In this document: positions 1-64,000 of the stretch, piece by piece
Layout: each line of letters starts with the position of its first letter
Position numbering within the stretch: the first letter of the stretch is position 1
NCBI GenBank assembly: GCA_944322005.1
Contig: CALUNL010000001.1
Span: forward strand, 1 to 64,000
Reading direction: 5' to 3'
DNA length: 64,000 nucleotides
Source of the DNA: an uncultured Alistipes sp.
GTDB taxonomy: Bacteria > Bacteroidota > Bacteroidia > Bacteroidales > Rikenellaceae
Program-made: the position numbers and the translations under genes
Notes under the pieces: generated by a model
Seen by the model: the letters and a program-made list of their open reading frames with translations, nothing else
Databases searched by the model: none
Told to the model about the DNA's origin: nothing

Positions 1-42
1 CCGATGGTACTGCACACGTTGTGGGAGAGTAGGTAGCCGCCT
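1..42 (+). rRNA. rrf: 5S ribosomal RNA, 3' end only
   Basis: The first 42 bases match the conserved 3' arm of a Bacteroidota 5S rRNA: the CCGATGGTACTGC stretch, then GTGGGAGAGTAGGT and a final GCCGCC. The rest of the 5S, and presumably the 16S-23S part of an rRNA operon, lies to the left of the window. A strong terminator follows within a few bases, as expected at the end of an rRNA operon. The exact 3' end is uncertain by a few bases. Confidence 0.85.
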
Positions 43-46
43 CTTC

Positions 47-78
47 AAGCCGGACAGACAACTGTCCGGCTTTTTTTT
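47..78 (+). terminator. Intrinsic terminator of the rRNA operon
   Basis: A perfect stem (GCCGGACAG at 49-57 with CTGTCCGGC at 62-70, extendable by AA/TT) with an ACAA loop is followed by eight T residues. This is a textbook Rho-independent terminator directly after the 5S rRNA. Confidence 0.93.
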
Positions 79-155
79 GTGCCCGGTCATCGGCATTTGT
101 GCGCCCCCAGGCCGATTATATCTTCTCCTCTCTCGGTTTTATCTACCTTTTTTGC

Positions 156-163
156 TAAATTTG
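156..163 (+). promoter_or_regulatory. Candidate promoter -7 box for mtlA-ptsHI
   Basis: TAAATTTG matches the Bacteroidota -7 consensus TAnnTTTG exactly and lies 55 bases before the chosen mtlA start. No clear TTTG is seen about 20 bases upstream, so only the -7 element supports this. It favours the start at 218 over more upstream codons. Confidence 0.45.
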
Positions 164-217
164 TTGTCGGCTACCGTTGCCGTGCTCTTTACGGAGCGGT
201 TTGTGCAGTGGCGACGG

Positions 218-2170
218 ATGAATTTCAATATGGAGACAAGAGACAGAATACAGAATTTCGGCAGGGCGTTGAGCTCGATGGTCATGCCCAATATCGGTGC
301 ATTCATCGCATGGGGTTTGCTTACGGCATTGTTCATCCCGACCGGATGGTGGCCGAACGAAAGGCTCAACGAGCTGGTTGCGCCGATGCTTACATACCTG
401 CTGCCGCTGCTTATTGCCTATACGGCGGGACACAACGTTGCGGGAGTAAGGGGAGGCGTTACGGCTGCCGTTGCTACTTCGGGAGTCATTGTCGGCAGCG
501 AGGTGCCGATGTTTATCGGGGCGATGATAATGGGCCCTTTGGCCGGTTGGGTGATAAAGCGTTTCGACAAGGCTGTCGAAGGCCATATACGGGCCGGTTT
601 CGAGATGCTGGTCAACAACTTCTCCATCGGAATCATCGGCATGCTGCTTGCCATTGCCGGATACTATACGATAGGACATGTGGTTTCGTCGCTTACTCTG
701 CTCTTGAGCACATGTGTGGAGGCGATAATGCGTCACGGCCTTTTGCCGCTCGTATCGATATTCGTCGAACCGGCAAAGGTGCTCTTTCTGAACAATGCCA
801 TAAACCACGGCATATTCTCCCCGATAGGAATCGCACAGGCGAAGGAGGCCGGCGACTCGATAATGTTCCTGCTTGAGACCAATCCGGGGCCGGGTCTCGG
901 TGTCCTGCTCGCATACTGGGCCTTCGGGCGCGGTGCGGCGCGCAGTTCCGCACCGGGAGCGGTGATAATACACCTGTTCGGAGGTATCCACGAGATATAT
1001 TTTCCGTATATCCTTGCCCGCCCGGTACTGATTCTGTCGACCATACTCGGCTCGGCGTCTGCCATATTCCTCTATTCGTTGACCGATGTCGGGCTGGTGG
1101 CTCCGGCATCGCCGGGCAGCATAATATCGGTGCTTGCGATGGCTCCGAAGGGCAAGACACTGCTCGTACTTGCGGGCGTGGTACTCTCAGCCGTGGTTTC
1201 GTTCGTCGTGTCGGCACCTTTCGTAAGGCGGGCGGAGACATTGCCTGAAAACCGCTTCAAACCCAAATACAAACGGCAGCAGGCCGCTGCGGCATCCGGT
1301 GCTGCGTCGATCGTATCGCCTGAACCGGTTGCAAAAACCGTTGCGGAGGCCGTGAAGGAGGTCAGACATGTCGTATTCGCCTGCGATGCCGGTATGGGTT
1401 CGAGCGCTTTGGGCGCCACGCGTTTCAGAAAGCGCATGCAGGATGCAGGCTCTTCGATAAGGGTTACCAACTCGGCCGTGGGTGCCGTACCTGCCGATGC
1501 CGATGTGGTGGTGTGCCAGGGAATACTTGCCGGACGGGCGGCCGCCTCGGCCCCGCAGGCGAGAATTGTGGAAATTTCGAATTTCCTTGAGGATGCGGCG
1601 CTCGATGCGCTGTTCGAGGAGTTGACGTCAACAGACTACCGTAATCCCGCAGTCGGCGGTGTCGCTGCTGCTTCCGGAGCGGAAAAAGATAAAGGAGATG
1701 AAGACGGCCATGAGCCGACGGCGGGAAACCTCTCTGCAGACGCGGAGGAGTTCCCCATTCTGCGCGCGGAGTGCATACGTCTGGGAATGCCGTCTGCGGA
1801 CCGTTGGAGCGCCATACGCGAAGCCGGCAGGCTGCTCGCCGGTGCCGGGTATGTCGATGCGTCGTATGTGGATGCCATGGTGGAGCGCGAACGCCTTGCC
1901 ACGACCTATATGGGGGAGGGTATAGCCATCCCGCACGGTACGTCGGAGGCCAAGCAGGGCGTTCTGCATACGGGAATAAGCGTGGTGCAGTATCCCGACG
2001 GCGCGGAGTTCGGTGACGAGCGTGCGCAGCTGGTAATCGGCATAGCCGGAGTGGGGGACAGCCATCTGGACGTGCTGGCGCGTGTCAGCGAGGCTCTTGA
2101 GGATCCAGACCTGCTCGAACGGCTCAAGACCACCTCGGATGTGAATGAGATATTGAATGCATTGAAATAG
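218..2170 (+). CDS. mtlA: PTS mannitol-type transporter subunit EIICBA (MtlA)
   Basis: This 650-residue protein imports and phosphorylates mannitol or a related hexitol at the inner membrane. Order of domains: membrane EIIC (about 1-340) opening with the family signature SMVMPNIGAFIAWG; EIIB with FACDAGMGSSALGA and phospho-Cys at about 389; EIIA at the C terminus with IPHGT and phospho-His at about 573. E. coli MtlA is 637 residues with Cys384 and His554, so the protein is full length. ATG at 218 gives an N terminus of the usual length; ATG at 230 is also possible. HPr and Enzyme I follow at once, giving a complete phosphorelay. No mannitol-1-phosphate dehydrogenase gene is in the window, so hexitol specificity rests on family resemblance. 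Confidence 0.92.
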   Translation: MNFNMETRDRIQNFGRALSSMVMPNIGAFIAWGLLTALFIPTGWWPNERLNELVAPMLTYLLPLLIAYTAGHNVAGVRGGVTAAVATSGVIVGSEVPMFIGAMIMGPLAGWVIKRFDKAVEGHIRAGFEMLVNNFSIGIIGMLLAIAGYYTIGHVVSSLTLLLSTCVEAIMRHGLLPLVSIFVEPAKVLFLNNAINHGIFSPIGIAQAKEAGDSIMFLLETNPGPGLGVLLAYWAFGRGAARSSAPGAVIIHLFGGIHEIYFPYILARPVLILSTILGSASAIFLYSLTDVGLVAPASPGSIISVLAMAPKGKTLLVLAGVVLSAVVSFVVSAPFVRRAETLPENRFKPKYKRQQAAAASGAASIVSPEPVAKTVAEAVKEVRHVVFACDAGMGSSALGATRFRKRMQDAGSSIRVTNSAVGAVPADADVVVCQGILAGRAAASAPQARIVEISNFLEDAALDALFEELTSTDYRNPAVGGVAAASGAEKDKGDEDGHEPTAGNLSADAEEFPILRAECIRLGMPSADRWSAIREAGRLLAGAGYVDASYVDAMVERERLATTYMGEGIAIPHGTSEAKQGVLHTGISVVQYPDGAEFGDERAQLVIGIAGVGDSHLDVLARVSEALEDPDLLERLKTTSDVNEILNALK

Positions 2171-2181
2171 TTTTTGAGAAC

Positions 2182-2442
2182 ATGTTATCCGAAAAAGTTA
2201 TTCTTACGGCTCCGAACGGCCTTCATGCAAGGCCGGCGGGTGAAATGGTTGCGATGATCAAGACGATGGACGGCAAGATACGCCTGACCGTTGGGGCGAA
2301 GAGCGTAAACGGGGCGTCGATGCTGTCGGTCCTGTCGCTCGGCATGAAGTCGGGCACCGAGGTCGAGGTTGCGGCCGAAGGCGGCGACGAGGCCGGAAAC
2401 CTGCGGCGCGTGGTGGAGTTTATCCGAAACATAAGTGAGTAA
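2182..2442 (+). CDS. ptsH: Phosphocarrier protein HPr
   Basis: An 86-residue HPr that shuttles phosphate from Enzyme I to the EIIA domain. The active-site context GLHARPA places phospho-His at residue 15, and Ser46 (VNGASMLS) sits at the usual regulatory position. It begins 11 bases after mtlA, and its stop codon overlaps the ptsI start (TAATG), so the three genes are almost surely one operon with translational coupling. I see no HPr kinase gene here, so use of Ser46 is unknown. Confidence 0.93.
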   Translation: MLSEKVILTAPNGLHARPAGEMVAMIKTMDGKIRLTVGAKSVNGASMLSVLSLGMKSGTEVEVAAEGGDEAGNLRRVVEFIRNISE

Positions 2443-4055
2443 TGAAACGCATCGTGTCGCCCGTAAGGGCATCCGAAGGTGTTGCCGTTGGACGGGCGTA
2501 TGTGGTAAGGCGCTCCGTTGCCGCCTCGACGGCGGTGTGCGGTGACGTGAAGTCGGAACGTGACCGTTTCGAGCGGGCGCTCGAGACAAGCATATCGCAG
2601 CTGTCCGAACTTGCGGCCGGGGACGGCATATTTGCCGCTCATGTCGAGATTGCTCGTGACGATATGCTGCGCGATGGCGTGTTGTCGCATATCTCCGACG
2701 GGATGCCGGCTGCGGAGGCGGTAAAGTGTACCGGAGAGGAGATTGCGGCGATGTTCGCCGATATCGACGACGAGTATCTTCGCGCGAGGGTGGACGATGT
2801 ACGCGATGTGGTGTCGCGCATAGGGGCCAACCTCTCTGGCGGAGTCGTCAATCCGTTCGAGGGTGTTCGTGACGGCGACGTGATAGTGGCCGACACGCTT
2901 GCCCCGTCGGATATGGCCATGATCGACTTCTCGCTTGTTCGGGGCTTCGTTACCGAGGCGGGCAGCGCTACAAGCCACGTCTGCATAATAGCCCGTAACC
3001 GTGGCATTCCGGCCGTGGTCGGGGCATGCGGATGCACCTCTGCCGTAGCCGACGGGGAGACGGTTGCCGTGGACGCTGCGAACGGTGAGGTGCTCTTCGC
3101 GCTCGGAGAGGACGATGAACGTGTGTACCGCAGTAAGGCCGATGCCTGGTATGGGGAGCGCGCGTCGGACTCTGCGGTGAAGGATTTGCATCCGCGCGAC
3201 GCCAGTGGTCGCGAAATTGCCGTATATGCCAATGCCGGCAGTGTGGAGGAGGTGCGGGCAGCCGTTGCCGCAGGCGCCGACGGCATAGGTCTTTTCAGAA
3301 GCGAATTCCTATACATGTCCGAGGCGGAGGAACCGTCCGAGGAGCGGCAGTATGAGGTATATGCGGCGGCAGCATGCGCATGCGGCGGCCGGCCGCTGAC
3401 AATACGCACGCTCGATGCCGGAGGGGACAAGATGATTCCCTACATGGATTTCGGGCACGAGGATAATCCGTTCATGGGTTGGCGTGCGATACGCGTTTCG
3501 CTCTCGTGCCGGGAGATGTTCAAGCGGCAGCTGCGCGCGATCCTGCGAGCCGGTGCCGTGGGCGATGTCAGGGTGATGTTCCCGATGGTTACGGATATGT
3601 CGGAATTGCGGGAGACGAAGTCCATACTCGAGGAGTGCAAGTCGGAACTTTCGTCCGAAGGCATTGCCTATGACAGCGATATCCGCGTCGGAGTCATGAT
3701 TGAGACCCCGGCTGCGGTGTTGATTGCCCGCGATCTCGCTGCGGAGTGCGATTTTTTCAGCATAGGCACCAACGACCTTACGCAGTATGTCATGGCGGCC
3801 GACAGGGCCAATGCCCGGGTAAGCGCCTTGTGCAACCCGATGACGGATGCGGTGCGACGTGCCATACGTATGACGATAGAGGCTGCGGATGCGGCCGGAA
3901 TCGAGTGCGGCATGTGCGGCGAGATGGCGTCGGATGCGGCGGCCGCCGGTGTGCTGCTGGAGGCGGGGTTGCGCGAGTTCAGCGTCAATATCTCTTCGAT
4001 AGGACGCATCAAGCGCAGTCTGTGTGCGCTGTGTCGGGATTCGGATAGAGAATGA
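2442..4055 (+). CDS. ptsI: PTS Enzyme I (phosphoenolpyruvate-protein phosphotransferase)
   Basis: This 537-residue cytoplasmic enzyme takes phosphate from PEP and passes it to HPr. The phosphohistidine swivel domain carries SATSHVCIIARN with the active His at about 179. The PEP-binding barrel shows TLDAGGDK, SIGTNDLTQY and the catalytic-acid segment ECGMCGEMA with Cys at about 492. E. coli EI is 575 residues with His189 and Cys502, so this one is slightly short but has every core motif. The start ATG overlaps the ptsH stop. A hairpin lies just past its own stop. Confidence 0.94.
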   Translation: MKRIVSPVRASEGVAVGRAYVVRRSVAASTAVCGDVKSERDRFERALETSISQLSELAAGDGIFAAHVEIARDDMLRDGVLSHISDGMPAAEAVKCTGEEIAAMFADIDDEYLRARVDDVRDVVSRIGANLSGGVVNPFEGVRDGDVIVADTLAPSDMAMIDFSLVRGFVTEAGSATSHVCIIARNRGIPAVVGACGCTSAVADGETVAVDAANGEVLFALGEDDERVYRSKADAWYGERASDSAVKDLHPRDASGREIAVYANAGSVEEVRAAVAAGADGIGLFRSEFLYMSEAEEPSEERQYEVYAAAACACGGRPLTIRTLDAGGDKMIPYMDFGHEDNPFMGWRAIRVSLSCREMFKRQLRAILRAGAVGDVRVMFPMVTDMSELRETKSILEECKSELSSEGIAYDSDIRVGVMIETPAAVLIARDLAAECDFFSIGTNDLTQYVMAADRANARVSALCNPMTDAVRRAIRMTIEAADAAGIECGMCGEMASDAAAAGVLLEAGLREFSVNISSIGRIKRSLCALCRDSDRE

Positions 4056-4058
4056 CGG

Positions 4059-4103
4059 CCTGCCGGCGGAGGGTGTCAGAGGTCCAGCAGACCCTCCGGC
4101 AGG
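4059..4103. terminator. Hairpin between convergent ptsI and rimM
   Basis: CCTGCCGGCGGAGGGT (4059-4074) pairs with ACCCTCCGGCAGG (4091-4103), leaving a three-base bulge. The right arm lies inside the rimM 3' end. There is no T-run on either side, so it is a possible bidirectional terminator or 3'-end stabiliser rather than a classical one. Confidence 0.4.
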
Positions 4104-4570
4104 TTCATGCGTATCGTGTGCCGGTCGATGTCGATGTGTTCCACGAACTCCTCGACGGCCGGCACAAGACATTCTTTGCCGTCGACGGTAATCTCGAACA
4201 GCGGGTTGACATCGCTGTCGTAGAAGTCGGTCACCTTTCCGTTGCCGTAGTCGGTCTCGACATTGAAGCCTATGAGATCTTCGGGCTCGAACGACTCCTC
4301 CTCTTCATCGTCATCCGTCTCGATATAGAGCTCCTTCCCCGTGAGCATTCCGGCTCTGTAGGGGGTGTCGATATCGGCTATGGATGCCACGGCTCCCGTT
4401 GCGCCGCGCCTTGCGAAGGAGTCGAGAAAGAGAGGAACAACCAGCGAGTCCACTTTCGTGAACAGCGGTTGTTCCTCCCAGTTGAAATCGTCGGGGAAGT
4501 CGTCGTAAAGGGCCAGGTTTACCTCGCCTCTGTCTCCGAAGAGCTTTACGATACGACCTACCGCCAACAT
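4076..4570 (-). CDS. rimM: Ribosome maturation factor RimM
   Basis: A 164-residue 16S rRNA processing factor that binds S19 in the maturing 30S head. The N-terminal barrel starts LAVGRIVKLFGDRGEV, and the C-terminal PRC-barrel part includes LIGFNVETDYGNGKVTDF and VDGKECLVPAVEEFV. An acidic insert (DDDEEEES) separates them. The reading frame stays open upstream into rpsP, but that extension is the rpsP tail read in another frame; the ATG at 4570, just after the rpsP stop, gives the family N terminus. Co-transcribed with rpsP. Confidence 0.9.
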   Translation of the reverse strand: MLAVGRIVKLFGDRGEVNLALYDDFPDDFNWEEQPLFTKVDSLVVPLFLDSFARRGATGAVASIADIDTPYRAGMLTGKELYIETDDDEEEESFEPEDLIGFNVETDYGNGKVTDFYDSDVNPLFEITVDGKECLVPAVEEFVEHIDIDRHTIRMNLPEGLLDL

Positions 4571-4583
4571 CTGCTCCGGAAAT

Positions 4584-5144
4584 TTACTCTGCAGCCGGAG
4601 TCTCAGCTTCAGCGGCAGGAGCCTCTGCAGCCTCGGCGTTCTCCTCCGCAGCTGCGGCAGCAGCCTCCTCGGCAGCCTTTGCAGCCTCGGCCTTCTTCTC
4701 GGCAACGGCCTTTGCGCGGGCCTCGTTAACGGCGGCCTCTGCAGTCAGACGGGCCTTCTCCTCGGCCTTTGCGGCAGTCGAAATCTTGTTGACCTTGGCA
4801 GCGATCTTGCCCTCCTTCTCACCGAGCCACTTGTTGAACTTGGCCTCTGCGTCGGATTCGGAGAATGCACCCTTGGCTACGCCGCCCAGCAGGTGTTTCT
4901 TGTAGAGTACGCCCTTGTACGAGAGTATCGCACGGGCGGTGTCGGTAGGTTGCGCGCCTTTCATTAACCAACTCAGAGCTTGCTCGAAGTTCAAGTCGAT
5001 CGTAGCAGGATTCGTGTTAGGGTTGTAGGTACCCAGTTTCTCGATAAATTTACCATCACGTGGCGCTCTGCTATCTGCAACGACAATGTGATAGAAGGCG
5101 TAACCCTTCTTTCCATGACGTGCCAAACGAATTTTAACAGCCAT
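4584..5144 (-). CDS. rpsP: 30S ribosomal protein S16 with long Ala/Glu-rich tail
   Basis: The first roughly 80 residues are a canonical S16 ([20 protein letters not shown], then KLGTYNP and [14 protein letters not shown]). The total of 186 residues is about twice the bacterial norm because of a C-terminal Lys/Ala/Glu-rich extension ending in a run of Ala and Glu. Longer S16 proteins with such tails occur in Bacteroidota. It leads the rpsP-rimM pair and has a well-formed promoter upstream. Confidence 0.95.
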
Positions 5145-5206
5145 TTGCTATAAAATTTTTAATGAATAAAGTAATTAAACGCTAACCCACTTCGGATTAA
5201 TCGGCA

Positions 5207-5237
5207 CAAAAGTAATAAAAAATAATGATTTACAACC
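5207..5237 (-). promoter_or_regulatory. Promoter of rpsP-rimM
   Basis: Read on the minus strand there is a TTG (plus-strand CAA 5233-5235), about 18 bases, then TACTTTTG (5207-5214), which fits the Bacteroidota TTG / TAnnTTTG pattern. Transcription would start about 55-60 bases before the rpsP ATG. Confidence 0.7.
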
Positions 5238-5342
5238 ACTGCCGGCCCTAAATTGTCGAATATTTTATCACTTTCGCCCTGTTGTGGCAGGCACGTTTGC
5301 GGACGGGCACGCATGTCCGTATGTGAGGAGGGGATGCGCCGC

Positions 5343-5373
5343 TTGGCGGATATTCCAAAAAAGAATATATTTG
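5343..5373 (+). promoter_or_regulatory. Promoter of the ZIP transporter gene, with internal palindrome
   Basis: TTG (5343-5345), a 20-base spacer and TATATTTG (5366-5373) match the Bacteroidota promoter pattern. Between and overlapping the boxes is an inverted repeat, ATATTC (5350-5355) and GAATAT (5363-5368), in the right place to be a repressor operator. The start codon is 22 bases after the -7 box. Confidence 0.7.
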
Positions 5374-5394
5374 CCTTCGTAACACTCTTCGGAT

Positions 5395-6177
5395 ATGGAA
5401 AAGATATTGCTCATACTTACGCTTCCGTTCCTCGGAACACTCCTCGGCTCTTCGGCCGTACTGTTTGTCAACGAGCGCTTTACGGTGCGCTTCCAGAATA
5501 CGCTGCTCGGATTCGCCTCCGGAGTGATGGTGGCCGCCTCGGTGTGGTCGCTTCTGATTCCGTCGATTGACGAGGCCGCAGGGTCCGGGCATGCTGCCGC
5601 ATGGATTCCTGCCGTCGTCGGATTCATGGTCGGAATCGGATTCATGCTCCTGCTGGATGCCCTGACGCCGCACCTGCACCTGGGCAGCGACAAACCGGAG
5701 GGCCCGCACTCTTCGCTCGGCCGTTCGGCCATGCTCGTTATGGCCGTCACGCTGCACAACATCCCGGAGGGCATGGCAGTCGGAGTTGTCGCCGCCGGCG
5801 CCATCACGGGTCAGGTGGAGATGTCGCTTGCCGGTGCGTTGGCCTTGTCGGTGGGAATCGCCATACAGAACATTCCCGAGGGCGCGATAATATCGCTGCC
5901 GCTGCGCGCCGGCGGAAACTCTCGCGGAAAGTCGTTCGCATACGGGGCATTGTCGGGCATAGTGGAGCCTGCGGCTGCCGTGGTTACGATATTGCTGATA
6001 GAGCACCTTATGGGTGCATTCCCGTACCTGCTCGCATTCGCCGCAGGCGCCATGATATACGTCGTGGTGGAGGAGCTTATCCCGGAGTCCCACAGCGGGG
6101 AGCATTCCAACCTCTCGACCGTCGGTTTCGCCGTCGGCTTTGCGCTGATGATGGTGCTCGACGTGGCATTGGGATAG
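5395..6177 (+). CDS. ZIP family metal transporter
   Basis: A 260-residue polytopic inner-membrane protein, length typical of bacterial ZIP (ZupT/GufA-like) importers of zinc and related divalent metals. Helix IV carries HNIPEG (His at about 121) and helix V carries QNIPEG (Gln at about 158), the paired motifs that line the binuclear metal site; the next conserved segment is VVEELIPES. A short His-containing loop (HLHLGSDKPEGPH) lies before helix IV. The gene stands alone and converges on nifJ with a shared terminator. The metal cannot be told from sequence; Zn2+ is most likely. Confidence 0.88.
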   Translation: MEKILLILTLPFLGTLLGSSAVLFVNERFTVRFQNTLLGFASGVMVAASVWSLLIPSIDEAAGSGHAAAWIPAVVGFMVGIGFMLLLDALTPHLHLGSDKPEGPHSSLGRSAMLVMAVTLHNIPEGMAVGVVAAGAITGQVEMSLAGALALSVGIAIQNIPEGAIISLPLRAGGNSRGKSFAYGALSGIVEPAAAVVTILLIEHLMGAFPYLLAFAAGAMIYVVVEELIPESHSGEHSNLSTVGFAVGFALMMVLDVALG

Positions 6178-6196
6178 CCAATGCGAAACAAAAAAA

Positions 6197-6226
6197 ATCC
6201 GCACGCCGAAGCGTGCGGATTTTTTC
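6197..6226. terminator. Bidirectional terminator between the ZIP gene and nifJ
   Basis: ATCCGCACGC and GCGTGCGGAT form a perfect stem with a CGAA tetraloop. An A-run lies on the left and a T-run on the right, so it should terminate transcripts from both sides. Confidence 0.92.
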
Positions 6227-6243
6227 ATTTGCGGAGTCCGTTA

Positions 6244-9200
6244 TCAGTACTGCTCCTTGCTGCGGCGCACGTAGCTCTGGTAACGCCACTTGGCATTCTC
6301 CTCTGCGGCCTTGAAGAGCTCCTCGGCCTCCTCCGGGAACGACTTCTGGAGCGAGGTGTAGCGCACCTCCTTCATGAGGAAGTCGCGGAACTTCGACCAG
6401 TCAGGCTCCTTCGAGTCGAGGACGAACGGATTCTTGCCCTGCTCCTCAAGCAGCGGGTTGTAGTGCCACAGGTGCCAGTATCCGCACTCCACGGCCTGCT
6501 TGCCGACGGTCTGCGTGCGGGACATTCCGCCCTTGATGCCGTGGTTGATGCACGGTGCGTAGGCGATGATGAGCGACGGACCAGGGTAGGCCTCGGCCTC
6601 CTTGAGCACGTTGAACAGCTGTGCCTGCGAACCGCCTATCGATACCTGTGCGACATATACGTATCCGTATGTCATTGCGATTGCGCCGAGGTCCTTCTTG
6701 CGGATGCGCTTGCCCATCGATGCGAACTTCGCAACGGCGCCGACCGGGGTCGACTTCGAGGACTGGCCTCCGGTGTTGGAGTATACCTCGGTGTCCACTA
6801 CGAGGATGTTCACGTCGGCTCCGCTGGCGATGACGTGGTCAACGCCGCCGAAACCTATGTCGTAACCCCATCCGTCGCCGCCGATAATCCACTGCGACTT
6901 CTTGACGAGGTACTTCTTCAGTTCGAGAATCTGGCGGCAGTAGTCGCAGCCGCAGGCCTCGCACATCGGGATGAGACGCGCGCTGACCTCCGCCGACTTG
7001 GCGGCGAGGTTGCGGTTGTCAATCCACTCCTGCATGGTCGCCTTGAGCTCGGCCGAGCACTTGTTGCACGAAGCGATAGCCTCCTCCATGATATTCTTGA
7101 GGCGGTCGCGGAGCTGCTCCACACCCAGGTGCATTCCGAGTCCGTACTCGGCGTTGTCCTCGAAGAGGGAGTTGGCCCATGCCGGTCCGTGACCCTCGGC
7201 GTTGGTGCAGTACGGCGTCGAAGGAGCCGAAGCGGAGTAGATGGATGTACATCCCGTTGCATTGGCCACCATCATACGCTCGCCGAAGAGCTGCGTTATG
7301 GTCTTGATGTACGGGGTCTCGCCGCAGCCTGCGCATGCGCCCGAGAACTCGAACAGCGGCTGTGCGAACTGGCTTCCCTTGACATTCTTCTCGCGGTCGG
7401 CGCTCTTGTAGCCCACTACCTTGTGCATGTACTCCCAGCGCGCCTCCTGCTCAACCTGCGTTGCGAGCGGCTTCAGTACGAGAGCCTTCTCCTTTGCAGG
7501 GCAGATGTCGACGCAGTTGCCGCATCCCGTACAGTCGAGCGGCGAAACCTGTATGCGGAACTTGTACTCCTTGGTGTTTCCGATACCCTGCTTGAAGGTG
7601 GTGCCGGCAGGTGCGTTAGCGGCCTGCTCCTCCGTTGCGAGGAACGGGCGGATGGCGGCGTGAGGGCAGACGTAGGAGCACTGGTTGCACTGGATACAGT
7701 TGTCGACAATCCACTCCGGAACGTTTACCGCGATGCCGCGCTTCTCCCATGCGGCCGTACCGTTGTCCCACGAGCCGTCCTCGCGGCCGTTGAACGCCGA
7801 TACCGGCAGCAGGTCGCCCTTGAGGGCGTTTATAGGGTCTACGACCTTGCGGACGAACTCCGGACGGGAGAGGTCAACATTGTGGTGCTCCTCCTTGAGG
7901 ACTATGTCGGCCCACTCGGCCGGAACCTCGACCTTCTCTACGGATTTTCCGCCGGCGTCGACCGCGGCGTAGTTCATGTTGACGATATCTTCGCCCTTCT
8001 TGCCGTAGGACTTGTAGATGGCCTTCTTCATCTCCTCTACGGCCTTGTCGAACGGAATGACGTTGGCAATCTTGAAGAATGCCGACTGCATGATGGTGTT
8101 CGTGCGCGAACCGAGTCCGAGCTCGGCGGCAATCTTGGTCGCGTTGATGATGTAGAAGTTGATATGGTTCTTTGCCAGATATACCTTCATGTGGTCCGGA
8201 AGCGTGCGGCAGGTGGTCTGCGCGTCGTTCACGGAGTTGAGCAGGAACGAGCCGCCCTTCTTGAGGCCCTTGAGTACGTCGTACTTGTCGACATACGACG
8301 GAACGTGGCAGGCGATGAAGTCAGGCGTCGTAACCAGGTATGGCGAGGTGATCGGCTTGTCGCCGAAACGCAGGTGCGACGAGGTGTAGCCGCCGCTCTT
8401 CTTCGAGTCGTAGGAGAAGTATGCCTGGCAGTACTTGTCGGTCGTGCCACCGATAATCTTGATGGAGTTCTTGTTGGCTCCGACGGTTCCGTCGGCACCC
8501 AGTCCGAAGAATACGGCCTCGAAGGTTCCCTCCTTGGCCATCGATATCTCCTCGCCGACCGGCAGCGAGAGGTTCGTCACGTCGTCGACGATACCCACCG
8601 TGAAGTGGTTCTTCGGCTCTGCGAGCGCCATGTTGGCGAATACGGCCAGCATCTGTGCCGGGGTGGTGTCCTTCGACGAGAGACCGTAGCGTCCGCCGAT
8701 GATGCGCGGCTGGAGCTCGTTTCCGTAGAAGGCATCGACGATGTCGAGGTAGAGAGGCTCTCCGTTTGCTCCCGGCTCCTTGGTGCGGTCGAGCACACAG
8801 AGTGTGCGGACGCTCTTCGGCAGTACGTCGAAGAGGTATTTTGCGGAGAACGGACGGTAGAGGTGTACGGTAACCACGCCGACCTTCTCGCCGCGTGCGG
8901 TGAGGTAGTCGACGCACTCCTTGATGGTCTCCGTCACGGAACCCATGGCGACGATTACGCGCTCGGCATCCTTCGCTCCATAATATACGAACGGCTTGTA
9001 TTCACGGCCGGTGATTGCCGAAATCTGCTTCATGTAGTCGGCCACCATATCCGGTACCGCATCGTAGAACTTGTTGGAAGCCTCGCGGGTCTGGAAATAG
9101 ATGTCCGGGTTCTGCGCCGTACCTCTCGTTATCGGGGTCTCCGGGTTGAGCGCGCGGTCGCGGAACTCGCGCAGTGCCTTGCGGTCGAGCAGCGAGGTGA

Positions 9201-9774
9201 GGGCGTCGGCGTCGATGAGCTCGATCTTCTGTATCTCGTGCGAGGTGCGGAAGCCGTCGAAGAAGTGCAGGAAAGGAATCCTCGACTTGATCGCCGTAAG
9301 GTGTGCCACACCGGCAAGGTCCATCACCTCCTGTACGGAGGAGGTGGCAAGCATCGCGAAACCTGTCTGACGTGCTGCCATCACATCCTGGTGGTCTCCG
9401 AAGATCGAGAGCGACTGTGCGGCCAGTGCGCGCGCCGATACATGGAATACGCCCGGAAGAAGCTCGCCCGAGATCTTGTACATGTTCGGGATCATCAGGA
9501 GCAGACCCTGCGATGCCGTGAATGTCGAGGTAAGTGCACCGCCCTGCAGCGAGCCGTGTACCGCACCTGCGGCTCCGGCCTCCGACTGCATCTCTACGAC
9601 CTTTACGGTCTCGCCGAAGATATCCTTACGTCCCTGTGCCGCCCACTCGTCCACGAGCTCTGCCATGGTCGACGAAGGCGTGATGGGGTAGATTGCCGCA
9701 ACCTCGGAGAACATATATGCTATATGTGCTGCCGCGTAGTTGCCGTCACAAGTTATGAATTTCTTTTCTGCCAT
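6244..9774 (-). CDS. nifJ: Pyruvate:ferredoxin (flavodoxin) oxidoreductase
   Basis: A 1176-residue single-chain enzyme that converts pyruvate and CoA to acetyl-CoA and CO2 while reducing ferredoxin. The N-terminal domain opens with ITCDGNYAAAHIAYMFSEV and IYPITPSS. Two 4Fe-4S motifs follow: CIQCNQCSYVCP from residue 693 and CTGCGNCVDICP from residue 748. The C-terminal thiamine-diphosphate domain has ACAGCGETPY and GGDGWGYDIGFGG near residue 960. The length matches the homodimeric enzymes of anaerobes. The gene is monocistronic. It is the main pyruvate-oxidising step expected in a strict anaerobe and a source of low-potential electrons. Confidence 0.96.
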   Translation of the reverse strand: MAEKKFITCDGNYAAAHIAYMFSEVAAIYPITPSSTMAELVDEWAAQGRKDIFGETVKVVEMQSEAGAAGAVHGSLQGGALTSTFTASQGLLLMIPNMYKISGELLPGVFHVSARALAAQSLSIFGDHQDVMAARQTGFAMLATSSVQEVMDLAGVAHLTAIKSRIPFLHFFDGFRTSHEIQKIELIDADALTSLLDRKALREFRDRALNPETPITRGTAQNPDIYFQTREASNKFYDAVPDMVADYMKQISAITGREYKPFVYYGAKDAERVIVAMGSVTETIKECVDYLTARGEKVGVVTVHLYRPFSAKYLFDVLPKSVRTLCVLDRTKEPGANGEPLYLDIVDAFYGNELQPRIIGGRYGLSSKDTTPAQMLAVFANMALAEPKNHFTVGIVDDVTNLSLPVGEEISMAKEGTFEAVFFGLGADGTVGANKNSIKIIGGTTDKYCQAYFSYDSKKSGGYTSSHLRFGDKPITSPYLVTTPDFIACHVPSYVDKYDVLKGLKKGGSFLLNSVNDAQTTCRTLPDHMKVYLAKNHINFYIINATKIAAELGLGSRTNTIMQSAFFKIANVIPFDKAVEEMKKAIYKSYGKKGEDIVNMNYAAVDAGGKSVEKVEVPAEWADIVLKEEHHNVDLSRPEFVRKVVDPINALKGDLLPVSAFNGREDGSWDNGTAAWEKRGIAVNVPEWIVDNCIQCNQCSYVCPHAAIRPFLATEEQAANAPAGTTFKQGIGNTKEYKFRIQVSPLDCTGCGNCVDICPAKEKALVLKPLATQVEQEARWEYMHKVVGYKSADREKNVKGSQFAQPLFEFSGACAGCGETPYIKTITQLFGERMMVANATGCTSIYSASAPSTPYCTNAEGHGPAWANSLFEDNAEYGLGMHLGVEQLRDRLKNIMEEAIASCNKCSAELKATMQEWIDNRNLAAKSAEVSARLIPMCEACGCDYCRQILELKKYLVKKSQWIIGGDGWGYDIGFGGVDHVIASGADVNILVVDTEVYSNTGGQSSKSTPVGAVAKFASMGKRIRKKDLGAIAMTYGYVYVAQVSIGGSQAQLFNVLKEAEAYPGPSLIIAYAPCINHGIKGGMSRTQTVGKQAVECGYWHLWHYNPLLEEQGKNPFVLDSKEPDWSKFRDFLMKEVRYTSLQKSFPEEAEELFKAAEENAKWRYQSYVRRSKEQY

Positions 9775-9949
9775 GTTGTTATTGATTTTGGTATTGTTTG
9801 CTTTTTATGCCTTTTTACCGGCCTTGCGACTGATGAAATTTCCGTTTCTTTCCGTCTGTTTCCGCTTATGGCCTTCCATGTGTGAAGGGTCGGAAAATAA
9901 ACGTAAAAACAGGCGTGCGGAATATGCGTAAAGCCGTTTTTTCGCAGGG

Positions 9950-9957
9950 CAAAAATA
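9950..9957 (-). promoter_or_regulatory. Candidate -7 box for nifJ
   Basis: On the minus strand this reads TATTTTTG, a match to TAnnTTTG. No clear TTG sits 19-21 bases upstream, and the leader would be about 170 bases, so this is a moderate call. The rest of 9775-9949 shows no gene. Confidence 0.4.
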
Positions 9958-10004
9958 CAAACTCTTTACCGTAGAACCTAAAAAAACGGTAATTATTTTA
10001 GTGT

Positions 10005-10039
10005 TAAAAAATTAACAGAAACTGTTAGTTGGCTAACAG
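10005..10039 (-). terminator. Terminator downstream of rsmA
   Basis: CTGTTAG (10022-10028) and CTAACAG (10033-10039) form a perfect seven-base stem with a four-base loop. On the minus strand it is followed by TTTCTGTTAATTTTTT, a U-rich tail. It lies 18 bases past the rsmA stop. Confidence 0.6.
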
Positions 10040-10057
10040 TGCGTAACGCGCTGACTG

Positions 10058-10849
10058 TTACTTTGATATGTGCTCTTTGGCCCAGTTCGTGAGATCGACG
10101 AAATCGGCGATTTTCAGCTGTTCCGCGCGAGCCCCGAAGAGGGGGTGCGAAGCGCCTCCGAAGTTGCCGAAAACCGAGCGCAGCGAGTTGCGCAGCATCT
10201 TGCGCCTTTGGCCGAACGAAGCCTTGACGACACGCACGAAAAGAGCCTCGTCGCACCCGAGCGAGAGGGTGCCGTTGCGGCGCAGGCGTATGACGGCGCT
10301 CTTGACCTTCGGCGGCGGGTTGAAGACATTTTCCGAGACGGTGAAGAGGTATTCGGTGTCGTACCATGCCTGTATGAGTACGCTCAGGATTCCGTACTCG
10401 CGCGAGCCGGGAGGTTCGGCGATGCGCTGTGCGACTTCGCGCTGGATCATCCCGACGCACTCCGGTATGAGGTTGCGGTTTTCGATTATCTTGAAGAATA
10501 TTTGCGACGAGATGTTGTAGGGAAAGTTGCCGATGATTCGCACCCCGTCCGGGAACCGGCTGCGCAGGTCCATTTGCAGGAAATCGCCTTCGGCGAGGCG
10601 AGGCGTGAACTCCGGGAAGTGCGCGTTGAGGTATTCGATGCTCTCACGGTCTATCTCGGCGCCGTAGGTTGTGATGTCGTCGCGCCGGAGCAGGTATTGC
10701 GTCAGCACACCCGTGCCGCAGCCCACCTCCAGCACGTCGCGCGGCAGCCCGTCGCCGCTCTCCGAGAGCGACGCGCATATCTTTTGCGCGATATTGAGGT
10801 CGGTCAGAAAGTGCTGGCCGAGTGATTTTTTCGCACGTACCTCTCCCAT
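10058..10849 (-). CDS. rsmA: 16S rRNA (adenine-N6,N6) dimethyltransferase RsmA/KsgA
   Basis: A 263-residue methyltransferase that dimethylates the two adenines of the 16S helix 45 loop. It begins MGEVRAKKSLGQHFL, the family N terminus, and has the SAM-binding stretch VLEVGCGTGVLTQYLL, the catalytic IIGNFPYNISSQI motif and FNPPPKVKSAVIRL. The frame is open for 34 more codons upstream, but those residues do not fit the family, and a TATCTTTG promoter box lies within that stretch, so the ATG at 10849 is used. Confidence 0.93.
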   Translation of the reverse strand: MGEVRAKKSLGQHFLTDLNIAQKICASLSESGDGLPRDVLEVGCGTGVLTQYLLRRDDITTYGAEIDRESIEYLNAHFPEFTPRLAEGDFLQMDLRSRFPDGVRIIGNFPYNISSQIFFKIIENRNLIPECVGMIQREVAQRIAEPPGSREYGILSVLIQAWYDTEYLFTVSENVFNPPPKVKSAVIRLRRNGTLSLGCDEALFVRVVKASFGQRRKMLRNSLRSVFGNFGGASHPLFGARAEQLKIADFVDLTNWAKEHISK

Positions 10850-10868
10850 TGCATCTCTTTTTTCAGGG

Positions 10869-10876
10869 CAAAGATA
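10869..10876 (-). promoter_or_regulatory. -7 box of the rsmA promoter
   Basis: Minus-strand TATCTTTG, an exact TAnnTTTG match, 20 bases before the rsmA ATG. It gives a very short leader. The -35-like element is weak. Confidence 0.6.
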
Positions 10877-10952
10877 GCACAATCTGCCGAAAATATGGCG
10901 GATTGCCTGCGGATATTGTCTCCGGCGGCTCGCCGTGTGCCGGGCGCTCACC

Positions 10953-12344
10953 CTACATGTGGCCGTAAAGCGAGTCGAACACGATGTTGAAGTCCTTCAT
11001 GCGGTCTTGCCCGAGATAAACCCCAATGTAGTTCTTTTCGGTGTTTATGTAGAGGACCTGCCCGTAGAGCCCGAATCCCCACCAGCCGCCGCGGTGCAGC
11101 ACGGCATAGTATCCGAAGCGGTTTTTCCATATGGAGTACCGGTCTGCATCCGGACTTGTGGCGTAAAAGTTTTTCAGAGACTCTTTGTCGTCGAAGTACC
11201 GGCATTGGCTGTATTTCACGGCGGTGCGGCTGCCGTCGCCGTTCCGGTGTTCATGTATTGCGAATGACTCCGGATGTTCGCGGAAGTACCTTTTCATCTC
11301 CCGCCTGCTTTCGAAGCGGTGCTCGACATACTCTTCGTCGGTGAATCCCCAATACCACGAGTAGGAGTATCGCCCCATGCTGCTTTTGCCGGCCGCATTG
11401 GTACTCAAACACCTCTTCACATAGGCGGAATCGACCAGCCGGACTCCGTTCCACATGCCGCCGTCGAGGAACAGCTTCCCGATCTTCGCAAGGTCGCGCA
11501 CGTTGGTCGTGAGGCCGGCGTAGCTCTTGGCGACGCCGCGTTTGCGGCTGTCGAGGCTTACCGATGCCGGCTCCTCCATGCCGAGCGGCTTCCAGACCCT
11601 ATCCGAAAGGTATCGGGCATAGGACATACCCGTCGCACGTTCTATTACGATGCCGAGTATGGCCGTGGTCATCGAGTCGTACGAATACCTCTCGCCCGGT
11701 TTGCTCGAGAATTTCATGCCGCGTATGAGCCTGAACGCGTCCCTGCCCATATAGAGCCTTGCCATCTTCGAGAAGGGGTTCCATCCGTAGTTCTCGCTGA
11801 ACTTCAGTCCGGCCGTCATGTCGAGCAGGTGCTCTATGCGGAGCTCGGCGAACATCGGGTCGGCATCCTTCAGCTCGGGGATGTAGTCCGTTACCGGATC
11901 CTGCAGGCTCTTGATGTAACCTTCGGTCAGCGCGATGCCGCACATGAGGCTCGTCACGGTTTTGGTGACGGAGAATATGTTGGAACGGCTGCTGCGGTTC
12001 CACCCTCCTGCGTAGTGTTCGTAGAGAATGCTGTCGTTCCTTATTATTATGGCTGCCGCAGGCTTGCGGGTTGCCTCGACGGTCTCGTCGAGAGTCATGC
12101 GGTGCATCCGGCCGTCCCTCCTGGTGAAGATGTCTATCCTTACGGTGTCGAGCCCGCTTCCCGCCTTCGGAAGTTCGGTGAATGTGAATCTCCCCTCTCC
12201 GTTGCGGACGGTATCCTGCGGGAATATCCTGTTGTCGTCGACCGATGCGTTGCCGTATCTGATGCCGCGCCATACGACAGTGCATGACTGCAACGCAACC
12301 ATCGCCGCAAGGACGCAGATTGCATGCAAGAGTCTTCGTGTCAT
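10953..12344 (-). CDS. Beta-lactamase-family serine hydrolase lipoprotein
   Basis: A 463-residue lipoprotein: the signal peptide ends in a lipobox (VALQSC, Cys21), placing it in the periplasm or on the outer membrane. The fold is the class C beta-lactamase/PBP4-like family. The nucleophile motif SVTK has Ser at about 125; the second motif position reads YSYDS rather than the common YxN; the C-terminal HRGGWWGFG supplies the HxG triad. Such proteins in Bacteroidota include D-Ala-D-Ala peptidases and esterases, and few are true antibiotic resistance enzymes. It lies 51 bases downstream of recQ on the same strand. The substrate is unknown. Confidence 0.82.
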   Translation of the reverse strand: MTRRLLHAICVLAAMVALQSCTVVWRGIRYGNASVDDNRIFPQDTVRNGEGRFTFTELPKAGSGLDTVRIDIFTRRDGRMHRMTLDETVEATRKPAAAIIIRNDSILYEHYAGGWNRSSRSNIFSVTKTVTSLMCGIALTEGYIKSLQDPVTDYIPELKDADPMFAELRIEHLLDMTAGLKFSENYGWNPFSKMARLYMGRDAFRLIRGMKFSSKPGERYSYDSMTTAILGIVIERATGMSYARYLSDRVWKPLGMEEPASVSLDSRKRGVAKSYAGLTTNVRDLAKIGKLFLDGGMWNGVRLVDSAYVKRCLSTNAAGKSSMGRYSYSWYWGFTDEEYVEHRFESRREMKRYFREHPESFAIHEHRNGDGSRTAVKYSQCRYFDDKESLKNFYATSPDADRYSIWKNRFGYYAVLHRGGWWGFGLYGQVLYINTEKNYIGVYLGQDRMKDFNIVFDSLYGHM

Positions 12345-12395
12345 GATTTGGGTATGGAATTTATTGCCGCGGCGCTCTCCGGATTGACGCTGACG

Positions 12396-14588
12396 TCAGT
12401 TTCCGGCTTCGCAGAGGAATTTTATGCGGACAAGGCGTATCTCCTCCTCCGTATAGTCGCTGCCGAGCTCCTCGATAGCCTCGTCGAGCGAATCGCTCTC
12501 GGCGTCCTCTTTGAAATATAGGTATATGTCGTTCACCTTGTCATCGTCCATGTACTGGTTGAGATAGTACTGGATGTTGAGCTTGGTGCCTGAGTTGACA
12601 ATCGACTCTATCTCGGTCAGCAGCTCGTCGAAGGTCAGGTTCTTGGCCTTGGCTATATCCTCGAAGTCCATCTGACGGTCTATCGACTGTATGATGAATA
12701 TCTTTATGCCCGATTTGTTGGCAACCGCCTTCACGACCATGTCCTGCGGACGGACTATGTCGTTCTCCTCGACGTATGCCTTGATGAGCTTTATGAACTC
12801 CTCGCCGAACTTCTTCGCCTTGCCTGCCCCTACGCCCGAGATGTTCTGCATCTCCTCGATTGTTATCGGGTAGTGCATCGACATGTCTTCGAGCGACGGG
12901 TCCTGGAATATCACGAACGGTGGCAGGCCGTGCTCGCGGGCCACCTTCTTGCGCAGGTCCTTGAGCATGGCGAACAGCGTCTCGTCGGCCGCTCCGCCGT
13001 GGGACGGTGCGCTCTCCTGTTCGCGCTCCTCCTCGTCGTAGTCGCGGTCCTCTGCGACCTTGACGACGGTCGGGTGTTCGATATACTTCTCTCCGGCCTC
13101 GGTGATGAATATGAGGCCGTAGTTCTCTATGTTCTTGTCGATAAGACCCATGATGAGTCCCTGCCGTATGACGGCGTTCCAGAAACGGTCCGACTTCGAC
13201 TTGCCGACACCGAACCATTCGCTCTTCTGGTGGCCGTAGCTCTTTATGTTGGCAGTCGTCTTGCCCAGAAGCATCGACACGAGGTGGTCGATCTTGAACT
13301 TGTCCCCTATCGACCTCAATGCCTTGAGCGCCGTCACGAGCTCGCGCGTGGCATCGACCTGCGGGCGCGGGTGGCAGCAGTTGTCGCACGAGCCGCAGTT
13401 CTCCTCGGTGTACTCCTCGCCGAAGTAGTGGAGCAGGGTCTTGCGGCGGCACATCGAACTCTCGGCGTATGAGGCCGTCTCGAGCAGCAGCAGCTTGCCT
13501 ATCTCCTGTTCGGCCACAGGCTTGCCCTGCATGAACTTCTCGAGTTTCTGTATGTCCTTGTAGCTGTAGAAGGTGAGGCAGTATCCCTCGCCGCCGTCAC
13601 GTCCGGCGCGTCCGGTCTCCTGATAGTAGCCCTCCAGCGATTTCGGGATGTCGTAGTGTATGACGAACCTCACGTCCGGCTTGTCGATGCCCATTCCGAA
13701 GGCTATCGTGGCGACGATTACTTCGACACCCTCCATGAGGAAGGCATCCTGGTTGTCGGCGCGCGTCTGGGCATCCATTCCGGCATGGTACGGCAGCGCC
13801 TTGATGCCGTTGGCCACGAGCAGTTCGGCAAGCTCCTCGACCTTCTTGCGGCTGAGGCAGTATATGATTCCGCTCTTGCCCGGATTCTGTTTGATGTACT
13901 TTATTATGTCGCGCTCCGGGTCGCTTTTCGGACGGAGTTCGTAATAGAGGTTCGGACGGTTGAACGACGACTTGAATACCGTGGCGTCGGTCATTCCGAG
14001 GTTCTTCTGTATGTCCATCTGCACCTTCGGGGTGGCCGTTGCGGTGAGCGTTATGAGCGGTGCCGTGCCGATATCGTTGATTATCGGGCGTATTCGGCGG
14101 TACTCCGGACGGAAGTCATGTCCCCACTCGGATATGCAGTGCGCTTCGTCGATGGCGTAGAACGAAATCTTTATCTTTCGCAGGAATGCGATGTTGTCCT
14201 CCTTGGTGAGCGATTCCGGGGCGAAATAGAGCAGTTTGGTCTTGCCGGCCAGAACGTCTTCGCGCACCTGCTGCACGGCATTCTTGTTCAGCGACGAGTT
14301 GAGGAAGTGCGCTATGCCTGGATTGCTGGAGAAGGTTCTCATCGCGTCGACCTGGTTCTTCATCAGGGCGATGAGCGGCGATATGATTATGGCCACGCCG
14401 TCCATCATCAGTGCCGGAAGCTGGTAGCAGAGCGATTTTCCACCGCCCGTCGGCATAAGGACGAATGTGTCGCGTTTGGCCAGAAGGTTGAGGATTACCG
14501 CTTCCTGATTGCCTTTAAAGGAAGTGAACCCGAAGTATTCTTTGAGCTTACGGTGAAGCAATTCTTTGTCTGTCAGGTTCTGCGGCAT
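12396..14588 (-). CDS. recQ: ATP-dependent DNA helicase RecQ
   Basis: A 730-residue 3'-5' helicase for recombination and stalled-fork repair. In order: helicase core with MPTGGGKSLCYQLP (Walker A) and IDEAHCISEWGHDFRP (DEAH box and RecQ aromatic loop); second RecA lobe ending QETGRAGRDG; the zinc-binding cysteines CRRKTLLHYFG...CGSCDNCC; a winged-helix RQC region; an HRDC domain (GLPPFVIFQDPSLEDM). About 130 further residues follow the HRDC and make it longer than E. coli RecQ (609), as is usual for this phylum's long form. It diverges from lptB. Confidence 0.95.
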   Translation of the reverse strand: MPQNLTDKELLHRKLKEYFGFTSFKGNQEAVILNLLAKRDTFVLMPTGGGKSLCYQLPALMMDGVAIIISPLIALMKNQVDAMRTFSSNPGIAHFLNSSLNKNAVQQVREDVLAGKTKLLYFAPESLTKEDNIAFLRKIKISFYAIDEAHCISEWGHDFRPEYRRIRPIINDIGTAPLITLTATATPKVQMDIQKNLGMTDATVFKSSFNRPNLYYELRPKSDPERDIIKYIKQNPGKSGIIYCLSRKKVEELAELLVANGIKALPYHAGMDAQTRADNQDAFLMEGVEVIVATIAFGMGIDKPDVRFVIHYDIPKSLEGYYQETGRAGRDGGEGYCLTFYSYKDIQKLEKFMQGKPVAEQEIGKLLLLETASYAESSMCRRKTLLHYFGEEYTEENCGSCDNCCHPRPQVDATRELVTALKALRSIGDKFKIDHLVSMLLGKTTANIKSYGHQKSEWFGVGKSKSDRFWNAVIRQGLIMGLIDKNIENYGLIFITEAGEKYIEHPTVVKVAEDRDYDEEEREQESAPSHGGAADETLFAMLKDLRKKVAREHGLPPFVIFQDPSLEDMSMHYPITIEEMQNISGVGAGKAKKFGEEFIKLIKAYVEENDIVRPQDMVVKAVANKSGIKIFIIQSIDRQMDFEDIAKAKNLTFDELLTEIESIVNSGTKLNIQYYLNQYMDDDKVNDIYLYFKEDAESDSLDEAIEELGSDYTEEEIRLVRIKFLCEAGN

Positions 14589-14633
14589 CTGGAAATAATC
14601 TTTAACCGGTTTGCTGTGGTGTTAAAAACTTAC

Positions 14634-14641
14634 CAAAGATA
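14634..14641 (-). promoter_or_regulatory. -7 box of the recQ promoter
   Basis: Minus-strand TATCTTTG, an exact match to TAnnTTTG, 46 bases before the recQ start, in the AT-rich divergent gap shared with lptB. Confidence 0.6.
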
Positions 14642-14663
14642 AAAATTATTTGGGAAAATATCA

Positions 14664-14671
14664 TAACTTTG
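14664..14671 (+). promoter_or_regulatory. -7 box of the lptB-aroA-aroC-prmC-recX promoter
   Basis: TAACTTTG, an exact TAnnTTTG match, 41 bases before the lptB ATG. It lies back to back with the recQ box, the two -7 elements being 22 bases apart, so the promoters overlap and may compete. Confidence 0.6.
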
Positions 14672-14711
14672 TAGAAATATTTGTCATAAAAATTATTGCA
14701 TATTTCGTAAG

Positions 14712-15473
14712 ATGCGACTTTTTACAGACGGACTGGTCAAGAAATACAAATCGCGTACGGTGGTCGACCATGTGTCGATAGATGTGCGTCAGGGCGAGAT
14801 TGTCGGACTGCTCGGGCCTAACGGAGCGGGAAAGACGACTTCGTTCTACATGATAGTGGGCCTTATCAAGCCCAACGAGGGACGCATATTTCTCGAGCAT
14901 GACGACGGCCGTGTCATAGAGCTGACGAAGGAGCCCGTATATCGCCGCGCACAGTTGGGTGTGGGATACCTTGCGCAGGAGGCGTCGGTGTTCCGCCGTC
15001 TGAGCGTCGAGGACAACATCCGCTCGGTGCTCGAGATGACGAACTACACCAAGGAGTACCAGAACGAGCGCGTCGAGGCGCTTATCGAGGAGTTCCGTCT
15101 GCAGAAGGTCCGCAAGAGTTACGGTATACAGCTCTCCGGAGGTGAGCGCCGCCGTACGGAGATAGCGCGTGCGGTGGCCATAAACCCTGCGTTCATACTC
15201 CTTGACGAGCCGTTCGCCGGTGTGGACCCGATTGCGGTGGAGGACATCCAGAGCATCGTCGCCACGCTGAAGAACAAGAATATCGGCGTCATAATAACCG
15301 ACCACAACGTAGACGAGACGCTTGCCATCACCGACCGCACATACCTGCTCTACGAGGGAAAGATCCTCAAGACGGGTACGGCCGAGGAGCTGGCGGCCGA
15401 CGAGATGGTGCGCCGCGTATATCTGGGCAAGAACTTCGAACTCAAGCGCAAGCACAACCAGCCATCAGAGTGA
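14712..15473 (+). CDS. lptB: LPS export ABC transporter ATPase LptB
   Basis: A 253-residue ATPase that powers extraction of lipopolysaccharide from the inner membrane with LptF/LptG. Walker A is [10 protein letters not shown] (about 35-44), the signature is [14 protein letters not shown], Walker B is [13 protein letters not shown] and the switch His is in [11 protein letters not shown]. The LptB-type signature and the DEPFAGVDP stretch separate it from other small ABC ATPases. It heads a plus-strand operon; aroA starts 17 bases later. No lptF/G is in the window. Confidence 0.92.
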
Positions 15474-15490
15474 TACGATAACAAAAACAT

Positions 15491-16738
15491 ATGGATAAGT
15501 CAGTCCCCCGAGGTAGTGTCGCAGGTACGGTCACGCCTCCTTGTTCAAAAAGCTATGCGCAACGTGCCCTGGCGGCGTCGTTGCTTTCGTCAGGAGAGTC
15601 CGTCCTGCGCAATATGGACTTCTGCAATGACACCCTTTCCGCAATAAGATGCATCGAGTCGCTCGGTGCCTCCGTCAGGCGTGTCGACGACCGCACGCTC
15701 TCCGTCCGCGGAGGCCTGTCGCCGCGCAGCGATACGCTCGACGTGGGCGAGTCGGGCCTTGCCACGCGTCTGTTCACGCCGATAGCCTCGCTCTGCGGCA
15801 AGCCGATTACCATAACGGGCGAGGGCACGCTGCTGCACCGTCCGATGAACATGATGATGGAGCCGCTGCGCAGCCTTGGTGTCGAAGTGCGCGACGGGGG
15901 AGGATTCCTGCCGATAGAGGTCTGCGGGCCCATGCGCGGCGGGCGTATCGAGGTCGACGGGTCGATCTCTTCGCAGTTCGTGACCGGGCTGCTGATCGCT
16001 CTTCCGTGTGTTGCGGCCGATACGACCATTTATGTGCATGGCGCCGTGTCGCGCCCCTATCTCGACATGACTATAGATACCGTGGAGCGCTTCGGCGTCA
16101 AGATTCTGCACAGCGACTACTCCGAATTCTTCATAGAGGGCGGCCAGACATACACCCCAGCCGATTTGAGCATCGAGGGTGACTGGAGCGCCGCCGCAAT
16201 GGTGCTCGTGGCCGGGGCCATAGCAGGCGAGGTCACGATGAACAACCTCTCGCCGCTGTCGCGCCAGGCCGACGTGGCTATTTGCGATGCTCTGGTGCGT
16301 GCCGGGGCGTCGGTCATAAACGACAACAACAGCATTACGGTCGCACACCGCAAGCTTTCGGCCTTCGAGTTCGACGCCACGGAGTGTCCCGACCTGTTCC
16401 CTGCGCTGGCGGCGCTTGCCGCGGCGGCCGAGGGAGAGAGCGTCATCGTCGGCACATCGCGTCTCGAACACAAGGAGAGCAGCCGTGCCGAGGCGATATG
16501 CCGCGAATACGGGAAACTCGGAATAGGGGTCGATATCGACACCGACAACGTCATGAAGATCCGCGGCGGCGACATAGCGTCCGACGTCGAGGTGGAGAGC
16601 TACCACGACCACCGCATAGCAATGTCGCTGGCCGTAACGGCGCTGCGCAGCTGCGGCAGGATAACCATACGCGATGCCGAGTGCGTGGCAAAGAGCTATC
16701 CGGAGTTTTTCGAGGTTCTGGACGGCATACGCGTCTGA
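15491..16738 (+). CDS. aroA: 3-phosphoshikimate 1-carboxyvinyltransferase (EPSP synthase)
   Basis: A 415-residue shikimate-pathway enzyme joining PEP and shikimate-3-phosphate. Visible motifs are CSKSYAQRALAAS (substrate-binding Lys/Ser), GESGLATRLFTPI, the linker CPDLFPALAALAA with catalytic Asp, LEHKESSR and YHDHRIAMS. The PEP-contacting N-terminal loop reads GESGLATR where E. coli has GNAGTAMR, so it is a divergent form. It is followed 24 bases later by aroC, the next enzyme in the pathway. Confidence 0.93.
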   Translation: MDKSVPRGSVAGTVTPPCSKSYAQRALAASLLSSGESVLRNMDFCNDTLSAIRCIESLGASVRRVDDRTLSVRGGLSPRSDTLDVGESGLATRLFTPIASLCGKPITITGEGTLLHRPMNMMMEPLRSLGVEVRDGGGFLPIEVCGPMRGGRIEVDGSISSQFVTGLLIALPCVAADTTIYVHGAVSRPYLDMTIDTVERFGVKILHSDYSEFFIEGGQTYTPADLSIEGDWSAAAMVLVAGAIAGEVTMNNLSPLSRQADVAICDALVRAGASVINDNNSITVAHRKLSAFEFDATECPDLFPALAALAAAAEGESVIVGTSRLEHKESSRAEAICREYGKLGIGVDIDTDNVMKIRGGDIASDVEVESYHDHRIAMSLAVTALRSCGRITIRDAECVAKSYPEFFEVLDGIRV

Positions 16739-16762
16739 CCAGAGCACAAATCCGCAACCCCA

Positions 16763-17743
16763 ATGATGACCTTCGGCGACAAGTTACGCATGACTCTGTT
16801 CGGCGCATCGCATGCGCCGTCGGTCGGTGTGCGCATCGAGGGCGTACCGGCCGGCATGCCTCTCTCGGAGTCGGTCTTCGAATGCGATTTGTCGCGCCGA
16901 CGTGCCGGTGCTGCCGGTACGACGGCACGGCACGAACGCGACCTGCCGCACATAAGGGGCGGCGTGACAGGCGGAGTTACAGACGGCGGCACGATTGAGA
17001 TAGAGTTCATGAACGAGGATGTACGTTCGTCCGATTACGACACTTTCAGGATCCAGCCCCGCCCGTCGCATGCCGATTTCGCGGCGCGCGCCAAGTACGG
17101 CGATGCTGTCGACCTTCGCGGCGGAGGGATATTCTCCGGCCGCATGACGCTGCCGCTCGTGGCGGCCGGCGTGGTGGCGAAGCTCATGCTTTCGGCGGTG
17201 AAGTATTCGACGACACTCGTAGAGGTGGGAGGGGAGAGCGATCCGGCACTCTTCGACGGGGTGATTGCCGCGGCGAGGGCTGCGGGCGACTCCGTCGGAG
17301 GGGTCATAGAGTGCCGCGCTTCCGGTGTTGCGAAGGGTCTCGGCGAACCGTTTTTCGACTCGGTGGAGAGCGTGGTCTCCCACCTGCTCTTCTCGATACC
17401 TGCGGTCAAGGGTGTGGAGTTCGGCAGCGGGTTTGCCGGCGTGCGCCTGCGCGGGTCGCAGCGCAACGACCGGATTGCGGATGCCGAAGGGCGAACGTTC
17501 ACCAACAACGACGGCGGAATCGCCGGGGGGATCACCAACGGCAATGATATTGTGGTAAGGGTGGCCGTCAAACCGACACCGAGCATAGCGCTGCCGCAGC
17601 AGACCTTCGATTTCGGACGCGGATGCGTCGCTCCGCTGCGCATAACCGGGCGCCACGATGCCTGCATAGCACTCCGGGCCGGAGCGGCCGTCGAGGCAAT
17701 GGTGGCGTTTGCGCTTGCCGACCTCTCACTGCGCGGAAGATAA
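16763..17743 (+). CDS. aroC: Chorismate synthase, short divergent form
   Basis: A 326-residue FMN-dependent enzyme turning EPSP into chorismate. The two catalytic histidines are kept: His17 in FGASHAP and His103 in RPSHADF. The surrounding signatures depart from the textbook form: GESHG is GASHA, RPGHAD is RPSHAD, and the GGRSSARETA stretch reads GGGIFSGRMTLPLV. The protein is also about 30 residues shorter than E. coli AroC. The spacing, operon position after aroA and conserved RITGRHD-type C terminus keep the call firm. Confidence 0.9.
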   Translation: MMTFGDKLRMTLFGASHAPSVGVRIEGVPAGMPLSESVFECDLSRRRAGAAGTTARHERDLPHIRGGVTGGVTDGGTIEIEFMNEDVRSSDYDTFRIQPRPSHADFAARAKYGDAVDLRGGGIFSGRMTLPLVAAGVVAKLMLSAVKYSTTLVEVGGESDPALFDGVIAAARAAGDSVGGVIECRASGVAKGLGEPFFDSVESVVSHLLFSIPAVKGVEFGSGFAGVRLRGSQRNDRIADAEGRTFTNNDGGIAGGITNGNDIVVRVAVKPTPSIALPQQTFDFGRGCVAPLRITGRHDACIALRAGAAVEAMVAFALADLSLRGR

Positions 17744-17745
17744 CA

Positions 17746-18579
17746 ATGGCAACGACAGGAGATATCGTGCGTCGCATTGCCGACGCCATCACCGGCATAT
17801 ACGGCCGCGAGGAGGCGGTCGCCATAGCGCGTATGGTCGTCATGGATCGTACGGGCATGGATTTTACCCGTATGGCGCTCTCCTATGGCGAGGAGTGCAC
17901 CGTCGACGGCATGGATGCCGTGGTCGGGGAGCTGCAGCGTGCGCGGCCGGTGCAGTATGTACTCGGACATACGGAGTTCTGCGGTGCCGACCTGAAGGTT
18001 GACGAGAGGGTGCTCATCCCGCGTCCGGAGACGGCCGAACTCGTCGGACATGTCGCTGCGGCGGTCCCGGCCGGGGCGCGGATATTCGACGTATGCACCG
18101 GCAGCGGTGCCATTGCGGTGGCGCTGGCCATGGCGGTGCCCGGTGCTCGGGTGAAGGGCTCCGACATATCGGAAGACGCGCTGTGCGTGGCACGTGAGAA
18201 TGCCGTGCGCAATGGCGTGGAGGTGGAGTTCGTCCGCAGCGATGCCCTGGGCGATTTCCGTGGCGAAGGGAGTTTCGATGCGATGGTATCCAATCCGCCG
18301 TATGTCCCGCAGCGCGATTTGCAGTCGATGCGCGCCAATGTGAAGGAGTATGAGCCGCACGGAGCGCTGTTCGTGCCGGACGATGACCCGCTGCTCTTTT
18401 ACCGCTCGATAGCCGGCAATGCGTATGACATGCTCGTGCCGGGCGGCACGCTCTGGTTCGAGATATATGAGGAGTATGCGGAGGAGACATGCCGCCTGCT
18501 TCGGAAGCGCGGGTTCTCCGATGCGGAGTGGGTGGCCGATGCCAACGGAAAACCGAGAATCGTATGGTGCAGAAGATAG
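17746..18579 (+). CDS. prmC: Release factor glutamine N5-methyltransferase PrmC (HemK)
   Basis: A 277-residue methyltransferase that modifies the GGQ glutamine of release factors. The N-terminal helical domain ends at YVLGHTEFCG; the methyltransferase domain shows VLIPRPETAELV, FDVCTGSGAIAVALA and the catalytic NPPY at about 183-186 (MVSNPPYVPQ). The frame is open upstream into aroC, but ATG at 17746, two bases after the aroC stop, gives the family start. Its 3' end overlaps recX by 16 bases. Confidence 0.92.
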   Translation: MATTGDIVRRIADAITGIYGREEAVAIARMVVMDRTGMDFTRMALSYGEECTVDGMDAVVGELQRARPVQYVLGHTEFCGADLKVDERVLIPRPETAELVGHVAAAVPAGARIFDVCTGSGAIAVALAMAVPGARVKGSDISEDALCVARENAVRNGVEVEFVRSDALGDFRGEGSFDAMVSNPPYVPQRDLQSMRANVKEYEPHGALFVPDDDPLLFYRSIAGNAYDMLVPGGTLWFEIYEEYAEETCRLLRKRGFSDAEWVADANGKPRIVWCRR

Positions 18580-19112
18580 GGAATACAGGAACGGACGCAA
18601 CCGCAGGCGGCAGGAGGCCGGAACGTAGCGCAAAGAGTCCGGAGCAGGCGCTTTCGGCGCTTATGAGGCTGTGCGCACGGGCCGAACGATCGTCGGGCGA
18701 TGCATTGAGGCTGATGCGCCGCTGGGGATTGCCCGATGCCGATGCACGTCGTGTGCTCGCGCGTCTTGTTGCCGACCGTTTCGTCGATGATGCGCGATAT
18801 GCCGCGGCCTTCGTGCGCGACAAGATGAGGCTGAGCGGCTGGGGCGCATACAAGATACGGGCGACGCTCGCATCGAAGGGCATAGACTCCGGAACCATAG
18901 ATGCCGCCTTGTCGGAGGCGATGTCCGGAGCCGATATGCACGAACGCCTGTCGGCGCTGCTGTCGCGGCGCATGCGTAGCGTGAAGGCTTCGTCGCCATA
19001 CGACCTGCGGGCGAAACTTATGCGCTACGCTCTTTCACAGGGATACGACTGCGCGACGGCACGCGATTGCGTAGAGGAGCTCGTAAAGGTGGCCGATACG
19101 GATTTTTTCTGA
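18564..19112 (+). CDS. recX: Regulatory protein RecX
   Basis: A 182-residue RecX-family modulator of RecA filaments. The body has the family's repeated three-helix modules: SPEQALSALMRLCARAERSS, then LVADRFVDDARYAAAFVRDK and WGAYKIRATLASKGID. The start ATG lies inside the prmC end, an overlap implying coupled translation. recX is not beside recA here; it closes the lptB-aroA-aroC-prmC operon, an arrangement also seen in other Bacteroidales as far as I recall. The N-terminal 25 residues are low-complexity and the start could be slightly later. Confidence 0.82.
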   Translation: MVQKIGNTGTDATAGGRRPERSAKSPEQALSALMRLCARAERSSGDALRLMRRWGLPDADARRVLARLVADRFVDDARYAAAFVRDKMRLSGWGAYKIRATLASKGIDSGTIDAALSEAMSGADMHERLSALLSRRMRSVKASSPYDLRAKLMRYALSQGYDCATARDCVEELVKVADTDFF

Positions 19113-19171
19113 AACTTGTCTGCCCGGACGCCCGGCGCTGGGCGGCGGAGAAGCGGGTTTTGTCGCAAAAG

Positions 19172-19203
19172 TTTGTGCGATTTGATATTTTGTATTACTT
19201 TTG
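19172..19203 (+). promoter_or_regulatory. Promoter of tRNA-Arg
   Basis: TTTG (19172-19175), exactly 20 bases, then TACTTTTG (19196-19203): an almost ideal Bacteroidota promoter. The mature tRNA begins 22 bases after the -7 box. Confidence 0.8.
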
Positions 19204-19224
19204 TGACCGCCTTCGAGGCGGTTT

Positions 19225-19298
19225 GGTTCCGTAGCTCAGTTGGATAGAGCAACAGCCTTCTAAGCTGTGGGTCGCGCGTTCGAACCGCGCCGGAATCA
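19225..19298 (+). tRNA. tRNA-Arg (anticodon TCT)
   Basis: A full cloverleaf can be folded: acceptor GGTTCCG with CGGAATC, D-arm GCTC...GAGC, anticodon stem ACAGC/GCTGT around loop CTTCTAA (anticodon TCT, codon AGA), and T-arm GCGCGTTCGAACCGCGC. After the discriminator A the genome reads CCT, so the terminal CCA is not fully encoded. It has its own promoter and terminator. Confidence 0.96.
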
Positions 19299-19306
19299 CC
19301 TTGAGA

Positions 19307-19345
19307 CATCCCCCGATTTGCATTGCAAATCGGGGGATGGCCTTT
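19307..19345 (+). terminator. Terminator of tRNA-Arg
   Basis: CATCCCCCGATTTG (19307-19320) and CAAATCGGGGGATG (19326-19339) form a perfect 14-base stem, followed by GCCTTTTATTT. Confidence 0.9.
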
Positions 19346-19628
19346 TATTTCCCACCATCCGTGCAGACCCGCAATCCGCATATTTGGCCCTTGTCCGACA
19401 TCGCCGGTATGGCATAAAAGGCTCTTATGATGTCTGATATGTAACGCGGACAATACAAAAAAAGTCAAAAAATGTGCTAAAAAATCACAGCATGTGGTAC
19501 AACTGAATGGAATATATGATATCCTTGTATCCCTTTGAATTTTCAAGGCGGACTCCTGTATGGCATTGATCTTTTGCCTATATCGGGTTTTTGAATTTAT
19601 AGAAAATCAATTAAAAAATAGACATTGC
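19346..19628. other. AT-rich gene-free stretch upstream of the fimbriae-like cluster
   Basis: About 280 bases with no convincing gene, no clean TAnnTTTG promoter and no repeat of the tRNA 3' end that would mark an attachment site. The cluster's promoter presumably lies here but I cannot place it. The long antisense frame across this region is an artefact of the tRNA. Confidence 0.5.
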
Positions 19629-20081
19629 ATGAAAAGGGTGCTGCTATTGACTCTAATTGCTGTTTCCGGGTTTCTGCAGACTGCTTACGCCCAGGAAGCT
19701 GCCGACTCCGTATGCGTCTATTACAGAACCGGATACCGCTATGTCGAGCCCGGTTATCGCAATAACGGAGAGCGTCTCGACCGATTTGCTGCGGCGGTGC
19801 GACAGGCGGCGGAATCCGGCACCTTGGAACGCATAGTTGTTCAGGCCGGTGCTTCGCCGGATGGAACCCAGCGTGCCAATGACAGGCTGGTGATATACCG
19901 GGCCGATTCGCTGGCCTCCTATATTGTGCGAGTTACAGGTATTTCGGCTGATCTGGTGGAGAAACGGCCGGTTGGCATCATGTGGGACAAGCTGCGGGAG
20001 CAGGTTGCCGCCTCCGACATGTCATACAGGGATGAGGTGCTGCGGATTCTCGACAATGAACCATTGTGGACATTCGATTAA
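19629..20081 (+). CDS. N-terminal fragment of a DUF3575-type fimbria-associated protein (interrupted by stop)
   Basis: 150 residues: a signal peptide (MKRVLLLTLIAVSGFLQTAYA) then an OmpA-like segment with QAGASPDGTQRANDRLVIYRAD. It ends at TAA (20079-20081) after EPLWTFD. Reading through in the same frame gives DNRVIGGRKKTLMDLRGG and leads straight into the next feature, so the two were almost certainly one gene of about 460 codons. In related fimbrial clusters, as I recall them, this protein is a single chain. A G-to-T or similar single change (for example GAA to TAA) would explain it. The fragment keeps its secretion signal but lacks the membrane-barrel-like half. Confidence 0.7.
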   Translation: MKRVLLLTLIAVSGFLQTAYAQEAADSVCVYYRTGYRYVEPGYRNNGERLDRFAAAVRQAAESGTLERIVVQAGASPDGTQRANDRLVIYRADSLASYIVRVTGISADLVEKRPVGIMWDKLREQVAASDMSYRDEVLRILDNEPLWTFD

Positions 20082-20117
20082 GACAACAGGGTTATCGGCG
20101 GCCGCAAGAAGACTTTG

Positions 20118-21008
20118 ATGGATTTGCGCGGAGGACGCCCTTACAACTACATGTTGAGTCACTTCTTCCCTGATCTGCGTAACAGTGCGCTCGCGCTGCT
20201 CTATGTCCGGCGTACGGAACCGGAGCCTGTATCACAGTCCGTACAGCCCGACCAGACGCAGCCTGCTGCGGAAACATCACAGCCTGTACAATCGGCAGAG
20301 ACCATTCCGGCTGTACAACCGGATCAAACGCCGCATCCGACGCAGGGACCTTTGATGCAGCCGACGAATCCTGACACGACGGAACATGCGACGGACGCGA
20401 CCTCCGACACCACATCTGCCGTTACCGCCCCTTCACAGCCGCTGCCCGAGCAGGACGTACGGACAGCTCCGTCGGCCGAAGGGTGGCGTCCTGGAATACG
20501 TGTGAAGACAAACGCCATCGGGTGGGCAATGATGATGGTGAACGCCGCGGTCGAGATCGATATTTCGCGACATCTCTCCGTCAACCTGCCGATTTATTAC
20601 TCCGCGTGCAACTATTTCACGTCGAAGGTGAAGTTCAGAATACTGGCAACCCAGCCCGAATTGCGCGTATGGCCGCTTCGCAATCGCCGCTTCTTTGCGG
20701 GAGTCCACTTCGGTGTCGCCTCTTACAATCTTGCCTTGGGCGGCAAGTGGCGCATTCAGGACCATGCAGGAAACTCCCCGGCCTTGGGCGGCGGCATCAA
20801 CGTCGGCTATCGGATCCCGTTGGGCCGCAACGACCGTTGGAATGTCGAGTTTTCTCTCGGAGCCGGTATCTACAGTGCACACTACGACAAGTTCCGCAAT
20901 GAGGTCAACGGCGCTTACTCATCGACCGTACGCAAGACCTTCGTCGGACTGGATAACGCTGCCGTATCGTTCTCATATAAGTTTGACCTGAAAAAGACCC
21001 GGAAATGA
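20118..21008 (+). pseudogene. C-terminal fragment of the same gene, DUF3575 domain
   Basis: About 296 residues in the same frame as the preceding fragment, with a nominal ATG at 20118 but no signal peptide. It begins with MDLRGGRPYNYMLSHFFPDL, continues through a Pro/Gln/Thr-rich linker of about 80 residues (repeated QPDQT-like units), and ends in a DUF3575 domain (VKTNAIGWAMMMVNAAVEID to SFSYKFDLK), thought to form a beta-barrel-like outer-membrane module. Without a signal peptide it should not be exported if made alone. Its stop overlaps the next start (ATGATGA), so it could still couple translation. Confidence 0.7.
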
Positions 21009-22072
21009 TGAAACGGAATTTATTGAAGACGCTGTTTGCGGGAGGCTTGCTGCCGGTGAGCCTGCTCGTGGCGTGTGACGTGCACGAGTTTCCGATTCCT
21101 GTCGAACCGGAGAAGAGACAGGTCGTGTTGAACCTGTCATTTGATACGGACATGCCTGTGCATCAGGTCGTCGATGTCAGGACACGGGCATCGATAGACC
21201 CGCAGGATTACGACATGCGCTATACGGTGTGCATATACCGGGCGGATGCGGACGGGACGTTCGGCCGTGTGGAGGATGTGCGTACGGTGGTGGCGAAAGA
21301 CGATGTGACGGACCCGGATAACAGTATCGGGATAGAGCTTGAGGACGGCGACTATCGCTTTATCGCATGGGCTGACTATGTCGATGCCGGGACGTTGGAT
21401 CACAAGTTCTTCAATACGGATGATTTTGCCGAGATAGCCCTGCTTACGGACAGTTACAGCGGAGGGACGGAGTTCCGCGATGCTTTCCACGGAACGGCGG
21501 ATGCGACGGTTTCGGCCGGGACGGTTCCGTGTGAGGTTACCGTTCAGATGGAGCGCCCGCAGGCAAGATACAGGTTTGTGTCGACGGACCTTGCCGAGTT
21601 CATTACCCGCATGCAGGCCATTCGTGCCGAGCAGGAGGCGGCTGCGGCGCAGGAAGAGGGCAGGAATCCCGACCATGTGGACGAATCGGCGATAAATATC
21701 GACCTGAACGAGTTCCGTGTGGTTGTCCGCTATTCGGGCTATATGCCATCGGCCTTCAATCTCTTTACTGGCCAGACCGCCGATGCCGTTACCGGAGTGC
21801 AGTTTGATAGCAGCATAACCAAAACAAGCGAATCGGAGGCCGACCTCGGATTCGATTACGTGCTGGTCAATGGAGACGAGTCGTCGGTGCAGGTCGCTCT
21901 CGACATTTACGACCGTGACGGTACACCTCTTTCGAGTACCAGTCCGGTAGAGGTGCCGATAGCCCGTGGCAAACAGACGGTGGTGCAGGGCAAGTTCCTT
22001 ACTTCGGAGGCATCGGGCGGTATAGGCATCTCGCCCGGTTTCGATGGAGACTGGAACTATCCGGTCCAATAG
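21005..22072 (+). CDS. Fimbrillin-like (FimB/Mfa2-type) lipoprotein
   Basis: A 355-residue lipoprotein: the signal peptide ends LLVAC (Cys24). The body shows YTVCIYRADADGTF, DYRFIAWADYVDAG, then NTDDFAEIALLTDSY, features shared with Bacteroidales Mfa2/FimB-like and DUF6562 surface proteins that anchor or regulate fimbriae. Cys24 would be lipidated and the protein displayed on the outer membrane. ATG at 21005 or 21008 overlaps the stop of the DUF3575 fragment. It has no paired beta-helix or enzyme domain. The exact family is uncertain. Confidence 0.7.
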   Translation: MMKRNLLKTLFAGGLLPVSLLVACDVHEFPIPVEPEKRQVVLNLSFDTDMPVHQVVDVRTRASIDPQDYDMRYTVCIYRADADGTFGRVEDVRTVVAKDDVTDPDNSIGIELEDGDYRFIAWADYVDAGTLDHKFFNTDDFAEIALLTDSYSGGTEFRDAFHGTADATVSAGTVPCEVTVQMERPQARYRFVSTDLAEFITRMQAIRAEQEAAAAQEEGRNPDHVDESAINIDLNEFRVVVRYSGYMPSAFNLFTGQTADAVTGVQFDSSITKTSESEADLGFDYVLVNGDESSVQVALDIYDRDGTPLSSTSPVEVPIARGKQTVVQGKFLTSEASGGIGISPGFDGDWNYPVQ

Positions 22073-22081
22073 AAAAGACTA

Positions 22082-22098
22082 ATTGTACAATGTACAAT
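22082..22098. promoter_or_regulatory. 17-base palindrome upstream of the fimbrillin-like gene at 22130
   Basis: ATTGTACA-a-TGTACAAT is a perfect inverted repeat about one central base, in the 57-base AT-rich gap between two cluster genes and 32 bases before a start codon. It has the size and symmetry of a dimeric regulator's operator. Function is not shown. Confidence 0.5.
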
Positions 22099-22129
22099 AA
22101 ATATTTAAACTAATTTTAATCATAAAAAG

Positions 22130-24274
22130 ATGAAGAGACTGATTATGTTAATGACGGTTGCCGGACTGCTGACGGTAGCCGGATGTACGCGGAACGACTC
22201 GGAGCTTGTCGAGTCCGGTTCCGAAGGTATGGTGACTTTGAAAGCATGCCTTCCGCAGCAGTTTCAAACACGTAGTATCGGCGACGGTCAGACCGCGACA
22301 AAACTGACCTATGCCGTATACGAGGCAGGATCGACTACGCCGCTGCTTACGAGCGGCAGCGAGGGTGCGCCGGCCGTTGAGTTTGTCAATCTGCAGGCAC
22401 AGCTTTCGCTGCGGCTGGCTACCGGCAAGAGCTACGATATTCTGTTCTGGGCCGATGCCTATGGTCAGGATGGCGGGCAGAGCCCTTATACGGTCGATTT
22501 CGATGCACAGACCGTAACGGTCGACTATGCCTCGGCACTCTCCAACGACGAGACGCGCGATGCCTTCTTCGGCTCGATCAAGGGCCTTGTGGTTACGAAC
22601 TCCGTTTCGCAGAGCGTGACATTGGCTCGTCCGTTCGCACAGGTGAATGTAGGTGCCGATGATTTGTCCGATGCGGCAGCAAGCGGCATTCAGACGGACA
22701 ATATTTCGACCGCAATGTCCGTGACGAACGTACCTACGACGCTGAACATGTCTGACGGTACAACCTCGGGCAGCACGGATGTGACCTTCGCATCCAATGC
22801 CGTACCGACGGAGACACTGATCGTTTCGGGCAAGACGTACACCTACCTGTCGATGAACTACCTGCTCGTGGGTGCCGACAAGACTACGGCAAACTTCAGC
22901 TTCGAGTTTACGGACGGCGCGGCTACGGGCACCCGTACCTTCAGCAATGTCCCTGTTCAGCGCAACTACCGTACGAACATCATTGGCTCGATCCTGACAC
23001 AGAGTGTAGACTTCGATATCGAGATCGACCCGGGCTTTACGGATCCTGACCACGGCGTGTCGGCCCTGCTTGTCGCTGCCGAGAACGGCGGAACGGTTAC
23101 GCTGACTGAAGATCTTACTTTCGACAATGATATTACCGTTGCGGAAGGCAAGACTCTTACGTTGAATCTGAACGGCAACGATATCGTATTCGACAGCGAG
23201 GATCTGTATACCGGATTCTATGTTGACGGTGATATGGTCATCAACGGTACCGGCAGCATATCGTACAAGAACGGAGGAATCCTGATAGTCAACGAGACCG
23301 GCTCGCTGGTAATCAACGACGGCGTGTTCAGTTCCGATGTCAACTGCATACAGAACTATGGCGGTTCGGTTGTAATCAATGGCGGCCACTTCTCGGTATC
23401 GCAGATGGTAGACGGGTACTGGTATCTGCTCAACCAACTCGACTCCAATCCGGGAACCATCGTAGTCAAGGGCGGTACATTCGTCAACTACGACCCTGCA
23501 ACCGGCGATCCGGGTCGCGGCGGCAGCTTTGTGGCTGACGGCTACTATTCGAAACTCGTAAGCGACAACCCTAATACATATCAGATATTAAAGGGTGCAG
23601 AGGCCTCTTCGGTAGACGACATAAAGGATGCCGTAGCCTCTGGAGAGCCGGTGATCACACTGACGGGAGATATTGCCCTTACTGAGGTTCTCTCTTTCTC
23701 GAAGGATATAACCCTTATAGCAGATGGCAACGTGACGTTGACTGGTGCACCGGTGTATTTCAGCGGTGAAAATACGGTGGTAAAGGGTGTTCGTTTCGAC
23801 AATGGTTCCGACGATTCGGGTAACGCTTCGGCTGTTTATGTGACGGGACAGAAATGCAAGAACCTGGTATTCGAGAACTGCGAGTTCACCAATGCGCAGT
23901 GGGATGCCATACAGCTGACGGACAAGGACGTTGAGTCCATTACGATAACCGACTGTACGTTCCGTAACTCGTTGGGTGCCGGTTATCGTTACATTCACCT
24001 CGAGCTGCGCAATGGCGGTGCATATTATGCCAATGCCAATGCCAAGCTTACGATAACCGGATGTACCTTTGAAAATGTATCCAAGGCATACTGCAAGGAC
24101 AGCGCCGTCACGATCTGCGGTTTCATGCATGACAACATGACTATCGAAAACAATGTCGTGAAGGGAGACGGGGCTGACAATATCACCGATTCGATGTTCT
24201 GGATATGTGACGGAACGAACTTCGGAAAGCTATTCTCCGCCGATGAGCTGAAGGTCATGTTCCGCTACGAATGA
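22130..24274 (+). CDS. Fimbrillin-like (DUF6562) lipoprotein with C-terminal beta-helix
   Basis: 714 residues. The lipobox VAGC (Cys19) gives surface anchoring. Residues about 25-290 are a DUF6562/fimbrillin-like domain (KLTYAVYEAGS, YDILFWADAYG, RPFAQVNVGAD, VQRNYRTNIIG). From about 310 the sequence changes to parallel beta-helix character: repeated rungs with Asn/Gly turns such as LTEDLTFDNDITV, GKTLTLNLNGND and GSLVINDGVFSSD, and a second set from about 500 (NLVFENCEFTNAQWD, ITGCTFENVSKAY) like pectate-lyase/NosD repeats. The N-terminal half is clearly paralogous to the next gene; only this one has the helix. The fold suggests glycan binding or a surface scaffold. No catalytic set is evident. 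Confidence 0.78.
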   Translation: MKRLIMLMTVAGLLTVAGCTRNDSELVESGSEGMVTLKACLPQQFQTRSIGDGQTATKLTYAVYEAGSTTPLLTSGSEGAPAVEFVNLQAQLSLRLATGKSYDILFWADAYGQDGGQSPYTVDFDAQTVTVDYASALSNDETRDAFFGSIKGLVVTNSVSQSVTLARPFAQVNVGADDLSDAAASGIQTDNISTAMSVTNVPTTLNMSDGTTSGSTDVTFASNAVPTETLIVSGKTYTYLSMNYLLVGADKTTANFSFEFTDGAATGTRTFSNVPVQRNYRTNIIGSILTQSVDFDIEIDPGFTDPDHGVSALLVAAENGGTVTLTEDLTFDNDITVAEGKTLTLNLNGNDIVFDSEDLYTGFYVDGDMVINGTGSISYKNGGILIVNETGSLVINDGVFSSDVNCIQNYGGSVVINGGHFSVSQMVDGYWYLLNQLDSNPGTIVVKGGTFVNYDPATGDPGRGGSFVADGYYSKLVSDNPNTYQILKGAEASSVDDIKDAVASGEPVITLTGDIALTEVLSFSKDITLIADGNVTLTGAPVYFSGENTVVKGVRFDNGSDDSGNASAVYVTGQKCKNLVFENCEFTNAQWDAIQLTDKDVESITITDCTFRNSLGAGYRYIHLELRNGGAYYANANAKLTITGCTFENVSKAYCKDSAVTICGFMHDNMTIENNVVKGDGADNITDSMFWICDGTNFGKLFSADELKVMFRYE

Positions 24275-24283
24275 CATAATGCA

Positions 24284-24307
24284 CCGGGCAGGCACCGCCC
24301 TGCCCGG
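24284..24307. other. GC-rich hairpin between the two paralogous lipoprotein genes
   Basis: CCGGGCAGG (24284-24292) and CCTGCCCGG (24299-24307) form a perfect nine-base stem, ten bases after one stop and 20 bases before the next start. A short U-containing stretch follows but no true T-run. It could be a weak terminator or an mRNA-processing/stabilising hairpin. Confidence 0.5.
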
Positions 24308-24326
24308 CGTTAAAAACAGTTTTTAT

Positions 24327-25271
24327 ATGATGAACCGTAATATTCCGATAGCGTTGATGGCAGTTTGCCTGCTTATTGGCTCATGCTCGAAGGGTGAGTC
24401 TTCCCAGACGCTCCCTGCGGAGACGCAAACCGTGACATTTGAGGCCGTGTTGCCAGATGGTGTCATGTCGAGAGCCTACGGAGACGGACTTACAGCCACG
24501 TGCCTGACGTATGCCGTCTATGAGGCCGGGAAACAGAGCCCGTTGATGACGAGCCGCATGCCCGGTGCCGCCGAGGTGACATTCGACAACAGAACGGCAA
24601 CATTGTCGCTCCGTCTGGCCACAGGCAGGGAGTATGACCTGCTGTTCTGGGCCGATGCCTACGGAGATGATGAGTCGAGCCCGTATGACATCGACTTTGA
24701 AACGCAGACGCTTACGGTCGACTATTCCGGCGCCATGTCTAACGACGAGCGGCGCGACGGGTTCTATGCCGTGGTCAGGAATCTGGCCGTGGAAGCCGAC
24801 CGCCCGGTAAGCCGGTCGGTAATGCTGACACGACCGTTTGCACAGCTCAATGTCGGGACCGGGGAGTCCGATATGGCTGCAGCCGTAGCCGACGGCCTGC
24901 GGGCGGAGACGCTGCAGACCTGGATGGAGGTGGCATCCGTGAACAGGTGCCTCAACCTCATGGATGGAACGACATCCGATCCGACGACGGCCATGTTCGG
25001 AGCACAGGCGGTTCCTGCCGGTACGTTGTCAGTCGACGGCAACACCTACGTCTATCTGTCGGTCAACTATCTGTTGGCCGGAACCGACCGGGGATCTGTT
25101 GACTGCACCTTCGGTTTCTCGGACGGAGCAAAGTCGGGAAGCCGCAGTTTCAGCTCGGTGCCCGTACAGCGCAACTACCGTACGAATGTCGTAGGGGAGA
25201 TTCTTACGAGCGGTACGGGGGCCGTCGTGATGTCGGTTAAGGCCTGCAACGGTGCGGAGACCGGACGGTAA
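24327..25271 (+). CDS. Fimbrillin-like (DUF6562) lipoprotein, paralog of the upstream gene
   Basis: 314 residues with lipobox IGSC (Cys20). It lines up along its whole length with the N-terminal half of the preceding protein: LTYAVYEAGKQSPL, LRLATGREYDLLFWADAYG, TVDYSGAMSNDERRDGFY, LTRPFAQLNVGTG and VPVQRNYRTNVVGEIL. It stops about where the neighbour enters its beta-helix, so it looks like a tandem duplicate without the extension. ATG at 24327 (or 24330) is chosen over an upstream frame that runs through the intergenic hairpin. A perfect terminator follows. Confidence 0.75.
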   Translation: MMNRNIPIALMAVCLLIGSCSKGESSQTLPAETQTVTFEAVLPDGVMSRAYGDGLTATCLTYAVYEAGKQSPLMTSRMPGAAEVTFDNRTATLSLRLATGREYDLLFWADAYGDDESSPYDIDFETQTLTVDYSGAMSNDERRDGFYAVVRNLAVEADRPVSRSVMLTRPFAQLNVGTGESDMAAAVADGLRAETLQTWMEVASVNRCLNLMDGTTSDPTTAMFGAQAVPAGTLSVDGNTYVYLSVNYLLAGTDRGSVDCTFGFSDGAKSGSRSFSSVPVQRNYRTNVVGEILTSGTGAVVMSVKACNGAETGR

Positions 25272-25320
25272 ACGGCATCAGTGAGCCGGATATGTTCGGA
25301 TATTCGGAATCAGCCGAAAG

Positions 25321-25358
25321 AAGCCTGCGCAATTATGATTGCGCAGGCTTCCTGTTCA
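25321..25358 (+). terminator. Terminator of the fimbriae-like cluster
   Basis: AAGCCTGCGCAAT and ATTGCGCAGGCTT pair perfectly over 13 bases with a TATG loop. The tail CCTGTTC is only modestly T-rich. Confidence 0.75.
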
Positions 25359-25458
25359 TACGCCATGTGTATGTGTGACGGCCGATGTCTTTCAGCGGTT
25401 TCCGGTGGCGGAAACCCAGTGCCGGAAGAGAATGCTCCGGCCATTTGCACATGGCAAA

Positions 25459-25488
25459 AAAAGCGGCACGATTTTTCGTGCCGCTTTT
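25459..25488 (-). terminator. Terminator of the CoA-transferase transcript
   Basis: On the minus strand AAAAGCGGCACG and CGTGCCGCTTTT form a perfect stem followed by more T residues. It begins about 20 bases past the CoA-transferase stop and probably ends the whole rimP-nusA-infB transcript. Confidence 0.9.
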
Positions 25489-25509
25489 CTGTCTATAGGC
25501 TCGGGCCGG

Positions 25510-26829
25510 TTATTTGCCCATGTAGCTCTTGATGTAGTGGTGGTGCGAACCGTAGCGTTCGAATGCCGCCTTGTCCAGCGCCTCCTGAGCCGACGGGTGT
25601 GCAACGGAGATAATGAGTCGCGCACGCTCCTGCAGGCTCTTTCCGTAGAGGTCCACGGCGCCGTTCTCGGTTACGAACCAGTGGATGTGGTTACGGGTCG
25701 TTACGACTCCCGCACCCTCGGTCAGCGCATCCGAAATCTTCGATACGCCCTTCTTGGTAATCGACGGCATGGCTATGATGGCCTTTCCTCCCTTCGACAG
25801 CGAAGCTCCGTAGATGAAGTCTATCTGTCCGCCTACGCCGGAGTAGAACTTGCGTCCGAGCGAGTCGGCGCACACCTGTCCGGTGAGGTCTACCTGCAGG
25901 GCGGAGTTGATGGCGGTCACACGGTCGTTCTTTGCGATGATGTAAGGGTCGTTGGTGTATCCTACGTCCATCATCAGTACGCCCGGGTTGTCGTCGATGA
26001 AGTCATATACTCGCTGCGAACCCATGAGGAAGGTCGATACCATCTTGCCTTTGTCGATGTTCTTCGCTTCGCCGTTGATCACGCCCTTTTCCACCAGCGG
26101 CAGCACGCCGTCGGCGAACATCTCGGTGTGCACGCCGAGGTTCTTGTGGCCGTCCAGCTGTGCCAGAACGGCATTAGGAATGGCTCCGATACCCATCTGG
26201 AGGGTAGCTCCGTCCTCGATGAGACCGGCGCACAGCTTGCCGATCTTGATTTCGGTCTCGTCCGGCTCTGCAAAAGGAGCCTCCTCGAGCGGCTGGTCGT
26301 CCTGCACGAAGATGTCGATCTTCGACGAGTGTATCATCGCGTCTCCGAACGAACGCGGCACGTGCTTGTTCACCACTGCGATGACGGTGTCGGCACACTC
26401 GACTGCGGCGAGCGTTGCGTCGACCGACGTTCCCAGGGATACGTATCCGTGCTTGTCCGGAACGGATACCTGAATCATGGCCACGTTGCACGGAACCACG
26501 CCGGAGCGGTAGAGCCTCTGGGTCTCGCTCAGGAAGATCGGAATGTAGTCGGCATATCCGCTCTGGGTAACCTTGCGGACGTTGCCTCCGACGAAGAACG
26601 AGTCGAGCTGGAACACTCCCTCGAACTCCGGTGCCGCGTAAGGTGCCGGACCCTCCGTGTGGAGGTGGTGGATGTGCACGTCGTGCAGCTCGTTGTTGCG
26701 GCCGCGCTCGCACATCGCCTTGATGAGGCACTGCGGTGCCGATGCAACTGAACTCAAATGGATGTGGTCGCCCGACTTTATCACTTTGACGGCCTCTTCC
26801 GGAGTGGTGAATTTGATCTCTTTAAACAT
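25510..26829 (-). CDS. Acetyl-CoA hydrolase/transferase family CoA-transferase (acetate/butyrate/4-hydroxybutyrate type)
   Basis: A 439-residue class I-like CoA-transferase that would move CoA between acyl-CoA and acetate or another short acid. The catalytic glutamate is in LGVHTEMFADGVLPL (Glu at about 236). Other family stretches are LQMGIGAIPNAVL, VGYTNDPYIIAKND, FYSGVGGQIDFIYGA and VTTRNHIHWFVTE. The HTEM(F)xDG form is that of butyryl-CoA/4-hydroxybutyrate:acetate CoA-transferases, but the donor cannot be fixed from sequence; succinyl-CoA:acetate exchange is another option in Bacteroidales. It starts 34 bases after infB on the same strand with no terminator between. Confidence 0.85.
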   Translation of the reverse strand: MFKEIKFTTPEEAVKVIKSGDHIHLSSVASAPQCLIKAMCERGRNNELHDVHIHHLHTEGPAPYAAPEFEGVFQLDSFFVGGNVRKVTQSGYADYIPIFLSETQRLYRSGVVPCNVAMIQVSVPDKHGYVSLGTSVDATLAAVECADTVIAVVNKHVPRSFGDAMIHSSKIDIFVQDDQPLEEAPFAEPDETEIKIGKLCAGLIEDGATLQMGIGAIPNAVLAQLDGHKNLGVHTEMFADGVLPLVEKGVINGEAKNIDKGKMVSTFLMGSQRVYDFIDDNPGVLMMDVGYTNDPYIIAKNDRVTAINSALQVDLTGQVCADSLGRKFYSGVGGQIDFIYGASLSKGGKAIIAMPSITKKGVSKISDALTEGAGVVTTRNHIHWFVTENGAVDLYGKSLQERARLIISVAHPSAQEALDKAAFERYGSHHHYIKSYMGK

Positions 26830-26863
26830 AGAAGTTCAATTATTGGGTTTGTACGTTGTTCTG

Positions 26864-29647
26864 TCATTTGCGTTTTACCTCGACCTGCTCGTATCCCTCG
26901 ACGATGTCGCCCACGCGGATGTCGTTGTAGGACTCGATGTTCAGACCGCAGTCCTGTCCCGAAACCACCTCCTTGACGTCGTCCTTGAAACGCTTGAGCG
27001 AGCCGAGCCTTCCGGTGTGGATCACGATTCCGTCGCGGATTACGCGTATCGGGGTGTTGCGCTGCAGCTTGCCCTCGCGGACGATACATCCGGCGACGGT
27101 GCCGACCTTGGATATCTTGAATATCTCCATCACCTCTATCGAGCATACGATCTCCTCCTTCATCACAGGCTCGAGCATACCCTCGATTGCATCCTTGATA
27201 TCGTTGATGGCGTCGTAGATGATCGAGTAGAGGCGTATCTCTATCTCCTCCTTCTCGGCGAGCTTGCGGGCTGCGGCCGACGGGCGCACCTGGAATCCGA
27301 CGATGATGGCGTTCGATGCGGCGGCGAGCAGTACGTCCGACTCCGAAATCTGTCCTACGGCGGCATGGATGACGTTCACCTGCACCGTCTCCTTCGAGAG
27401 CTTTATGAGCGAGCCCGACATGGCCTCCACCGAACCGTCAACGTCTCCCTTGACGATGATGTTCAGCTCCTTGAACGAGCCGATGGCGATGCGGCGTCCG
27501 ATCTCGTCGAGCGTGACGTGCTTCTGCGTCATTATGCCCTGCATGCGCTGCAGCTGCTCGCGCTTGTTGGCAATCTCCCTTGCCGAGCGGTCGTCCTCCA
27601 TGACGTTGAACGAGTCTCCGGCCTGCGGCGCTCCGTTGAGTCCCAGCAGCTGTACCGGCGTCGACGGTCCCGCCGACTCGACCTTCTTTCCGTTCTCGTC
27701 GAACATGGCCTTCACGCGGCCCGTATAGATTCCCGACAGCACGACGTCGCCGACATGCAGCGTGCCGTTCTGCACGAGCACCGTAGCCACGTATCCGCGG
27801 CCCTTGTCGAGCGTCGACTCGATGACGGCACCCTTGGCGCGCTTGTTCGGGTTGGCCTTGAGTTCGAGCATCTCGGCCTCCAGGAGCACCTTCTCGAGCA
27901 GTTTGTCGAGGTTGAGTCCCTTCTTGGCCGATATGTCCTGGCTCTGGTACTTGCCGCCCCAGTCCTCGACGAGGTAGTTCATGTTGGCAAGCTGCTCCTT
28001 GATGTGTTCAGGGTTGGCGTTCGGCTTGTCTATCTTGTTTATGGCGAAAACCATCGGAACTCCTGCCGCCTGTGCGTGGTTTATGGCCTCGACGGTCTGC
28101 GGCATGACGTTGTCGTCGGCCGCCACGATGATTATGGCAACGTCGGTAATCTTCGCACCTCGGGCACGCATGGCGGTGAAGGCCTCGTGGCCCGGCGTGT
28201 CGAGGAAGGTTATCTTCTGTCCGTTCAGCTCGACCGAATATGCTCCGATGTGCTGCGTGATACCGCCTGCCTCGCCCTCGATGACGTTGGTCTTGCGGAT
28301 GTTGTCCAGCAGCGACGTCTTTCCATGGTCGACGTGTCCCATGACGGTCACGATAGGCGGACGCGGAACGAGATCCTCCTCGCTGTCGTTGTCCTCCGTG
28401 TCGATGGCCTCCTGAATCTCCACCGAAACGAATTCGGTCTTGAATCCGAACTCCTCCGCAACCACTACGAGCGCCTCCGCATCGAGCCTCTGGTTGATGG
28501 ATACCATCAGACCGAGGTTCATGCAGGCCGAGATGACATCCATCGGCGATACGTTCATCATCGTCGCAAGTTCGCTCACAGTCACGAACTCCGTGACCTT
28601 GAGTATTTTGCGCTCCTGTACTTCGCGCTCTATCTCCTCGTGCATGCGCTCGCGGACCTCCTCGCGCTTCTCCTTGCGGTATTTTGCGCCCTTGTTCTTT
28701 GCACCCTTGGCCGTAAGGCGTGCGAGTGTATCCTTTATCTGCTTCGAAACCTCCTCGTCCGATACCTCAGGGCGAATTATCGGTTTCGGCTGGCTCTTCT
28801 GGTGCTGGTTTTTCTTCTTCTGGTTGTTGGCGCCGTTCTGCTTTCCGCCGCCGAAGGCTCCGTTGTCCCTCTTCGGTGCCTGCTGTCCCGGCTTTCCGTT
28901 CTGCGCTCCGTGGTTGTTCTGACGGGTTACGTCAACCTTCTCCTTGTCGAGGCGCTTGCGTTTGTGCTTGCCGCCAGGTACCATGCCCGAAACGTCCATC
29001 TTGCCCAGAATCTGCGGGCCGGAGAGGGTAGGGGTGTCGGACGGACGGAATATTCCGTCTCCGGCAGGCGCGGCGGCTTTCGGCGCCTCGGCCTTCGGAG
29101 TCTCCGGTTCCGGCCGGCTCTCCTGTACGGCAGCCGGTGCAGGTGCAGGTTCCGGTGCGGGTTCCGGTTTCGGTGCAGGCTCGACGACCTTTTCCGGTTC
29201 CGCCTTTGCCGCGACCTCCTCGGCCGGACGTACCGGCTCCGGAGCAGGTTCCGGTTTCGGCTGCTCCTTCACCGCCTTCGGCATGCCGTTGCGGTCGATG
29301 TCTATCTTGCCCAGAATCTTCGGCTGCGTGATCTCGGACCTTATGTCGATGACATTGCTCTTTACCGATACCTCGCGCTCCTCCTTCGCCTGTTTCGGCG
29401 CCTCGTCGATGGATATGGTGGCCTGCTTCTGCGAAATCTTCTCACGTACACTCTCGCGCTCGTTGCCGCGCGGACGGTTGGCTCCGAACTCTTTTTCAAG
29501 AATCTCGTACACGTCGGCGGTAATCTGCGCATTCGGTGAAACGTCGATGTTTACGCCCTTCTTGTGCAGGAAGTCCGTGATGGTGTTGAGTCCCACCTTG
29601 AACTCCTTTGCAACCTGAATGAGCCTTAATTTCTTTTCGTTGTTCAT
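26864..29647 (-). CDS. infB: Translation initiation factor IF-2
   Basis: A 927-residue GTPase that delivers initiator tRNA to the 30S subunit. A long, Pro/Glu/Ala-rich basic linker (about 70-290) follows an IF2 N-terminal helix module ([17 protein letters not shown]). The G domain has G1 [10 protein letters not shown] at 436-445, DTPGHE, NKID, then domains II-IV including [18 protein letters not shown]. The length and N-terminal low-complexity region are usual for the phylum. It is the third gene of rimP-nusA-infB, 78 bases after nusA. Confidence 0.97.
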
Positions 29648-29725
29648 ATATTGTAAATCCCCTCTCTGTCTTAAATTAAACGAATTGTTTGTTGTGTCGT
29701 GAGCCTCCTTCGCAGCATAATTGTG

Positions 29726-30955
29726 CTATTCGAATTCGGCCTTGAGTATGGCAACCACCTTCTCGGCCTGTTCGAGCTCGAGGTCGGCGCGCGATGCAAT
29801 CTCCTCGACCGGAAGCTCGAGCACGCTCTTGGCGGTGTCGCATCCTACGGCACGCAACGCATCGATAATCCATCCGTCGATTTCGTCGGCGAACTCTGTC
29901 AGGGCGACATCCTCCTCCTCTATCTCGCGGTATACGTCGATGTCGTATCCGGTGAGCATCTTCGACAGACGGATGTTGAGACCGCCCTTGCCGATTGCCA
30001 GCGATACCTGGTCCGGCTTGAGGTATACCGACGCGGTCTTGTTGGCCTCGTCGATGTTGATGCTCGAAATCTTGGCCGGGTTGAGCGAACGCTGTATCAT
30101 CAGCGACGGGTTGGTGGTGTAGTTGATGACGTCGATGTTCTCGTTGCGCAGCTCCTTGACGATGGAGTATATTCGCGAACCCTTCATGCCGACGCATGCA
30201 CCTACAGGGTCGATGCGCTCGTCATAGGACTCCACGGCCACCTTGGCCCTCTCGCCCGGGATGCGTGCAATCTGCTTGATAGTTATCAGGCCGTCGAAAA
30301 TCTCCGGCACCTCCTGCTCGAACAGACGCTCGAGGAACTGGTTGGCGGTACGCGAGAGGACGATTCGCGGCTGGTTGTTGTTCATCTCCACGCTCTTGAC
30401 GATCGCCTTGATGGTGTCGCCCTTGCGGTAGAAGTCGCTCGGAATCTGCTCGGCCTTCGGCAGGATGAGCTCGTTGTCGTCGTCATCGAGCACGAGCACC
30501 TCCTTTTTCCATACCTGGTATACCTCTCCCGAGACGATTTCGCCCACCTTCTCCGAGTACTTCTCGTAGATGTTGGCCTTCTCGAGGTCGAGGATGCGCG
30601 ATGCGAGGTTCTGCCGCAGCGACAGAACGGCGCGGCGTCCGAACGAGTCGAACTTGATTTCGTCGGTGTACTCGTCGCCGACTTCGTAGGAGTCGTCTAT
30701 CTTCTTGATCTCCGAGAGCGATATCTCGCGGATCGGGTCCGTGAGGTCCTCGTCGGCAACCACGACGCGGTTGCGCCATATCTCGAGGTCTCCCTTGTCG
30801 GCATTGATGATGACGTCGAAGTTCTCGTCCGTGCCGTACTGCTTCTGCAGCGCGTGGCGGAATACATCCTCGAGAACGCCTATCATCGTGGCCTTGTCGA
30901 TGTTCTTGAGCTCCTTGAACTCAGCGAAATTGCTGATAAGATTCAGATTGTCCAT
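29726..30955 (-). CDS. nusA: Transcription termination/antitermination factor NusA
   Basis: A 409-residue RNA polymerase-binding factor. Domain order: N-terminal RNAP-binding domain (from NLISNFAEFKELKNID), S1 domain (about 130-200, GEIVSGEVYQVWKKE), two KH domains (DPVGACVGMKGSRI and VSLAIGKGGLNIRLS), then a short C-terminal helix-hairpin-helix region (EIASRADLELEQAEKVV). The length matches NusA forms without the acidic repeats of E. coli. It lies 51 bases after rimP. Confidence 0.96.
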   Translation of the reverse strand: MDNLNLISNFAEFKELKNIDKATMIGVLEDVFRHALQKQYGTDENFDVIINADKGDLEIWRNRVVVADEDLTDPIREISLSEIKKIDDSYEVGDEYTDEIKFDSFGRRAVLSLRQNLASRILDLEKANIYEKYSEKVGEIVSGEVYQVWKKEVLVLDDDDNELILPKAEQIPSDFYRKGDTIKAIVKSVEMNNNQPRIVLSRTANQFLERLFEQEVPEIFDGLITIKQIARIPGERAKVAVESYDERIDPVGACVGMKGSRIYSIVKELRNENIDVINYTTNPSLMIQRSLNPAKISSINIDEANKTASVYLKPDQVSLAIGKGGLNIRLSKMLTGYDIDVYREIEEEDVALTEFADEIDGWIIDALRAVGCDTAKSVLELPVEEIASRADLELEQAEKVVAILKAEFE

Positions 30956-31006
30956 TTCCTGTATCGTGTATTTGTTATATTGTTCCGAAATCTCCGCGTG
31001 TTGCGG

Positions 31007-31471
31007 CTATTTGTAGTCGAGGTACTCCCTCGTGTACTTTATCTCGTCGAATGTGTAGCGGCGCACGACATGCTGAAGTTCCTTGCGCTTTTTGCCCTCC
31101 ACGGCAACCTTCTCGTCGTAGGAGAGCGTCACACCTTCGCCGTCGGCGTCATCGAGCGTGGCCAGAATCTTCACCCCGCTGCCCAGAAGCACCTCTACCG
31201 GCGAACCGACGAGCTTGCGGTATTGGCGCAGCGTGCGCAGGTCCTCGCCTATGCCGGCCGAAGTCACCGTGAGCGAGAAGTCCTCCTCGTCGCGGTCGAG
31301 CGCCTCCTCCACGGCCCTGCTCAACTCGGCGCATGCGTCTATCGTCACGTGCGTGTCGCTGTCTATCGTAAGCGTTATCTCGTTCGACGGCGTGCATGTA
31401 CAGTCGACGACGAACATGTCGCTTCCTTCGAGCGCTTGTCCGGCGATTTCCTTGATTTTCTCTATATCCAT
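31007..31471 (-). CDS. rimP: Ribosome maturation factor RimP
   Basis: A 154-residue 30S-assembly factor and first gene of the classic rimP-nusA-infB operon. The N-terminal domain includes VVDCTCTPSNEITLTIDSD and the family core DFSLTVTSAGIGEDLRTLRQY; the C-terminal Sm-like domain includes VGSPVEVLLGSG. The frame is open another 142 codons upstream, but that part crosses the promoter and a leader hairpin, so the ATG at 31471 is used. The canonical SPG motif reads SAGIG here. Confidence 0.9.
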   Translation of the reverse strand: MDIEKIKEIAGQALEGSDMFVVDCTCTPSNEITLTIDSDTHVTIDACAELSRAVEEALDRDEEDFSLTVTSAGIGEDLRTLRQYRKLVGSPVEVLLGSGVKILATLDDADGEGVTLSYDEKVAVEGKKRKELQHVVRRYTFDEIKYTREYLDYK

Positions 31472-31546
31472 ATATTGTTGTCGTTCAGATTCTTCGAACA
31501 GCGGACCGAGACCGGCCGATATGCCTGCCCGGCATCCTGGGAACGA

Positions 31547-31574
31547 AATAAGGGGACATCTCCGTCCCCTTATT
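31547..31574 (-). other. Leader hairpin of the rimP-nusA-infB mRNA
   Basis: AATAAGGGGAC and GTCCCCTTATT pair perfectly over 11 bases around a six-base loop, starting within about 10-15 bases of the predicted transcription start. No T-run follows on the minus strand, so it is not a normal terminator. It may stabilise the 5' end or take part in feedback by NusA or another product of the operon. Confidence 0.6.
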
Positions 31575-31588
31575 CCCTCACATCGTTG

Positions 31589-31619
31589 CAAATATAGCAC
31601 AAAAACTTGAATTTGCCAA
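31589..31619 (-). promoter_or_regulatory. Promoter of rimP-nusA-infB
   Basis: On the minus strand TTG (plus-strand CAA 31617-31619), 20 bases, then TATATTTG (31589-31596): an exact Bacteroidota promoter match. The leader to the rimP ATG is about 110 bases. Confidence 0.75.
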
Positions 31620-31781
31620 CAGTTTTTCAAAAAAACTCTCCTGCCGCCATATGCGGGCTGTTGTGCATGGCGGCGGCTGCGGATTTGCCGGTCGGTGAGG
31701 TTTTGTCTGAAAATTTGCCTATTTTTATCCGGAAATTGCGTCGAGCGCCAAAATCGCGGATCGGTCTGGCATCGCGTACGG

Positions 31782-32264
31782 ATGTGTGTAATGTGCGTAA
31801 TCAGAAAAATAGAACCTGATGAGATTCCCTTGTTGTGGGATTTCCTGTATGATGCGATATATGTGCCGGAGGGTATGCCAGCTCCGGAGAGAAGCATCGT
31901 GGAGTTGCCCGAACTGAAGATATATGTGGAGGGCTTCGGAGAAAAATACGGTGATACCGGCCTGGTGGCGGAGTGTGACGGTCATGTTGCAGGCGCCGTA
32001 TGGGCCCGCATCATGGATGATTTCGGGCATGTGGACGATTCGATGCCCTCGCTTGCGTTGGCGGTTCGCAAGGAGTACCGTCGTCGCGGCATAGGAGGCA
32101 GACTTCTTGTGTTCATGCTCTCACTTTTGCGGGAAGAGGGTTTTGTCGGGGTGTCGCTCTCTGTCCAAAAGGATAATTTCGCTGCCGGGATGTATCTCCG
32201 ATACGGATTCTCAATCGTGCGCGAGTGCGCGGACGAATATGTCATGGCATACCGTTTCCGATGA
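31782..32264 (+). CDS. GNAT family N-acetyltransferase
   Basis: A 160-residue (or 157 from ATG at 31791) acetyl-CoA-dependent acetyltransferase. The central strand ALAVRKEYRRRGIGGRLLVFML contains the RRxGIG acetyl-CoA-binding motif, and VSLSVQKDNFAAGMYLRYGFSIV is the C-terminal fold element. The N-terminal start MCVMCVIRKIEPDEIPLLW agrees with the usual beta-alpha opening. The substrate is unknown. It is a single gene that converges on lpxA with a shared hairpin. Confidence 0.82.
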   Translation: MCVMCVIRKIEPDEIPLLWDFLYDAIYVPEGMPAPERSIVELPELKIYVEGFGEKYGDTGLVAECDGHVAGAVWARIMDDFGHVDDSMPSLALAVRKEYRRRGIGGRLLVFMLSLLREEGFVGVSLSVQKDNFAAGMYLRYGFSIVRECADEYVMAYRFR

Positions 32265-32290
32265 CGTCCGGAGGGCCCGGAAGAAATGAA

Positions 32291-32323
32291 AAGCCTCCGC
32301 ACCGTCGAACGGTGCGGAGGCTT
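32291..32323. terminator. Bidirectional terminator between the GNAT gene and lpxA
   Basis: AAGCCTCCGCACCGT and ACGGTGCGGAGGCTT pair perfectly over 15 bases with a three-base loop. The minus-strand tail (TTCATTTCTT) is T-rich; the plus side is weaker. Confidence 0.85.
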
Positions 32324-32342
32324 CGTATGTATGCGTCGGCGC

Positions 32343-33134
32343 CTATTCGTTGGACGTCGATGCAAATGGCTTGATGATGCCGCGCGATGACGAACGGATG
32401 AAATTTACCAGCTCGTCGCGCTCCCGAGTCTGCGGAACCTGCTTCTCAACTTCGTCGCAGGCGTGCAGATAGTTCATGCCGCTCTGGAATATTATGCGGC
32501 AGGCATCGTGTATGTGGCCGATCTGCTCCGGCGTGAATCCGCGGCGGCTCAGGCCTACCTTGTTGATTCCGGCGAAACGGAGCGTGTCGCTGCGGACGAT
32601 GATGAACGGCGGTACGTCCTGATTTACGAGACATCCGCCCTGAAGCATCGAGTGTGCTCCCACCTTGCACCACTGGTGTATTGCGCAGTGGCCGCCGATT
32701 ACCACCCAGTCGCCGATTTCGACCTCGCCTGCGAGCGATACGCGGTTGGCGATTACGCAGTGGCTTCCCACAACGTCGTCATGCGCGATGTGCACGTATG
32801 CCATCAACAGGTTGTTGCTTCCCACAACGGTCTTTCCTCGCGAGGCGGTTCCGCGGCTTATGGTCACGTACTCGCGGATGTCGTTGTCGTCTCCGATTTC
32901 GGCCGTGCTCTTCTCTCCCGCGAACTTGAGGTCCTGCGGCAGGCAGGCTATGGATGCCGCGGTATGTATCTTGCAGCGCTTGCCGATTCTCGCTCCGTCG
33001 TGGATGACGGCGCCGGGGCCTATCCAGCAGTCGTCGCCGATGACCACGTCGCCCGCAATGTATGCGAACGGCTCCACGGTGACGTTGTTTCCTATCTTTG
33101 CGTCCGGATGGACATATGCCAATGGGCTTATCAT
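32343..33134 (-). CDS. lpxA: UDP-N-acetylglucosamine O-acyltransferase LpxA
   Basis: A 263-residue first enzyme of lipid A synthesis, adding a 3-hydroxyacyl chain to UDP-GlcNAc. The left-handed beta-helix hexapeptides run from residue 5 (for example IGDDCWIGPGAVI). The catalytic base His118 is in LLMAYVHIAHDD, equivalent to E. coli His125. The C-terminal helical part contains FAGINKVGLSRRGF and QIGHIHDACRIIF. It begins 13 bases after lpxC/fabZ, forming a two-gene lipid A operon. Confidence 0.95.
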   Translation of the reverse strand: MISPLAYVHPDAKIGNNVTVEPFAYIAGDVVIGDDCWIGPGAVIHDGARIGKRCKIHTAASIACLPQDLKFAGEKSTAEIGDDNDIREYVTISRGTASRGKTVVGSNNLLMAYVHIAHDDVVGSHCVIANRVSLAGEVEIGDWVVIGGHCAIHQWCKVGAHSMLQGGCLVNQDVPPFIIVRSDTLRFAGINKVGLSRRGFTPEQIGHIHDACRIIFQSGMNYLHACDEVEKQVPQTRERDELVNFIRSSSRGIIKPFASTSNE

Positions 33135-33147
33135 GGTCGTACTGTTT

Positions 33148-34539
33148 TTATTGTTGGTTCTTTACAATCTGTGCCATTATGAGCGCCTCGCACACGAGCG
33201 TCTCCCCGACGAAGGCCTTGCATGATGCCGTGGCCAGTCCGCGGCGTATCGGCTCGGTGAACTCTACCTCTATCTGGAGCGTGTCGCCCGGAACCACCTT
33301 GTGCTTGAAACGTACGTTGTCGATGCGCAGGAAGTATGTCGAGTATTTCTGCGGCTCCTCTACCGTGCTCAGTGCGAGAATTCCGCTGCACTGCGCCATC
33401 GCCTCGACGATGAGCACGCCCGGCATTATCGGCTCGCCCGGGAAATGTCCCTGGAAGAACGGCTCGTTGATGGTGACGTTCTTTATTCCGGCCACGGAGT
33501 TGCCGTCGAGGTGAAACACGCGGTCGAGCAGCATGAACGGATAGCGGTGCGGCAGCAGATTGCGTATGGCATTCACGTCGAACAGAGGCGGCTGACGGTG
33601 GTCGTACTTGAAGCGCGGACGCACGCCCTCGCGGCGGATGGTCAGGTGCATCTGTTTCATGAACTCCGTATTTGCGAAGTGGCCCGGGCGCGTTGCCCAT
33701 ACGCGGCCCCTGATGCGGACGCCCAGCAGCGCGAAGTCGCCGAGCAGGTCGAGCAGCTTGTGGCGTGCGAGCTCGTTGTTTGCGCGGAGCTGGAGGTTGT
33801 TGAGGTATCCTCCGGTAACCTTTATGTCCTTCTTGTTGAAGATCTTCTCGAGATGCTTCATCTGCTCGTCCGAGACAGGATTCTCCACAACGACGATTGC
33901 GTTGTCGAGGTCGCCGCCCTTGATGAGGTTCATCTTGAACAGCGGCTCGAGCTCGTGCAGGAAGACGAAGGTGCGGCACGGTGCGATCTTGGTCGCATAG
34001 TCATCGCCCGGAATCAGGACGGCATACTGGTTTCCGACAACCTTCGAGTTGTAGTCCACATGTACCGACACTGAAAACTCGTCGTCCGGATAGATTATTA
34101 TCGCCACTCCCTTCTCCGGAATGGTGTAGACCATCTTTTCGGTCACTTCATAGTATTTACGCTCGGCATTCTGCTCGGTCAGGCCGGTTTTCACGATGCT
34201 CTCGGCGTAGTCCTTTGCCGAACCGTCCATGATCGGAGTCTCCGGACCGTCGATGTCGATTATGGCATTGTCGACGCCCATGGACCACAGGGCCGACATG
34301 ACATGCTCTATGGTGCTTATCCTGACTCCGTCTTTTTCGATCGTCGTGCCGCGCGAGGTGTCGGTGACGAATTCGCAAAGCGCCGGAACCGTCGGCTGGC
34401 CTTCGAGGTCTGTACGTCTGAATACTATTCCGTTGTCTGCCGGAGCAGGGTTTACAGTCATGTTGACATTTACCCCCGTATGCAGGCCCTTTCCCGAAAA
34501 GGAGATAGGTCCGTTCAGGGTGTGTTGTTTCGTAGACAT
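33148..34539 (-). CDS. lpxC/fabZ: Bifunctional UDP-3-O-acyl-N-acetylglucosamine deacetylase / 3-hydroxyacyl-ACP dehydratase (LpxC-FabZ fusion)
   Basis: 463 residues carrying two enzymes. The LpxC half has STIEHVMSAL (Glu78 and metal-binding His79, numbering as in E. coli), DIDGPETPIMDGSA, and HKLLDLLGD with the other zinc ligands. The FabZ half (from about 320) has LLPHRYPFMLLDRV with the catalytic His and GHFPGEPIMPGVLIVEAMAQ with the catalytic Glu. The fusion is typical of Bacteroidota. It links the committed step of lipid A synthesis with fatty-acid elongation, which compete for the same hydroxyacyl-ACP. ATG at 34539 begins STKQHTLNGPISFSGKG; a 13-codon upstream extension does not fit the family. 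Confidence 0.95.
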   Translation of the reverse strand: MSTKQHTLNGPISFSGKGLHTGVNVNMTVNPAPADNGIVFRRTDLEGQPTVPALCEFVTDTSRGTTIEKDGVRISTIEHVMSALWSMGVDNAIIDIDGPETPIMDGSAKDYAESIVKTGLTEQNAERKYYEVTEKMVYTIPEKGVAIIIYPDDEFSVSVHVDYNSKVVGNQYAVLIPGDDYATKIAPCRTFVFLHELEPLFKMNLIKGGDLDNAIVVVENPVSDEQMKHLEKIFNKKDIKVTGGYLNNLQLRANNELARHKLLDLLGDFALLGVRIRGRVWATRPGHFANTEFMKQMHLTIRREGVRPRFKYDHRQPPLFDVNAIRNLLPHRYPFMLLDRVFHLDGNSVAGIKNVTINEPFFQGHFPGEPIMPGVLIVEAMAQCSGILALSTVEEPQKYSTYFLRIDNVRFKHKVVPGDTLQIEVEFTEPIRRGLATASCKAFVGETLVCEALIMAQIVKNQQ

Positions 34540-34566
34540 AGGTTTGTTTTTGTAATAATATGCGCG

Positions 34567-34574
34567 CAAAGATA
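34567..34574 (-). promoter_or_regulatory. -7 box of the lpxC/fabZ-lpxA promoter
   Basis: Minus-strand TATCTTTG, an exact TAnnTTTG match, 28 bases before the lpxC ATG. The divergent promoter of the next gene lies only 23 bases away. Confidence 0.6.
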
Positions 34575-34597
34575 ACAATTTTTTGATTGAAAAGCAC

Positions 34598-34605
34598 TAT
34601 TTTTG
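34598..34605 (+). promoter_or_regulatory. -7 box of the TonB-like protein-mazG-pldA promoter
   Basis: TATTTTTG, an exact TAnnTTTG match, 20 bases before the ATG at 34626, with AAAGGAG just upstream of that start. It argues against the more upstream ATG at 34587. Confidence 0.55.
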
Positions 34606-34625
34606 TCGAAAAAAGGAGAACAGCG

Positions 34626-35522
34626 ATGGCGAACGATAGCGACATCAGACCCGGTGACGGGCATGTGCATGAGGAGGCGGAGCGGAAGACTCCGGCAGGT
34701 GACGGGCGTGTTTCCGGCGCCGACGGTGAAGTGAGGGCGGAGCACGGTGCGCGCCGTCAGCCCCCTTTGCGGCTCCCTTTCGACGGGCGCCGCGAGGATG
34801 CCGGTTCGTGGGCGTATGACCACCGTGTCGGGCTGTGCGTCACAATCATTGCATATCTGGTGTTCGGCATCGTATTCGTCGGGGCAAAGATTACTCTTAA
34901 CGGAAGATCGCACCAGCAGGGGATAATCGTCGACCTGCAGTCGCTCGAGGCGCTGCAGCGTGAGCGCGACCGTCTCGAGGAGGAGGTGCGCCGCAAGAGC
35001 CAGGAGAATTTCGACTGGCGCTCGATCCGCAATCTCTCGTCGAATGAGAATGCGCTCAATGAGAACCTCAAGGATGATCGCGGGACCGATGCTTCGGCTC
35101 TGAACGAGACGGCCGATGAGGCGGAGCGTCGCATGCGGGCCAACCGCGATGCCTACGAGAGGGGAGTGGCCGAGGCCCGTGCCATACGCGAGAGGAAGGA
35201 CGAACTCAAGGAGCGTGACCCGAAGGAGGAGAACCGCAGGGTTAAGGGCCGTGTGACGGTTTCGTTCTCGTTTGTCAATCCGTTGCGCTACAGCCGCAGG
35301 CTCATCAAGCCGGCATACAGGTGCGAGGGGGGCGGTGAGGTCGTCGTCGAGACGGTCATCGACCAGAACGGCGAGGTCATTTCGGCACAGGTGCTCTCGG
35401 GCGGCGACGAATGCATGCGCCGCACGGCGCTGGATGCAGCCCGCAACTCTCTGTTCGACATCAACGAATCGGCTCCGCCGAGACAGCGGGGAACGATAAC
35501 CTACATATTCATTCCGCAATAA
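34626..35522 (+). CDS. TonB-like energy transducer protein
   Basis: 298 residues: a hydrophilic N terminus of about 60 residues, one membrane segment (LCVTIIAYLVFGIVFVGAKI), a Glu/Arg-rich coiled coil (LEALQRERDRLEEEVRRKSQ), a low-complexity stretch, then a TonB C-terminal-like domain (GGGEVVVETVIDQNGEVISAQ, TALDAARNSLFDINESAP, ending TITYIFIPQ). It probably spans the periplasm and contacts an outer-membrane partner. The coiled coil, and the absence of exbB/D beside it, set it apart from the tonB at 54554. It leads a short operon with mazG and pldA. Confidence 0.75.
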   Translation: MANDSDIRPGDGHVHEEAERKTPAGDGRVSGADGEVRAEHGARRQPPLRLPFDGRREDAGSWAYDHRVGLCVTIIAYLVFGIVFVGAKITLNGRSHQQGIIVDLQSLEALQRERDRLEEEVRRKSQENFDWRSIRNLSSNENALNENLKDDRGTDASALNETADEAERRMRANRDAYERGVAEARAIRERKDELKERDPKEENRRVKGRVTVSFSFVNPLRYSRRLIKPAYRCEGGGEVVVETVIDQNGEVISAQVLSGGDECMRRTALDAARNSLFDINESAPPRQRGTITYIFIPQ

Positions 35523-35538
35523 AAACAGACCGGTACGT

Positions 35539-35880
35539 ATGGAACTCAACGAACTGCAGCGGCGTGTCGACGAATGGATACGCACGTACGGGGTGCGCTA
35601 TTTCGGCGAACTGACTAACATGGCGGTTCTCACCGAGGAGGTGGGCGAACTGGCGCGTGTGATGGCGCGCCGTTACGGCGACCAGTCGTTCAAGGCCGGG
35701 GAGCGCGACAATCTCTCCGAGGAGATGGCCGATGTGCTGTGGGTTCTGGTGTGCCTTGCCAATCAGACAGGAGTGAATCTCGAAGAGGCCGTCGAGGCCA
35801 GCTTCGCCAAGAAGACCTCCCGGGACGCGGCGCGGCACCGCGGCAATCCGAAACTTACGGGTGATACGGAGGAGAGATGA
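35539..35880 (+). CDS. mazG: MazG-family nucleotide pyrophosphohydrolase
   Basis: A compact 113-residue MazG-like protein that would hydrolyse nucleoside triphosphates to monophosphates and pyrophosphate. The Mg2+ motif is visible as LTEEVGELARVM followed by NLSEEMADVLWVL (the EExxE...ExxD pattern). It is the short single-domain type rather than the 260-residue E. coli form. It starts 16 bases after the TonB-like gene and its stop overlaps the next start (ATGA). Confidence 0.88.
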   Translation: MELNELQRRVDEWIRTYGVRYFGELTNMAVLTEEVGELARVMARRYGDQSFKAGERDNLSEEMADVLWVLVCLANQTGVNLEEAVEASFAKKTSRDAARHRGNPKLTGDTEER

Positions 35881-36713
35881 GACGCATGGTGAACATACTC
35901 CTTGCCTGTGACTTGTGCGTATGCGTGTATGGCAGCGTGCATGCGCAGCCTGCTGACAGCATCGCTGCGCCGACAGGCCGCAGGACAATGCCTGCAGATG
36001 CCGGCGACGGGGCGTTCCCGCTCTTCGGAATCTTCCGCAACAACTACTTATCGACCGGTTTCTCGACAGCCGCTCCCGTGTCGCAATATACGGCCGACGT
36101 AAAGTTCCAGTTGAGTGTCGCACTGCGCATATGGCGCATGACCGATACCTCCGAGATGCTCTTCACGTATACGCAGCGCAGTTTCTGGGACATATACCGT
36201 GAATCGTGTCCATTCCGCGAGAACGATTCCAACCCGGGCCTGTGGTTCTCGTGGAGACCCGTGCAGGGTATCCGTCTCATGTTCGGCCTGGAGCATGAAT
36301 CGAACGGCTTCTACGGCGACAGGTCCCGTTCGTGGAACTATGTGTCGGTCGGGTGCGTATGGGCTGCGCACGAGCGTTGGCGGGTCGGCGTGAGGGCATG
36401 GTACGGCTATTACGACCGCAAGAACTGCCCTTCGTGGTTCCGCTATCGCGGTTACGGAATGTTTTGGGTAACGTACCATACGCTCAACGAACGCCTCTCG
36501 GCGACTGTCCTCGTGAACCCGTCCAACTGGTTCCGTAACTACAACCTGCAGGGTGAGGTCAGCTGGCGTCTTTCGCGCCGCAGCAGCTATTCTCCGGCAC
36601 TGTTCATAAGGTGTGATGCAGGGTATGCCGAAACGATGCTCTCGTACAACCGCTATTCGAGCATGGTGCGTATAGGCATAAGCCTGACGAACGGAGGGTT
36701 CGGATTTTATTGA
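35877..36713 (+). CDS. pldA: Outer membrane phospholipase A (OMPLA)
   Basis: 278 residues with a signal peptide (cleavage near VHAQ) and a beta-barrel body. The catalytic region reads LEHESNGFYGDRSRSWNYV, giving His140, Ser142 and Asn154; E. coli PldA has His142, Ser144 and Asn156 with the same spacing. The protein ends in an aromatic residue after alternating hydrophobic residues (GFGFY), as outer-membrane barrels do. It removes misplaced phospholipids from the outer leaflet, in keeping with nearby lipid A genes. It overlaps mazG by four bases. Confidence 0.9.
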   Translation: MRRMVNILLACDLCVCVYGSVHAQPADSIAAPTGRRTMPADAGDGAFPLFGIFRNNYLSTGFSTAAPVSQYTADVKFQLSVALRIWRMTDTSEMLFTYTQRSFWDIYRESCPFRENDSNPGLWFSWRPVQGIRLMFGLEHESNGFYGDRSRSWNYVSVGCVWAAHERWRVGVRAWYGYYDRKNCPSWFRYRGYGMFWVTYHTLNERLSATVLVNPSNWFRNYNLQGEVSWRLSRRSSYSPALFIRCDAGYAETMLSYNRYSSMVRIGISLTNGGFGFY

Positions 36714-36753
36714 TTTTGATTGGCGGGAGTGATGTCAATTCATGAAAAATTCA

Positions 36754-36761
36754 TATATTTG
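36754..36761 (+). promoter_or_regulatory. -7 box upstream of the small Cys-rich gene
   Basis: TATATTTG, an exact TAnnTTTG match, 27 bases before the ATG at 36788. No clear upstream TTG. It supports the following small gene being real. Confidence 0.55.
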
Positions 36762-36787
36762 GGATCTGAAATTTGAAAAATAGGGAT

Positions 36788-37162
36788 ATGCGTAGAATCG
36801 TTGCCATACTGGCGCTGTCGCTCTGCTGTCTGGCACTGCACCGAATCGTCCCGGAGGACTGTTTCGGCAGGTGCGGCACAGGGTGCGAGAGCATTGTGGA
36901 CGACCACATGCAGCAGCTTGTCTGCCAGCACCGGTGCAACCAGAGCGCCGATACGGTGCTTCGCATAACCGTCCCTTCATGCAGTGTTTCCTATCCGTTT
37001 CTCCGTCACGGTGCATGGCGCGTCCTGCGCATGGCGGCCGAAGATACGGCCGCGGCAGCCTTTGTCCCGGAATATCCGGAATGGCTGATGCCGCCGAGAC
37101 ATGTCTTCGGCTCGAAGGCTGTCGAATACTATCTCTACGCACTGTGCCGGATGCGCATTTAG
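36788..37162 (+). CDS. Small Cys-rich protein with N-terminal hydrophobic segment, unrecognised
   Basis: 124 residues that I cannot assign. It opens with a signal-like segment (MRRIVAILALSLCCLALHRI). Nine cysteines are spread over the sequence, several in DCFGRCGTGCES and VCQHRCNQS, suggesting disulfides in the periplasm or a metal site. The C-terminal part is hydrophobic-aromatic (AFVPEYPEWLMPP). It has its own promoter-like box and follows pldA. Start and reality are less sure than for its neighbours, since an opposite-strand frame covers the same bases. Confidence 0.55.
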   Translation: MRRIVAILALSLCCLALHRIVPEDCFGRCGTGCESIVDDHMQQLVCQHRCNQSADTVLRITVPSCSVSYPFLRHGAWRVLRMAAEDTAAAAFVPEYPEWLMPPRHVFGSKAVEYYLYALCRMRI

Positions 37163-37255
37163 TCGTCCGCGGCAATCGTGGCGCGGCATGCCGGCGGCGT
37201 GTCCAGCCCTTTTGATCTGATCGGACATCTGACTTTAATGCAAAAAACGGAACAA

Positions 37256-37759
37256 ATGAACAAAACAAAATTCTGTGAGGCACTGTATACCTCATATGGC
37301 GACGCCGTAGAGTGCCGTCGCCGAAACTTCATCGCTCCGGCGGTGATATTGCTTGCAGGTATCTGCATGCTGGTGGCCAACTCCGCATTGGACGGAGCAG
37401 GCGATTACAGGGATGACATAAAGGCGACACTCGTACTGGCCGGCTCGGTTGCGGTGATTGTCGGCTTCGTCTTCCTGATGGTCCGGATATTCGGACACGG
37501 CGAGCCGTACCACAAGGGGCTGCGCTGCTTTCTCAAGAGCGAGATAGTCTCGTTCGACAGGGCGGATGCAAACCGGGTGCTCGATGCCGTCTCTGCATGT
37601 GACTATGCGGCGCTGATGTCGATACCGCACAGAAGCGTGTCGGCCGTGACGGTGCTCGTATATTCGACTCCGGGCAGAGAATTTGTTGCCATGCAGCCGT
37701 TCGAGTATGCCGAACTGGAGTACCGTCCGCTCTGCGGGATGAAGGTGCGAGAGGCTTGA
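37256..37759 (+). CDS. Small membrane protein, unrecognised
   Basis: 167 residues with two predicted membrane helices (FIAPAVILLAGICMLVANSA and TLVLAGSVAVIVGFVFLMV) separated by a short acidic loop, then a soluble C-terminal domain (FLKSEIVSFDRADANRVLDA to LEYRPLCGMKVREA). ATG at 37256 is preferred; one at 37238 is in frame. It lies between the Cys-rich gene and the antiporter and may share a transcript with either. I know no function for it. Confidence 0.7.
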   Translation: MNKTKFCEALYTSYGDAVECRRRNFIAPAVILLAGICMLVANSALDGAGDYRDDIKATLVLAGSVAVIVGFVFLMVRIFGHGEPYHKGLRCFLKSEIVSFDRADANRVLDAVSACDYAALMSIPHRSVSAVTVLVYSTPGREFVAMQPFEYAELEYRPLCGMKVREA

Positions 37760-37794
37760 TGCGCAATATCCCCCGATTTTGAAAAAAGTTTGTC

Positions 37795-39294
37795 ATGGAC
37801 ATGATAGTAACAAGCGAAAATTTCCTTCTCATCGGAGCTTTCCTGCTCTTTATCGCCGTGCTGGCCGGTAAGGTCGCATACCGTTTCGGTGCGCCCGCAC
37901 TGCTGCTGTTTCTTGGAGTTGGACTTTTTTTCGGGTACAGGCTAATTTCGTTCAACTCGCCGGAGTTGACACAGTTCATCGGAATGCTGGCGCTGTGTAT
38001 CATCCTCTTTTCGGGCGGTATGGATACGAAGTATTCCGAAATAAGGCCCGTAATGGCGCCGGGAATAGTGCTTGCTACGGTCGGGGTTCTGCTTACGGCT
38101 TTCATTCTCGGGGGATTCATATATTTCGTCGCTCCGTATATCGGCTTCGACCTCCCGTTCCCGGTGGCGCTGCTGCTTGCGGCGACGATGTCTTCGACCG
38201 ACTCGGCATCGGTATTCTCCATTCTCCGAACCAAAAAACAGGGGCTGCGTGAGCGCCTTCGCCCTCTGCTCGAATTGGAGAGCGGCTCCAACGACCCGAT
38301 GGCCTATATTCTCGTGATACTTATCGTGGGTATGCTATCGCCGGTACGGGAGACGCTCGGACTGGGGCAGAGTCTCGGCCTTTTCGTGCTGCAGATGACC
38401 GTCGGATGCGTTGCGGGTTACGGTTTCGGACGCGCTGCCGTATGGGTCATGAACAAGATCAACATCTCGACGGCCTCGCTCTATTCGGTGTTGCTGCTGG
38501 CCTGCGTCTTCTTCACATTCTCGTTCACGTCGCTCATCCAGGGCAACGGCTATCTGGCCGTATATATCGCCGGACTCGTGGTCGGCAACCACAAGATAGT
38601 ACAGAAGCGTACCGTAGTGACCTTCTTCGACGGCTTCACGTGGCTGTTCCAGATCATACTCTTCCTTACGTTGGGACTGCTCGTGGACCTGCACAAGCTT
38701 ATCGACTGGAATACGCTGTTCCTCGGCCTTGCCGTCAGTGCATTCATGATTCTCGTGGCGCGCCCCGTTTCGGTGCTGCTGTGTCTGGCGCCGTTCCGCA
38801 AATTCTCGATGCGTGCGCGCCTGTATGTGTCGTGGGTGGGCCTGCGAGGAGCAGTCCCGATAATATTCGCCACATATCCGCTCGTCGAGGGGCTCGAATA
38901 TGCCGAACTTATCTTCAACGTGGTCTTCATCGTGACCATCGTGTCGCTGCTGGTGCAGGGTACGACGGTCAGCGGCATGGCCAACCTGCTCGGCATGGCA
39001 TACGAGGAGCGCGAGAGCTCGTTCGGCGATGCACTGCAGGACCGCATGAAGTCGGCCTTTTCGGAGGTGGAGGTCAACGAGCAGATGCTGTCGTCCGGCA
39101 ATGCGTTGAGCAACATTTCGCTGCCCGACAATACGCTTGTCGTCATGGTATGCCGCGACGGTGACTACTTCGTGCCGCAGGGCCGTACGCAGCTGCAGGT
39201 CGGCGACAAGCTGCTCATACTTTCGGACCGCAACGAGGAGCTGCACATGCAGTACAAGGAGTTCGGACTGGACGACGTGATAAAGTTCTCGTAA
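37795..39294 (+). CDS. CPA1-family potassium (or sodium)/proton antiporter
   Basis: 499 residues: about 12 membrane helices then a cytoplasmic TrkA-C domain (from about 410). The transport core includes CIILFSGGMDTKYSEIRP, the ion-site region SSTDSASVFSIL and LELESGSNDPMAYILV, and SWVGLRGAVPIIFATYPLV, hallmarks of NhaP2/CvrA-type antiporters. The C-terminal NTLVVMVCRDGDYFVPQGRT is the regulatory RCK-like part. It exports K+ or Na+ in exchange for protons. The ion preference is inferred from the TrkA-C type. Confidence 0.88.
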   Translation: MDMIVTSENFLLIGAFLLFIAVLAGKVAYRFGAPALLLFLGVGLFFGYRLISFNSPELTQFIGMLALCIILFSGGMDTKYSEIRPVMAPGIVLATVGVLLTAFILGGFIYFVAPYIGFDLPFPVALLLAATMSSTDSASVFSILRTKKQGLRERLRPLLELESGSNDPMAYILVILIVGMLSPVRETLGLGQSLGLFVLQMTVGCVAGYGFGRAAVWVMNKINISTASLYSVLLLACVFFTFSFTSLIQGNGYLAVYIAGLVVGNHKIVQKRTVVTFFDGFTWLFQIILFLTLGLLVDLHKLIDWNTLFLGLAVSAFMILVARPVSVLLCLAPFRKFSMRARLYVSWVGLRGAVPIIFATYPLVEGLEYAELIFNVVFIVTIVSLLVQGTTVSGMANLLGMAYEERESSFGDALQDRMKSAFSEVEVNEQMLSSGNALSNISLPDNTLVVMVCRDGDYFVPQGRTQLQVGDKLLILSDRNEELHMQYKEFGLDDVIKFS

Positions 39295-39314
39295 CGGCGT
39301 CGTCCGACATGACA

Positions 39315-39348
39315 ACGGGGCGGGAATTATCCCGCCCCGTATTATTTT
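39315..39348. terminator. Terminator between the antiporter gene and korB
   Basis: ACGGGGCGGGA and TCCCGCCCCGT form a perfect 11-base stem with an ATTA loop, followed on the plus strand by ATTATTTT. The minus side has little T, so it works best for the antiporter gene. Confidence 0.88.
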
Positions 39349-39364
39349 GTGGAGTGAAAAGCGT

Positions 39365-40393
39365 TTACTCCTCCCATGTGTCGCCCGAGTGCAGAAGGTC
39401 GTCGACACACTTGATGCTGCTCGCGGCCTTGACCTCCTCGAGCTGCTCCGTGACCTTGGCGTCGTAGACGAACTCCTCCTCCACGTCGCGTATCACGCCC
39501 ACTGCAACCGGATAGTCCGGATACTTCATCGCCGCAAGCATCATGTGCAGCGTCGTGTCCTTGCGGTGTGCGTCGTGCGTCAGGATGTCGTCCATCGTGT
39601 AGCCGTCCTCGCCGATCGTGACGACCTTCAGCTGCATGTTCTCGAAGACCAGACCGCGGTTGCGCTCCGCTCCGAAGACCATCTTCTCGCCGTGGCGCAG
39701 CAGTACCGTATGTTCGGCGCGCGTGGCCTTGTCGCCGGCGAAGTCGGCATGGGTCTTGTTGTTGAATATCATACAGTTGACCAGAGCCTCGACAATTGAC
39801 ATTCCCTTGTGCTTCGCCGCCGCCACCAGCACATCCTTCGTGAGCTGCACCTCGGCATCGATGGTACGCGCGAAGAAGGTTCCCTTGGCTCCGATGACGA
39901 GTTCGCCCGGGTTGAACGGGTGCTCGATGGTGCCGTATGGCGAGGTTTTGGTGATTTTGCCGAGTTTGGTGGTCGGGGAGTACTGTCCCTTCGTGAGTCC
40001 GTATATCTCGTTGTTGAAAAGGATTACGTTGAGGTCGACGTTGCGACGGATGGCGTGTATGAAGTGGTTGCCGCCGATGGCGAGCGAGTCACCGTCGCCC
40101 GTGCACACCCATACCGATAGGTCGGGGTTGGCCACCTTCAGTCCCGTCGCGATGGCGTTAGCGCGACCGTGTATGGTGTGGAAACCGAAGGTCTTCATGT
40201 AGTAGATGAACCGCGAGGAGCATCCGATACCCGACACGAAGGTGAACATGTAGTGCGGTTTGTCGAGTGCGTCGGCAACCTCCGGCATCGCCCTCTGCAC
40301 GGCATGCAGTACGGCGTGGTCGCCGCAGCCCGGACACCATTTCACCTCCTGGTCGCTCTTGAAATCAGCCGGTGTATATTTGTAGTCTGCCAT
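39365..40393 (-). CDS. korB: 2-oxoacid:ferredoxin oxidoreductase subunit beta (2-oxoglutarate type)
   Basis: A 342-residue thiamine-diphosphate subunit. WCPGCGDHAVLHAVQ holds two of the iron-sulfur cysteines, CTGDGDSLAIGGNHFIHAIRRN is the ThDP/Mg2+ site, and VILFNNEIYGLTKGQYSPTT is the family's GLTGGQ-like stretch. With KorA it makes succinyl-CoA from 2-oxoglutarate while reducing ferredoxin, running oxidatively or as a reductive carboxylase. It follows korA by six bases. No KorC/KorD ferredoxin genes adjoin it. Confidence 0.92.
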   Translation of the reverse strand: MADYKYTPADFKSDQEVKWCPGCGDHAVLHAVQRAMPEVADALDKPHYMFTFVSGIGCSSRFIYYMKTFGFHTIHGRANAIATGLKVANPDLSVWVCTGDGDSLAIGGNHFIHAIRRNVDLNVILFNNEIYGLTKGQYSPTTKLGKITKTSPYGTIEHPFNPGELVIGAKGTFFARTIDAEVQLTKDVLVAAAKHKGMSIVEALVNCMIFNNKTHADFAGDKATRAEHTVLLRHGEKMVFGAERNRGLVFENMQLKVVTIGEDGYTMDDILTHDAHRKDTTLHMMLAAMKYPDYPVAVGVIRDVEEEFVYDAKVTEQLEEVKAASSIKCVDDLLHSGDTWEE

Positions 40394-40399
40394 AATCGT

Positions 40400-42235
40400 T
40401 TAGAGTAAGGAGTTGAACTTCTGTTTGAGTTCGGCGACCGTGAACGGAAGCCCCTCGCACTTGTTGTACTGTTCGTAGCTGAACTGCGGGTAGTTCTGCC
40501 GCAGGTAGGCGGCGAACTGTCCCTCGTTGAGCTCGCATACCAGAATCTTCTCGAAGCGCGAGAATATCTCGGCGACATTCTTCGGAAGCGGGTTGATGTA
40601 GTTGAAATGGCACAGCGATACGTCGCCTCCCTCGGCGCGCACCTGCTTTACGGCCCCCTGAAGGTTGCCCTTCGTTCCGCCCCAGCCTACGACGAGCAGT
40701 TTTCCGCTCTCGTTGCCCTCGACGGTCTGCGGCGGTATCTCGTCGGCTATGAGCTCGACCTTGCGGGCGCGGGCGCGAACCATGGTCTGGTGGTTCTCCG
40801 GATCGTAGGATATGGTTCCGCGCAGGGAGTGCTTTTCAAGTCCTCCGATGCGGTGCTCCAGACCCTTCGTTCCCGGGAATGCCCATCCGCGCACCATCTT
40901 CTCGTTGCGTTTGTATGGCATGAACTCACCCTCGCACTCGTGTATTATCGGCGGGTTGATTTGCGGGTAGTCCTTCATCGACGGGATGCGCCACGGCTCC
41001 GAACCGTTTGCTATGAATCCGTCCGTGAGGAGTATCACCGGCGTCATGTGCTCCATGGCTATCTTTGCGGCCGTGAATGCGTAGTGGAAGCAGTCGCTCG
41101 GCGTCGATGCCGCGATGACCGCCATCGGACACTCTCCGTTGCGGCCGTAGAGCGCCTGCAGGAGGTCGCTCTGCTCGGTCTTCGTCGGCAGACCCGTGGA
41201 CGGGCCTCCGCGCTGCACGTCGACAACGACCAGCGGCAGTTCGGCCATGACGGCCAGTCCCATCGCCTCGCTCTTGAGCGACAGTCCCGGGCCGGATGTG
41301 GTCGTCACGGCGAGGTTGCCGGCGTACGACGCACCTATTGCGGTGCAGATTCCGGCTATCTCGTCCTCGGCCTGCACGGTTTTGACGTTGAGTTCCTTGT
41401 GCTTGGCCAGCTCCTCGAGTATCACCGTGGCCGGCGTGATCGGATAGGAGCCGCAGAAGAGCGGCCGTCCGCTCTTCTCGCTTGCGGCGATGAAACCCCA
41501 TGCCGTGGCCACGTTTCCGTTTATGGAGCGGTATGTGCCGTGCTCGAGGTCGGCCGGATCGACCGTGTATGTGTTGGCGAACTGGTGCGTGTTGGCGGCG
41601 TAGTTGTATCCGACTCCGAGCACGATCTTGTTCGCTTCGGCTATTGCCGGGTTCTTCTTGCCGAAACGCATGTCGATATAGTGCAGGGCATGGTCGGTCG
41701 GCCTGTGGTATATGTAGAGGCAGATTCCGAGCGCGAACATGTTCTTGCACTTGACGATCGACTTGTTGTCGAGACCCGAATTCTCAAGCGCATGTTTTGT
41801 CATTGTGGTGATGTCGGCCGCCACAACGTTGTACCCTTCGAGCCCGAGCTCGGCAATAGGGTCGTCGGTCTCGAAACCGGCCTTGCGCAGCCACTCTTCC
41901 GTGAGCGTATCGCCGTCGATGATGACGGTGGCGTCCCTCTTCAGCCACTTGCGGTTGGCCTTGAGTGCAGCTGGATTCATCGCGACCAGTACGTCGCAAT
42001 AGTCGCCCGGATTGGTTATTCTCTCCGAGCCGAAGTGTACCTGGAATCCGGATACTCCGGCCACCGTGCCCTGCGGGGCGCGGATTTCGGCAGGGTAGTC
42101 CGGGAACGTCGATATTCCGTTTCCGACAAGAGCCGATATCTCGGAAAAGAGCGTTCCGGTGAGTTGCATTCCGTCGCCCGAGTCGCCCGAAAAGCGAATC
42201 ACGACGTCGCGCAACCGTTCATTAGGTTTTTCCAT
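40400..42235 (-). CDS. korA: 2-oxoacid:ferredoxin oxidoreductase subunit alpha (gamma-alpha fusion)
   Basis: 611 residues: an N-terminal gamma domain (FSGDSGDGMQLTG, PDYPAEIRAPQGTVAG, LVAMNPAALKANRKWL) fused to the alpha domain from about 210 (CGSYPITPATVILEELAKH, VQAEDEIAGICTAIGA, TTTSGPGLSLKSEAMGLA). QRGGPSTGLPTKTEQSDLLQ is the substrate-pocket loop common in 2-oxoglutarate and related enzymes. The fused form is standard in Bacteroidota. It leads korA-korB. Confidence 0.93.
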   Translation of the reverse strand: MEKPNERLRDVVIRFSGDSGDGMQLTGTLFSEISALVGNGISTFPDYPAEIRAPQGTVAGVSGFQVHFGSERITNPGDYCDVLVAMNPAALKANRKWLKRDATVIIDGDTLTEEWLRKAGFETDDPIAELGLEGYNVVAADITTMTKHALENSGLDNKSIVKCKNMFALGICLYIYHRPTDHALHYIDMRFGKKNPAIAEANKIVLGVGYNYAANTHQFANTYTVDPADLEHGTYRSINGNVATAWGFIAASEKSGRPLFCGSYPITPATVILEELAKHKELNVKTVQAEDEIAGICTAIGASYAGNLAVTTTSGPGLSLKSEAMGLAVMAELPLVVVDVQRGGPSTGLPTKTEQSDLLQALYGRNGECPMAVIAASTPSDCFHYAFTAAKIAMEHMTPVILLTDGFIANGSEPWRIPSMKDYPQINPPIIHECEGEFMPYKRNEKMVRGWAFPGTKGLEHRIGGLEKHSLRGTISYDPENHQTMVRARARKVELIADEIPPQTVEGNESGKLLVVGWGGTKGNLQGAVKQVRAEGGDVSLCHFNYINPLPKNVAEIFSRFEKILVCELNEGQFAAYLRQNYPQFSYEQYNKCEGLPFTVAELKQKFNSLL

Positions 42236-42269
42236 CGCGTTTTAAGAACAGAATTTTAGGTTGTTTAGG

Positions 42270-42308
42270 GGTCCGGGCCTTTCGCCGCCCGGGCCGAATA
42301 CAAAGTTA
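42270..42308 (-). promoter_or_regulatory. korAB promoter -7 box and 5'-end hairpin
   Basis: Minus-strand TAACTTTG (42301-42308) matches TAnnTTTG. Immediately downstream, GGTCCGGGC (42270-42278) and GCCCGGGCC (42287-42295) fold into a nine-base GC-rich stem with one wobble pair, so the mRNA would begin with a strong hairpin. Confidence 0.55.
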
Positions 42309-42340
42309 GAATAATTTTTCATAATTGCATATGCAGGGCA

Positions 42341-42374
42341 TATAAAAATGCAGGACGGGCCTGACGGTCCGTCC
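42341..42374 (-). terminator. Terminator of the XRE-S24 repressor gene
   Basis: On the minus strand GGACGGACC and GGCCCGTCC pair with one mismatch around a four-base loop and are followed by TGCATTTTTATA. It lies about 40 bases past the repressor stop. An outer nine-base inverted repeat (42333-42341 with 42400-42408) encloses it. Confidence 0.75.
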
Positions 42375-42413
42375 CGAATGTCCTCATGCGGGATGAAGGA
42401 TGCCCTGCGGGTC

Positions 42414-43088
42414 CTATCTCAGCGAATTTATCCTGATGCTGGCCTTTACGACTGCCAGCGCACGCACGCGGTTGACCTCTATGTCCTTGTCGGCGTGGTG
42501 CGGGTTCTGGCTCACGAGCTTTATGCACCCCTCGCGTTCCGATTTCTGTATGTATTTCACGGTTACGTACTCCTCGCCGTCAATATCTATCGAGAGCAGG
42601 TACATGTCGCCCCAGAATATGTCGTCGATGTCGTGCAGCTGCTTGTAGAGTACGATGTCGCCGCTCTTGAGCAAAGGGTACATCGAATCTCCGACGACGT
42701 ATATGGCGCCGTCGCACTTCGGGAGGTTGGGGATGTGTATGTAGTTCACCGGCGTCCACGACTCCCTGTCGTTGAAGAGCGGCACGAGTCCTGCCGTCCC
42801 CTCTATCGAGTATAGCGGTACGCTCTGCAGCGGCAGCGAGTTGTCCGTGCGGTGGGTGAATGCGTTGGTCAGATTCGGTTCTGCATTGAACATGTCGCCC
42901 TTTCCATCCTCTATCCATTCGGGATTGACGTTCAATTCCTGAACAAGTATGTTCCTGTTGCGCGAAGAGAGCCTCGTCTTCCCGGTCTCTATCATCGAGA
43001 GGGCTGTTTTGCCGATTCCAAGTCTCTGTGCGAGTTGCTCTTGCGTTAGCCCCAGCGCCTTGCGTATCAATTTTACTCTGCTCTCCAT
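42414..43088 (-). CDS. XRE-family repressor with S24 (LexA/CI-like) peptidase domain
   Basis: A 224-residue phage-type repressor. Residues about 4-60 are a helix-turn-helix (LIRKALGLTQEQLAQRLGIG, TALSMIETGKTRLS). The C-terminal S24 domain has the nucleophile in YVVGDSMYP (Ser135) and the general base in EEYVTVKYIQK (Lys178). An Ala99-Gly100 bond in EGTAGLVPL is a plausible self-cleavage site. This suggests a CI-like switch released by RecA-coated DNA. It diverges from the 98-residue gene with a 138-base promoter region holding a palindrome, and has its own terminator. Confidence 0.88.
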   Translation of the reverse strand: MESRVKLIRKALGLTQEQLAQRLGIGKTALSMIETGKTRLSSRNRNILVQELNVNPEWIEDGKGDMFNAEPNLTNAFTHRTDNSLPLQSVPLYSIEGTAGLVPLFNDRESWTPVNYIHIPNLPKCDGAIYVVGDSMYPLLKSGDIVLYKQLHDIDDIFWGDMYLLSIDIDGEEYVTVKYIQKSEREGCIKLVSQNPHHADKDIEVNRVRALAVVKASIRINSLR

Positions 43089-43137
43089 AATTTTTTATCG
43101 GAAATAATTATGCAAAAATTGAACATTTGTTGTATCA

Positions 43138-43156
43138 ATATTCAATAACTGAATAT
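43138..43156. promoter_or_regulatory. Candidate operator for the XRE-S24 repressor
   Basis: ATATTCA-ataac-TGAATAT is a perfect seven-base inverted repeat, 19 bases in all. It ends on the first base of the -7 box of the divergent promoter, so a bound dimer would block it. A looser partner (ATTGA at 43119-43123 with TCAAT at 43135-43139) lies next to it, nearer the repressor gene. Confidence 0.55.
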
Positions 43157-43163
43157 ATCTTTG
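43156..43163 (+). promoter_or_regulatory. -7 box of the promoter for the 98-residue protein gene
   Basis: TATCTTTG, an exact TAnnTTTG match. A TTG at 43130-43132 is 23 bases upstream, slightly far. The leader would be about 57 bases and contains a seven-codon reading frame (ATG at 43192, stop at 43213-43215). Confidence 0.55.
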
Positions 43164-43226
43164 CACTGCAAAGTTAAAAAATTTAATTCTAATGACCAAA
43201 CGATCGAATGAATAATTCTCCTGCCT

Positions 43227-43523
43227 ATGTATCATGTCTCTTGTGAAAGCTATGAAAAGCTGGCCGACCGCATCCGCGAATCTTTGCGCAACATCCACTA
43301 CTTCAACGGTTCCGTCGCCGTGTGTACGGACGGTGAGACGGAGTGCCGTCTCATCGCCACGCTGATAATATACCGCCGTCGCATCGAGTCCTTCTCCGAG
43401 GATGTGGATTCGATAGCCGATGTGATTCCCGTATGGTGGGAGTGCCGTACGACTGTCGACGGCATGGAGGTGTGCAACGATTTCGATTTCGCGTCCCTGC
43501 GCGAGTGCCTTGTGGAGGATTGA
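43227..43523 (+). CDS. 98-residue acidic protein of the repressor-terminase module, unrecognised
   Basis: A small soluble protein, MYHVSCESYEKLADRIRESL at the start and CNDFDFASLRECLVED at the end, with central strands CRLIATLIIYRRRIES and VIPVWWECRTT. No signal or membrane segment. I do not recognise a family. It is encoded head to head with the S24 repressor under an operator-like palindrome and 134 bases before terL, separated from terL by a terminator-like hairpin. It could be a phage-derived regulator or terminase partner; nothing in the sequence decides. Confidence 0.65.
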   Translation: MYHVSCESYEKLADRIRESLRNIHYFNGSVAVCTDGETECRLIATLIIYRRRIESFSEDVDSIADVIPVWWECRTTVDGMEVCNDFDFASLRECLVED

Positions 43524-43584
43524 CCCTCCCGTCCGGCCCTGCGGCAATCCTGTCTGTGAGCGATGCCTCCGCCGCGGGCCTTTC

Positions 43585-43626
43585 GGGGCTGCCCATCCTC
43601 CGCATCGGGAGACGGCCCCTTTTTTT
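43585..43626 (+). terminator. Terminator/attenuator between the 98-residue gene and terL
   Basis: GGGGC (43585-43589) pairs with GCCCC (43615-43619), with an inner CTCC/GGAG stem, and seven T residues follow at once. terL starts 31 bases later and no separate promoter is seen, so terL expression may depend on readthrough. Confidence 0.6.
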
Positions 43627-43656
43627 GTCAACGATAAGAGTGAAATATCATGTATT

Positions 43657-45111
43657 ATGAGAAAAAGCAAGAATGAATCTCCCGCCGCAAGCGGCGAAAT
43701 GTCCCTCCCTTCGTTCGGTACGTTCGCAACGTGCGTCTATCCGTTTCTTGAGATAAGGCCGTTCCACGGTGTCTATTACCGCCTTCTGGAGGCGTTCGCA
43801 TGCGGACGCGTGCGGAAACTCATAGTGACGATGCCGCCGCAGCACGGAAAGAGTGTGGGTGCCACGACACTTTTGCCGGCATACATGCTCGGGCTCTGCC
43901 CCGACATGCGGATAGCCATAGCCTCCTATTCGGCGTCGCTTGCCTCTAAGTTCAACCGCCGCGTACAGCGCATCCTCGAATCGGAGGAGTACGGCGCCAT
44001 GTTTCCCGGGACGACCATAAAGCGCGGCGCGAAGCCGGCCAACTATATCCGTACCGCCGACGAGGTGGAGATTGTCGGCCATGGCGGGGCGTTGATGTCG
44101 GTCGGGCGCGAGGGCTCGCTTACGGGCAACCGCGTCGACTGCTTCATCCTCGACGACCTCTACAAGGATGCCATGGAGGCCAATTCGCCCATCATCCGCG
44201 AGAACTGCTGGGAGTGGTACACGTCGGTAGTGAAGACGCGCATGCACAACGACTCGCGCGAGCTGATAGTCTTCACGCGCTGGCACGAGGAGGACCTCAT
44301 AGGCGAGCTGTGCCGCCTCGAACCCTTCGTGGAGTTCCGTTCGTGGGCGGATATGGAGTCGCTGCCGCAGAATACGTGGCTGTACCTCAATTTCGAGGCG
44401 CTGAAGTGTTCCCCGCCGAGCGAGATTGACCCGCGCGAGGCGGGGGAGGCGTTGTGGGAGGAGCGGCACAGTGCGGCGCTGCTGCTCGACAAGCGCCGTC
44501 TCGACCCGCTGCGCTTCGAATGCCTATACCAGGGCCATCCGTCATCGCGCGAGGGGCTTCTCTATGGCGACCACTTTGCCGAATACGACACCCTGCCTGC
44601 GGATGTGGTCCGCTGGGGCAACTATACCGATACGGCCGATACGGGCGACGACTATCTGTGTTCGGTCTGCTACGGTGTCGACCCGGACGGGGTGGTCTAT
44701 GTCACGGATGTGGTCTATTCCCGCGAGCCGATGGAGGTTACGGAACCGCTGGTCGGTGAGATGCTTTGCTCGACGCCGACGCGTTTCGCCGTCATCGAGA
44801 GCAACAACGGCGGCCGCGGCTTTGCGCGGGCCGTGCAGCGGCTTGCACCGCGCGTAAGGGTAGAGTGGTTCCACCAGTCCGGCAACAAGGAGGCGCGAAT
44901 CCTCTCCAATTCGGCGACGCTCATCCATTCGCTGCGCTTCCCGCGCGGGTGGCGCGACCGCTGGCCCGAACTCTACTCGCATCTGACGACATACCGCCGC
45001 CTGTTCCGCTCGAACCGCTGGCATGACGCCCCCGATGCCCTTACCGGCGTCGTCGAGCGCGAGATTGTCGACCGTACGTCGCCGATGCGGCGGATTGCCT
45101 TCAAGCGGTAA
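43657..45111 (+). CDS. Phage terminase large subunit (TerL), orphan
   Basis: 484 residues with both halves of a DNA-packaging terminase. ATPase: Walker A PPQHGKS at 60-66, Walker B FILDDLYKD with Asp166-Asp167, and a coupling motif region FTRWHEEDLIG. Nuclease (RNase H-like): YGVDPDG with Asp342, VIESNNGGRG with Glu381, and HDAPDAL with Asp457/Asp460. All catalytic residues expected are present. No portal, capsid, tail, small terminase or integrase genes flank it. The ATG at 43657 is preferred over an upstream frame that reads through a terminator. Likely a conserved phage remnant or domesticated enzyme. Confidence 0.88.
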   Translation: MRKSKNESPAASGEMSLPSFGTFATCVYPFLEIRPFHGVYYRLLEAFACGRVRKLIVTMPPQHGKSVGATTLLPAYMLGLCPDMRIAIASYSASLASKFNRRVQRILESEEYGAMFPGTTIKRGAKPANYIRTADEVEIVGHGGALMSVGREGSLTGNRVDCFILDDLYKDAMEANSPIIRENCWEWYTSVVKTRMHNDSRELIVFTRWHEEDLIGELCRLEPFVEFRSWADMESLPQNTWLYLNFEALKCSPPSEIDPREAGEALWEERHSAALLLDKRRLDPLRFECLYQGHPSSREGLLYGDHFAEYDTLPADVVRWGNYTDTADTGDDYLCSVCYGVDPDGVVYVTDVVYSREPMEVTEPLVGEMLCSTPTRFAVIESNNGGRGFARAVQRLAPRVRVEWFHQSGNKEARILSNSATLIHSLRFPRGWRDRWPELYSHLTTYRRLFRSNRWHDAPDALTGVVEREIVDRTSPMRRIAFKR

Positions 45112-45129
45112 AGTCGCTGCATGTTGCAA

Positions 45130-45158
45130 ACAAGGGACTGCTTTCGGCAGTCCCTTGT
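45130..45158. terminator. Hairpin between terL and hppA
   Basis: ACAAGGGACTGC and GCAGTCCCTTGT pair perfectly over 12 bases with a five-base loop between the convergent genes. There is no long T-run on either strand, but position and stem strength suggest termination. Confidence 0.7.
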
Positions 45159-45180
45159 CGCATTTGTGGTATTGACGGCA

Positions 45181-47394
45181 TCAGAATATGCTGTACGCCA
45201 CGGTCAGACCGGCCATGACGATCGAGACCATCGACATCAGTTTTATGAGGATGTTGAGCGACGGGCCCGACGTATCCTTGAACGGGTCGCCTACGGTGTC
45301 GCCGACGACGGTCGCCTTGTGGCACTCCGAACCCTTGCCTCCGAGGTTGCCCTCCTCGATGAACTTCTTGGCGTTGTCCCATGCGCCGCCCGAGTTGGCC
45401 ATGAATACGGCCAGCACGAATCCGGAGCTCAGTCCGCCTATCAGCAGACCCATGACTCCGGCCACGCCGAAGATAAGGCCGACGGCCACCGGGACGATGA
45501 TTGCAAGCAGGCTCGGGAATATCATCTCGCGCTGCGCGCCGCGCGTGGATATCTCCACGCAGCGTGCATAGTCCGGGGTGGCCTCGCCGGTCAGTATGCC
45601 CTTGATCTCGCGGAACTGGCGGCGGACCTCAACGACCATGCTCTCGGCTGCACGTCCGACGGCGTTCATCGTGAGACCGCAGAAGAGGAACGACATCATC
45701 GCGCCGATGAATATGCCCACCAGCACGATCGGGTTCATCAGGTTTATCTGGTAGTACTCCATGAAGTCGATTATGGAGGCCGAGGCCACATCTATCTTGC
45801 TGTCGTCCGGAAACTCGAGGACGGTCTGCCCGATGTGCGAAAGGCCTATCTTGATCTCCTCCACATAGGATGCCAGCAGGGCGAGCGCCGTGAGGGCTGC
45901 GGATCCTATGGCGAATCCCTTGCCGGTTGCGGCGGTGGTGTTGCCGAGCGCGTCGAGCGCGTCGGTGCGGTGGCGTACCTCCTCGCCGAGCTTGCTCATC
46001 TCGGCATTTCCGCCGGCGTTGTCGGCTATCGGGCCGTAGGCGTCGGTGGCGAGAGTTATGCCGAGCGTCGAGAGCATTCCGACGGCGGCGATTCCGATTC
46101 CGTAGAGTCCGTGCGATATGCTTTCGGCCGTCATCGAGAGTTCGAATCCGTTGGCGCAAAGGTATGACAGAATGATTGCGACGCCGACGGTTACGACTGG
46201 CACTGCCGTCGAAATCATGCCGAGTCCCACTCCGGAGATTATCACCGTTGCCGGACCCGTTTCGGCGCTGTTGGCGATCTTCTGCGTCGGCTTGTAGGTG
46301 TGCGAAGTGTAGTATTCGGTGGCCTGGCCGATTATGATTCCGGCAACGAGGCCCGTTATTACCGAGAACGAAAGCCCGAGCCAGTTGTCCATCTTAAGCA
46401 GGTACATTATGCCGAACGTTGCGATGGCGATCATCACCGAGCTCAAGCCGGTTCCGACGCTCAGCGAGCGCAGCAGCTGCTTCATCGTTGCGCCCTCCTT
46501 CGTGCGGACGGCGTAGATTCCGATTATCGAGAGCACGATTCCGACTGCCGCGATGAGCATAGGCGCCAGGACGGCGTTGGCCTGCATGTGCACGTCGCCG
46601 GAAGCCACGTATGCGGCCGCTCCGAGCGCTGCGGTCGAGAGTATCGAGCCGCAGTAGCTCTCGTAGAGGTCGGCGCCCATTCCTGCGACGTCGCCCACGT
46701 TGTCGCCCACGTTGTCGGCGATTGTGGCCGGGTTGCGCGGGTCATCCTCCGGTATTCCGGCCTCGACCTTGCCCACGAGGTCGGCTCCCACGTCGGCCGC
46801 CTTCGTGTAGATTCCTCCGCCGACACGTGCGAAGAGGGCCTGTGTCGAGGCACCCATTCCGAAGGTCAGCATGGTGGTGGTCATCACCACGAGCTTCTGT
46901 ACGCCGGTAGCCTCGACGAAGTGGTTGAGGACGAGGTACCAGATCGATATGTCGAGCAGTCCGAGTCCGACTACGACCAGACCCATCACGGCGCCGCTGC
47001 GGAAGGCCACCTTCAGTCCTCTGTCGAGCGACTGACGGGATGCGTTGGCCGTGCGGGCCGACGCGTATGTTGCGGTCTTCATGCCGAAGAATCCGGCCAG
47101 ACCCGAGAAGAACCCTCCCGTGAGGAATGCGAACGGAACCCATGGGTTCTGCACTCCGAATCCGTAGGCGAGTACGGCGAAGAAGAGCGCGAGCACCACG
47201 AATACTATGAGCACCACCTTGTATTGCTGCTTGAGGTAGGCCATGGCTCCTTCGCGCACATGTTTTGCAATCTCCTGCATGCGCTCCGTACCCTCGCTCT
47301 CGCGCTTCATCTGCCTGTAGAACATGTAGGCGAAGGCGAGCGCCAGGATGGACGCCGCAGGGGCGATCCAGAATAAAACGTTGATGTTTTCCAT
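45181..47394 (-). CDS. hppA: Membrane-bound K+-dependent pyrophosphatase (Na+/H+ pump)
   Basis: A 737-residue integral membrane protein with about 16 helices that hydrolyses pyrophosphate and pumps H+ and/or Na+. The catalytic stretch DLVGKVEAGIPEDDPRNPA and the second site DAYGPIADNAGGNAEM are intact, as is DTVGDPFKDTSGPSLN. The position that separates K+-dependent from K+-independent enzymes reads GNTTAATGKG near residue 484, with Ala in place of Lys, so it should need K+. Such enzymes in Bacteroides are often Na+ or Na+/H+ pumps (family knowledge). It saves energy from biosynthetic pyrophosphate. Confidence 0.94.
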   Translation of the reverse strand: MENINVLFWIAPAASILALAFAYMFYRQMKRESEGTERMQEIAKHVREGAMAYLKQQYKVVLIVFVVLALFFAVLAYGFGVQNPWVPFAFLTGGFFSGLAGFFGMKTATYASARTANASRQSLDRGLKVAFRSGAVMGLVVVGLGLLDISIWYLVLNHFVEATGVQKLVVMTTTMLTFGMGASTQALFARVGGGIYTKAADVGADLVGKVEAGIPEDDPRNPATIADNVGDNVGDVAGMGADLYESYCGSILSTAALGAAAYVASGDVHMQANAVLAPMLIAAVGIVLSIIGIYAVRTKEGATMKQLLRSLSVGTGLSSVMIAIATFGIMYLLKMDNWLGLSFSVITGLVAGIIIGQATEYYTSHTYKPTQKIANSAETGPATVIISGVGLGMISTAVPVVTVGVAIILSYLCANGFELSMTAESISHGLYGIGIAAVGMLSTLGITLATDAYGPIADNAGGNAEMSKLGEEVRHRTDALDALGNTTAATGKGFAIGSAALTALALLASYVEEIKIGLSHIGQTVLEFPDDSKIDVASASIIDFMEYYQINLMNPIVLVGIFIGAMMSFLFCGLTMNAVGRAAESMVVEVRRQFREIKGILTGEATPDYARCVEISTRGAQREMIFPSLLAIIVPVAVGLIFGVAGVMGLLIGGLSSGFVLAVFMANSGGAWDNAKKFIEEGNLGGKGSECHKATVVGDTVGDPFKDTSGPSLNILIKLMSMVSIVMAGLTVAYSIF

Positions 47395-47450
47395 AAAATT
47401 TATAGGTTTTTTAGGGTTATTCCTTAGGCTGTGCGGAATTTACGTAAATA

Positions 47451-47484
47451 CAAAAATATAAAATTGTTTCCGGAACTGCCAAAA
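47451..47484 (-). promoter_or_regulatory. Promoter of hppA
   Basis: On the minus strand TTTG (plus-strand CAAA 47480-47483), 21 bases, then TATTTTTG (47451-47458), a very good Bacteroidota match, 57 bases before the hppA ATG. Confidence 0.75.
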
Positions 47485-47540
47485 TTTTCGCCGTTATTTT
47501 CCCCAGGCCCGACGTCCGGAACAGGCTGTCGGGACGCATT

Positions 47541-47577
47541 GAAACAAAAGGGGCACCGGGTTAATACCCGGTACCCC
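47541..47577 (-). terminator. Terminator of tsaD
   Basis: GGGGCACCGGGT and ACCCGGTACCCC pair with one mismatch and a four-base loop; on the minus strand CCCC is followed by TTTTGTTTC. It lies about 25 bases past the tsaD stop. Confidence 0.85.
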
Positions 47578-47600
47578 TCGGTTTGGTTCCTTCCGTTGCC

Positions 47601-48626
47601 TTACAGCATCTCTTCGTATCTTGCGACAGGGGCGACGTCGAGTGACGAGAGCTCCCCGTGCTTGTATTTGTAGTATCCGGCCACGGCTATCATCGCGGCG
47701 TTGTCGGTCGTGAATTTCAGCTCCGGAATGAATGTTCTCCAGCCGCGCCTGCGCCCTTCGTCGGCAATGCGGTTGCGCAGTACCGAGTTGGCCGATACGC
47801 CTCCGCCGATGGCGATGTCGGTTATGCCTGACTCCTTCGACGCACGTATGAGCTTGTCGACGAGTATGTCAACCACCGTGTGGAGCAGGGATGCGCATAG
47901 CGAGCACTTGTTCAGCTCGATGAAGTCAGGATTTTCGGCCATCATGTCGCGCAGGGTGTAGAGGAATGATGTCTTGAGCCCTGAGAACGAGTAGTCGAAT
48001 CCGCTCACGTGCGGCTTTGCGAAGTGGAATGCATCCGGGTCACCCTCCTTGGCCAACCGGTCGATGACCGGTCCGCCGGGATACGGCAGTCCCATGACCT
48101 TTGCGCACTTGTCGAGAGCCTCTCCTGCGGCGTCATCGATGGTGGTACCCACGATCTTCATCTCGAACGGCGAGTCGACGCGAACTATCTGTGTGTGCCC
48201 TCCGCTTACGAGCAGGCAGAGAAACGGATAGTCGGGATGCGGCAACTGGCGGTCGGGAAGGTCCACGAAGTGCGACAGGATGTGCCCGTGGAGGTGGTTG
48301 ACCTCGACCATCGGGATGTTTCCGGCTATCGAGAGACCCTTGGCGAACGATGTGCCCACAAGCAGCGAGCCGAGCAGGCCCGGACCGCGAGTGAAGGCGA
48401 TGGCATCTATCTTGTCAACCGTCACGCCGGCTTCCTTCAGGGCCGTGTCGACCACCGGCACGATGTTCTGCTGGTGGGCCCGCGACGCGAGTTCCGGTAT
48501 TACGCCTCCGTATTTCCTGTGCACCTCCTGCGACGCTATTACGCTCGACAGCAGCGTCGTCCCGCGCAGTACGGCCGCCGAGGTGTCGTCGCACGAGGAT
48601 TCTATTCCGAGAATGGTGATTTCCAT
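47601..48626 (-). CDS. tsaD: tRNA N6-adenosine threonylcarbamoyltransferase TsaD
   Basis: A 341-residue ASKHA-fold enzyme that with TsaB/TsaE makes t6A37 in ANN-decoding tRNAs. It opens ILGIESSCDDTSAAV; the metal-binding histidines are in VEVNHLHGHILSHF; LCLLVSGGHTQIV, LPYPGGPVIDRLA and IGGGVSANSVLR are also clear. Length and motifs are standard. It is divergent from tamB, an arrangement I recall from other Bacteroidales. Confidence 0.96.
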   Translation of the reverse strand: MEITILGIESSCDDTSAAVLRGTTLLSSVIASQEVHRKYGGVIPELASRAHQQNIVPVVDTALKEAGVTVDKIDAIAFTRGPGLLGSLLVGTSFAKGLSIAGNIPMVEVNHLHGHILSHFVDLPDRQLPHPDYPFLCLLVSGGHTQIVRVDSPFEMKIVGTTIDDAAGEALDKCAKVMGLPYPGGPVIDRLAKEGDPDAFHFAKPHVSGFDYSFSGLKTSFLYTLRDMMAENPDFIELNKCSLCASLLHTVVDILVDKLIRASKESGITDIAIGGGVSANSVLRNRIADEGRRRGWRTFIPELKFTTDNAAMIAVAGYYKYKHGELSSLDVAPVARYEEML

Positions 48627-48676
48627 TGGCTTTGCAGTTTTTGTCGTTTTTGTTTCGCCGTTTGGCTAAATATGAT

Positions 48677-48684
48677 TAACTTTG
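48677..48684 (+). promoter_or_regulatory. -7 box of the tamB promoter
   Basis: TAACTTTG, an exact TAnnTTTG match, 34 bases before the tamB start. The next bases (48685-48706) form a perfect inverted repeat, TAAGTTATA-TAAT-TATAACTTA, at the likely transcription start. Confidence 0.55.
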
Positions 48685-48717
48685 TAAGTTATATAATTAT
48701 AACTTATCGGTCATATT

Positions 48718-51700
48718 TTGCGCAAAGTTACGAAAATATTGGTAAAGGTGCTATCAGTGGTGATTTTATTGCTGATAATTTTGCCTGTACTCGTCTCTTT
48801 GCTGCTGACGGTGCCTTCCATACAGAACTATGCCGTCCACCGTGCGGCGGAGTTCGCCTCGGAGAAGATAGGCACCCGCGTCAGCATCGACCATATCACC
48901 ATAGGCCTTCTTAACAAGGTCAAGGTGCGCGGCTTCTATGTCGAGGACCTTGACTGCGACACCCTCATATACGCCGGGAGTGTCACGGCATATCTCGGCG
49001 GTTACAATGCGGTGGAGAAACGGCTTATCATAAACTCCGGCCGTGTGGAGGATGGAAAGTTCGTCCTGCGGGAGACCTCGCGCGGTACGATGAACGTCAA
49101 GGAGGTAGTCGACAGGCTCGGCCGCAAACGCAAGGGCGGGTTCCGCCTGCTTGTACGTTCGCTTGATGCCGCCGATGTGGACTTCCGCCTTGAAAGACTC
49201 TCGCAAGGCCGTCGCGAAGGCGTGGATTACGACAATATGCGGCTGGCAGGCATAGACTCGCATATCGATAATTTCGAGATTGACGGCGGGGCTGTCGGCG
49301 GCGAGATATCCAGCATGTCGTTTGCGGAGAGGAGCGGTTTCGTACTCGGAGACCTGTCCGCATCGCACTTTACAGTAGACAAGGGGCTCATATCCTTCTC
49401 GTCGCTCCGCATAGAGACGGCCGAATCCGATCTCTTCCTTCCGCATCTGACCATATCCGGCGACGGATGGGACTCCTACAAGGATTTTGTCCGCAATGTA
49501 CGTATAGACGGCCTGGTTACTGACAGCTATGCCTCGAGCCGCGATATCGGGTTCTTTGCCCCGTCTGTGCGCCGTTGGCAGACGAGCATTTACGATGCTA
49601 CCTTCTCCATGTCGGGAACCGTCTCGGATTTCGAGGCCGTCATAAAACGGATGAAGTTCGAAGGCGGCGGCATACTTGCAGCCGATGCCCACATAAAGGG
49701 CCTCCCTGATGCCAGGCGTTCGCGTTTCGAGGTGAAGGTCTCTTCATTCGAGTCATCTACGCCGGAACTGCTCCGGCTGTTGCATGGCATTGCCGGACTG
49801 GATTTGCCGGAGAAGGCAGCCCCGTATGCCGACCGTACAGACGCGGTGGCTCTCGTGGGAGAATTCAAGGGCTCGCTTCGCAAGTTCTCGGCAAGTGCCG
49901 ATGTGAATCTCGGCTCATGCGGCTCGGTGTCGTTGTCATGCGGGTATTCCGTGGCTGACGGTATCCGCAATGTAAGGGCTTCAGCCACCGGAAACGGCGT
50001 GGATGTCGGCAGGGTGCTCGGAGAAGATATGTTGGGCATTGCCTCGTTCGGAATCGATGCCGAGATGTCGTTTGACGGCGGTCTCCGAAGTGCCAAAGGT
50101 ATGGTGTCGGTGCCGTCGATACAGTTGTACGGAGCAGATTACGGTGACATATCGCTTAACGGAGAGCTGAAGGACGGACGTGTGGAGGCGACACTCGGTT
50201 CCTCCGACGCGAAGTGCACCTTCAATGCTCTGGCCGTAGCCGACATATCGGGTGAAGAGCCCCAGTATGATGCCATAGTGAATATCGAGCGTGCGGATCT
50301 GCATGCCATGAACATAAATCGCCGCGACTCGCTCTCTGTGCTCTCCGGATCGGTGGGCCTTTCGGCACGGGGGCGCACATTCGACACGATGAACGGCGAG
50401 TTAAGCATAGCCGATGCGAAATATCTGCACAATGGCGGCGAGGTGGTTTCGGAATTCGTCTCCGTCAAACTGTCGAGCAACGAGGATTCGCGCACGGTGA
50501 ACCTCACCTCCGATTTCGCCGATGCGGTGTTCGAATGCCGGGCCCGGTACGGTGACGTGGCATATTATCTGAAAAATCTTCTGAACCAGTATCTGCCGGA
50601 TCTTTATGACAGTTCCGCGCGGCAGGTCATCGAGACTAAAAGCGAGGGCCTGCGGCGCAACATCGCCCTGCTTTCGGTGACGGCCAAGCGTATTGACCCG
50701 CTCCTGAACTGCTTTACGAGCGGTCTGGAGGTGTCGGAAGGCACGAAACTGCAGGTCTTCATGAATCCGTCCAATAACCGTTTCGTCTTGCGGGCGGGTT
50801 CCGACTACATATCCAAGGGTTACTACCTTGCCACGGAGCTCAAACTCAATGTGGACAACCGCAGCGATTCGCTTGCTATGAGCCTCGCTACGGCCGATCT
50901 TTATGTCGGCACGCTACATTTCTCGCACTTCGGCCTGCACGGCGGTGCGAAGGACAATGACATGATGTTTACGGCGGAATTTGCCGATTCGGTGCGTAAG
51001 GCGAGCGGAGATTTTGCCGTGAGCGCTAACATATCGCGGCAAGACAGTCTGCGCCGATTGTCGATGCGTGTCCTGCCGTCGCAGGTGCGCCACGACACAA
51101 AGGCATGGAATATCTCTTCGGGACGGATAGAGGTGGATTCCGCACGGATAAACATAGAGCGCTTCTCGGTCGTAAGCGATAACCAGGAGCTGTATATCGG
51201 CGGAGTGGCATCGCGCAGCCGTGCCGACTCCGTGGTGATGAGGATGAGCAATTTCGAGCTTACGCCGTTTACGCAGATTGCAGGTCGCATGGGTTACGAG
51301 ATAGAGGGCCGGACGAACGGATATGCAAAGGTGAAGTCCGCATTGCGCGACAGCGAGATTGATGCGCGCATATTGCTTGACAGCATCGATGTGAACGGAT
51401 TGCGTCTTCCGGACCTCGTGCTCGGATCGAAATGGGACCTCGGACGCAGCCGAGCGAGCCTTACCGTATCGACCCGCGAGACGAGGGATACGGTCATGCG
51501 CGGATTCTATTCGCCGTCCCGCAGACGATATTACGCCCGGATGAGAACCGAAAAGCTGGATATGGGGCTGTTGGACCCGATGCTCACCGGAGTCATCTCC
51601 GATACGCGCGGACGCGCCAATGTCGACCTTGTGCTGAACGGCAGCGGCCGCAATGCGGATCTGTCGGGCAGCATAAAGGTATCCGACTTCGCCACCACGG

Positions 51701-53301
51701 TCGACTACACGAAGTGCACCTATACGGCGCCGAAGGTAGAGGTGGCCGTGAAGAACAACCGCATGACGATAGACGGCGCCTACGTGTACGACTCCCGCAA
51801 CCGTCGCGGAGTCCTCGACATGGACCTCAACCTATCGCATCTTTCCAATGTCGAGTACGGGTTCGGGTTCAGGTTGCGCGACATGCAGGTGCTCAACACC
51901 ACCAAACAGGACAACGACATGTTCTACGGCGACGTCTATGCCTCCGGCAACGCCACAATACGTGGCGACAAGACAGGCGTTGTCATGGACATAGTGGCCG
52001 AGACGGAGGAGGGTTCGCAGTTTTTCATGCCGCTGTCGGGCAAGAGCAACATATCGAATGCCGACTTCGTGATATTCGAGTCGGCGGACAAGCCGGATAC
52101 GACGAACTACCTCGTGCGTAAGAAGCTGATGTTCGAGAGGCGCCAGCAGCGCCACTCATCGACGCGAGGGGCGATGGACATAACGATGGCGCTCGACGTG
52201 AGGCCGAATGCCGAGGTGCAGCTGGTTATCGACCCGACGGTGGGCGATATCATCAAGGGCCGCGGCGACGGCTCGCTGAACATGCGTATCAACCCGCGCA
52301 TGAACATCTTCGAGATGTACGGCGACTACACGATAGAGGAGGGTAGCTACCTGTTTACGCTCCAGAACATCATAAACAAGCGCTTTATCATCGAGTCGGG
52401 CTCGACCATACAGTGGACCGGAGAGCCGTTGGACGCGATGCTGAACATAAATGCCGTCTACAAGCTGAAGGCGTCGCTGCAGCCGTTGCTGGAGGGCAGT
52501 CTGACGCAGAACAACATCTCGTCGCGGGCGGTGCCGGTGGAGTGCATAATCCACCTTGCCGACCGTCTGACACATCCTACGGTGACGTTCGACGTGCTGG
52601 TACCTAATGTCGATTCCGACGTCCAGTCCGTCATCTCCAACGCCTTGAGCACGCCGGAGAGCAAGTCGCAGCAGTTCCTCTACCTGCTTGTGGCAAACAG
52701 CTTCATATCGGAGTCGCTCTCCAACTCCGCATCGGCCTCCATCGGAGAGTCCACGGCGGCGACAACGGGATTCGAGGTGCTCTCCAACCAGTTGAGCAAC
52801 TGGCTGCTGACCGAAGGGTCGAACATAGTCATACGCTACCGGCCGAAGACCGAACAGATGAGCGACGAGGTGGATATCGGCTTCTCGAAGGGGTTGATAA
52901 ACAACCGCCTGCTGATAGAGGTCGAGGGCAACTACATAGTCGATAAGTCGCAGATGGTGAATGCCACCTCGAACTTCGGCGGCGAGGCCTACATAACGTG
53001 GCTGATAGACAAGGCCGGAACGTTGAGGCTGACAGGCTTCACCCATACGATAGACCGCTTCGACGAGAACCAGGGTCTGCAGGAGACCGGTATCGGAATA
53101 TATTACAAGGAGGATTTCGACAATGCCAAAGACCTTCGCGAGCGTATTAGGATGCGTTTCGGCGGCAAACGCCGGCGTGAACGCAGCGAGTCGGGATTCG
53201 AGTACTCCTCTGACGAGATTTCGGAGGCGGAGGCCATGATGGAGGCCGGCAACGACCGTTCCGTTTTCGAGGATGATGCGAGGGCCTACGACGACCGCTG
53301 A
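48718..53301 (+). CDS. tamB: Translocation and assembly module protein TamB (AsmA-like, DUF490)
   Basis: A 1527-residue envelope protein: one N-terminal membrane helix (VLSVVILLLIILPVLVSLLL), then a very long beta-rich periplasmic part, and a C-terminal DUF490 domain (about 1150-1480, with YGDYTIEEGSYLFTLQNIIN and FLYLLVANSFISES). TamB-type proteins form a hydrophobic groove bridging both membranes and are implicated in lipid transport and outer-membrane protein insertion. The only in-frame start before the membrane helix is TTG at 48718. No BamA-like partner TamA is adjacent. The C-terminal tail is charged (GGKRRRERSESGFEYSS). Confidence 0.9.
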   Translation: MRKVTKILVKVLSVVILLLIILPVLVSLLLTVPSIQNYAVHRAAEFASEKIGTRVSIDHITIGLLNKVKVRGFYVEDLDCDTLIYAGSVTAYLGGYNAVEKRLIINSGRVEDGKFVLRETSRGTMNVKEVVDRLGRKRKGGFRLLVRSLDAADVDFRLERLSQGRREGVDYDNMRLAGIDSHIDNFEIDGGAVGGEISSMSFAERSGFVLGDLSASHFTVDKGLISFSSLRIETAESDLFLPHLTISGDGWDSYKDFVRNVRIDGLVTDSYASSRDIGFFAPSVRRWQTSIYDATFSMSGTVSDFEAVIKRMKFEGGGILAADAHIKGLPDARRSRFEVKVSSFESSTPELLRLLHGIAGLDLPEKAAPYADRTDAVALVGEFKGSLRKFSASADVNLGSCGSVSLSCGYSVADGIRNVRASATGNGVDVGRVLGEDMLGIASFGIDAEMSFDGGLRSAKGMVSVPSIQLYGADYGDISLNGELKDGRVEATLGSSDAKCTFNALAVADISGEEPQYDAIVNIERADLHAMNINRRDSLSVLSGSVGLSARGRTFDTMNGELSIADAKYLHNGGEVVSEFVSVKLSSNEDSRTVNLTSDFADAVFECRARYGDVAYYLKNLLNQYLPDLYDSSARQVIETKSEGLRRNIALLSVTAKRIDPLLNCFTSGLEVSEGTKLQVFMNPSNNRFVLRAGSDYISKGYYLATELKLNVDNRSDSLAMSLATADLYVGTLHFSHFGLHGGAKDNDMMFTAEFADSVRKASGDFAVSANISRQDSLRRLSMRVLPSQVRHDTKAWNISSGRIEVDSARINIERFSVVSDNQELYIGGVASRSRADSVVMRMSNFELTPFTQIAGRMGYEIEGRTNGYAKVKSALRDSEIDARILLDSIDVNGLRLPDLVLGSKWDLGRSRASLTVSTRETRDTVMRGFYSPSRRRYYARMRTEKLDMGLLDPMLTGVISDTRGRANVDLVLNGSGRNADLSGSIKVSDFATTVDYTKCTYTAPKVEVAVKNNRMTIDGAYVYDSRNRRGVLDMDLNLSHLSNVEYGFGFRLRDMQVLNTTKQDNDMFYGDVYASGNATIRGDKTGVVMDIVAETEEGSQFFMPLSGKSNISNADFVIFESADKPDTTNYLVRKKLMFERRQQRHSSTRGAMDITMALDVRPNAEVQLVIDPTVGDIIKGRGDGSLNMRINPRMNIFEMYGDYTIEEGSYLFTLQNIINKRFIIESGSTIQWTGEPLDAMLNINAVYKLKASLQPLLEGSLTQNNISSRAVPVECIIHLADRLTHPTVTFDVLVPNVDSDVQSVISNALSTPESKSQQFLYLLVANSFISESLSNSASASIGESTAATTGFEVLSNQLSNWLLTEGSNIVIRYRPKTEQMSDEVDIGFSKGLINNRLLIEVEGNYIVDKSQMVNATSNFGGEAYITWLIDKAGTLRLTGFTHTIDRFDENQGLQETGIGIYYKEDFDNAKDLRERIRMRFGGKRRRERSESGFEYSSDEISEAEAMMEAGNDRSVFEDDARAYDDR
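48723..48730 (-). promoter_or_regulatory. -7 box of the tsaD promoter
   Basis: Minus-strand TAACTTTG, an exact match, overlapping the first codons of tamB. The tsaD leader would be about 90 bases and would include the inverted repeat at 48685-48706, so the two divergent promoters interleave. Confidence 0.5.
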
Positions 53302-53413
53302 CGGTTTTGCGGCCGTAGCCGCGGTCTGCGGGCCGGATCGCGGAGACGGGACAGGAAATTTGATTGAAAGGGACAAATATTATTGTAAAACTTAAATAAA
53401 AGACAGGAAAGTT

Positions 53414-54094
53414 ATGATTACACTTTTGCAGGCCGCCGATGCGGCGGAGGTTGCCGTACAGATGAATGAAAAGAGTTTGTGGGAGCTGTTCAACAGCGGA
53501 GGCTGGCTCATGTGGGTGCTGTTGCTTCTCGGCGGCGTAACCATCTTCATATTCGTGGAGAGGTTCATCGCCATACGCAAGGCATCGGCCTTCGACATCA
53601 ACTTCATGAACCGTATCCGTGACCACATTTCGGAGGGGAAGATCAAGTCGGCCGTCGATCTGTGCCGCAAGACCGACACTCCGATCGCCCGTATGGTGGA
53701 GAAGGGTCTTGAGCGTCTCGGACGTCCGATGAGCGACGTACAGAATGCTATCGAGAATGTCGCGAACCTCGAGGTTTCGAAACTCGAGAACGGTCTTCCG
53801 TTCCTTGCTACCATCGCAGGCGGTGCGCCGATGATAGGATTCCTCGGCACGGTGCTCGGTATGGTGCAGACATTCATGGACATGTCGGCTGCGGGAGGAA
53901 CCGTGGACCTGGCCCTGCTCTCGGGCGGTATGTATGTGGCCATGGTGACGACCGTCGGAGGACTTATCGTCGGAATCCCGGCATATTTCGGCTACAACTA
54001 TCTTGTGGCACGCATTGAGAAACTCGTTTTCCGTCTTGAGGCCAACTCGATAGCCTTCATGGACATCCTTAACCAACCGGTTCAAAAACAGTAG
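53414..54094 (+). CDS. exbB: MotA/TolQ/ExbB proton channel family protein
   Basis: A 226-residue inner-membrane proton-channel subunit with three membrane helices: LMWVLLLLGGVTIFIFVERF, then ATIAGGAPMIGFLGTVLGMV and VATMV-like VAMVTTVGGLIVGIPAYFG. The GAPMIGFLGTVLGMVQTF stretch is the ExbB/TolQ signature. It heads exbB-exbD-tonB, which supplies energy to TonB-dependent (including SusC-type) receptors. ATG at 53414. The 111-base gap after tamB has an AT-rich end but no clean promoter. Confidence 0.92.
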   Translation: MITLLQAADAAEVAVQMNEKSLWELFNSGGWLMWVLLLLGGVTIFIFVERFIAIRKASAFDINFMNRIRDHISEGKIKSAVDLCRKTDTPIARMVEKGLERLGRPMSDVQNAIENVANLEVSKLENGLPFLATIAGGAPMIGFLGTVLGMVQTFMDMSAAGGTVDLALLSGGMYVAMVTTVGGLIVGIPAYFGYNYLVARIEKLVFRLEANSIAFMDILNQPVQKQ

Positions 54095-54100
54095 CGCAGT

Positions 54101-54502
54101 ATGGCTATAAAAAGAGGTTCAAAGATAGAGAAGTCCTTCTCGTCGTCGGCCATGACCGACCTGATGTTCCTGCTCCTGCTGTTCCTGCTGATAGCAACTA
54201 CGCTCATCAACCCGAACGCATTGCGGCTGATGCTGCCTAAGAGCTCGAACCAGTTGAAGGACAAGGCGATGACGACCGTATCGATAGAGCAGAACGGGGC
54301 GTCGTACAACTACTACGTCGAGCTGGAGAAGGTGGACGGAATCCAGGGCGTCGAGCGTGCACTTAAGGCGCGGCTGTCGGGCCAGGAGAACGCCACCGTG
54401 TCGCTCCATTGCGACAAGACCGTCGCCGTCGACGAGGTGGTCAAGGTGATGAACATCGCCAAGAACAACGATTACAAACTTATTCTTGCGACGCAGCCCT
54501 GA
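54101..54502 (+). CDS. exbD: ExbD/TolR family biopolymer transport protein
   Basis: 133 residues: one membrane helix near the N terminus with the essential Asp in SSAMTDLMFLLLLFLLIATTL, then a periplasmic domain ending VKVMNIAKNNDYKLILATQP. It starts six bases after exbB. With ExbB it forms the proton-driven motor acting on TonB. Confidence 0.92.
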   Translation: MAIKRGSKIEKSFSSSAMTDLMFLLLLFLLIATTLINPNALRLMLPKSSNQLKDKAMTTVSIEQNGASYNYYVELEKVDGIQGVERALKARLSGQENATVSLHCDKTVAVDEVVKVMNIAKNNDYKLILATQP

Positions 54503-54553
54503 TGCGCCGCACGGGGCCGCATAGGGCGGCACCGCAACGATAGATGAAGACGT

Positions 54554-55249
54554 ATGCAGAACTACGAAGAGAGTGGTGACGGCAGGTCGAGACTGTGGGC
54601 GTGGCTGGTGACGGCATCGTACGCATTGGTCGTGGGTGTTTCCATGCTGTTCGTCTCGTTCGATTTCGGGCGCCACAGATCCAACAATGCCGACGTGATA
54701 TATGTCGAATTGCCGCCGGAGGAGCCTGTGGTGAGGCCAGATCCCCCGAAGCGCGTGGCGGAAGCTCCGCGGCACGAGAGGATTACTCAGACCGACAACT
54801 CCCGCGAAGTCTCCGGAAAGGAGGAACAGACGCGCACGGTTAATCCGAGAGCGCTGTTCAAGATGAGCAAGAGCGGCACGGATGCTCCGGAAAATGCCGG
54901 CAACCCGTATGCGCGCGAGGCTGAAGAGGATTCCGCGAAGGGAACCGGAGGCGGTCTGAACCCGACGGGGAACGAATTCCTTGACGAAGGGTTACTCGGA
55001 CGCGGACTCGTCGGGGCGCTGCCGCGTCCGGAATATCCGGCCGGAAACCGTGGCGGCAAGGTCGTGATCCGTGTTACGGTCGACCGTTCGGGCAGTGTCA
55101 CTGACGCCGTATACGAGCCAAAAGGCTCGACGACATCGGACTCCGCTCTCGTGGAAGCGGCTCTGAAGGCCGCCCGCAGGGCTAAATTCACCGAAAGCGC
55201 TGCTTTCGTGCAGGGCGGAACCATTACATATGTTTTCAGAATGAAGTGA
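54554..55249 (+). CDS. tonB: Energy transducer TonB
   Basis: 231 residues: one membrane helix (VTASYALVVGVSMLFVSFDF), a Pro-rich stretch (ELPPEEPVVRPDPPKR), a long polar linker, and a TonB C-terminal domain (GGKVVIRVTVDRSGSVTDAV, ALVEAALKAARRAKFTES, ending GTITYVFRMK). It completes the exbB-exbD-tonB unit, 51 bases after exbD. It is one of two TonB-like proteins in the window. Confidence 0.9.
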   Translation: MQNYEESGDGRSRLWAWLVTASYALVVGVSMLFVSFDFGRHRSNNADVIYVELPPEEPVVRPDPPKRVAEAPRHERITQTDNSREVSGKEEQTRTVNPRALFKMSKSGTDAPENAGNPYAREAEEDSAKGTGGGLNPTGNEFLDEGLLGRGLVGALPRPEYPAGNRGGKVVIRVTVDRSGSVTDAVYEPKGSTTSDSALVEAALKAARRAKFTESAAFVQGGTITYVFRMK

Positions 55250-55265
55250 CGGATTCCATGCCCGT

Positions 55266-55290
55266 CGCCGGCAATCGCATATTGCCGGCG
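55266..55290. other. Perfect hairpin between tonB and the DUF1573 gene
   Basis: CGCCGGCAAT and ATTGCCGGCG pair over 10 bases with a five-base loop, 16 bases past the tonB stop. No T-run follows. It may be a weak terminator or processing site that lowers expression of the next gene. Confidence 0.55.
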
Positions 55291-55333
55291 ATGTGGTGCG
55301 GAGTTATGATTGGAGCGAAAATATGTATCAACT

Positions 55334-55810
55334 ATGATGAAGGCTGGATTTTCGATGGCAATAGCAGCGTGTATGCTGTTTGCGGCATCTGCGGCGTGTG
55401 CCCAGACTCAAAACGGCGGAGCGAATGGCGAGGCCGGTGACAGAAGTGGACAGGAGAAGATGTTCGACGGCGCACACATGAAGATGGATGAGGTTTCGTA
55501 CGATTTCGGAAATGTATACCGTCATGGCGATGACCTCGTAAAGGTGTTCGAATTTGAGAACGACGGCTCGGCGCCGCTTGTGGTGTTGAGCGTTACGACC
55601 TCATGCTCATGTCTGAAGGCCGATTTTTCGCGCAAACCGGTATCTCCGGGTGGACGGGGCTCCATCAGGATCACCTATGAGGCGCGGAAGATGGAGGCCG
55701 GGCCTTTCCATCGGGTGATACGCATATCCTCGAATTCGGAAGACGGGGTGAACCTGATAACCGTACAGGGAAATTCGGTGGACGAGGCCGGACCGGCAGG
55801 CGGCAGATAA
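55334..55810 (+). CDS. DUF1573 domain exported protein
   Basis: 158 residues (or 157 from the second ATG): a signal peptide (MAIAACMLFAASAACAQ) then a DUF1573 immunoglobulin-like domain with DEVSYDFGNVYRHGDDLVKV, FEFENDGSAPLVVLSV, TTSCSCLKADF and SPGGRGSIRITYEARK. The CSC pair is typical of the family. The function is unknown; these periplasmic or surface proteins are common in Bacteroidota. It ends the TonB gene group and is followed by a strong terminator. Confidence 0.85.
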   Translation: MMKAGFSMAIAACMLFAASAACAQTQNGGANGEAGDRSGQEKMFDGAHMKMDEVSYDFGNVYRHGDDLVKVFEFENDGSAPLVVLSVTTSCSCLKADFSRKPVSPGGRGSIRITYEARKMEAGPFHRVIRISSNSEDGVNLITVQGNSVDEAGPAGGR

Positions 55811-55849
55811 TAGCCGGATATTATCCAGAGTGCAATTATGATAATGATG

Positions 55850-55887
55850 TTGCGGTGGCGCATGTTGCGTTTCACCGCAATTTTTTT
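55850..55887 (+). terminator. Terminator after the exbB-exbD-tonB-DUF1573 genes
   Basis: TTGCGGTG (55850-55857) and CACCGCAA (55873-55880) form a perfect eight-base stem followed by seven T residues. Confidence 0.9.
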
Positions 55888-56531
55888 ATGGCGTTTGTGA
55901 ACGCAATGTCCCGGCAGACCGGTCTCTGCGGGATCGTAATGTCGTACCGCATGTCCGGCCGGAAGCGTTTATCTTCGGTATGTAGCCCTATCCTGGCCGA
56001 CGCCTTGTTATGTAACCGTTGCGGACGGATGTCGCCCGTATGAGAGATTGATGCGTCGGCCCGAAAAGGGCGGTATGTGCACGTGTCTGCAGTTGTGAAC
56101 GGACTGTCTGGTGTCCGGATCAGATACGTGTACAAGGAGCAGTCTTTTCGATGTTGTGCATAACACAATTCGTGCCGTTTGCCAGTATGCACTTGCATGA
56201 TCTTTATTTGCGTATATGTCATCTATCCGGTTCCATATCTGTCCCTACATTTGCCACTGCTGTCTTTATTATCGAAAAACGAGTTGAAATAGGACCTTTT
56301 TATTATTGTTAGTCGGTAATGATATGTGTTTTTCACGCTATATTTCCCCTGGCATTTGCAGATAAAAAGATGCATGTTTCCCATTTTCTTTTTTCTGCAT
56401 GCCGGGAATGTTGAAAATGTCCCTAAAAACCATTCCCGCCACGAATTGATGTTTCCTTGTCTTTGCTTTTGTTTTTTTTGCGAGATTTTTAAAATTTTTT
56501 AATTAAGAATTTGCTCAAAAATAATTTGCCA
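55888..56531. other. Long gene-free regulatory region upstream of susC
   Basis: About 640 bases with no convincing gene and falling GC content toward the right. An inverted repeat, CGGGAATG (56403-56410) with CATTCCCG (56431-56438), separated by 20 bases, lies about 120 bases before the susC promoter. No sigma/anti-sigma pair or hybrid sensor is encoded here. An untranslated RNA or activator site is possible but not shown. Confidence 0.5.
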
Positions 56532-56566
56532 TTTGTTGCTCAACTAAAAATAAATTTTTATTTTTG
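56532..56566 (+). promoter_or_regulatory. Promoter of the SusC/SusD operon
   Basis: TTTGTTG (56532-56538), 20 bases after its last G, then TATTTTTG (56559-56566): an excellent Bacteroidota promoter. The leader to the susC ATG is about 40 bases and very AT-rich. Confidence 0.8.
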
Positions 56567-56612
56567 TATGAGTTTATGTAACCAATTTTTAACAAAACTT
56601 AATAATTAACCT

Positions 56613-59600
56613 ATGAAAAAAGATTTACTTCTTGTTTCAAACGGTGTTGGCAAGTTTGCATTGTCGGTAGTAATGCTGTCAATGTTAATTTGTTGCGCAT
56701 TGTTTAGTCCGGTTGATGCTTATGCGCAGAGCAAAAAGCATATCACCGGTAAAGTAACCGATGCACGAGGCCCGATGATCGGCGTGACCGTCTCCCTTTC
56801 GGGAGTGACCACCCGTGCGACTCTGACGAACCTCGACGGTACTTACTCGATCGACGTATCCGGCATAACCAATCCGGTGCTCGAGTTTTCGTATGTGGGA
56901 TACGAGACTCAGAACGTTCCGGTTGGAGTGCGTACGGTTGTCGATGTGGTGATGAAGGAGGCAACCCAGAAGATTGACGAGGTCATCGTTACGGCTCTCG
57001 GTATAACGAGGGCGGAGAAGTCTCTGGGATATGCCGTGTCGAAGGTATCGGGTGACGATATCGCGCAGACCGTATCGGGTAACTGGCTCGACGGTATGAA
57101 CGGTAAGGTTGCCGGTATGACCTTCGAGTCCGCGGCTACCGGTCCTGCCGGTTCGGTACGTGTCACCCTCCGAGGCGAGAGCTCCCTGTCGCACGACAAC
57201 AACGAGGCTCTGTTCGTCGTTGACGGTGTGCCATTGGGAAATGAAATGACCGCATCGGGAGGTAACTCCGAGGATACCGACGCACCTATCGACTACGGTA
57301 ACGGTATCGGAGACCTCAACCCGGACGACATTGCATCCGTATCCGTCCTCAAGGGTCCGGCTGCAACCGCACTTTACGGTTCGCGTGCACAGAACGGTGC
57401 TGTCATCATCACCACCAAGAGCGGCCGCAAGACCAAGGGTATCGGAGTCAACTACTCTTTCTCGATGGTTGCAGAGCAGGCATCCTACTGGCCGGACTTC
57501 CAGGATGAGTACGGTGGCGGTTCCGCCTCGCTCACCACGTTCGTGACCGTGAACGGAAAGGTTTACAACCCGCAGCAGTACTTCTCCTTCTGGACAGTGC
57601 GTGACGGAAGTACGATTCTTGCCGACCGTATCTGGTCGCGAAACATGTGGGGTATGAAGTACGACGGACATTTGACCTACATGTACGACTCCCTCGACTT
57701 CGAGAAGCTGGAGAGCCAGCTCGGAAGCATCGACCTTACGGCCAACAGCGCCAACGGATATGCTCCGCAGCAGCTTGAGTACTATACTCTGAAGCCGTTC
57801 GTTCCTCAGGACTTCTACAAGGGATTCTATCAGACGGGATTCACCTACAAGAACAACATATCCATCAGCGGTAACAACGGCAAGGGTACCTCGGTCCGCG
57901 CATCATTCCAGGATACCCGCAACAACTGGATTGTTCCGAACATGGGTTACAACCAGGAGTCAATAAGTTTCAGTATCAACAGTAAATTAAATAAGGTAAT
58001 CAAGTTCTCGTCAAAGGTCAACTATTACCGCAAGCGTTCCGACAACCTCCCTACGACAGGTTACAACGCCGCTTCGCCGGTCTATCAGTTGATGTGGAAC
58101 CACCCGAACGTAGACATCAGCTCCTACTATGACGAGTACAAGAGCGGCCGTATCCAGAAGGCATACGCCATGAAGGACAGCGGCGACTCGGCCAACCTCA
58201 ACTCCCTTATCAACTGTAACGGTTCCACCCGTTCGGACAACGTTTACTGGCTGGCATACGACTTCCTCAATACACAGGTCCGCGACCGTATCTACGGTAA
58301 CATGCAGGTGACCTTCACCATCACTCCGGACCTCGAACTCTTCGTTCGCTCGGGTCTCGACATGTTCAACGACTACCGTACCTCCCGTAAGCCGCAGTAC
58401 GCTTACAACTACGCAAACGGATGGTACCGAGTACAGAATATCTTCCGCTATGAGGTTAATACCGACTTCCTCCTCTCCTACAAGAAACAGTTCAACCGCT
58501 TCTTCCTCGGTGTGAACTTCGGAGGAAACAACATGGTCTACAACCACCGCAACTCTTCGATGATTGCGGAGAAACTCTCGACGCCGAACGTGTTCCAGAT
58601 TCAGAACTCCATCGACCGTCCGAAGGTTTCGTATGTATTGACCGAGAAGATGATCAACTCGTTGTATGGAATGATCTCGTTGAACTACAACGATACCTAC
58701 TTCCTCGACCTCACCGGCCGTAACGACTGGTCGTCGGCTCTGCGCAAGGGTATCAACTCCTACTTCTACCCATCGGTAAGTGCAGCCGTTCTGCTCGACC
58801 AGGCTATCCCTGGACTTCGTGACACCAACTGGCTTGACATGTTGAAGATCCGCGGATCGTGGGCAAACGTGGGTAACGATACCGGCGCATATCGGATTAC
58901 CGATTACTATACCAACTCATCCTACAACTCGTCCTACGTACTTCCGGGTACTCTGAACAATCCGGACCTCAAGCCGGAGAACACCGAGAGCTGGGAGGTT
59001 GGTTTGGAGGCACACTTCTTCAAGAAGCGCCTGTCCATCGACCTTGCATACTATGACAGCAACACGACGAACCAGATTTTGTCGGTTCCTACCGATCAGA
59101 TTACCGGTGCAACCTACAAGCGAATCAATGCAGGTAAGGTTAACAACCACGGTCTCGAGTTCTCGTTGGGCGTCAAGTTCTTCCAGACCCGCAACTTCAG
59201 CTGGGATATGAACTTCAACTGGTCGAAGAACTGGAACAAACTCGTCGAGCTTGCTCCTGGCGTTGAGCTCTATCAGTTGAACACCTCGTTCACCGTAAGC
59301 AACTGCGTCTTCATCTATGCATATCCGGGCAAGGAGCTCGGCCGCATCTACGGTTACGGCTTCGAGCGTGCTCCGCAGGGCGCATATTACTATGATGAGA
59401 ACGGACAGAAGGTAGATTGCTCCGGCCAGATCATAGTTAGCGACAAGGGTTATCCGCAGGTTGACTCGAGCAACCTCATCGATCTCGGTTCCATCTATCC
59501 GGATTGGAAGGGTGGTATGAGCCACACGTTCCGTTACAAGAACCTGCGTCTCGGCCTGCAGTTCACCTACCAGTATGGCGGTAAGTGCTACTCGCTGACT

Positions 59601-60044
59601 CACGCTATTCTTGCATCCTCCGGTAAGACGAAGGATACCCTCTACGGACGTTACGACGGTCTTGTACAGGAGGGTGTGAACCTTGACGAGACTACCGGTC
59701 TCTATTCCAAGAATACGACCATCACCGAGAGTGCAGCCCTCTACTATCAGGACTACTACTATAACAGAAAGAATGCCGAGACCAACACCTTCGATACGTC
59801 GTTCTTCAAACTCAAGCAGTTGAACCTCGACTATACGCTTGGCAGAAAGGCCCTCGACAAGATTGGCTGGCTCAAGAGCCTCTCGGTAGGTTTCTTTGCA
59901 ACCAACCTCTTCTGCATAACTGACTTCCCGCAGTACGACCCGGAGGCAGCAACCTTCAACTCGGCTTCCATCAGCCGTGGTATTGAGACCGGTGCTTACC
60001 CTATGACGCGTACGTATGGATTCACCATTAAATTGGGATTCTAA
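56613..60044 (+). CDS. SusC/RagA family TonB-linked outer membrane transporter
   Basis: 1143 residues. A signal peptide (cut near DAYAQ) is followed by a carboxypeptidase-regulatory-like domain (ITGKVTDARGPMIGVTVSLS to VDVVMKEA), a TonB box (IDEVIVTALGI), a plug domain (WLDGMNGKVAGMTFES, LRGESSLSHDNNEALFVVDG, LKGPAATALYGSRAQNGAVI) and a 22-strand barrel ending TYGFTIKLGF. It imports an oligomeric nutrient captured by the SusD partner, using TonB energy. The substrate is not known. The gene lies 569 bases beyond any other gene's terminator and has its own promoter. Confidence 0.96.
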   Translation: MKKDLLLVSNGVGKFALSVVMLSMLICCALFSPVDAYAQSKKHITGKVTDARGPMIGVTVSLSGVTTRATLTNLDGTYSIDVSGITNPVLEFSYVGYETQNVPVGVRTVVDVVMKEATQKIDEVIVTALGITRAEKSLGYAVSKVSGDDIAQTVSGNWLDGMNGKVAGMTFESAATGPAGSVRVTLRGESSLSHDNNEALFVVDGVPLGNEMTASGGNSEDTDAPIDYGNGIGDLNPDDIASVSVLKGPAATALYGSRAQNGAVIITTKSGRKTKGIGVNYSFSMVAEQASYWPDFQDEYGGGSASLTTFVTVNGKVYNPQQYFSFWTVRDGSTILADRIWSRNMWGMKYDGHLTYMYDSLDFEKLESQLGSIDLTANSANGYAPQQLEYYTLKPFVPQDFYKGFYQTGFTYKNNISISGNNGKGTSVRASFQDTRNNWIVPNMGYNQESISFSINSKLNKVIKFSSKVNYYRKRSDNLPTTGYNAASPVYQLMWNHPNVDISSYYDEYKSGRIQKAYAMKDSGDSANLNSLINCNGSTRSDNVYWLAYDFLNTQVRDRIYGNMQVTFTITPDLELFVRSGLDMFNDYRTSRKPQYAYNYANGWYRVQNIFRYEVNTDFLLSYKKQFNRFFLGVNFGGNNMVYNHRNSSMIAEKLSTPNVFQIQNSIDRPKVSYVLTEKMINSLYGMISLNYNDTYFLDLTGRNDWSSALRKGINSYFYPSVSAAVLLDQAIPGLRDTNWLDMLKIRGSWANVGNDTGAYRITDYYTNSSYNSSYVLPGTLNNPDLKPENTESWEVGLEAHFFKKRLSIDLAYYDSNTTNQILSVPTDQITGATYKRINAGKVNNHGLEFSLGVKFFQTRNFSWDMNFNWSKNWNKLVELAPGVELYQLNTSFTVSNCVFIYAYPGKELGRIYGYGFERAPQGAYYYDENGQKVDCSGQIIVSDKGYPQVDSSNLIDLGSIYPDWKGGMSHTFRYKNLRLGLQFTYQYGGKCYSLTHAILASSGKTKDTLYGRYDGLVQEGVNLDETTGLYSKNTTITESAALYYQDYYYNRKNAETNTFDTSFFKLKQLNLDYTLGRKALDKIGWLKSLSVGFFATNLFCITDFPQYDPEAATFNSASISRGIETGAYPMTRTYGFTIKLGF

Positions 60045-60068
60045 CAATAAATATACCTATAGTAATAT

Positions 60069-61733
60069 ATGAAAGCATTAAAATATATTTCCGTCGCTTT
60101 GATACTCTTCTCTCTCTCGTCCTGCCGGACGTTGGAAGAGTATAATGTGAGTCCTAACCAGCAGGAGGTTGGAAAGATACATCCGTCCGACCTGATGGAT
60201 GAGATGTTGTGCAACGGTGCCCTCAACTGCCAGCAGCGATTCTACGATACGTTCGCAGAGTTGATGCAGTACACTACGCTTACGAGTTCATCGAATGAGA
60301 TCATAAGCCGTTACTACATAGGTCCTAGCTATGTTAACAACGTATGGAACAACTGCGCACGTTGGGCTGCCAATGCTGACCATATGTATCAGCTTGCAGT
60401 TGGCATCGAGGACGAGAACTATCAGGCTATAGCTCTTACTCTCCGAGCCATGTGGATGGACATGCTGACTTCGGTATTCGGATATGTTCCGTTCTCCGAG
60501 GCATTCAAGCTCCGTTCCGATGAGATCAATAAGCCGAAGTTCGACTCTCCGCTGTCGATTTATACACAGTTGATTCTCGATCTCGAGGAGGCCAATAGCC
60601 TTTACGATGTCGACAAGAACCTTCCGTATGTTACGAAGGACAAGCTCTTCAACGGAGATGTAATGAAGTGGAAGAAGTTCACCAACTCGCTGATGCTCCG
60701 TATGCTGATGCGTCTGTCGAACCGTAGCGCCGACATGGAGTACTACTGGGGAGAGAGCGTCGCTCAGAAGGTCCGCAAGATCATATATGACCAGTCTACC
60801 TATCCGCTCATGTCGAGCTGGGAGGATAATGCTGTCGTATGGTTCTCCGGCGAGTCGCCGTTCCAGAACAACTGGGGTGGATATACTGAGTCTACACTTG
60901 CAGGTCACCGTGGATCGGAGTACTTCATCGAGCAGCTTAACAGCCGTAACGACCCTCGTAAGTGGATATTCTTCCAGCCTTGGTCTGCTTCTATTCAGTG
61001 GATGGGTGTGAAGAGTGGTTATCCTGGCGATGAGACGGAGTCTGCCGGTTACCCGGTTCTCAACTTCGATCTGTTCCTCTCCTACAAGTTGCCTGTATCG
61101 TTCATGAATTACGATGAGGTATGCTTCCTGATTGCCGAGGCTTACTGCCGCAACGATGATGACCACTGGTCGGCTATCTCCGGTGACGTGAATACCATTA
61201 CCGACTGGTACAACAAGGGTATCCGTGCATCCTGCGAGTTCTGGCGTTACATCTACTGCGACTACATGGGTCTCAACGGTCGCGGTATAACCGATTACGG
61301 TTACGATTATCGTAACTTTGCCGCAAGAGAGCCTCTGACGGTTACGTTTACCAACGGAACGGTCAAGACCTATGAGCCTGTAATCAGCGATGAGGCTATA
61401 AACAACTTTATTGCTACTGGAGCTGCATTCGACGTGAAGGACGGTATCCGCTGCATCATCGAGCAGAAGTATATGGCCAACTTCCGTATCTGCATGGAGG
61501 CATACAACGACTACCGTCGTACCGGCTATCCTCAATTGGCTATCGGCTCCGGAACCTACAACAGCGGTGTTCTTCCTCGCCGTCTGGAGTACCCGGTAAC
61601 AACCCGTACTACCAACCCGGAGAACTATGCCGAACTGCTCAATACGCTGGCTGCTACCTATTATGACGGAGCCGACAACATGTTGACTCCTGTATGGTGG
61701 AGCGAGGCCGGACTTTCGATGGAGATTCGTTAA
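60069..61733 (+). CDS. SusD/RagB family nutrient-binding outer membrane lipoprotein
   Basis: 554 residues with lipobox LSSC (Cys19). The protein is helical with tetratricopeptide-like pairs: AIALTLRAMWMDMLTSVFGY with VPFSEAFK, LILDLEEANSLYDV, MKWKKFTNSLMLRMLMRLSN and MNYDEVCFLIAEAYCRND, which fit the SusD-like-2 branch. It forms the lid on the SusC barrel. It starts 24 bases after susC and is followed 24 bases later by a BACON lipoprotein, in one operon. Confidence 0.94.
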   Translation: MKALKYISVALILFSLSSCRTLEEYNVSPNQQEVGKIHPSDLMDEMLCNGALNCQQRFYDTFAELMQYTTLTSSSNEIISRYYIGPSYVNNVWNNCARWAANADHMYQLAVGIEDENYQAIALTLRAMWMDMLTSVFGYVPFSEAFKLRSDEINKPKFDSPLSIYTQLILDLEEANSLYDVDKNLPYVTKDKLFNGDVMKWKKFTNSLMLRMLMRLSNRSADMEYYWGESVAQKVRKIIYDQSTYPLMSSWEDNAVVWFSGESPFQNNWGGYTESTLAGHRGSEYFIEQLNSRNDPRKWIFFQPWSASIQWMGVKSGYPGDETESAGYPVLNFDLFLSYKLPVSFMNYDEVCFLIAEAYCRNDDDHWSAISGDVNTITDWYNKGIRASCEFWRYIYCDYMGLNGRGITDYGYDYRNFAAREPLTVTFTNGTVKTYEPVISDEAINNFIATGAAFDVKDGIRCIIEQKYMANFRICMEAYNDYRRTGYPQLAIGSGTYNSGVLPRRLEYPVTTRTTNPENYAELLNTLAATYYDGADNMLTPVWWSEAGLSMEIR

Positions 61734-61757
61734 CCAATATAAAGTGTAGTTAAGATT

Positions 61758-62495
61758 ATGAAATGCACATTCAGATATATGAATACGATTGCCGTTCTGT
61801 TGGCATCGGTAGCTGTCATGGCATTCTCCGGCTGTAAGGAGGCAGATGACCATTATGTTGCCAATGGTGCCGGCGGCGATATATATGTTATCTTCGGCGA
61901 GTCGGCAACAACCGATCTCGAGCTGTCAGTTGACCATCGCGGATATGTCGGCACAAACTATGCCGGTGATGCGACCTATGACATGTATACCAATGCCTCG
62001 GAGTGGCAGATTGTACCTGACTATTCCCAGTGCTTTGATCCGGATATTTCGTGGATAGAGTCATGGCCGGCTGAAGGAAATGACGACGGACGATTCACGC
62101 TGACCTTTACGGCCAACACGGTCCAGGGCGAGACCCGCTATGCGGATGTCAATATCGTATCCAACGGCCAGGTTATCCAGACCATCAAGGTAAAGCAGGA
62201 GCAGGCACAGTCGGTGCTTCTCGACATCGTTGCCATACGTAAGTACGTCAATTGCGATGCCAACGCGTATGTCGCTACGATTCCTGTGAATGCCAATGTG
62301 TTCTGGGAGGCGGAAACTGATGATGTCTGGATCACCCTTTCGGGCAAGACCAACAGTAAGATCGACCTGAATATAGAGCCTAACGACACCGGCGCCGAGC
62401 GTAAGGGTACCGTTACCGTATATCAGGTATCTAATCCGAAGAATGTTCAGTATGTCGAGGTAACACAATCCGGAGAGGTTTCTACAGGAGAATAA
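61758..62495 (+). CDS. Surface lipoprotein with BACON-type domains
   Basis: 245 residues; the lipobox FSGC is at Cys26 (Cys19 if ATG at 61779 is used). Two immunoglobulin-like halves are visible: residues about 50-150 (WQIVPDYSQ... WIESWPAEGNDDGRFTLTFT, VNIVSNGQVIQTIKVKQEQ) and about 155-240 (VNANVFWEAETDDVWITLSG, GTVTVYQVSNPKNVQYVEVTQSG). The VxW...WI pattern and the closing VxQ are typical of BACON domains, which often bind mucin or glycan. It is likely a surface binding protein of this locus. Confidence 0.8.
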   Translation: MKCTFRYMNTIAVLLASVAVMAFSGCKEADDHYVANGAGGDIYVIFGESATTDLELSVDHRGYVGTNYAGDATYDMYTNASEWQIVPDYSQCFDPDISWIESWPAEGNDDGRFTLTFTANTVQGETRYADVNIVSNGQVIQTIKVKQEQAQSVLLDIVAIRKYVNCDANAYVATIPVNANVFWEAETDDVWITLSGKTNSKIDLNIEPNDTGAERKGTVTVYQVSNPKNVQYVEVTQSGEVSTGE

Positions 62496-62526
62496 AGACA
62501 TAGATTGAAGATTTTTTGATTGCAAT

Positions 62527-64000
62527 ATGAATAGTGTTGAGAAAATAGTATTGAGATTTGCCTTCGTGCTGGTGTTCGCATTCGCACTTGCGGGCTGTAA
62601 GGAGTCGCCTACGGATAATCCGGATGCTGGCGGTGACATATGGCCGTTGACGGACATTACTGTTCAGTCTACCGTAAGATGCTCCATCGGCGATGTTAAA
62701 ACCATTCGGGTAAGAGGCGCCAAGATGACTGATGTTCTGACTCTCGAGAACGGGGATGTCAAACTCGAACAGGTCATTACGGATGTCTCGGAGACGTGGT
62801 TGCAGTATGAGGTGCAAAGCGGTGTAGAGAGCGGGACTTACGATTTCGTGGTTACACGAGGTGACAAGTCGCAAACACTTTTCACGGCAAATGTATTCGT
62901 AACCCTTAATACGCAGGTACCGGACAAGGAGGGAATGAACCTCAAGGGTATGGTATTCTGCGGGGATGCTGGTGTTCCGGATGTTCTTGTCACGGATGGT
63001 GTACAGTTCACCAAGACCGACGAGAACGGTTACTACTGGCTCAACTCGACCAAGGTATATCAGACGGTATATCTGATACTGCCTTCGGGTTACAAGGTAA
63101 AGAGTGCGGCGGCCATGCCTCAGTTCTGGGCAACCACCGATTCCGATACGAGCGTATGCGAGCAGAACAATTTCGAGCTGGAGGTAGAGAACAACGATGC
63201 ACATACGTTGCTCATCGCCACCGATATCCACCTGGCAAACCGTGACAAGATGCCGAAGGATACGAAACAGTTCTCCGAGGGATGGGTTAAGGACGTTACC
63301 GACAACTTCAAGAACTCGTCGGTTCCTGTCTATTGCCTCAATCTCGGTGACTTCGCATGGGATGTTTATTGGTATGACTGGAGCTTCGATCTGGACGATG
63401 CGGCAATGGCCGTAAGTTCACTTCCTTTCCAGTTCTGGTCGACCATGGGCAACCACGACAACGACGGCCGTACCCCGGCTGGGGATGATGTCGATTTGCG
63501 GGCTTCGGCTCCGTTCAGGTCGACAATCGGCCCGACGCACCTTTCGCTCAACGTCGGAAAGATTCATTATATTCTGCTCGACGACATCCTTTACATCAAT
63601 ACTTTCCCTTCATCCAACAATGACCCGTTGATGGGCCAGCGCAACTACAGCGCAGGTTTCCGCGACGACATTATGGAGTGGGTAAGACAGGATCTGTCTT
63701 ATGTTGACAAGAGTACACCGATTGTAGTCGGCATGCATATTCCGTTGATGAATTCGTACGGAACTGCTCGCAATAGCGAGTTCTGGGATGCATCCGAATG
63801 GTCCGCTTTCATTGATATGTTCAATGGTTACACTGAGGTGGAGTTCGTTACCGGACACACCCATGTTAACCGTATGCGTCCGGTTGTCGGATACTCGTCC
63901 AACATGTACGAGCACAACATCGGCTCCGTATGCGGAATCTGGTGGAACACGAGCGAACATACCGGTGGATCGGCATCCGTTCCTGGCAAGCTCAATCTTT
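62527..64000 (+). CDS. Calcineurin-like metallophosphoesterase lipoprotein (runs off the right edge)
   Basis: At least 491 codons with no stop before the window ends. Signal peptide with lipobox LAGC (Cys24), so probably surface- or periplasm-anchored. After an IPT-like strand-rich part and a carboxypeptidase-regulatory-like insert (GMNLKGMVFCGDAGVPDVLV), the phosphoesterase core shows all metal ligands: ATDIHLA (Asp233, His235), LGDFAWD (Asp275), GNHDND (Asn309, His310), VGMHIPL (His404) and TGHTHVN (His444, His446). It would remove phosphate from an extracellular substrate. It starts 31 bases after the BACON lipoprotein, in the same operon. Confidence 0.9.
   Translation, partial: MNSVEKIVLRFAFVLVFAFALAGCKESPTDNPDAGGDIWPLTDITVQSTVRCSIGDVKTIRVRGAKMTDVLTLENGDVKLEQVITDVSETWLQYEVQSGVESGTYDFVVTRGDKSQTLFTANVFVTLNTQVPDKEGMNLKGMVFCGDAGVPDVLVTDGVQFTKTDENGYYWLNSTKVYQTVYLILPSGYKVKSAAAMPQFWATTDSDTSVCEQNNFELEVENNDAHTLLIATDIHLANRDKMPKDTKQFSEGWVKDVTDNFKNSSVPVYCLNLGDFAWDVYWYDWSFDLDDAAMAVSSLPFQFWSTMGNHDNDGRTPAGDDVDLRASAPFRSTIGPTHLSLNVGKIHYILLDDILYINTFPSSNNDPLMGQRNYSAGFRDDIMEWVRQDLSYVDKSTPIVVGMHIPLMNSYGTARNSEFWDASEWSAFIDMFNGYTEVEFVTGHTHVNRMRPVVGYSSNMYEHNIGSVCGIWWNTSEHTGGSASVPGKLNL

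What the first reader, a model, noticed from the sequence alone, without database searches (positions are those of the whole stretch)
42414..45111. Compact repressor / 98-residue protein / orphan terminase module
A CI-like XRE-S24 repressor faces a small protein of no known family, followed by a terminase large subunit. The whole island is 2.7 kb between korA and hppA. The sequence shows that the S24 Ser135/Lys178 pair, the TerL Walker A and B motifs and the three nuclease acidic residues are all kept, while no portal, capsid, tail, small terminase or integrase is near. Decaying prophage usually breaks such genes. Kept catalytic sites plus damage-responsive control suggest a domesticated packaging motor: a gene-transfer or DNA-processing device, a defence system, or a satellite that borrows capsids. 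The function is inference.
Basis: partly seen in the sequence, partly recalled or inferred. Interest (0 to 1): 0.8.

Follow-up and report, generated by a model that had tools for sequence, protein, structure and literature searches.

The report
Putative gene transfer agent in Alistipes
Gut bacteria of the Alistipes family seem to have kept a tamed virus in two pieces of their chromosome, one of which (a DNA-packing motor under its own switch) is the finding, and it probably wraps up bits of bacterial DNA and ships them to other cells.

Summary
The three genes are real and intact: a divergent XRE-S24 repressor, a 98-aa protein of no known family, and a complete TerL. They are not a prophage scar, and not really an orphan. 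TerL is in 108 of 112 genomes of the family (Rikenellaceae; 14 of 16 genera), forms one clade, tracks host genes and is under purifying selection, but is rare elsewhere in the order (12 of 291, at most 49% identity). The portal family of its closest phage relatives is just as common (108 of 112), but sits elsewhere. In this genome it lies on another contig in a ~9 kb block with head-maturation protease, major head protein, DUF6712 protein, phage-like genes, holin and a putative lysis gene. TerL and portal distances correlate (r = 0.83); two of the four genomes without TerL also lack the portal. In seven loci of five other genera a small-terminase-like remnant stands before terL without a DNA-recognition domain, and the tape-measure slot is nearly empty. 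Best reading: the packaging locus of a family-wide, split-locus gene transfer agent of independent origin. Seven literature searches showed no GTA described in Bacteroidota. That particles form, carry random host DNA and deliver it is inference.

The parts
42414..43088 (-). XRE-S24 (CI/LexA-like) repressor, 224 aa, Ser135/Lys178, Ala99-Gly100
   Evidence: found beside TerL in 77 of 80 named loci
43141..43163 (+). palindromic operator-like site TTCAAwwhyTGAA overlapping a Bacteroidota-type promoter (TAnnTTTG); binding not tested
   Evidence: in 8 genomes the pattern with up to 1 mismatch hits the cassette in 6 (not G063, G104) and otherwise only one coding sequence, in G000 and G030; reversed control 0 hits
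43227..43523 (+). 98-aa protein, predicted alpha-beta4-alpha fold, function unknown
43585..43626 (+). G+C-rich hairpin followed by a T-run between the 98-aa gene and terL (terminator-like, tentative)
   Evidence: sequence (similar in 24 of 79 loci, no shuffled control); fold of the whole gap no better than shuffles; generic scan did not list it
43657..45111 (+). terL, large terminase (ATPase + RNase H-like nuclease), 484 aa, catalytic motifs kept

Best explanation
The island is the packaging locus of a domesticated tailed phage that the family Rikenellaceae has kept as a gene transfer agent (GTA). Shown: a family-core terL cassette; a separate portal gene that is equally core, lying (in the 19 genomes examined) in a block with ClpP-type head-maturation protease, major head protein, DUF6712 protein and further phage genes, with a holin in some genera and a putative lysis gene in Alistipes; co-inheritance of TerL and portal; small-terminase-like remnants without the DNA-recognition half; no integrase or replication gene recognised among the genes annotated. 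Inferred mechanism: the S24 repressor sits on the palindrome over the promoter of the 98-aa gene and terL; DNA damage (RecA-stimulated autocleavage, established for S24 repressors) lifts it in a few cells; the structural block is switched on by another signal, perhaps through the 98-aa protein; TerL, without a pac-reading small terminase, loads host DNA headful by headful into small heads with a very short tail or none; holin and lysis protein open the cell; particles deliver DNA to kin.
For: TerL in 108 of 112 family genomes, 106 of 110 high quality, 14 of 16 genera, but 12 of 291 genomes of the order outside the family. Portal phrog_11226 in 108 of 112 family genomes against 18 of 291 outside. 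G139 and G142 lack both; G043 and G127 lack only TerL, G122 and G129 only the portal. Structural block: protease, major head protein, portal and DUF6712 in 19 of 19 family genomes chosen for a portal match (protease only a partial match in 3); G000 block annotated. Core TerLs one clade in 98% of 200 bootstraps, phages as sister rows. TerL distances follow tsaD (r 0.82, n 33), korA (0.75, n 30) and the portal (0.83, n 18). dN/dS 0.04-0.09 in the six closest TerL pairs. Small-terminase-like remnants without N-terminal HTH in seven loci of five genera. Tape-measure slot reduced. A single conserved terL outside the structural cluster is also described for Brachyspira GTA (PMC9662315, passages).
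Against: No particle, packaged DNA or transfer has been shown. The operator is not seen at the structural block of this genome, so co-regulation of the two loci is unproven. Major-head distances correlate poorly with TerL (r 0.28, 16 of 999 permutations as high) and those of the repressor hardly with most structural genes. Genera g10 and g13 lack c5/c2 in the stretches fetched, and the two g13 loci lack repressor and 98-aa gene. Four of the 94 genus genomes with the 98-aa protein show one stop in it. A gut survey of packaged DNA names Ruminococcaceae, Oscillospiraceae and Christensenellaceae for 23 of 25 GTA events; Rikenellaceae, among the most abundant families in total DNA, are not named there and 'Alistipes' does not occur in its main text (PMC12946183).
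Confidence: 0.72

Rival explanations
1. PBSX-like defective phage: the two loci make particles that package random host DNA but act as a bacteriocin against competitors rather than as a gene carrier.
For: Same gene content is compatible (portal, head, terminase, lysis); an own S24 repressor fits damage induction.
Against: A long tail with tape measure would be expected for killing by adsorption (recalled for PBSX); here the tape-measure slot is empty in G000 or holds 96-250 aa in four other loci. Family-wide vertical maintenance is more typical of GTAs.
Confidence: 0.12
2. Domesticated phage parts with another job: for example a defence or DNA-processing device in which TerL cuts or translocates DNA, with the head genes serving something else.
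For: The two loci are far apart in Alistipes (G000 on different contigs; G124 at 3.27 Mb and 1.26 Mb) and do not share the operator in G000.
Against: TerL and portal are each in 108 of 112 genomes, the portal beside protease and major head protein in 19 of 19 blocks, and TerL and portal lie within about 2-12 kb of each other in several genomes of g2, g10, g13 and g14 (coordinates); no PADLOC match for TerL.
Confidence: 0.08
3. A satellite or packaging motor that borrows capsids of infecting phages.
For: In the window no capsid gene was recognised near terL.
Against: An own portal is present in 108 of 112 family genomes with a head block in the 19 examined, and inheritance is vertical, unlike mobile satellites.
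Confidence: 0.05
4. Ordinary decaying prophage scar.
For: No small terminase in this window and no tape measure in the G000 block; a few genomes show a split or stop-bearing TerL (G146 one TGA, G008 and G102 split matches), and four a stop in the 98-aa gene.
Against: Near-universal presence, invariant catalytic residues and purifying selection similar to tsaD.
Confidence: 0.03

Closest known systems
Brachyspira GTA (BhGTA, VSH-1; family Brachygtaviriformidae)
   Same: A single-copy, genus-conserved terL outside the structural cluster; probably multi-locus; endolysin gene; co-diversification with host (PMC9662315, passages)
   Different: Other phylum and particle proteins; BhGTA has experimental particles and transfer; here terL travels with its own S24 repressor and a new 98-aa protein
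Rhodobacter capsulatus GTA (RcGTA; Rhodogtaviriformidae)
   Same: TerL of headful type (PMC7947584, abstract); GTA small terminases are 10-50% shorter than phage ones and lie just upstream of terL, and a section heading states weak DNA binding (PMC6854486, outline, abstract and section 10)
   Different: Most RcGTA genes lie in one main cluster (recalled) with terS present; here packaging and structural loci are split in Alistipes and no terS is recognised in this window
Faecalibacterium FpGTA I/II
   Same: Gut anaerobe; two separate operons; possible TerS without DNA-binding domain; particles without identifiable tails; holin/endolysin in one operon (PMC12946183 section 9)
   Different: Bacillota; [quoted passage not shown] terL in the same operon as portal and capsid; particles demonstrated
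Prophages of Alistipes sp. (G006 contig 31; G068 contig 34) and the IMG/VR contig of L223
   Same: Nearest TerLs (55-59% identity); in the two prophages the same order c6-c5-c2-c7-protease-head-portal-DUF6712
   Different: Long tape-measure-like gene between c2 and c7 (893 aa in G006 with phrog_167 match, 1103 aa in G068 unsearched); full small terminase in G006 (phrog_51 8e-31); no 98-aa gene found by tblastn
phrog_38 / TIGR01630 large terminases
   Same: Sequence family of the window TerL
   Different: The family is phage in general; the Rikenellaceae clade is chromosomal and core

Membership tests
Gene transfer agent (definition of Kogay et al. 2022, PMC9662315, passages read) | Caudoviricete-derived proteins form the particle (by sequence similarity or images) | tested here: met
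   By sequence only: TerL, portal, head-maturation protease, virion structural protein, holin
Gene transfer agent (definition of Kogay et al. 2022, PMC9662315, passages read) | Genome fully endogenised in the host, often at several loci | tested here: met
   Two loci on different contigs in G000; 108 of 112 genomes for TerL and for portal; no integrase recognised among the genes seen (only part of them family-searched)
Gene transfer agent (definition of Kogay et al. 2022, PMC9662315, passages read) | Mostly vertical inheritance, co-diversification with host | tested here: met
   One clade; TerL against tsaD r 0.82, against korA r 0.75, 0 of 499 permutations as high; within Alistipes, with host genes that neighbour TerL, so partly linked; no species tree was made
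Gene transfer agent (definition of Kogay et al. 2022, PMC9662315, passages read) | Particles mostly hold random host DNA | not testable with these tools
   Only indirect: small-terminase-like remnants lack the HTH in seven loci of five genera; none recognised in the 133-nt gap of this window
Gene transfer agent (definition of Kogay et al. 2022, PMC9662315, passages read) | Head too small for the whole GTA genome | not testable with these tools
   Needs packaged DNA length; two loci more than 1 Mb apart in G124 cannot be in one head (coordinates), which is inference
Gene transfer agent (definition of Kogay et al. 2022, PMC9662315, passages read) | Packaged DNA is delivered to other cells | not testable with these tools
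Active temperate prophage | Integrase, replication genes, full head-tail set in one block | tested here: not met
   terL and portal blocks separate in G000; tape measure missing there; the flanking genes searched are housekeeping or competence genes
Phage satellite (PICI-like) | Mobile, patchy distribution, integrase | tested here: not met
   In 14 of 16 genera and vertical
Known anti-phage defence system | Match to a PADLOC family beyond a generic HTH | tested here: not met
   No PADLOC match for the 98-aa protein or TerL; matches for the repressor cover its HTH part only

The most novel reading that the evidence does not exclude
A bona fide gene transfer agent of independent origin, present since about the ancestor of the Rikenellaceae and in nearly every Alistipes of human and animal guts: the first in the phylum Bacteroidota as far as my searches show. 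It is run by its own CI-like repressor with a new small partner protein, and in genomes such as this one it packages DNA with no recognisable small terminase into a nearly tailless particle.
Probability: 0.6. Interest if true: 0.9.

Novelty: new variant of a known kind. Interest (0 to 1): 0.85.

Why it matters
GTAs are described from few lineages: Alphaproteobacteria, Brachyspira, Desulfovibrio, Methanococcus and lately Faecalibacterium (named in passages or sections of PMC12946183, PMC9662315 and PMC6854486). One that is core to a whole family of abundant gut Bacteroidota would be a standing route for random gene exchange in the gut, and would explain pieces that viral catalogues list as viruses. 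It also offers a natural series for the question of how a packaging motor loses DNA specificity: phage with a full TerS, genera with a TerS-like remnant that has lost its DNA-reading half, and this genome with none recognised.

Tried and rejected
1. First test for structural genes used phrog_64 (portal) and phrog_29 (major head), found in prophages carrying other TerLs: 9 of 112 genomes each, the same nine, none in G000. I first read this as 'no cognate capsid'. That was wrong: the closest phages of the core TerL (L114/L304, L115/L305) use another portal family, phrog_11226, and that one is core.

2. S24 repressor as a global SOS regulator: not supported at the stringency used; the operator+promoter pattern was found at the cassette in 6 of 8 genomes and otherwise only inside one coding sequence in G000 and G030. 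A matrix scan of the structural blocks gave no strong site in G000; one site in G135 (L330:32) is unexplained, another there (L330:19080) I take for the cassette's own.

3. 98-aa protein as a small terminase: not supported; in genera g2, g4 and g9 it stands beside a separate small-terminase remnant. No family, no PDB sequence match, no PDB or BFVD fold match at E below 0.001, no relative in the other 295 of 296 sampled genomes of the class (the listing does not show whether other Rikenellaceae were drawn), none in IMG/VR with the single sequence.

4. PDB sequence matches of TerL to TAL effectors are weak repeated segments and taken as spurious.

5. Terminator between the 98-aa gene and terL: a home-made search finds one in 24 of 79 loci without shuffled control; the tool's scan did not list it and the fold of the whole gap is no better than shuffles. 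Left open. No small terminase was sought locus by locus in the Alistipes gaps (-5 to 1350 nt in 78 loci).

6. Mantel tests: of 21 gene pairs, those of repressor with head, protease, DUF6712 and c2 (r 0.04-0.26), head with protease (0.09), and head with portal and TerL (0.26, 0.28) are weak. Alignment outliers were not cleaned.

7. Tree: a subset was given (20 of 80 named loci, 27 of 80 viral loci, the 20 core loci, the window, and 13 of 15 second-copy loci; rows covering under 350 residues were dropped).

8. Literature: searches gave no listing that I recognised as describing a GTA in Bacteroidota; I opened five papers only. Most subscription papers and bioRxiv are not held.
Full report
WHAT IS THERE. 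The window (contig C1 of a 1.84 Mb, seven-contig genome, G000) holds at 42414-45111 a divergent XRE-S24 repressor, a 98-aa ORF and a large terminase. TerL is phrog_38 (8.6e-85) and TIGR01630; Walker A, the Walker B aspartates and three nuclease acidic residues are kept and invariant in 17 aligned family members, 16 distinct. It is the only TerL found in this genome. The repressor has Ser135, Lys178 and Ala99-Gly100. Between the divergent genes lies a palindrome TTCAA-www-yTGAA over a Bacteroidota-type promoter (TAnnTTTG), present within three mismatches in 55 of 71 distinct intergenic sequences.

HOW WIDESPREAD. In the genus (named Alistipes by contigs shared with public records) TerL is in 96 of 101 genomes (38 of 39 good ones), as a rule once and 69-79% identical, with no stop in the listed matches. 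The 98-aa protein is in 94 of 101, as a rule beside it; four of its matches have one internal stop. In the family TerL is in 108 of 112 genomes and 14 of 16 genera. In the order it appears in 16 of 295 genomes, four of them of this family, the other twelve at 49% identity or less. Of 80 named loci fetched (the best of 267 found), 77 hold the repressor and 78 the 98-aa gene next to TerL; the misses are at contig ends except one, the 98-aa gene of L209. In 20 loci from 13 genera (some of the Alistipes ones are also among the 80) tblastn finds the repressor in 18 and the 98-aa protein in 16; the two g13 loci have neither. In a sample of 296 genomes of the class the 98-aa protein was found only in G000.

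NOT A SCAR. dN/dS of TerL is 0.04-0.09 in the six closest pairs and 0.18 at the median of 563 usable pairs of 3081; tsaD gives 0.131 at the median (184 of 559 pairs), the repressor 0.118, the 98-aa protein 0.362. Core TerLs form one clade in 98% of 200 bootstrap trees (41 of 81 rows; a subset of loci was given); the nearest other rows are prophages of two Alistipes genomes and one IMG/VR contig. Within Alistipes, TerL distances follow the host genes tsaD (r 0.82, n 33) and korA (r 0.75, n 30) about as well as these follow each other (0.85, n 21). korA lies near TerL in 25 and tsaD in 33 of the 80 named loci, and tsaD and tamB also in genus g8; elsewhere the neighbours differ.

THE MISSING HALF. 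A first search with the portal and head families of other prophages found them in only 9 of 112 genomes. The two closest prophages, however, have another module order: TerL, c6, c5, c2, tape-measure-like gene, c7, ClpP-type protease, head, portal, DUF6712. Their portal family, phrog_11226, is in 108 of 112 family genomes (14 of 16 genera), with no stop in the listed matches; phrog_12 finds the same 108. Outside the family it is in 18 of 291 genomes of the order. G139 and G142 lack both TerL and portal; G043 and G127 lack only TerL, G122 and G129 only the portal, as incomplete assemblies would give. In G000 the portal lies on contig C2 at about 39116-40336(-), in a block from about 37.8 to 46.9 kb: c6, c5, c2, c7, protease (phrog_94 4.4e-41), head protein (phrog_1623 1.4e-7), c10, portal (phrog_11226 4.3e-18; Pfam Phage_portal 38.4 bits, just under its cut-off of 39.1), DUF6712 (6.2e-12), holin (PF05105 2.9e-10) and a 148-aa protein that I take for a lysis enzyme (recalled; no Pfam match). 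Around it lie menaquinone biosynthesis, a ComEC/Rec2 competence gene (PF03772 1.2e-47), a phosphate transporter and peptidyl-tRNA hydrolase. In 19 family genomes chosen because they had a portal match, protease (3 partial), head protein, portal and DUF6712 are in 19, c5 and c2 in 16, c7 in 14, c6 in 12, c10 in 10, holin in 8, the 148-aa protein in 6, all six being the Alistipes examined. TerL and portal distances correlate at 0.83 over 18 genomes (0 of 999 permutations as high); head against TerL only at 0.28 (16 of 999). TerL and portal are about 2-3 kb apart in 4 of 5 genomes of g10 and g13, 11-12 kb in 4 of 11 of g14 and 8-10 kb in 2 of 7 of g2; in Alistipes they are on different contigs or far apart where I looked, for example more than 1 Mb in the one-contig genome G124 (coordinates). 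So the splitting looks derived, which is inference.

SIGNS OF DOMESTICATION. In g2, g4 and g9 (four loci compared) a gene between the 98-aa gene and terL matches only the C-terminal half of a phage small terminase (L096: phrog_309 positions 200-260 of 319, 9.5e-8; blastp 4e-12 to 2e-5 to the L112 small terminase). In g10 a short gene in the same place matches the C-terminal part of the gene before the L115 TerL (8.8e-6), and the two g13 genes match the g10 one (1.7e-10 and 2.6e-8) but not L115 itself (E 0.2 or worse). That L115 gene is taken for a small terminase by position; its PHROG matches are phrog_645 and an HTH-type transposase family at its N-terminus. All seven lack the N-terminal part. 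In this window the gap is 133 nt and holds none. GTA small terminases are known to be shorter than phage ones, with similarity at the C-terminus that contacts TerL (PMC6854486, section 10). Where the G006 prophage has an 893-aa protein with tape-measure matches (phrog_167 1.1e-5), the core block has nothing in G000 or 96-250 aa in four other loci, three of which share a C-terminal motif searched for; calling these tape-measure remnants is inference.

MECHANISM. Shown by sequence: parts, co-inheritance, selection. Inferred: repression by the S24 protein at the palindrome, relief after DNA damage, headful packaging of host DNA without pac recognition, small heads, lysis and delivery. The structural block of G000 shows no copy of the operator, so a second signal, possibly the 98-aa protein as activator or antiterminator, is needed; this is a guess. 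Four of 95 repressors (L101, L103, L109, L110; genera g7, g10, g15, g16) lack part of the cleavage signature, so control must differ there.

AGAINST WHAT IS KNOWN. Of the six defining GTA features listed by Kogay et al. 2022 (passages), three are met by sequence and three need experiments. The layout recalls Brachyspira, whose conserved terL also lies outside the particle cluster, and Faecalibacterium FpGTA with two operons and a possible TerS without DNA-binding domain (section 9). Seven paper searches listed no paper that I recognised as describing a GTA in Bacteroidota. Of nine IMG/VR contigs whose portal resembles this one, six at 62-73% identity carry several genes of the structural block, and in none of the nine was TerL found, so public virus catalogues probably hold pieces of it.

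VERDICT. A domesticated, family-core, split-locus phage system: very likely. That it works as a gene transfer agent: probable (0.72). First-reader idea of a domesticated packaging motor: right in direction, but not orphan.

Noticed in passing
L334:795-2270 (G000 contig C2, about 36.3-37.8 kb): A ComEC/Rec2 competence gene (PF03772 1.2e-47) directly follows the lysis end of the structural block; also found in 5 of the 6 Alistipes blocks examined, counting G000. A DNA-uptake gene beside a GTA is suggestive, but may be chance synteny.
   Followed up: partly
L342-L347 (IMG/VR contigs): Six short IMG/VR contigs with 62-73% portal identity carry genes of the same structural block and no TerL: GTA blocks probably catalogued as viruses.
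   Followed up: partly
window 43585-43626; 98-aa gene-terL gaps of L164, L168, L173, L176, L180, L186, L198, L215, L217: G+C-rich hairpin plus T-run between the 98-aa gene and terL in 24 of 79 loci by a home-made search without control; terL would then need read-through or antitermination.
   Followed up: partly
L101, L103, L109, L110 repressors: S24 catalytic Ser, Lys or the Ala-Gly site is replaced in genera g7, g10, g15 and g16: DNA-damage control may have been lost there.
   Followed up: no
G137:C3:18498-20027 and G138:C31:6276-7799: TerL of two g2 genomes is found as two matches separated by about 0.12-0.14 kb within one open frame without stops, between ATPase and nuclease halves.
   Followed up: no
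G006 contigs 9, 16 and 31: One Alistipes genome holds both a core TerL and portal and a related prophage with the same head-tail module, so recombination between them is possible.
   Followed up: no
L330:32-44 (G135): A perfect operator-like palindrome near the start of the structural block in one g2 genome: there the repressor may control both loci.
   Followed up: no
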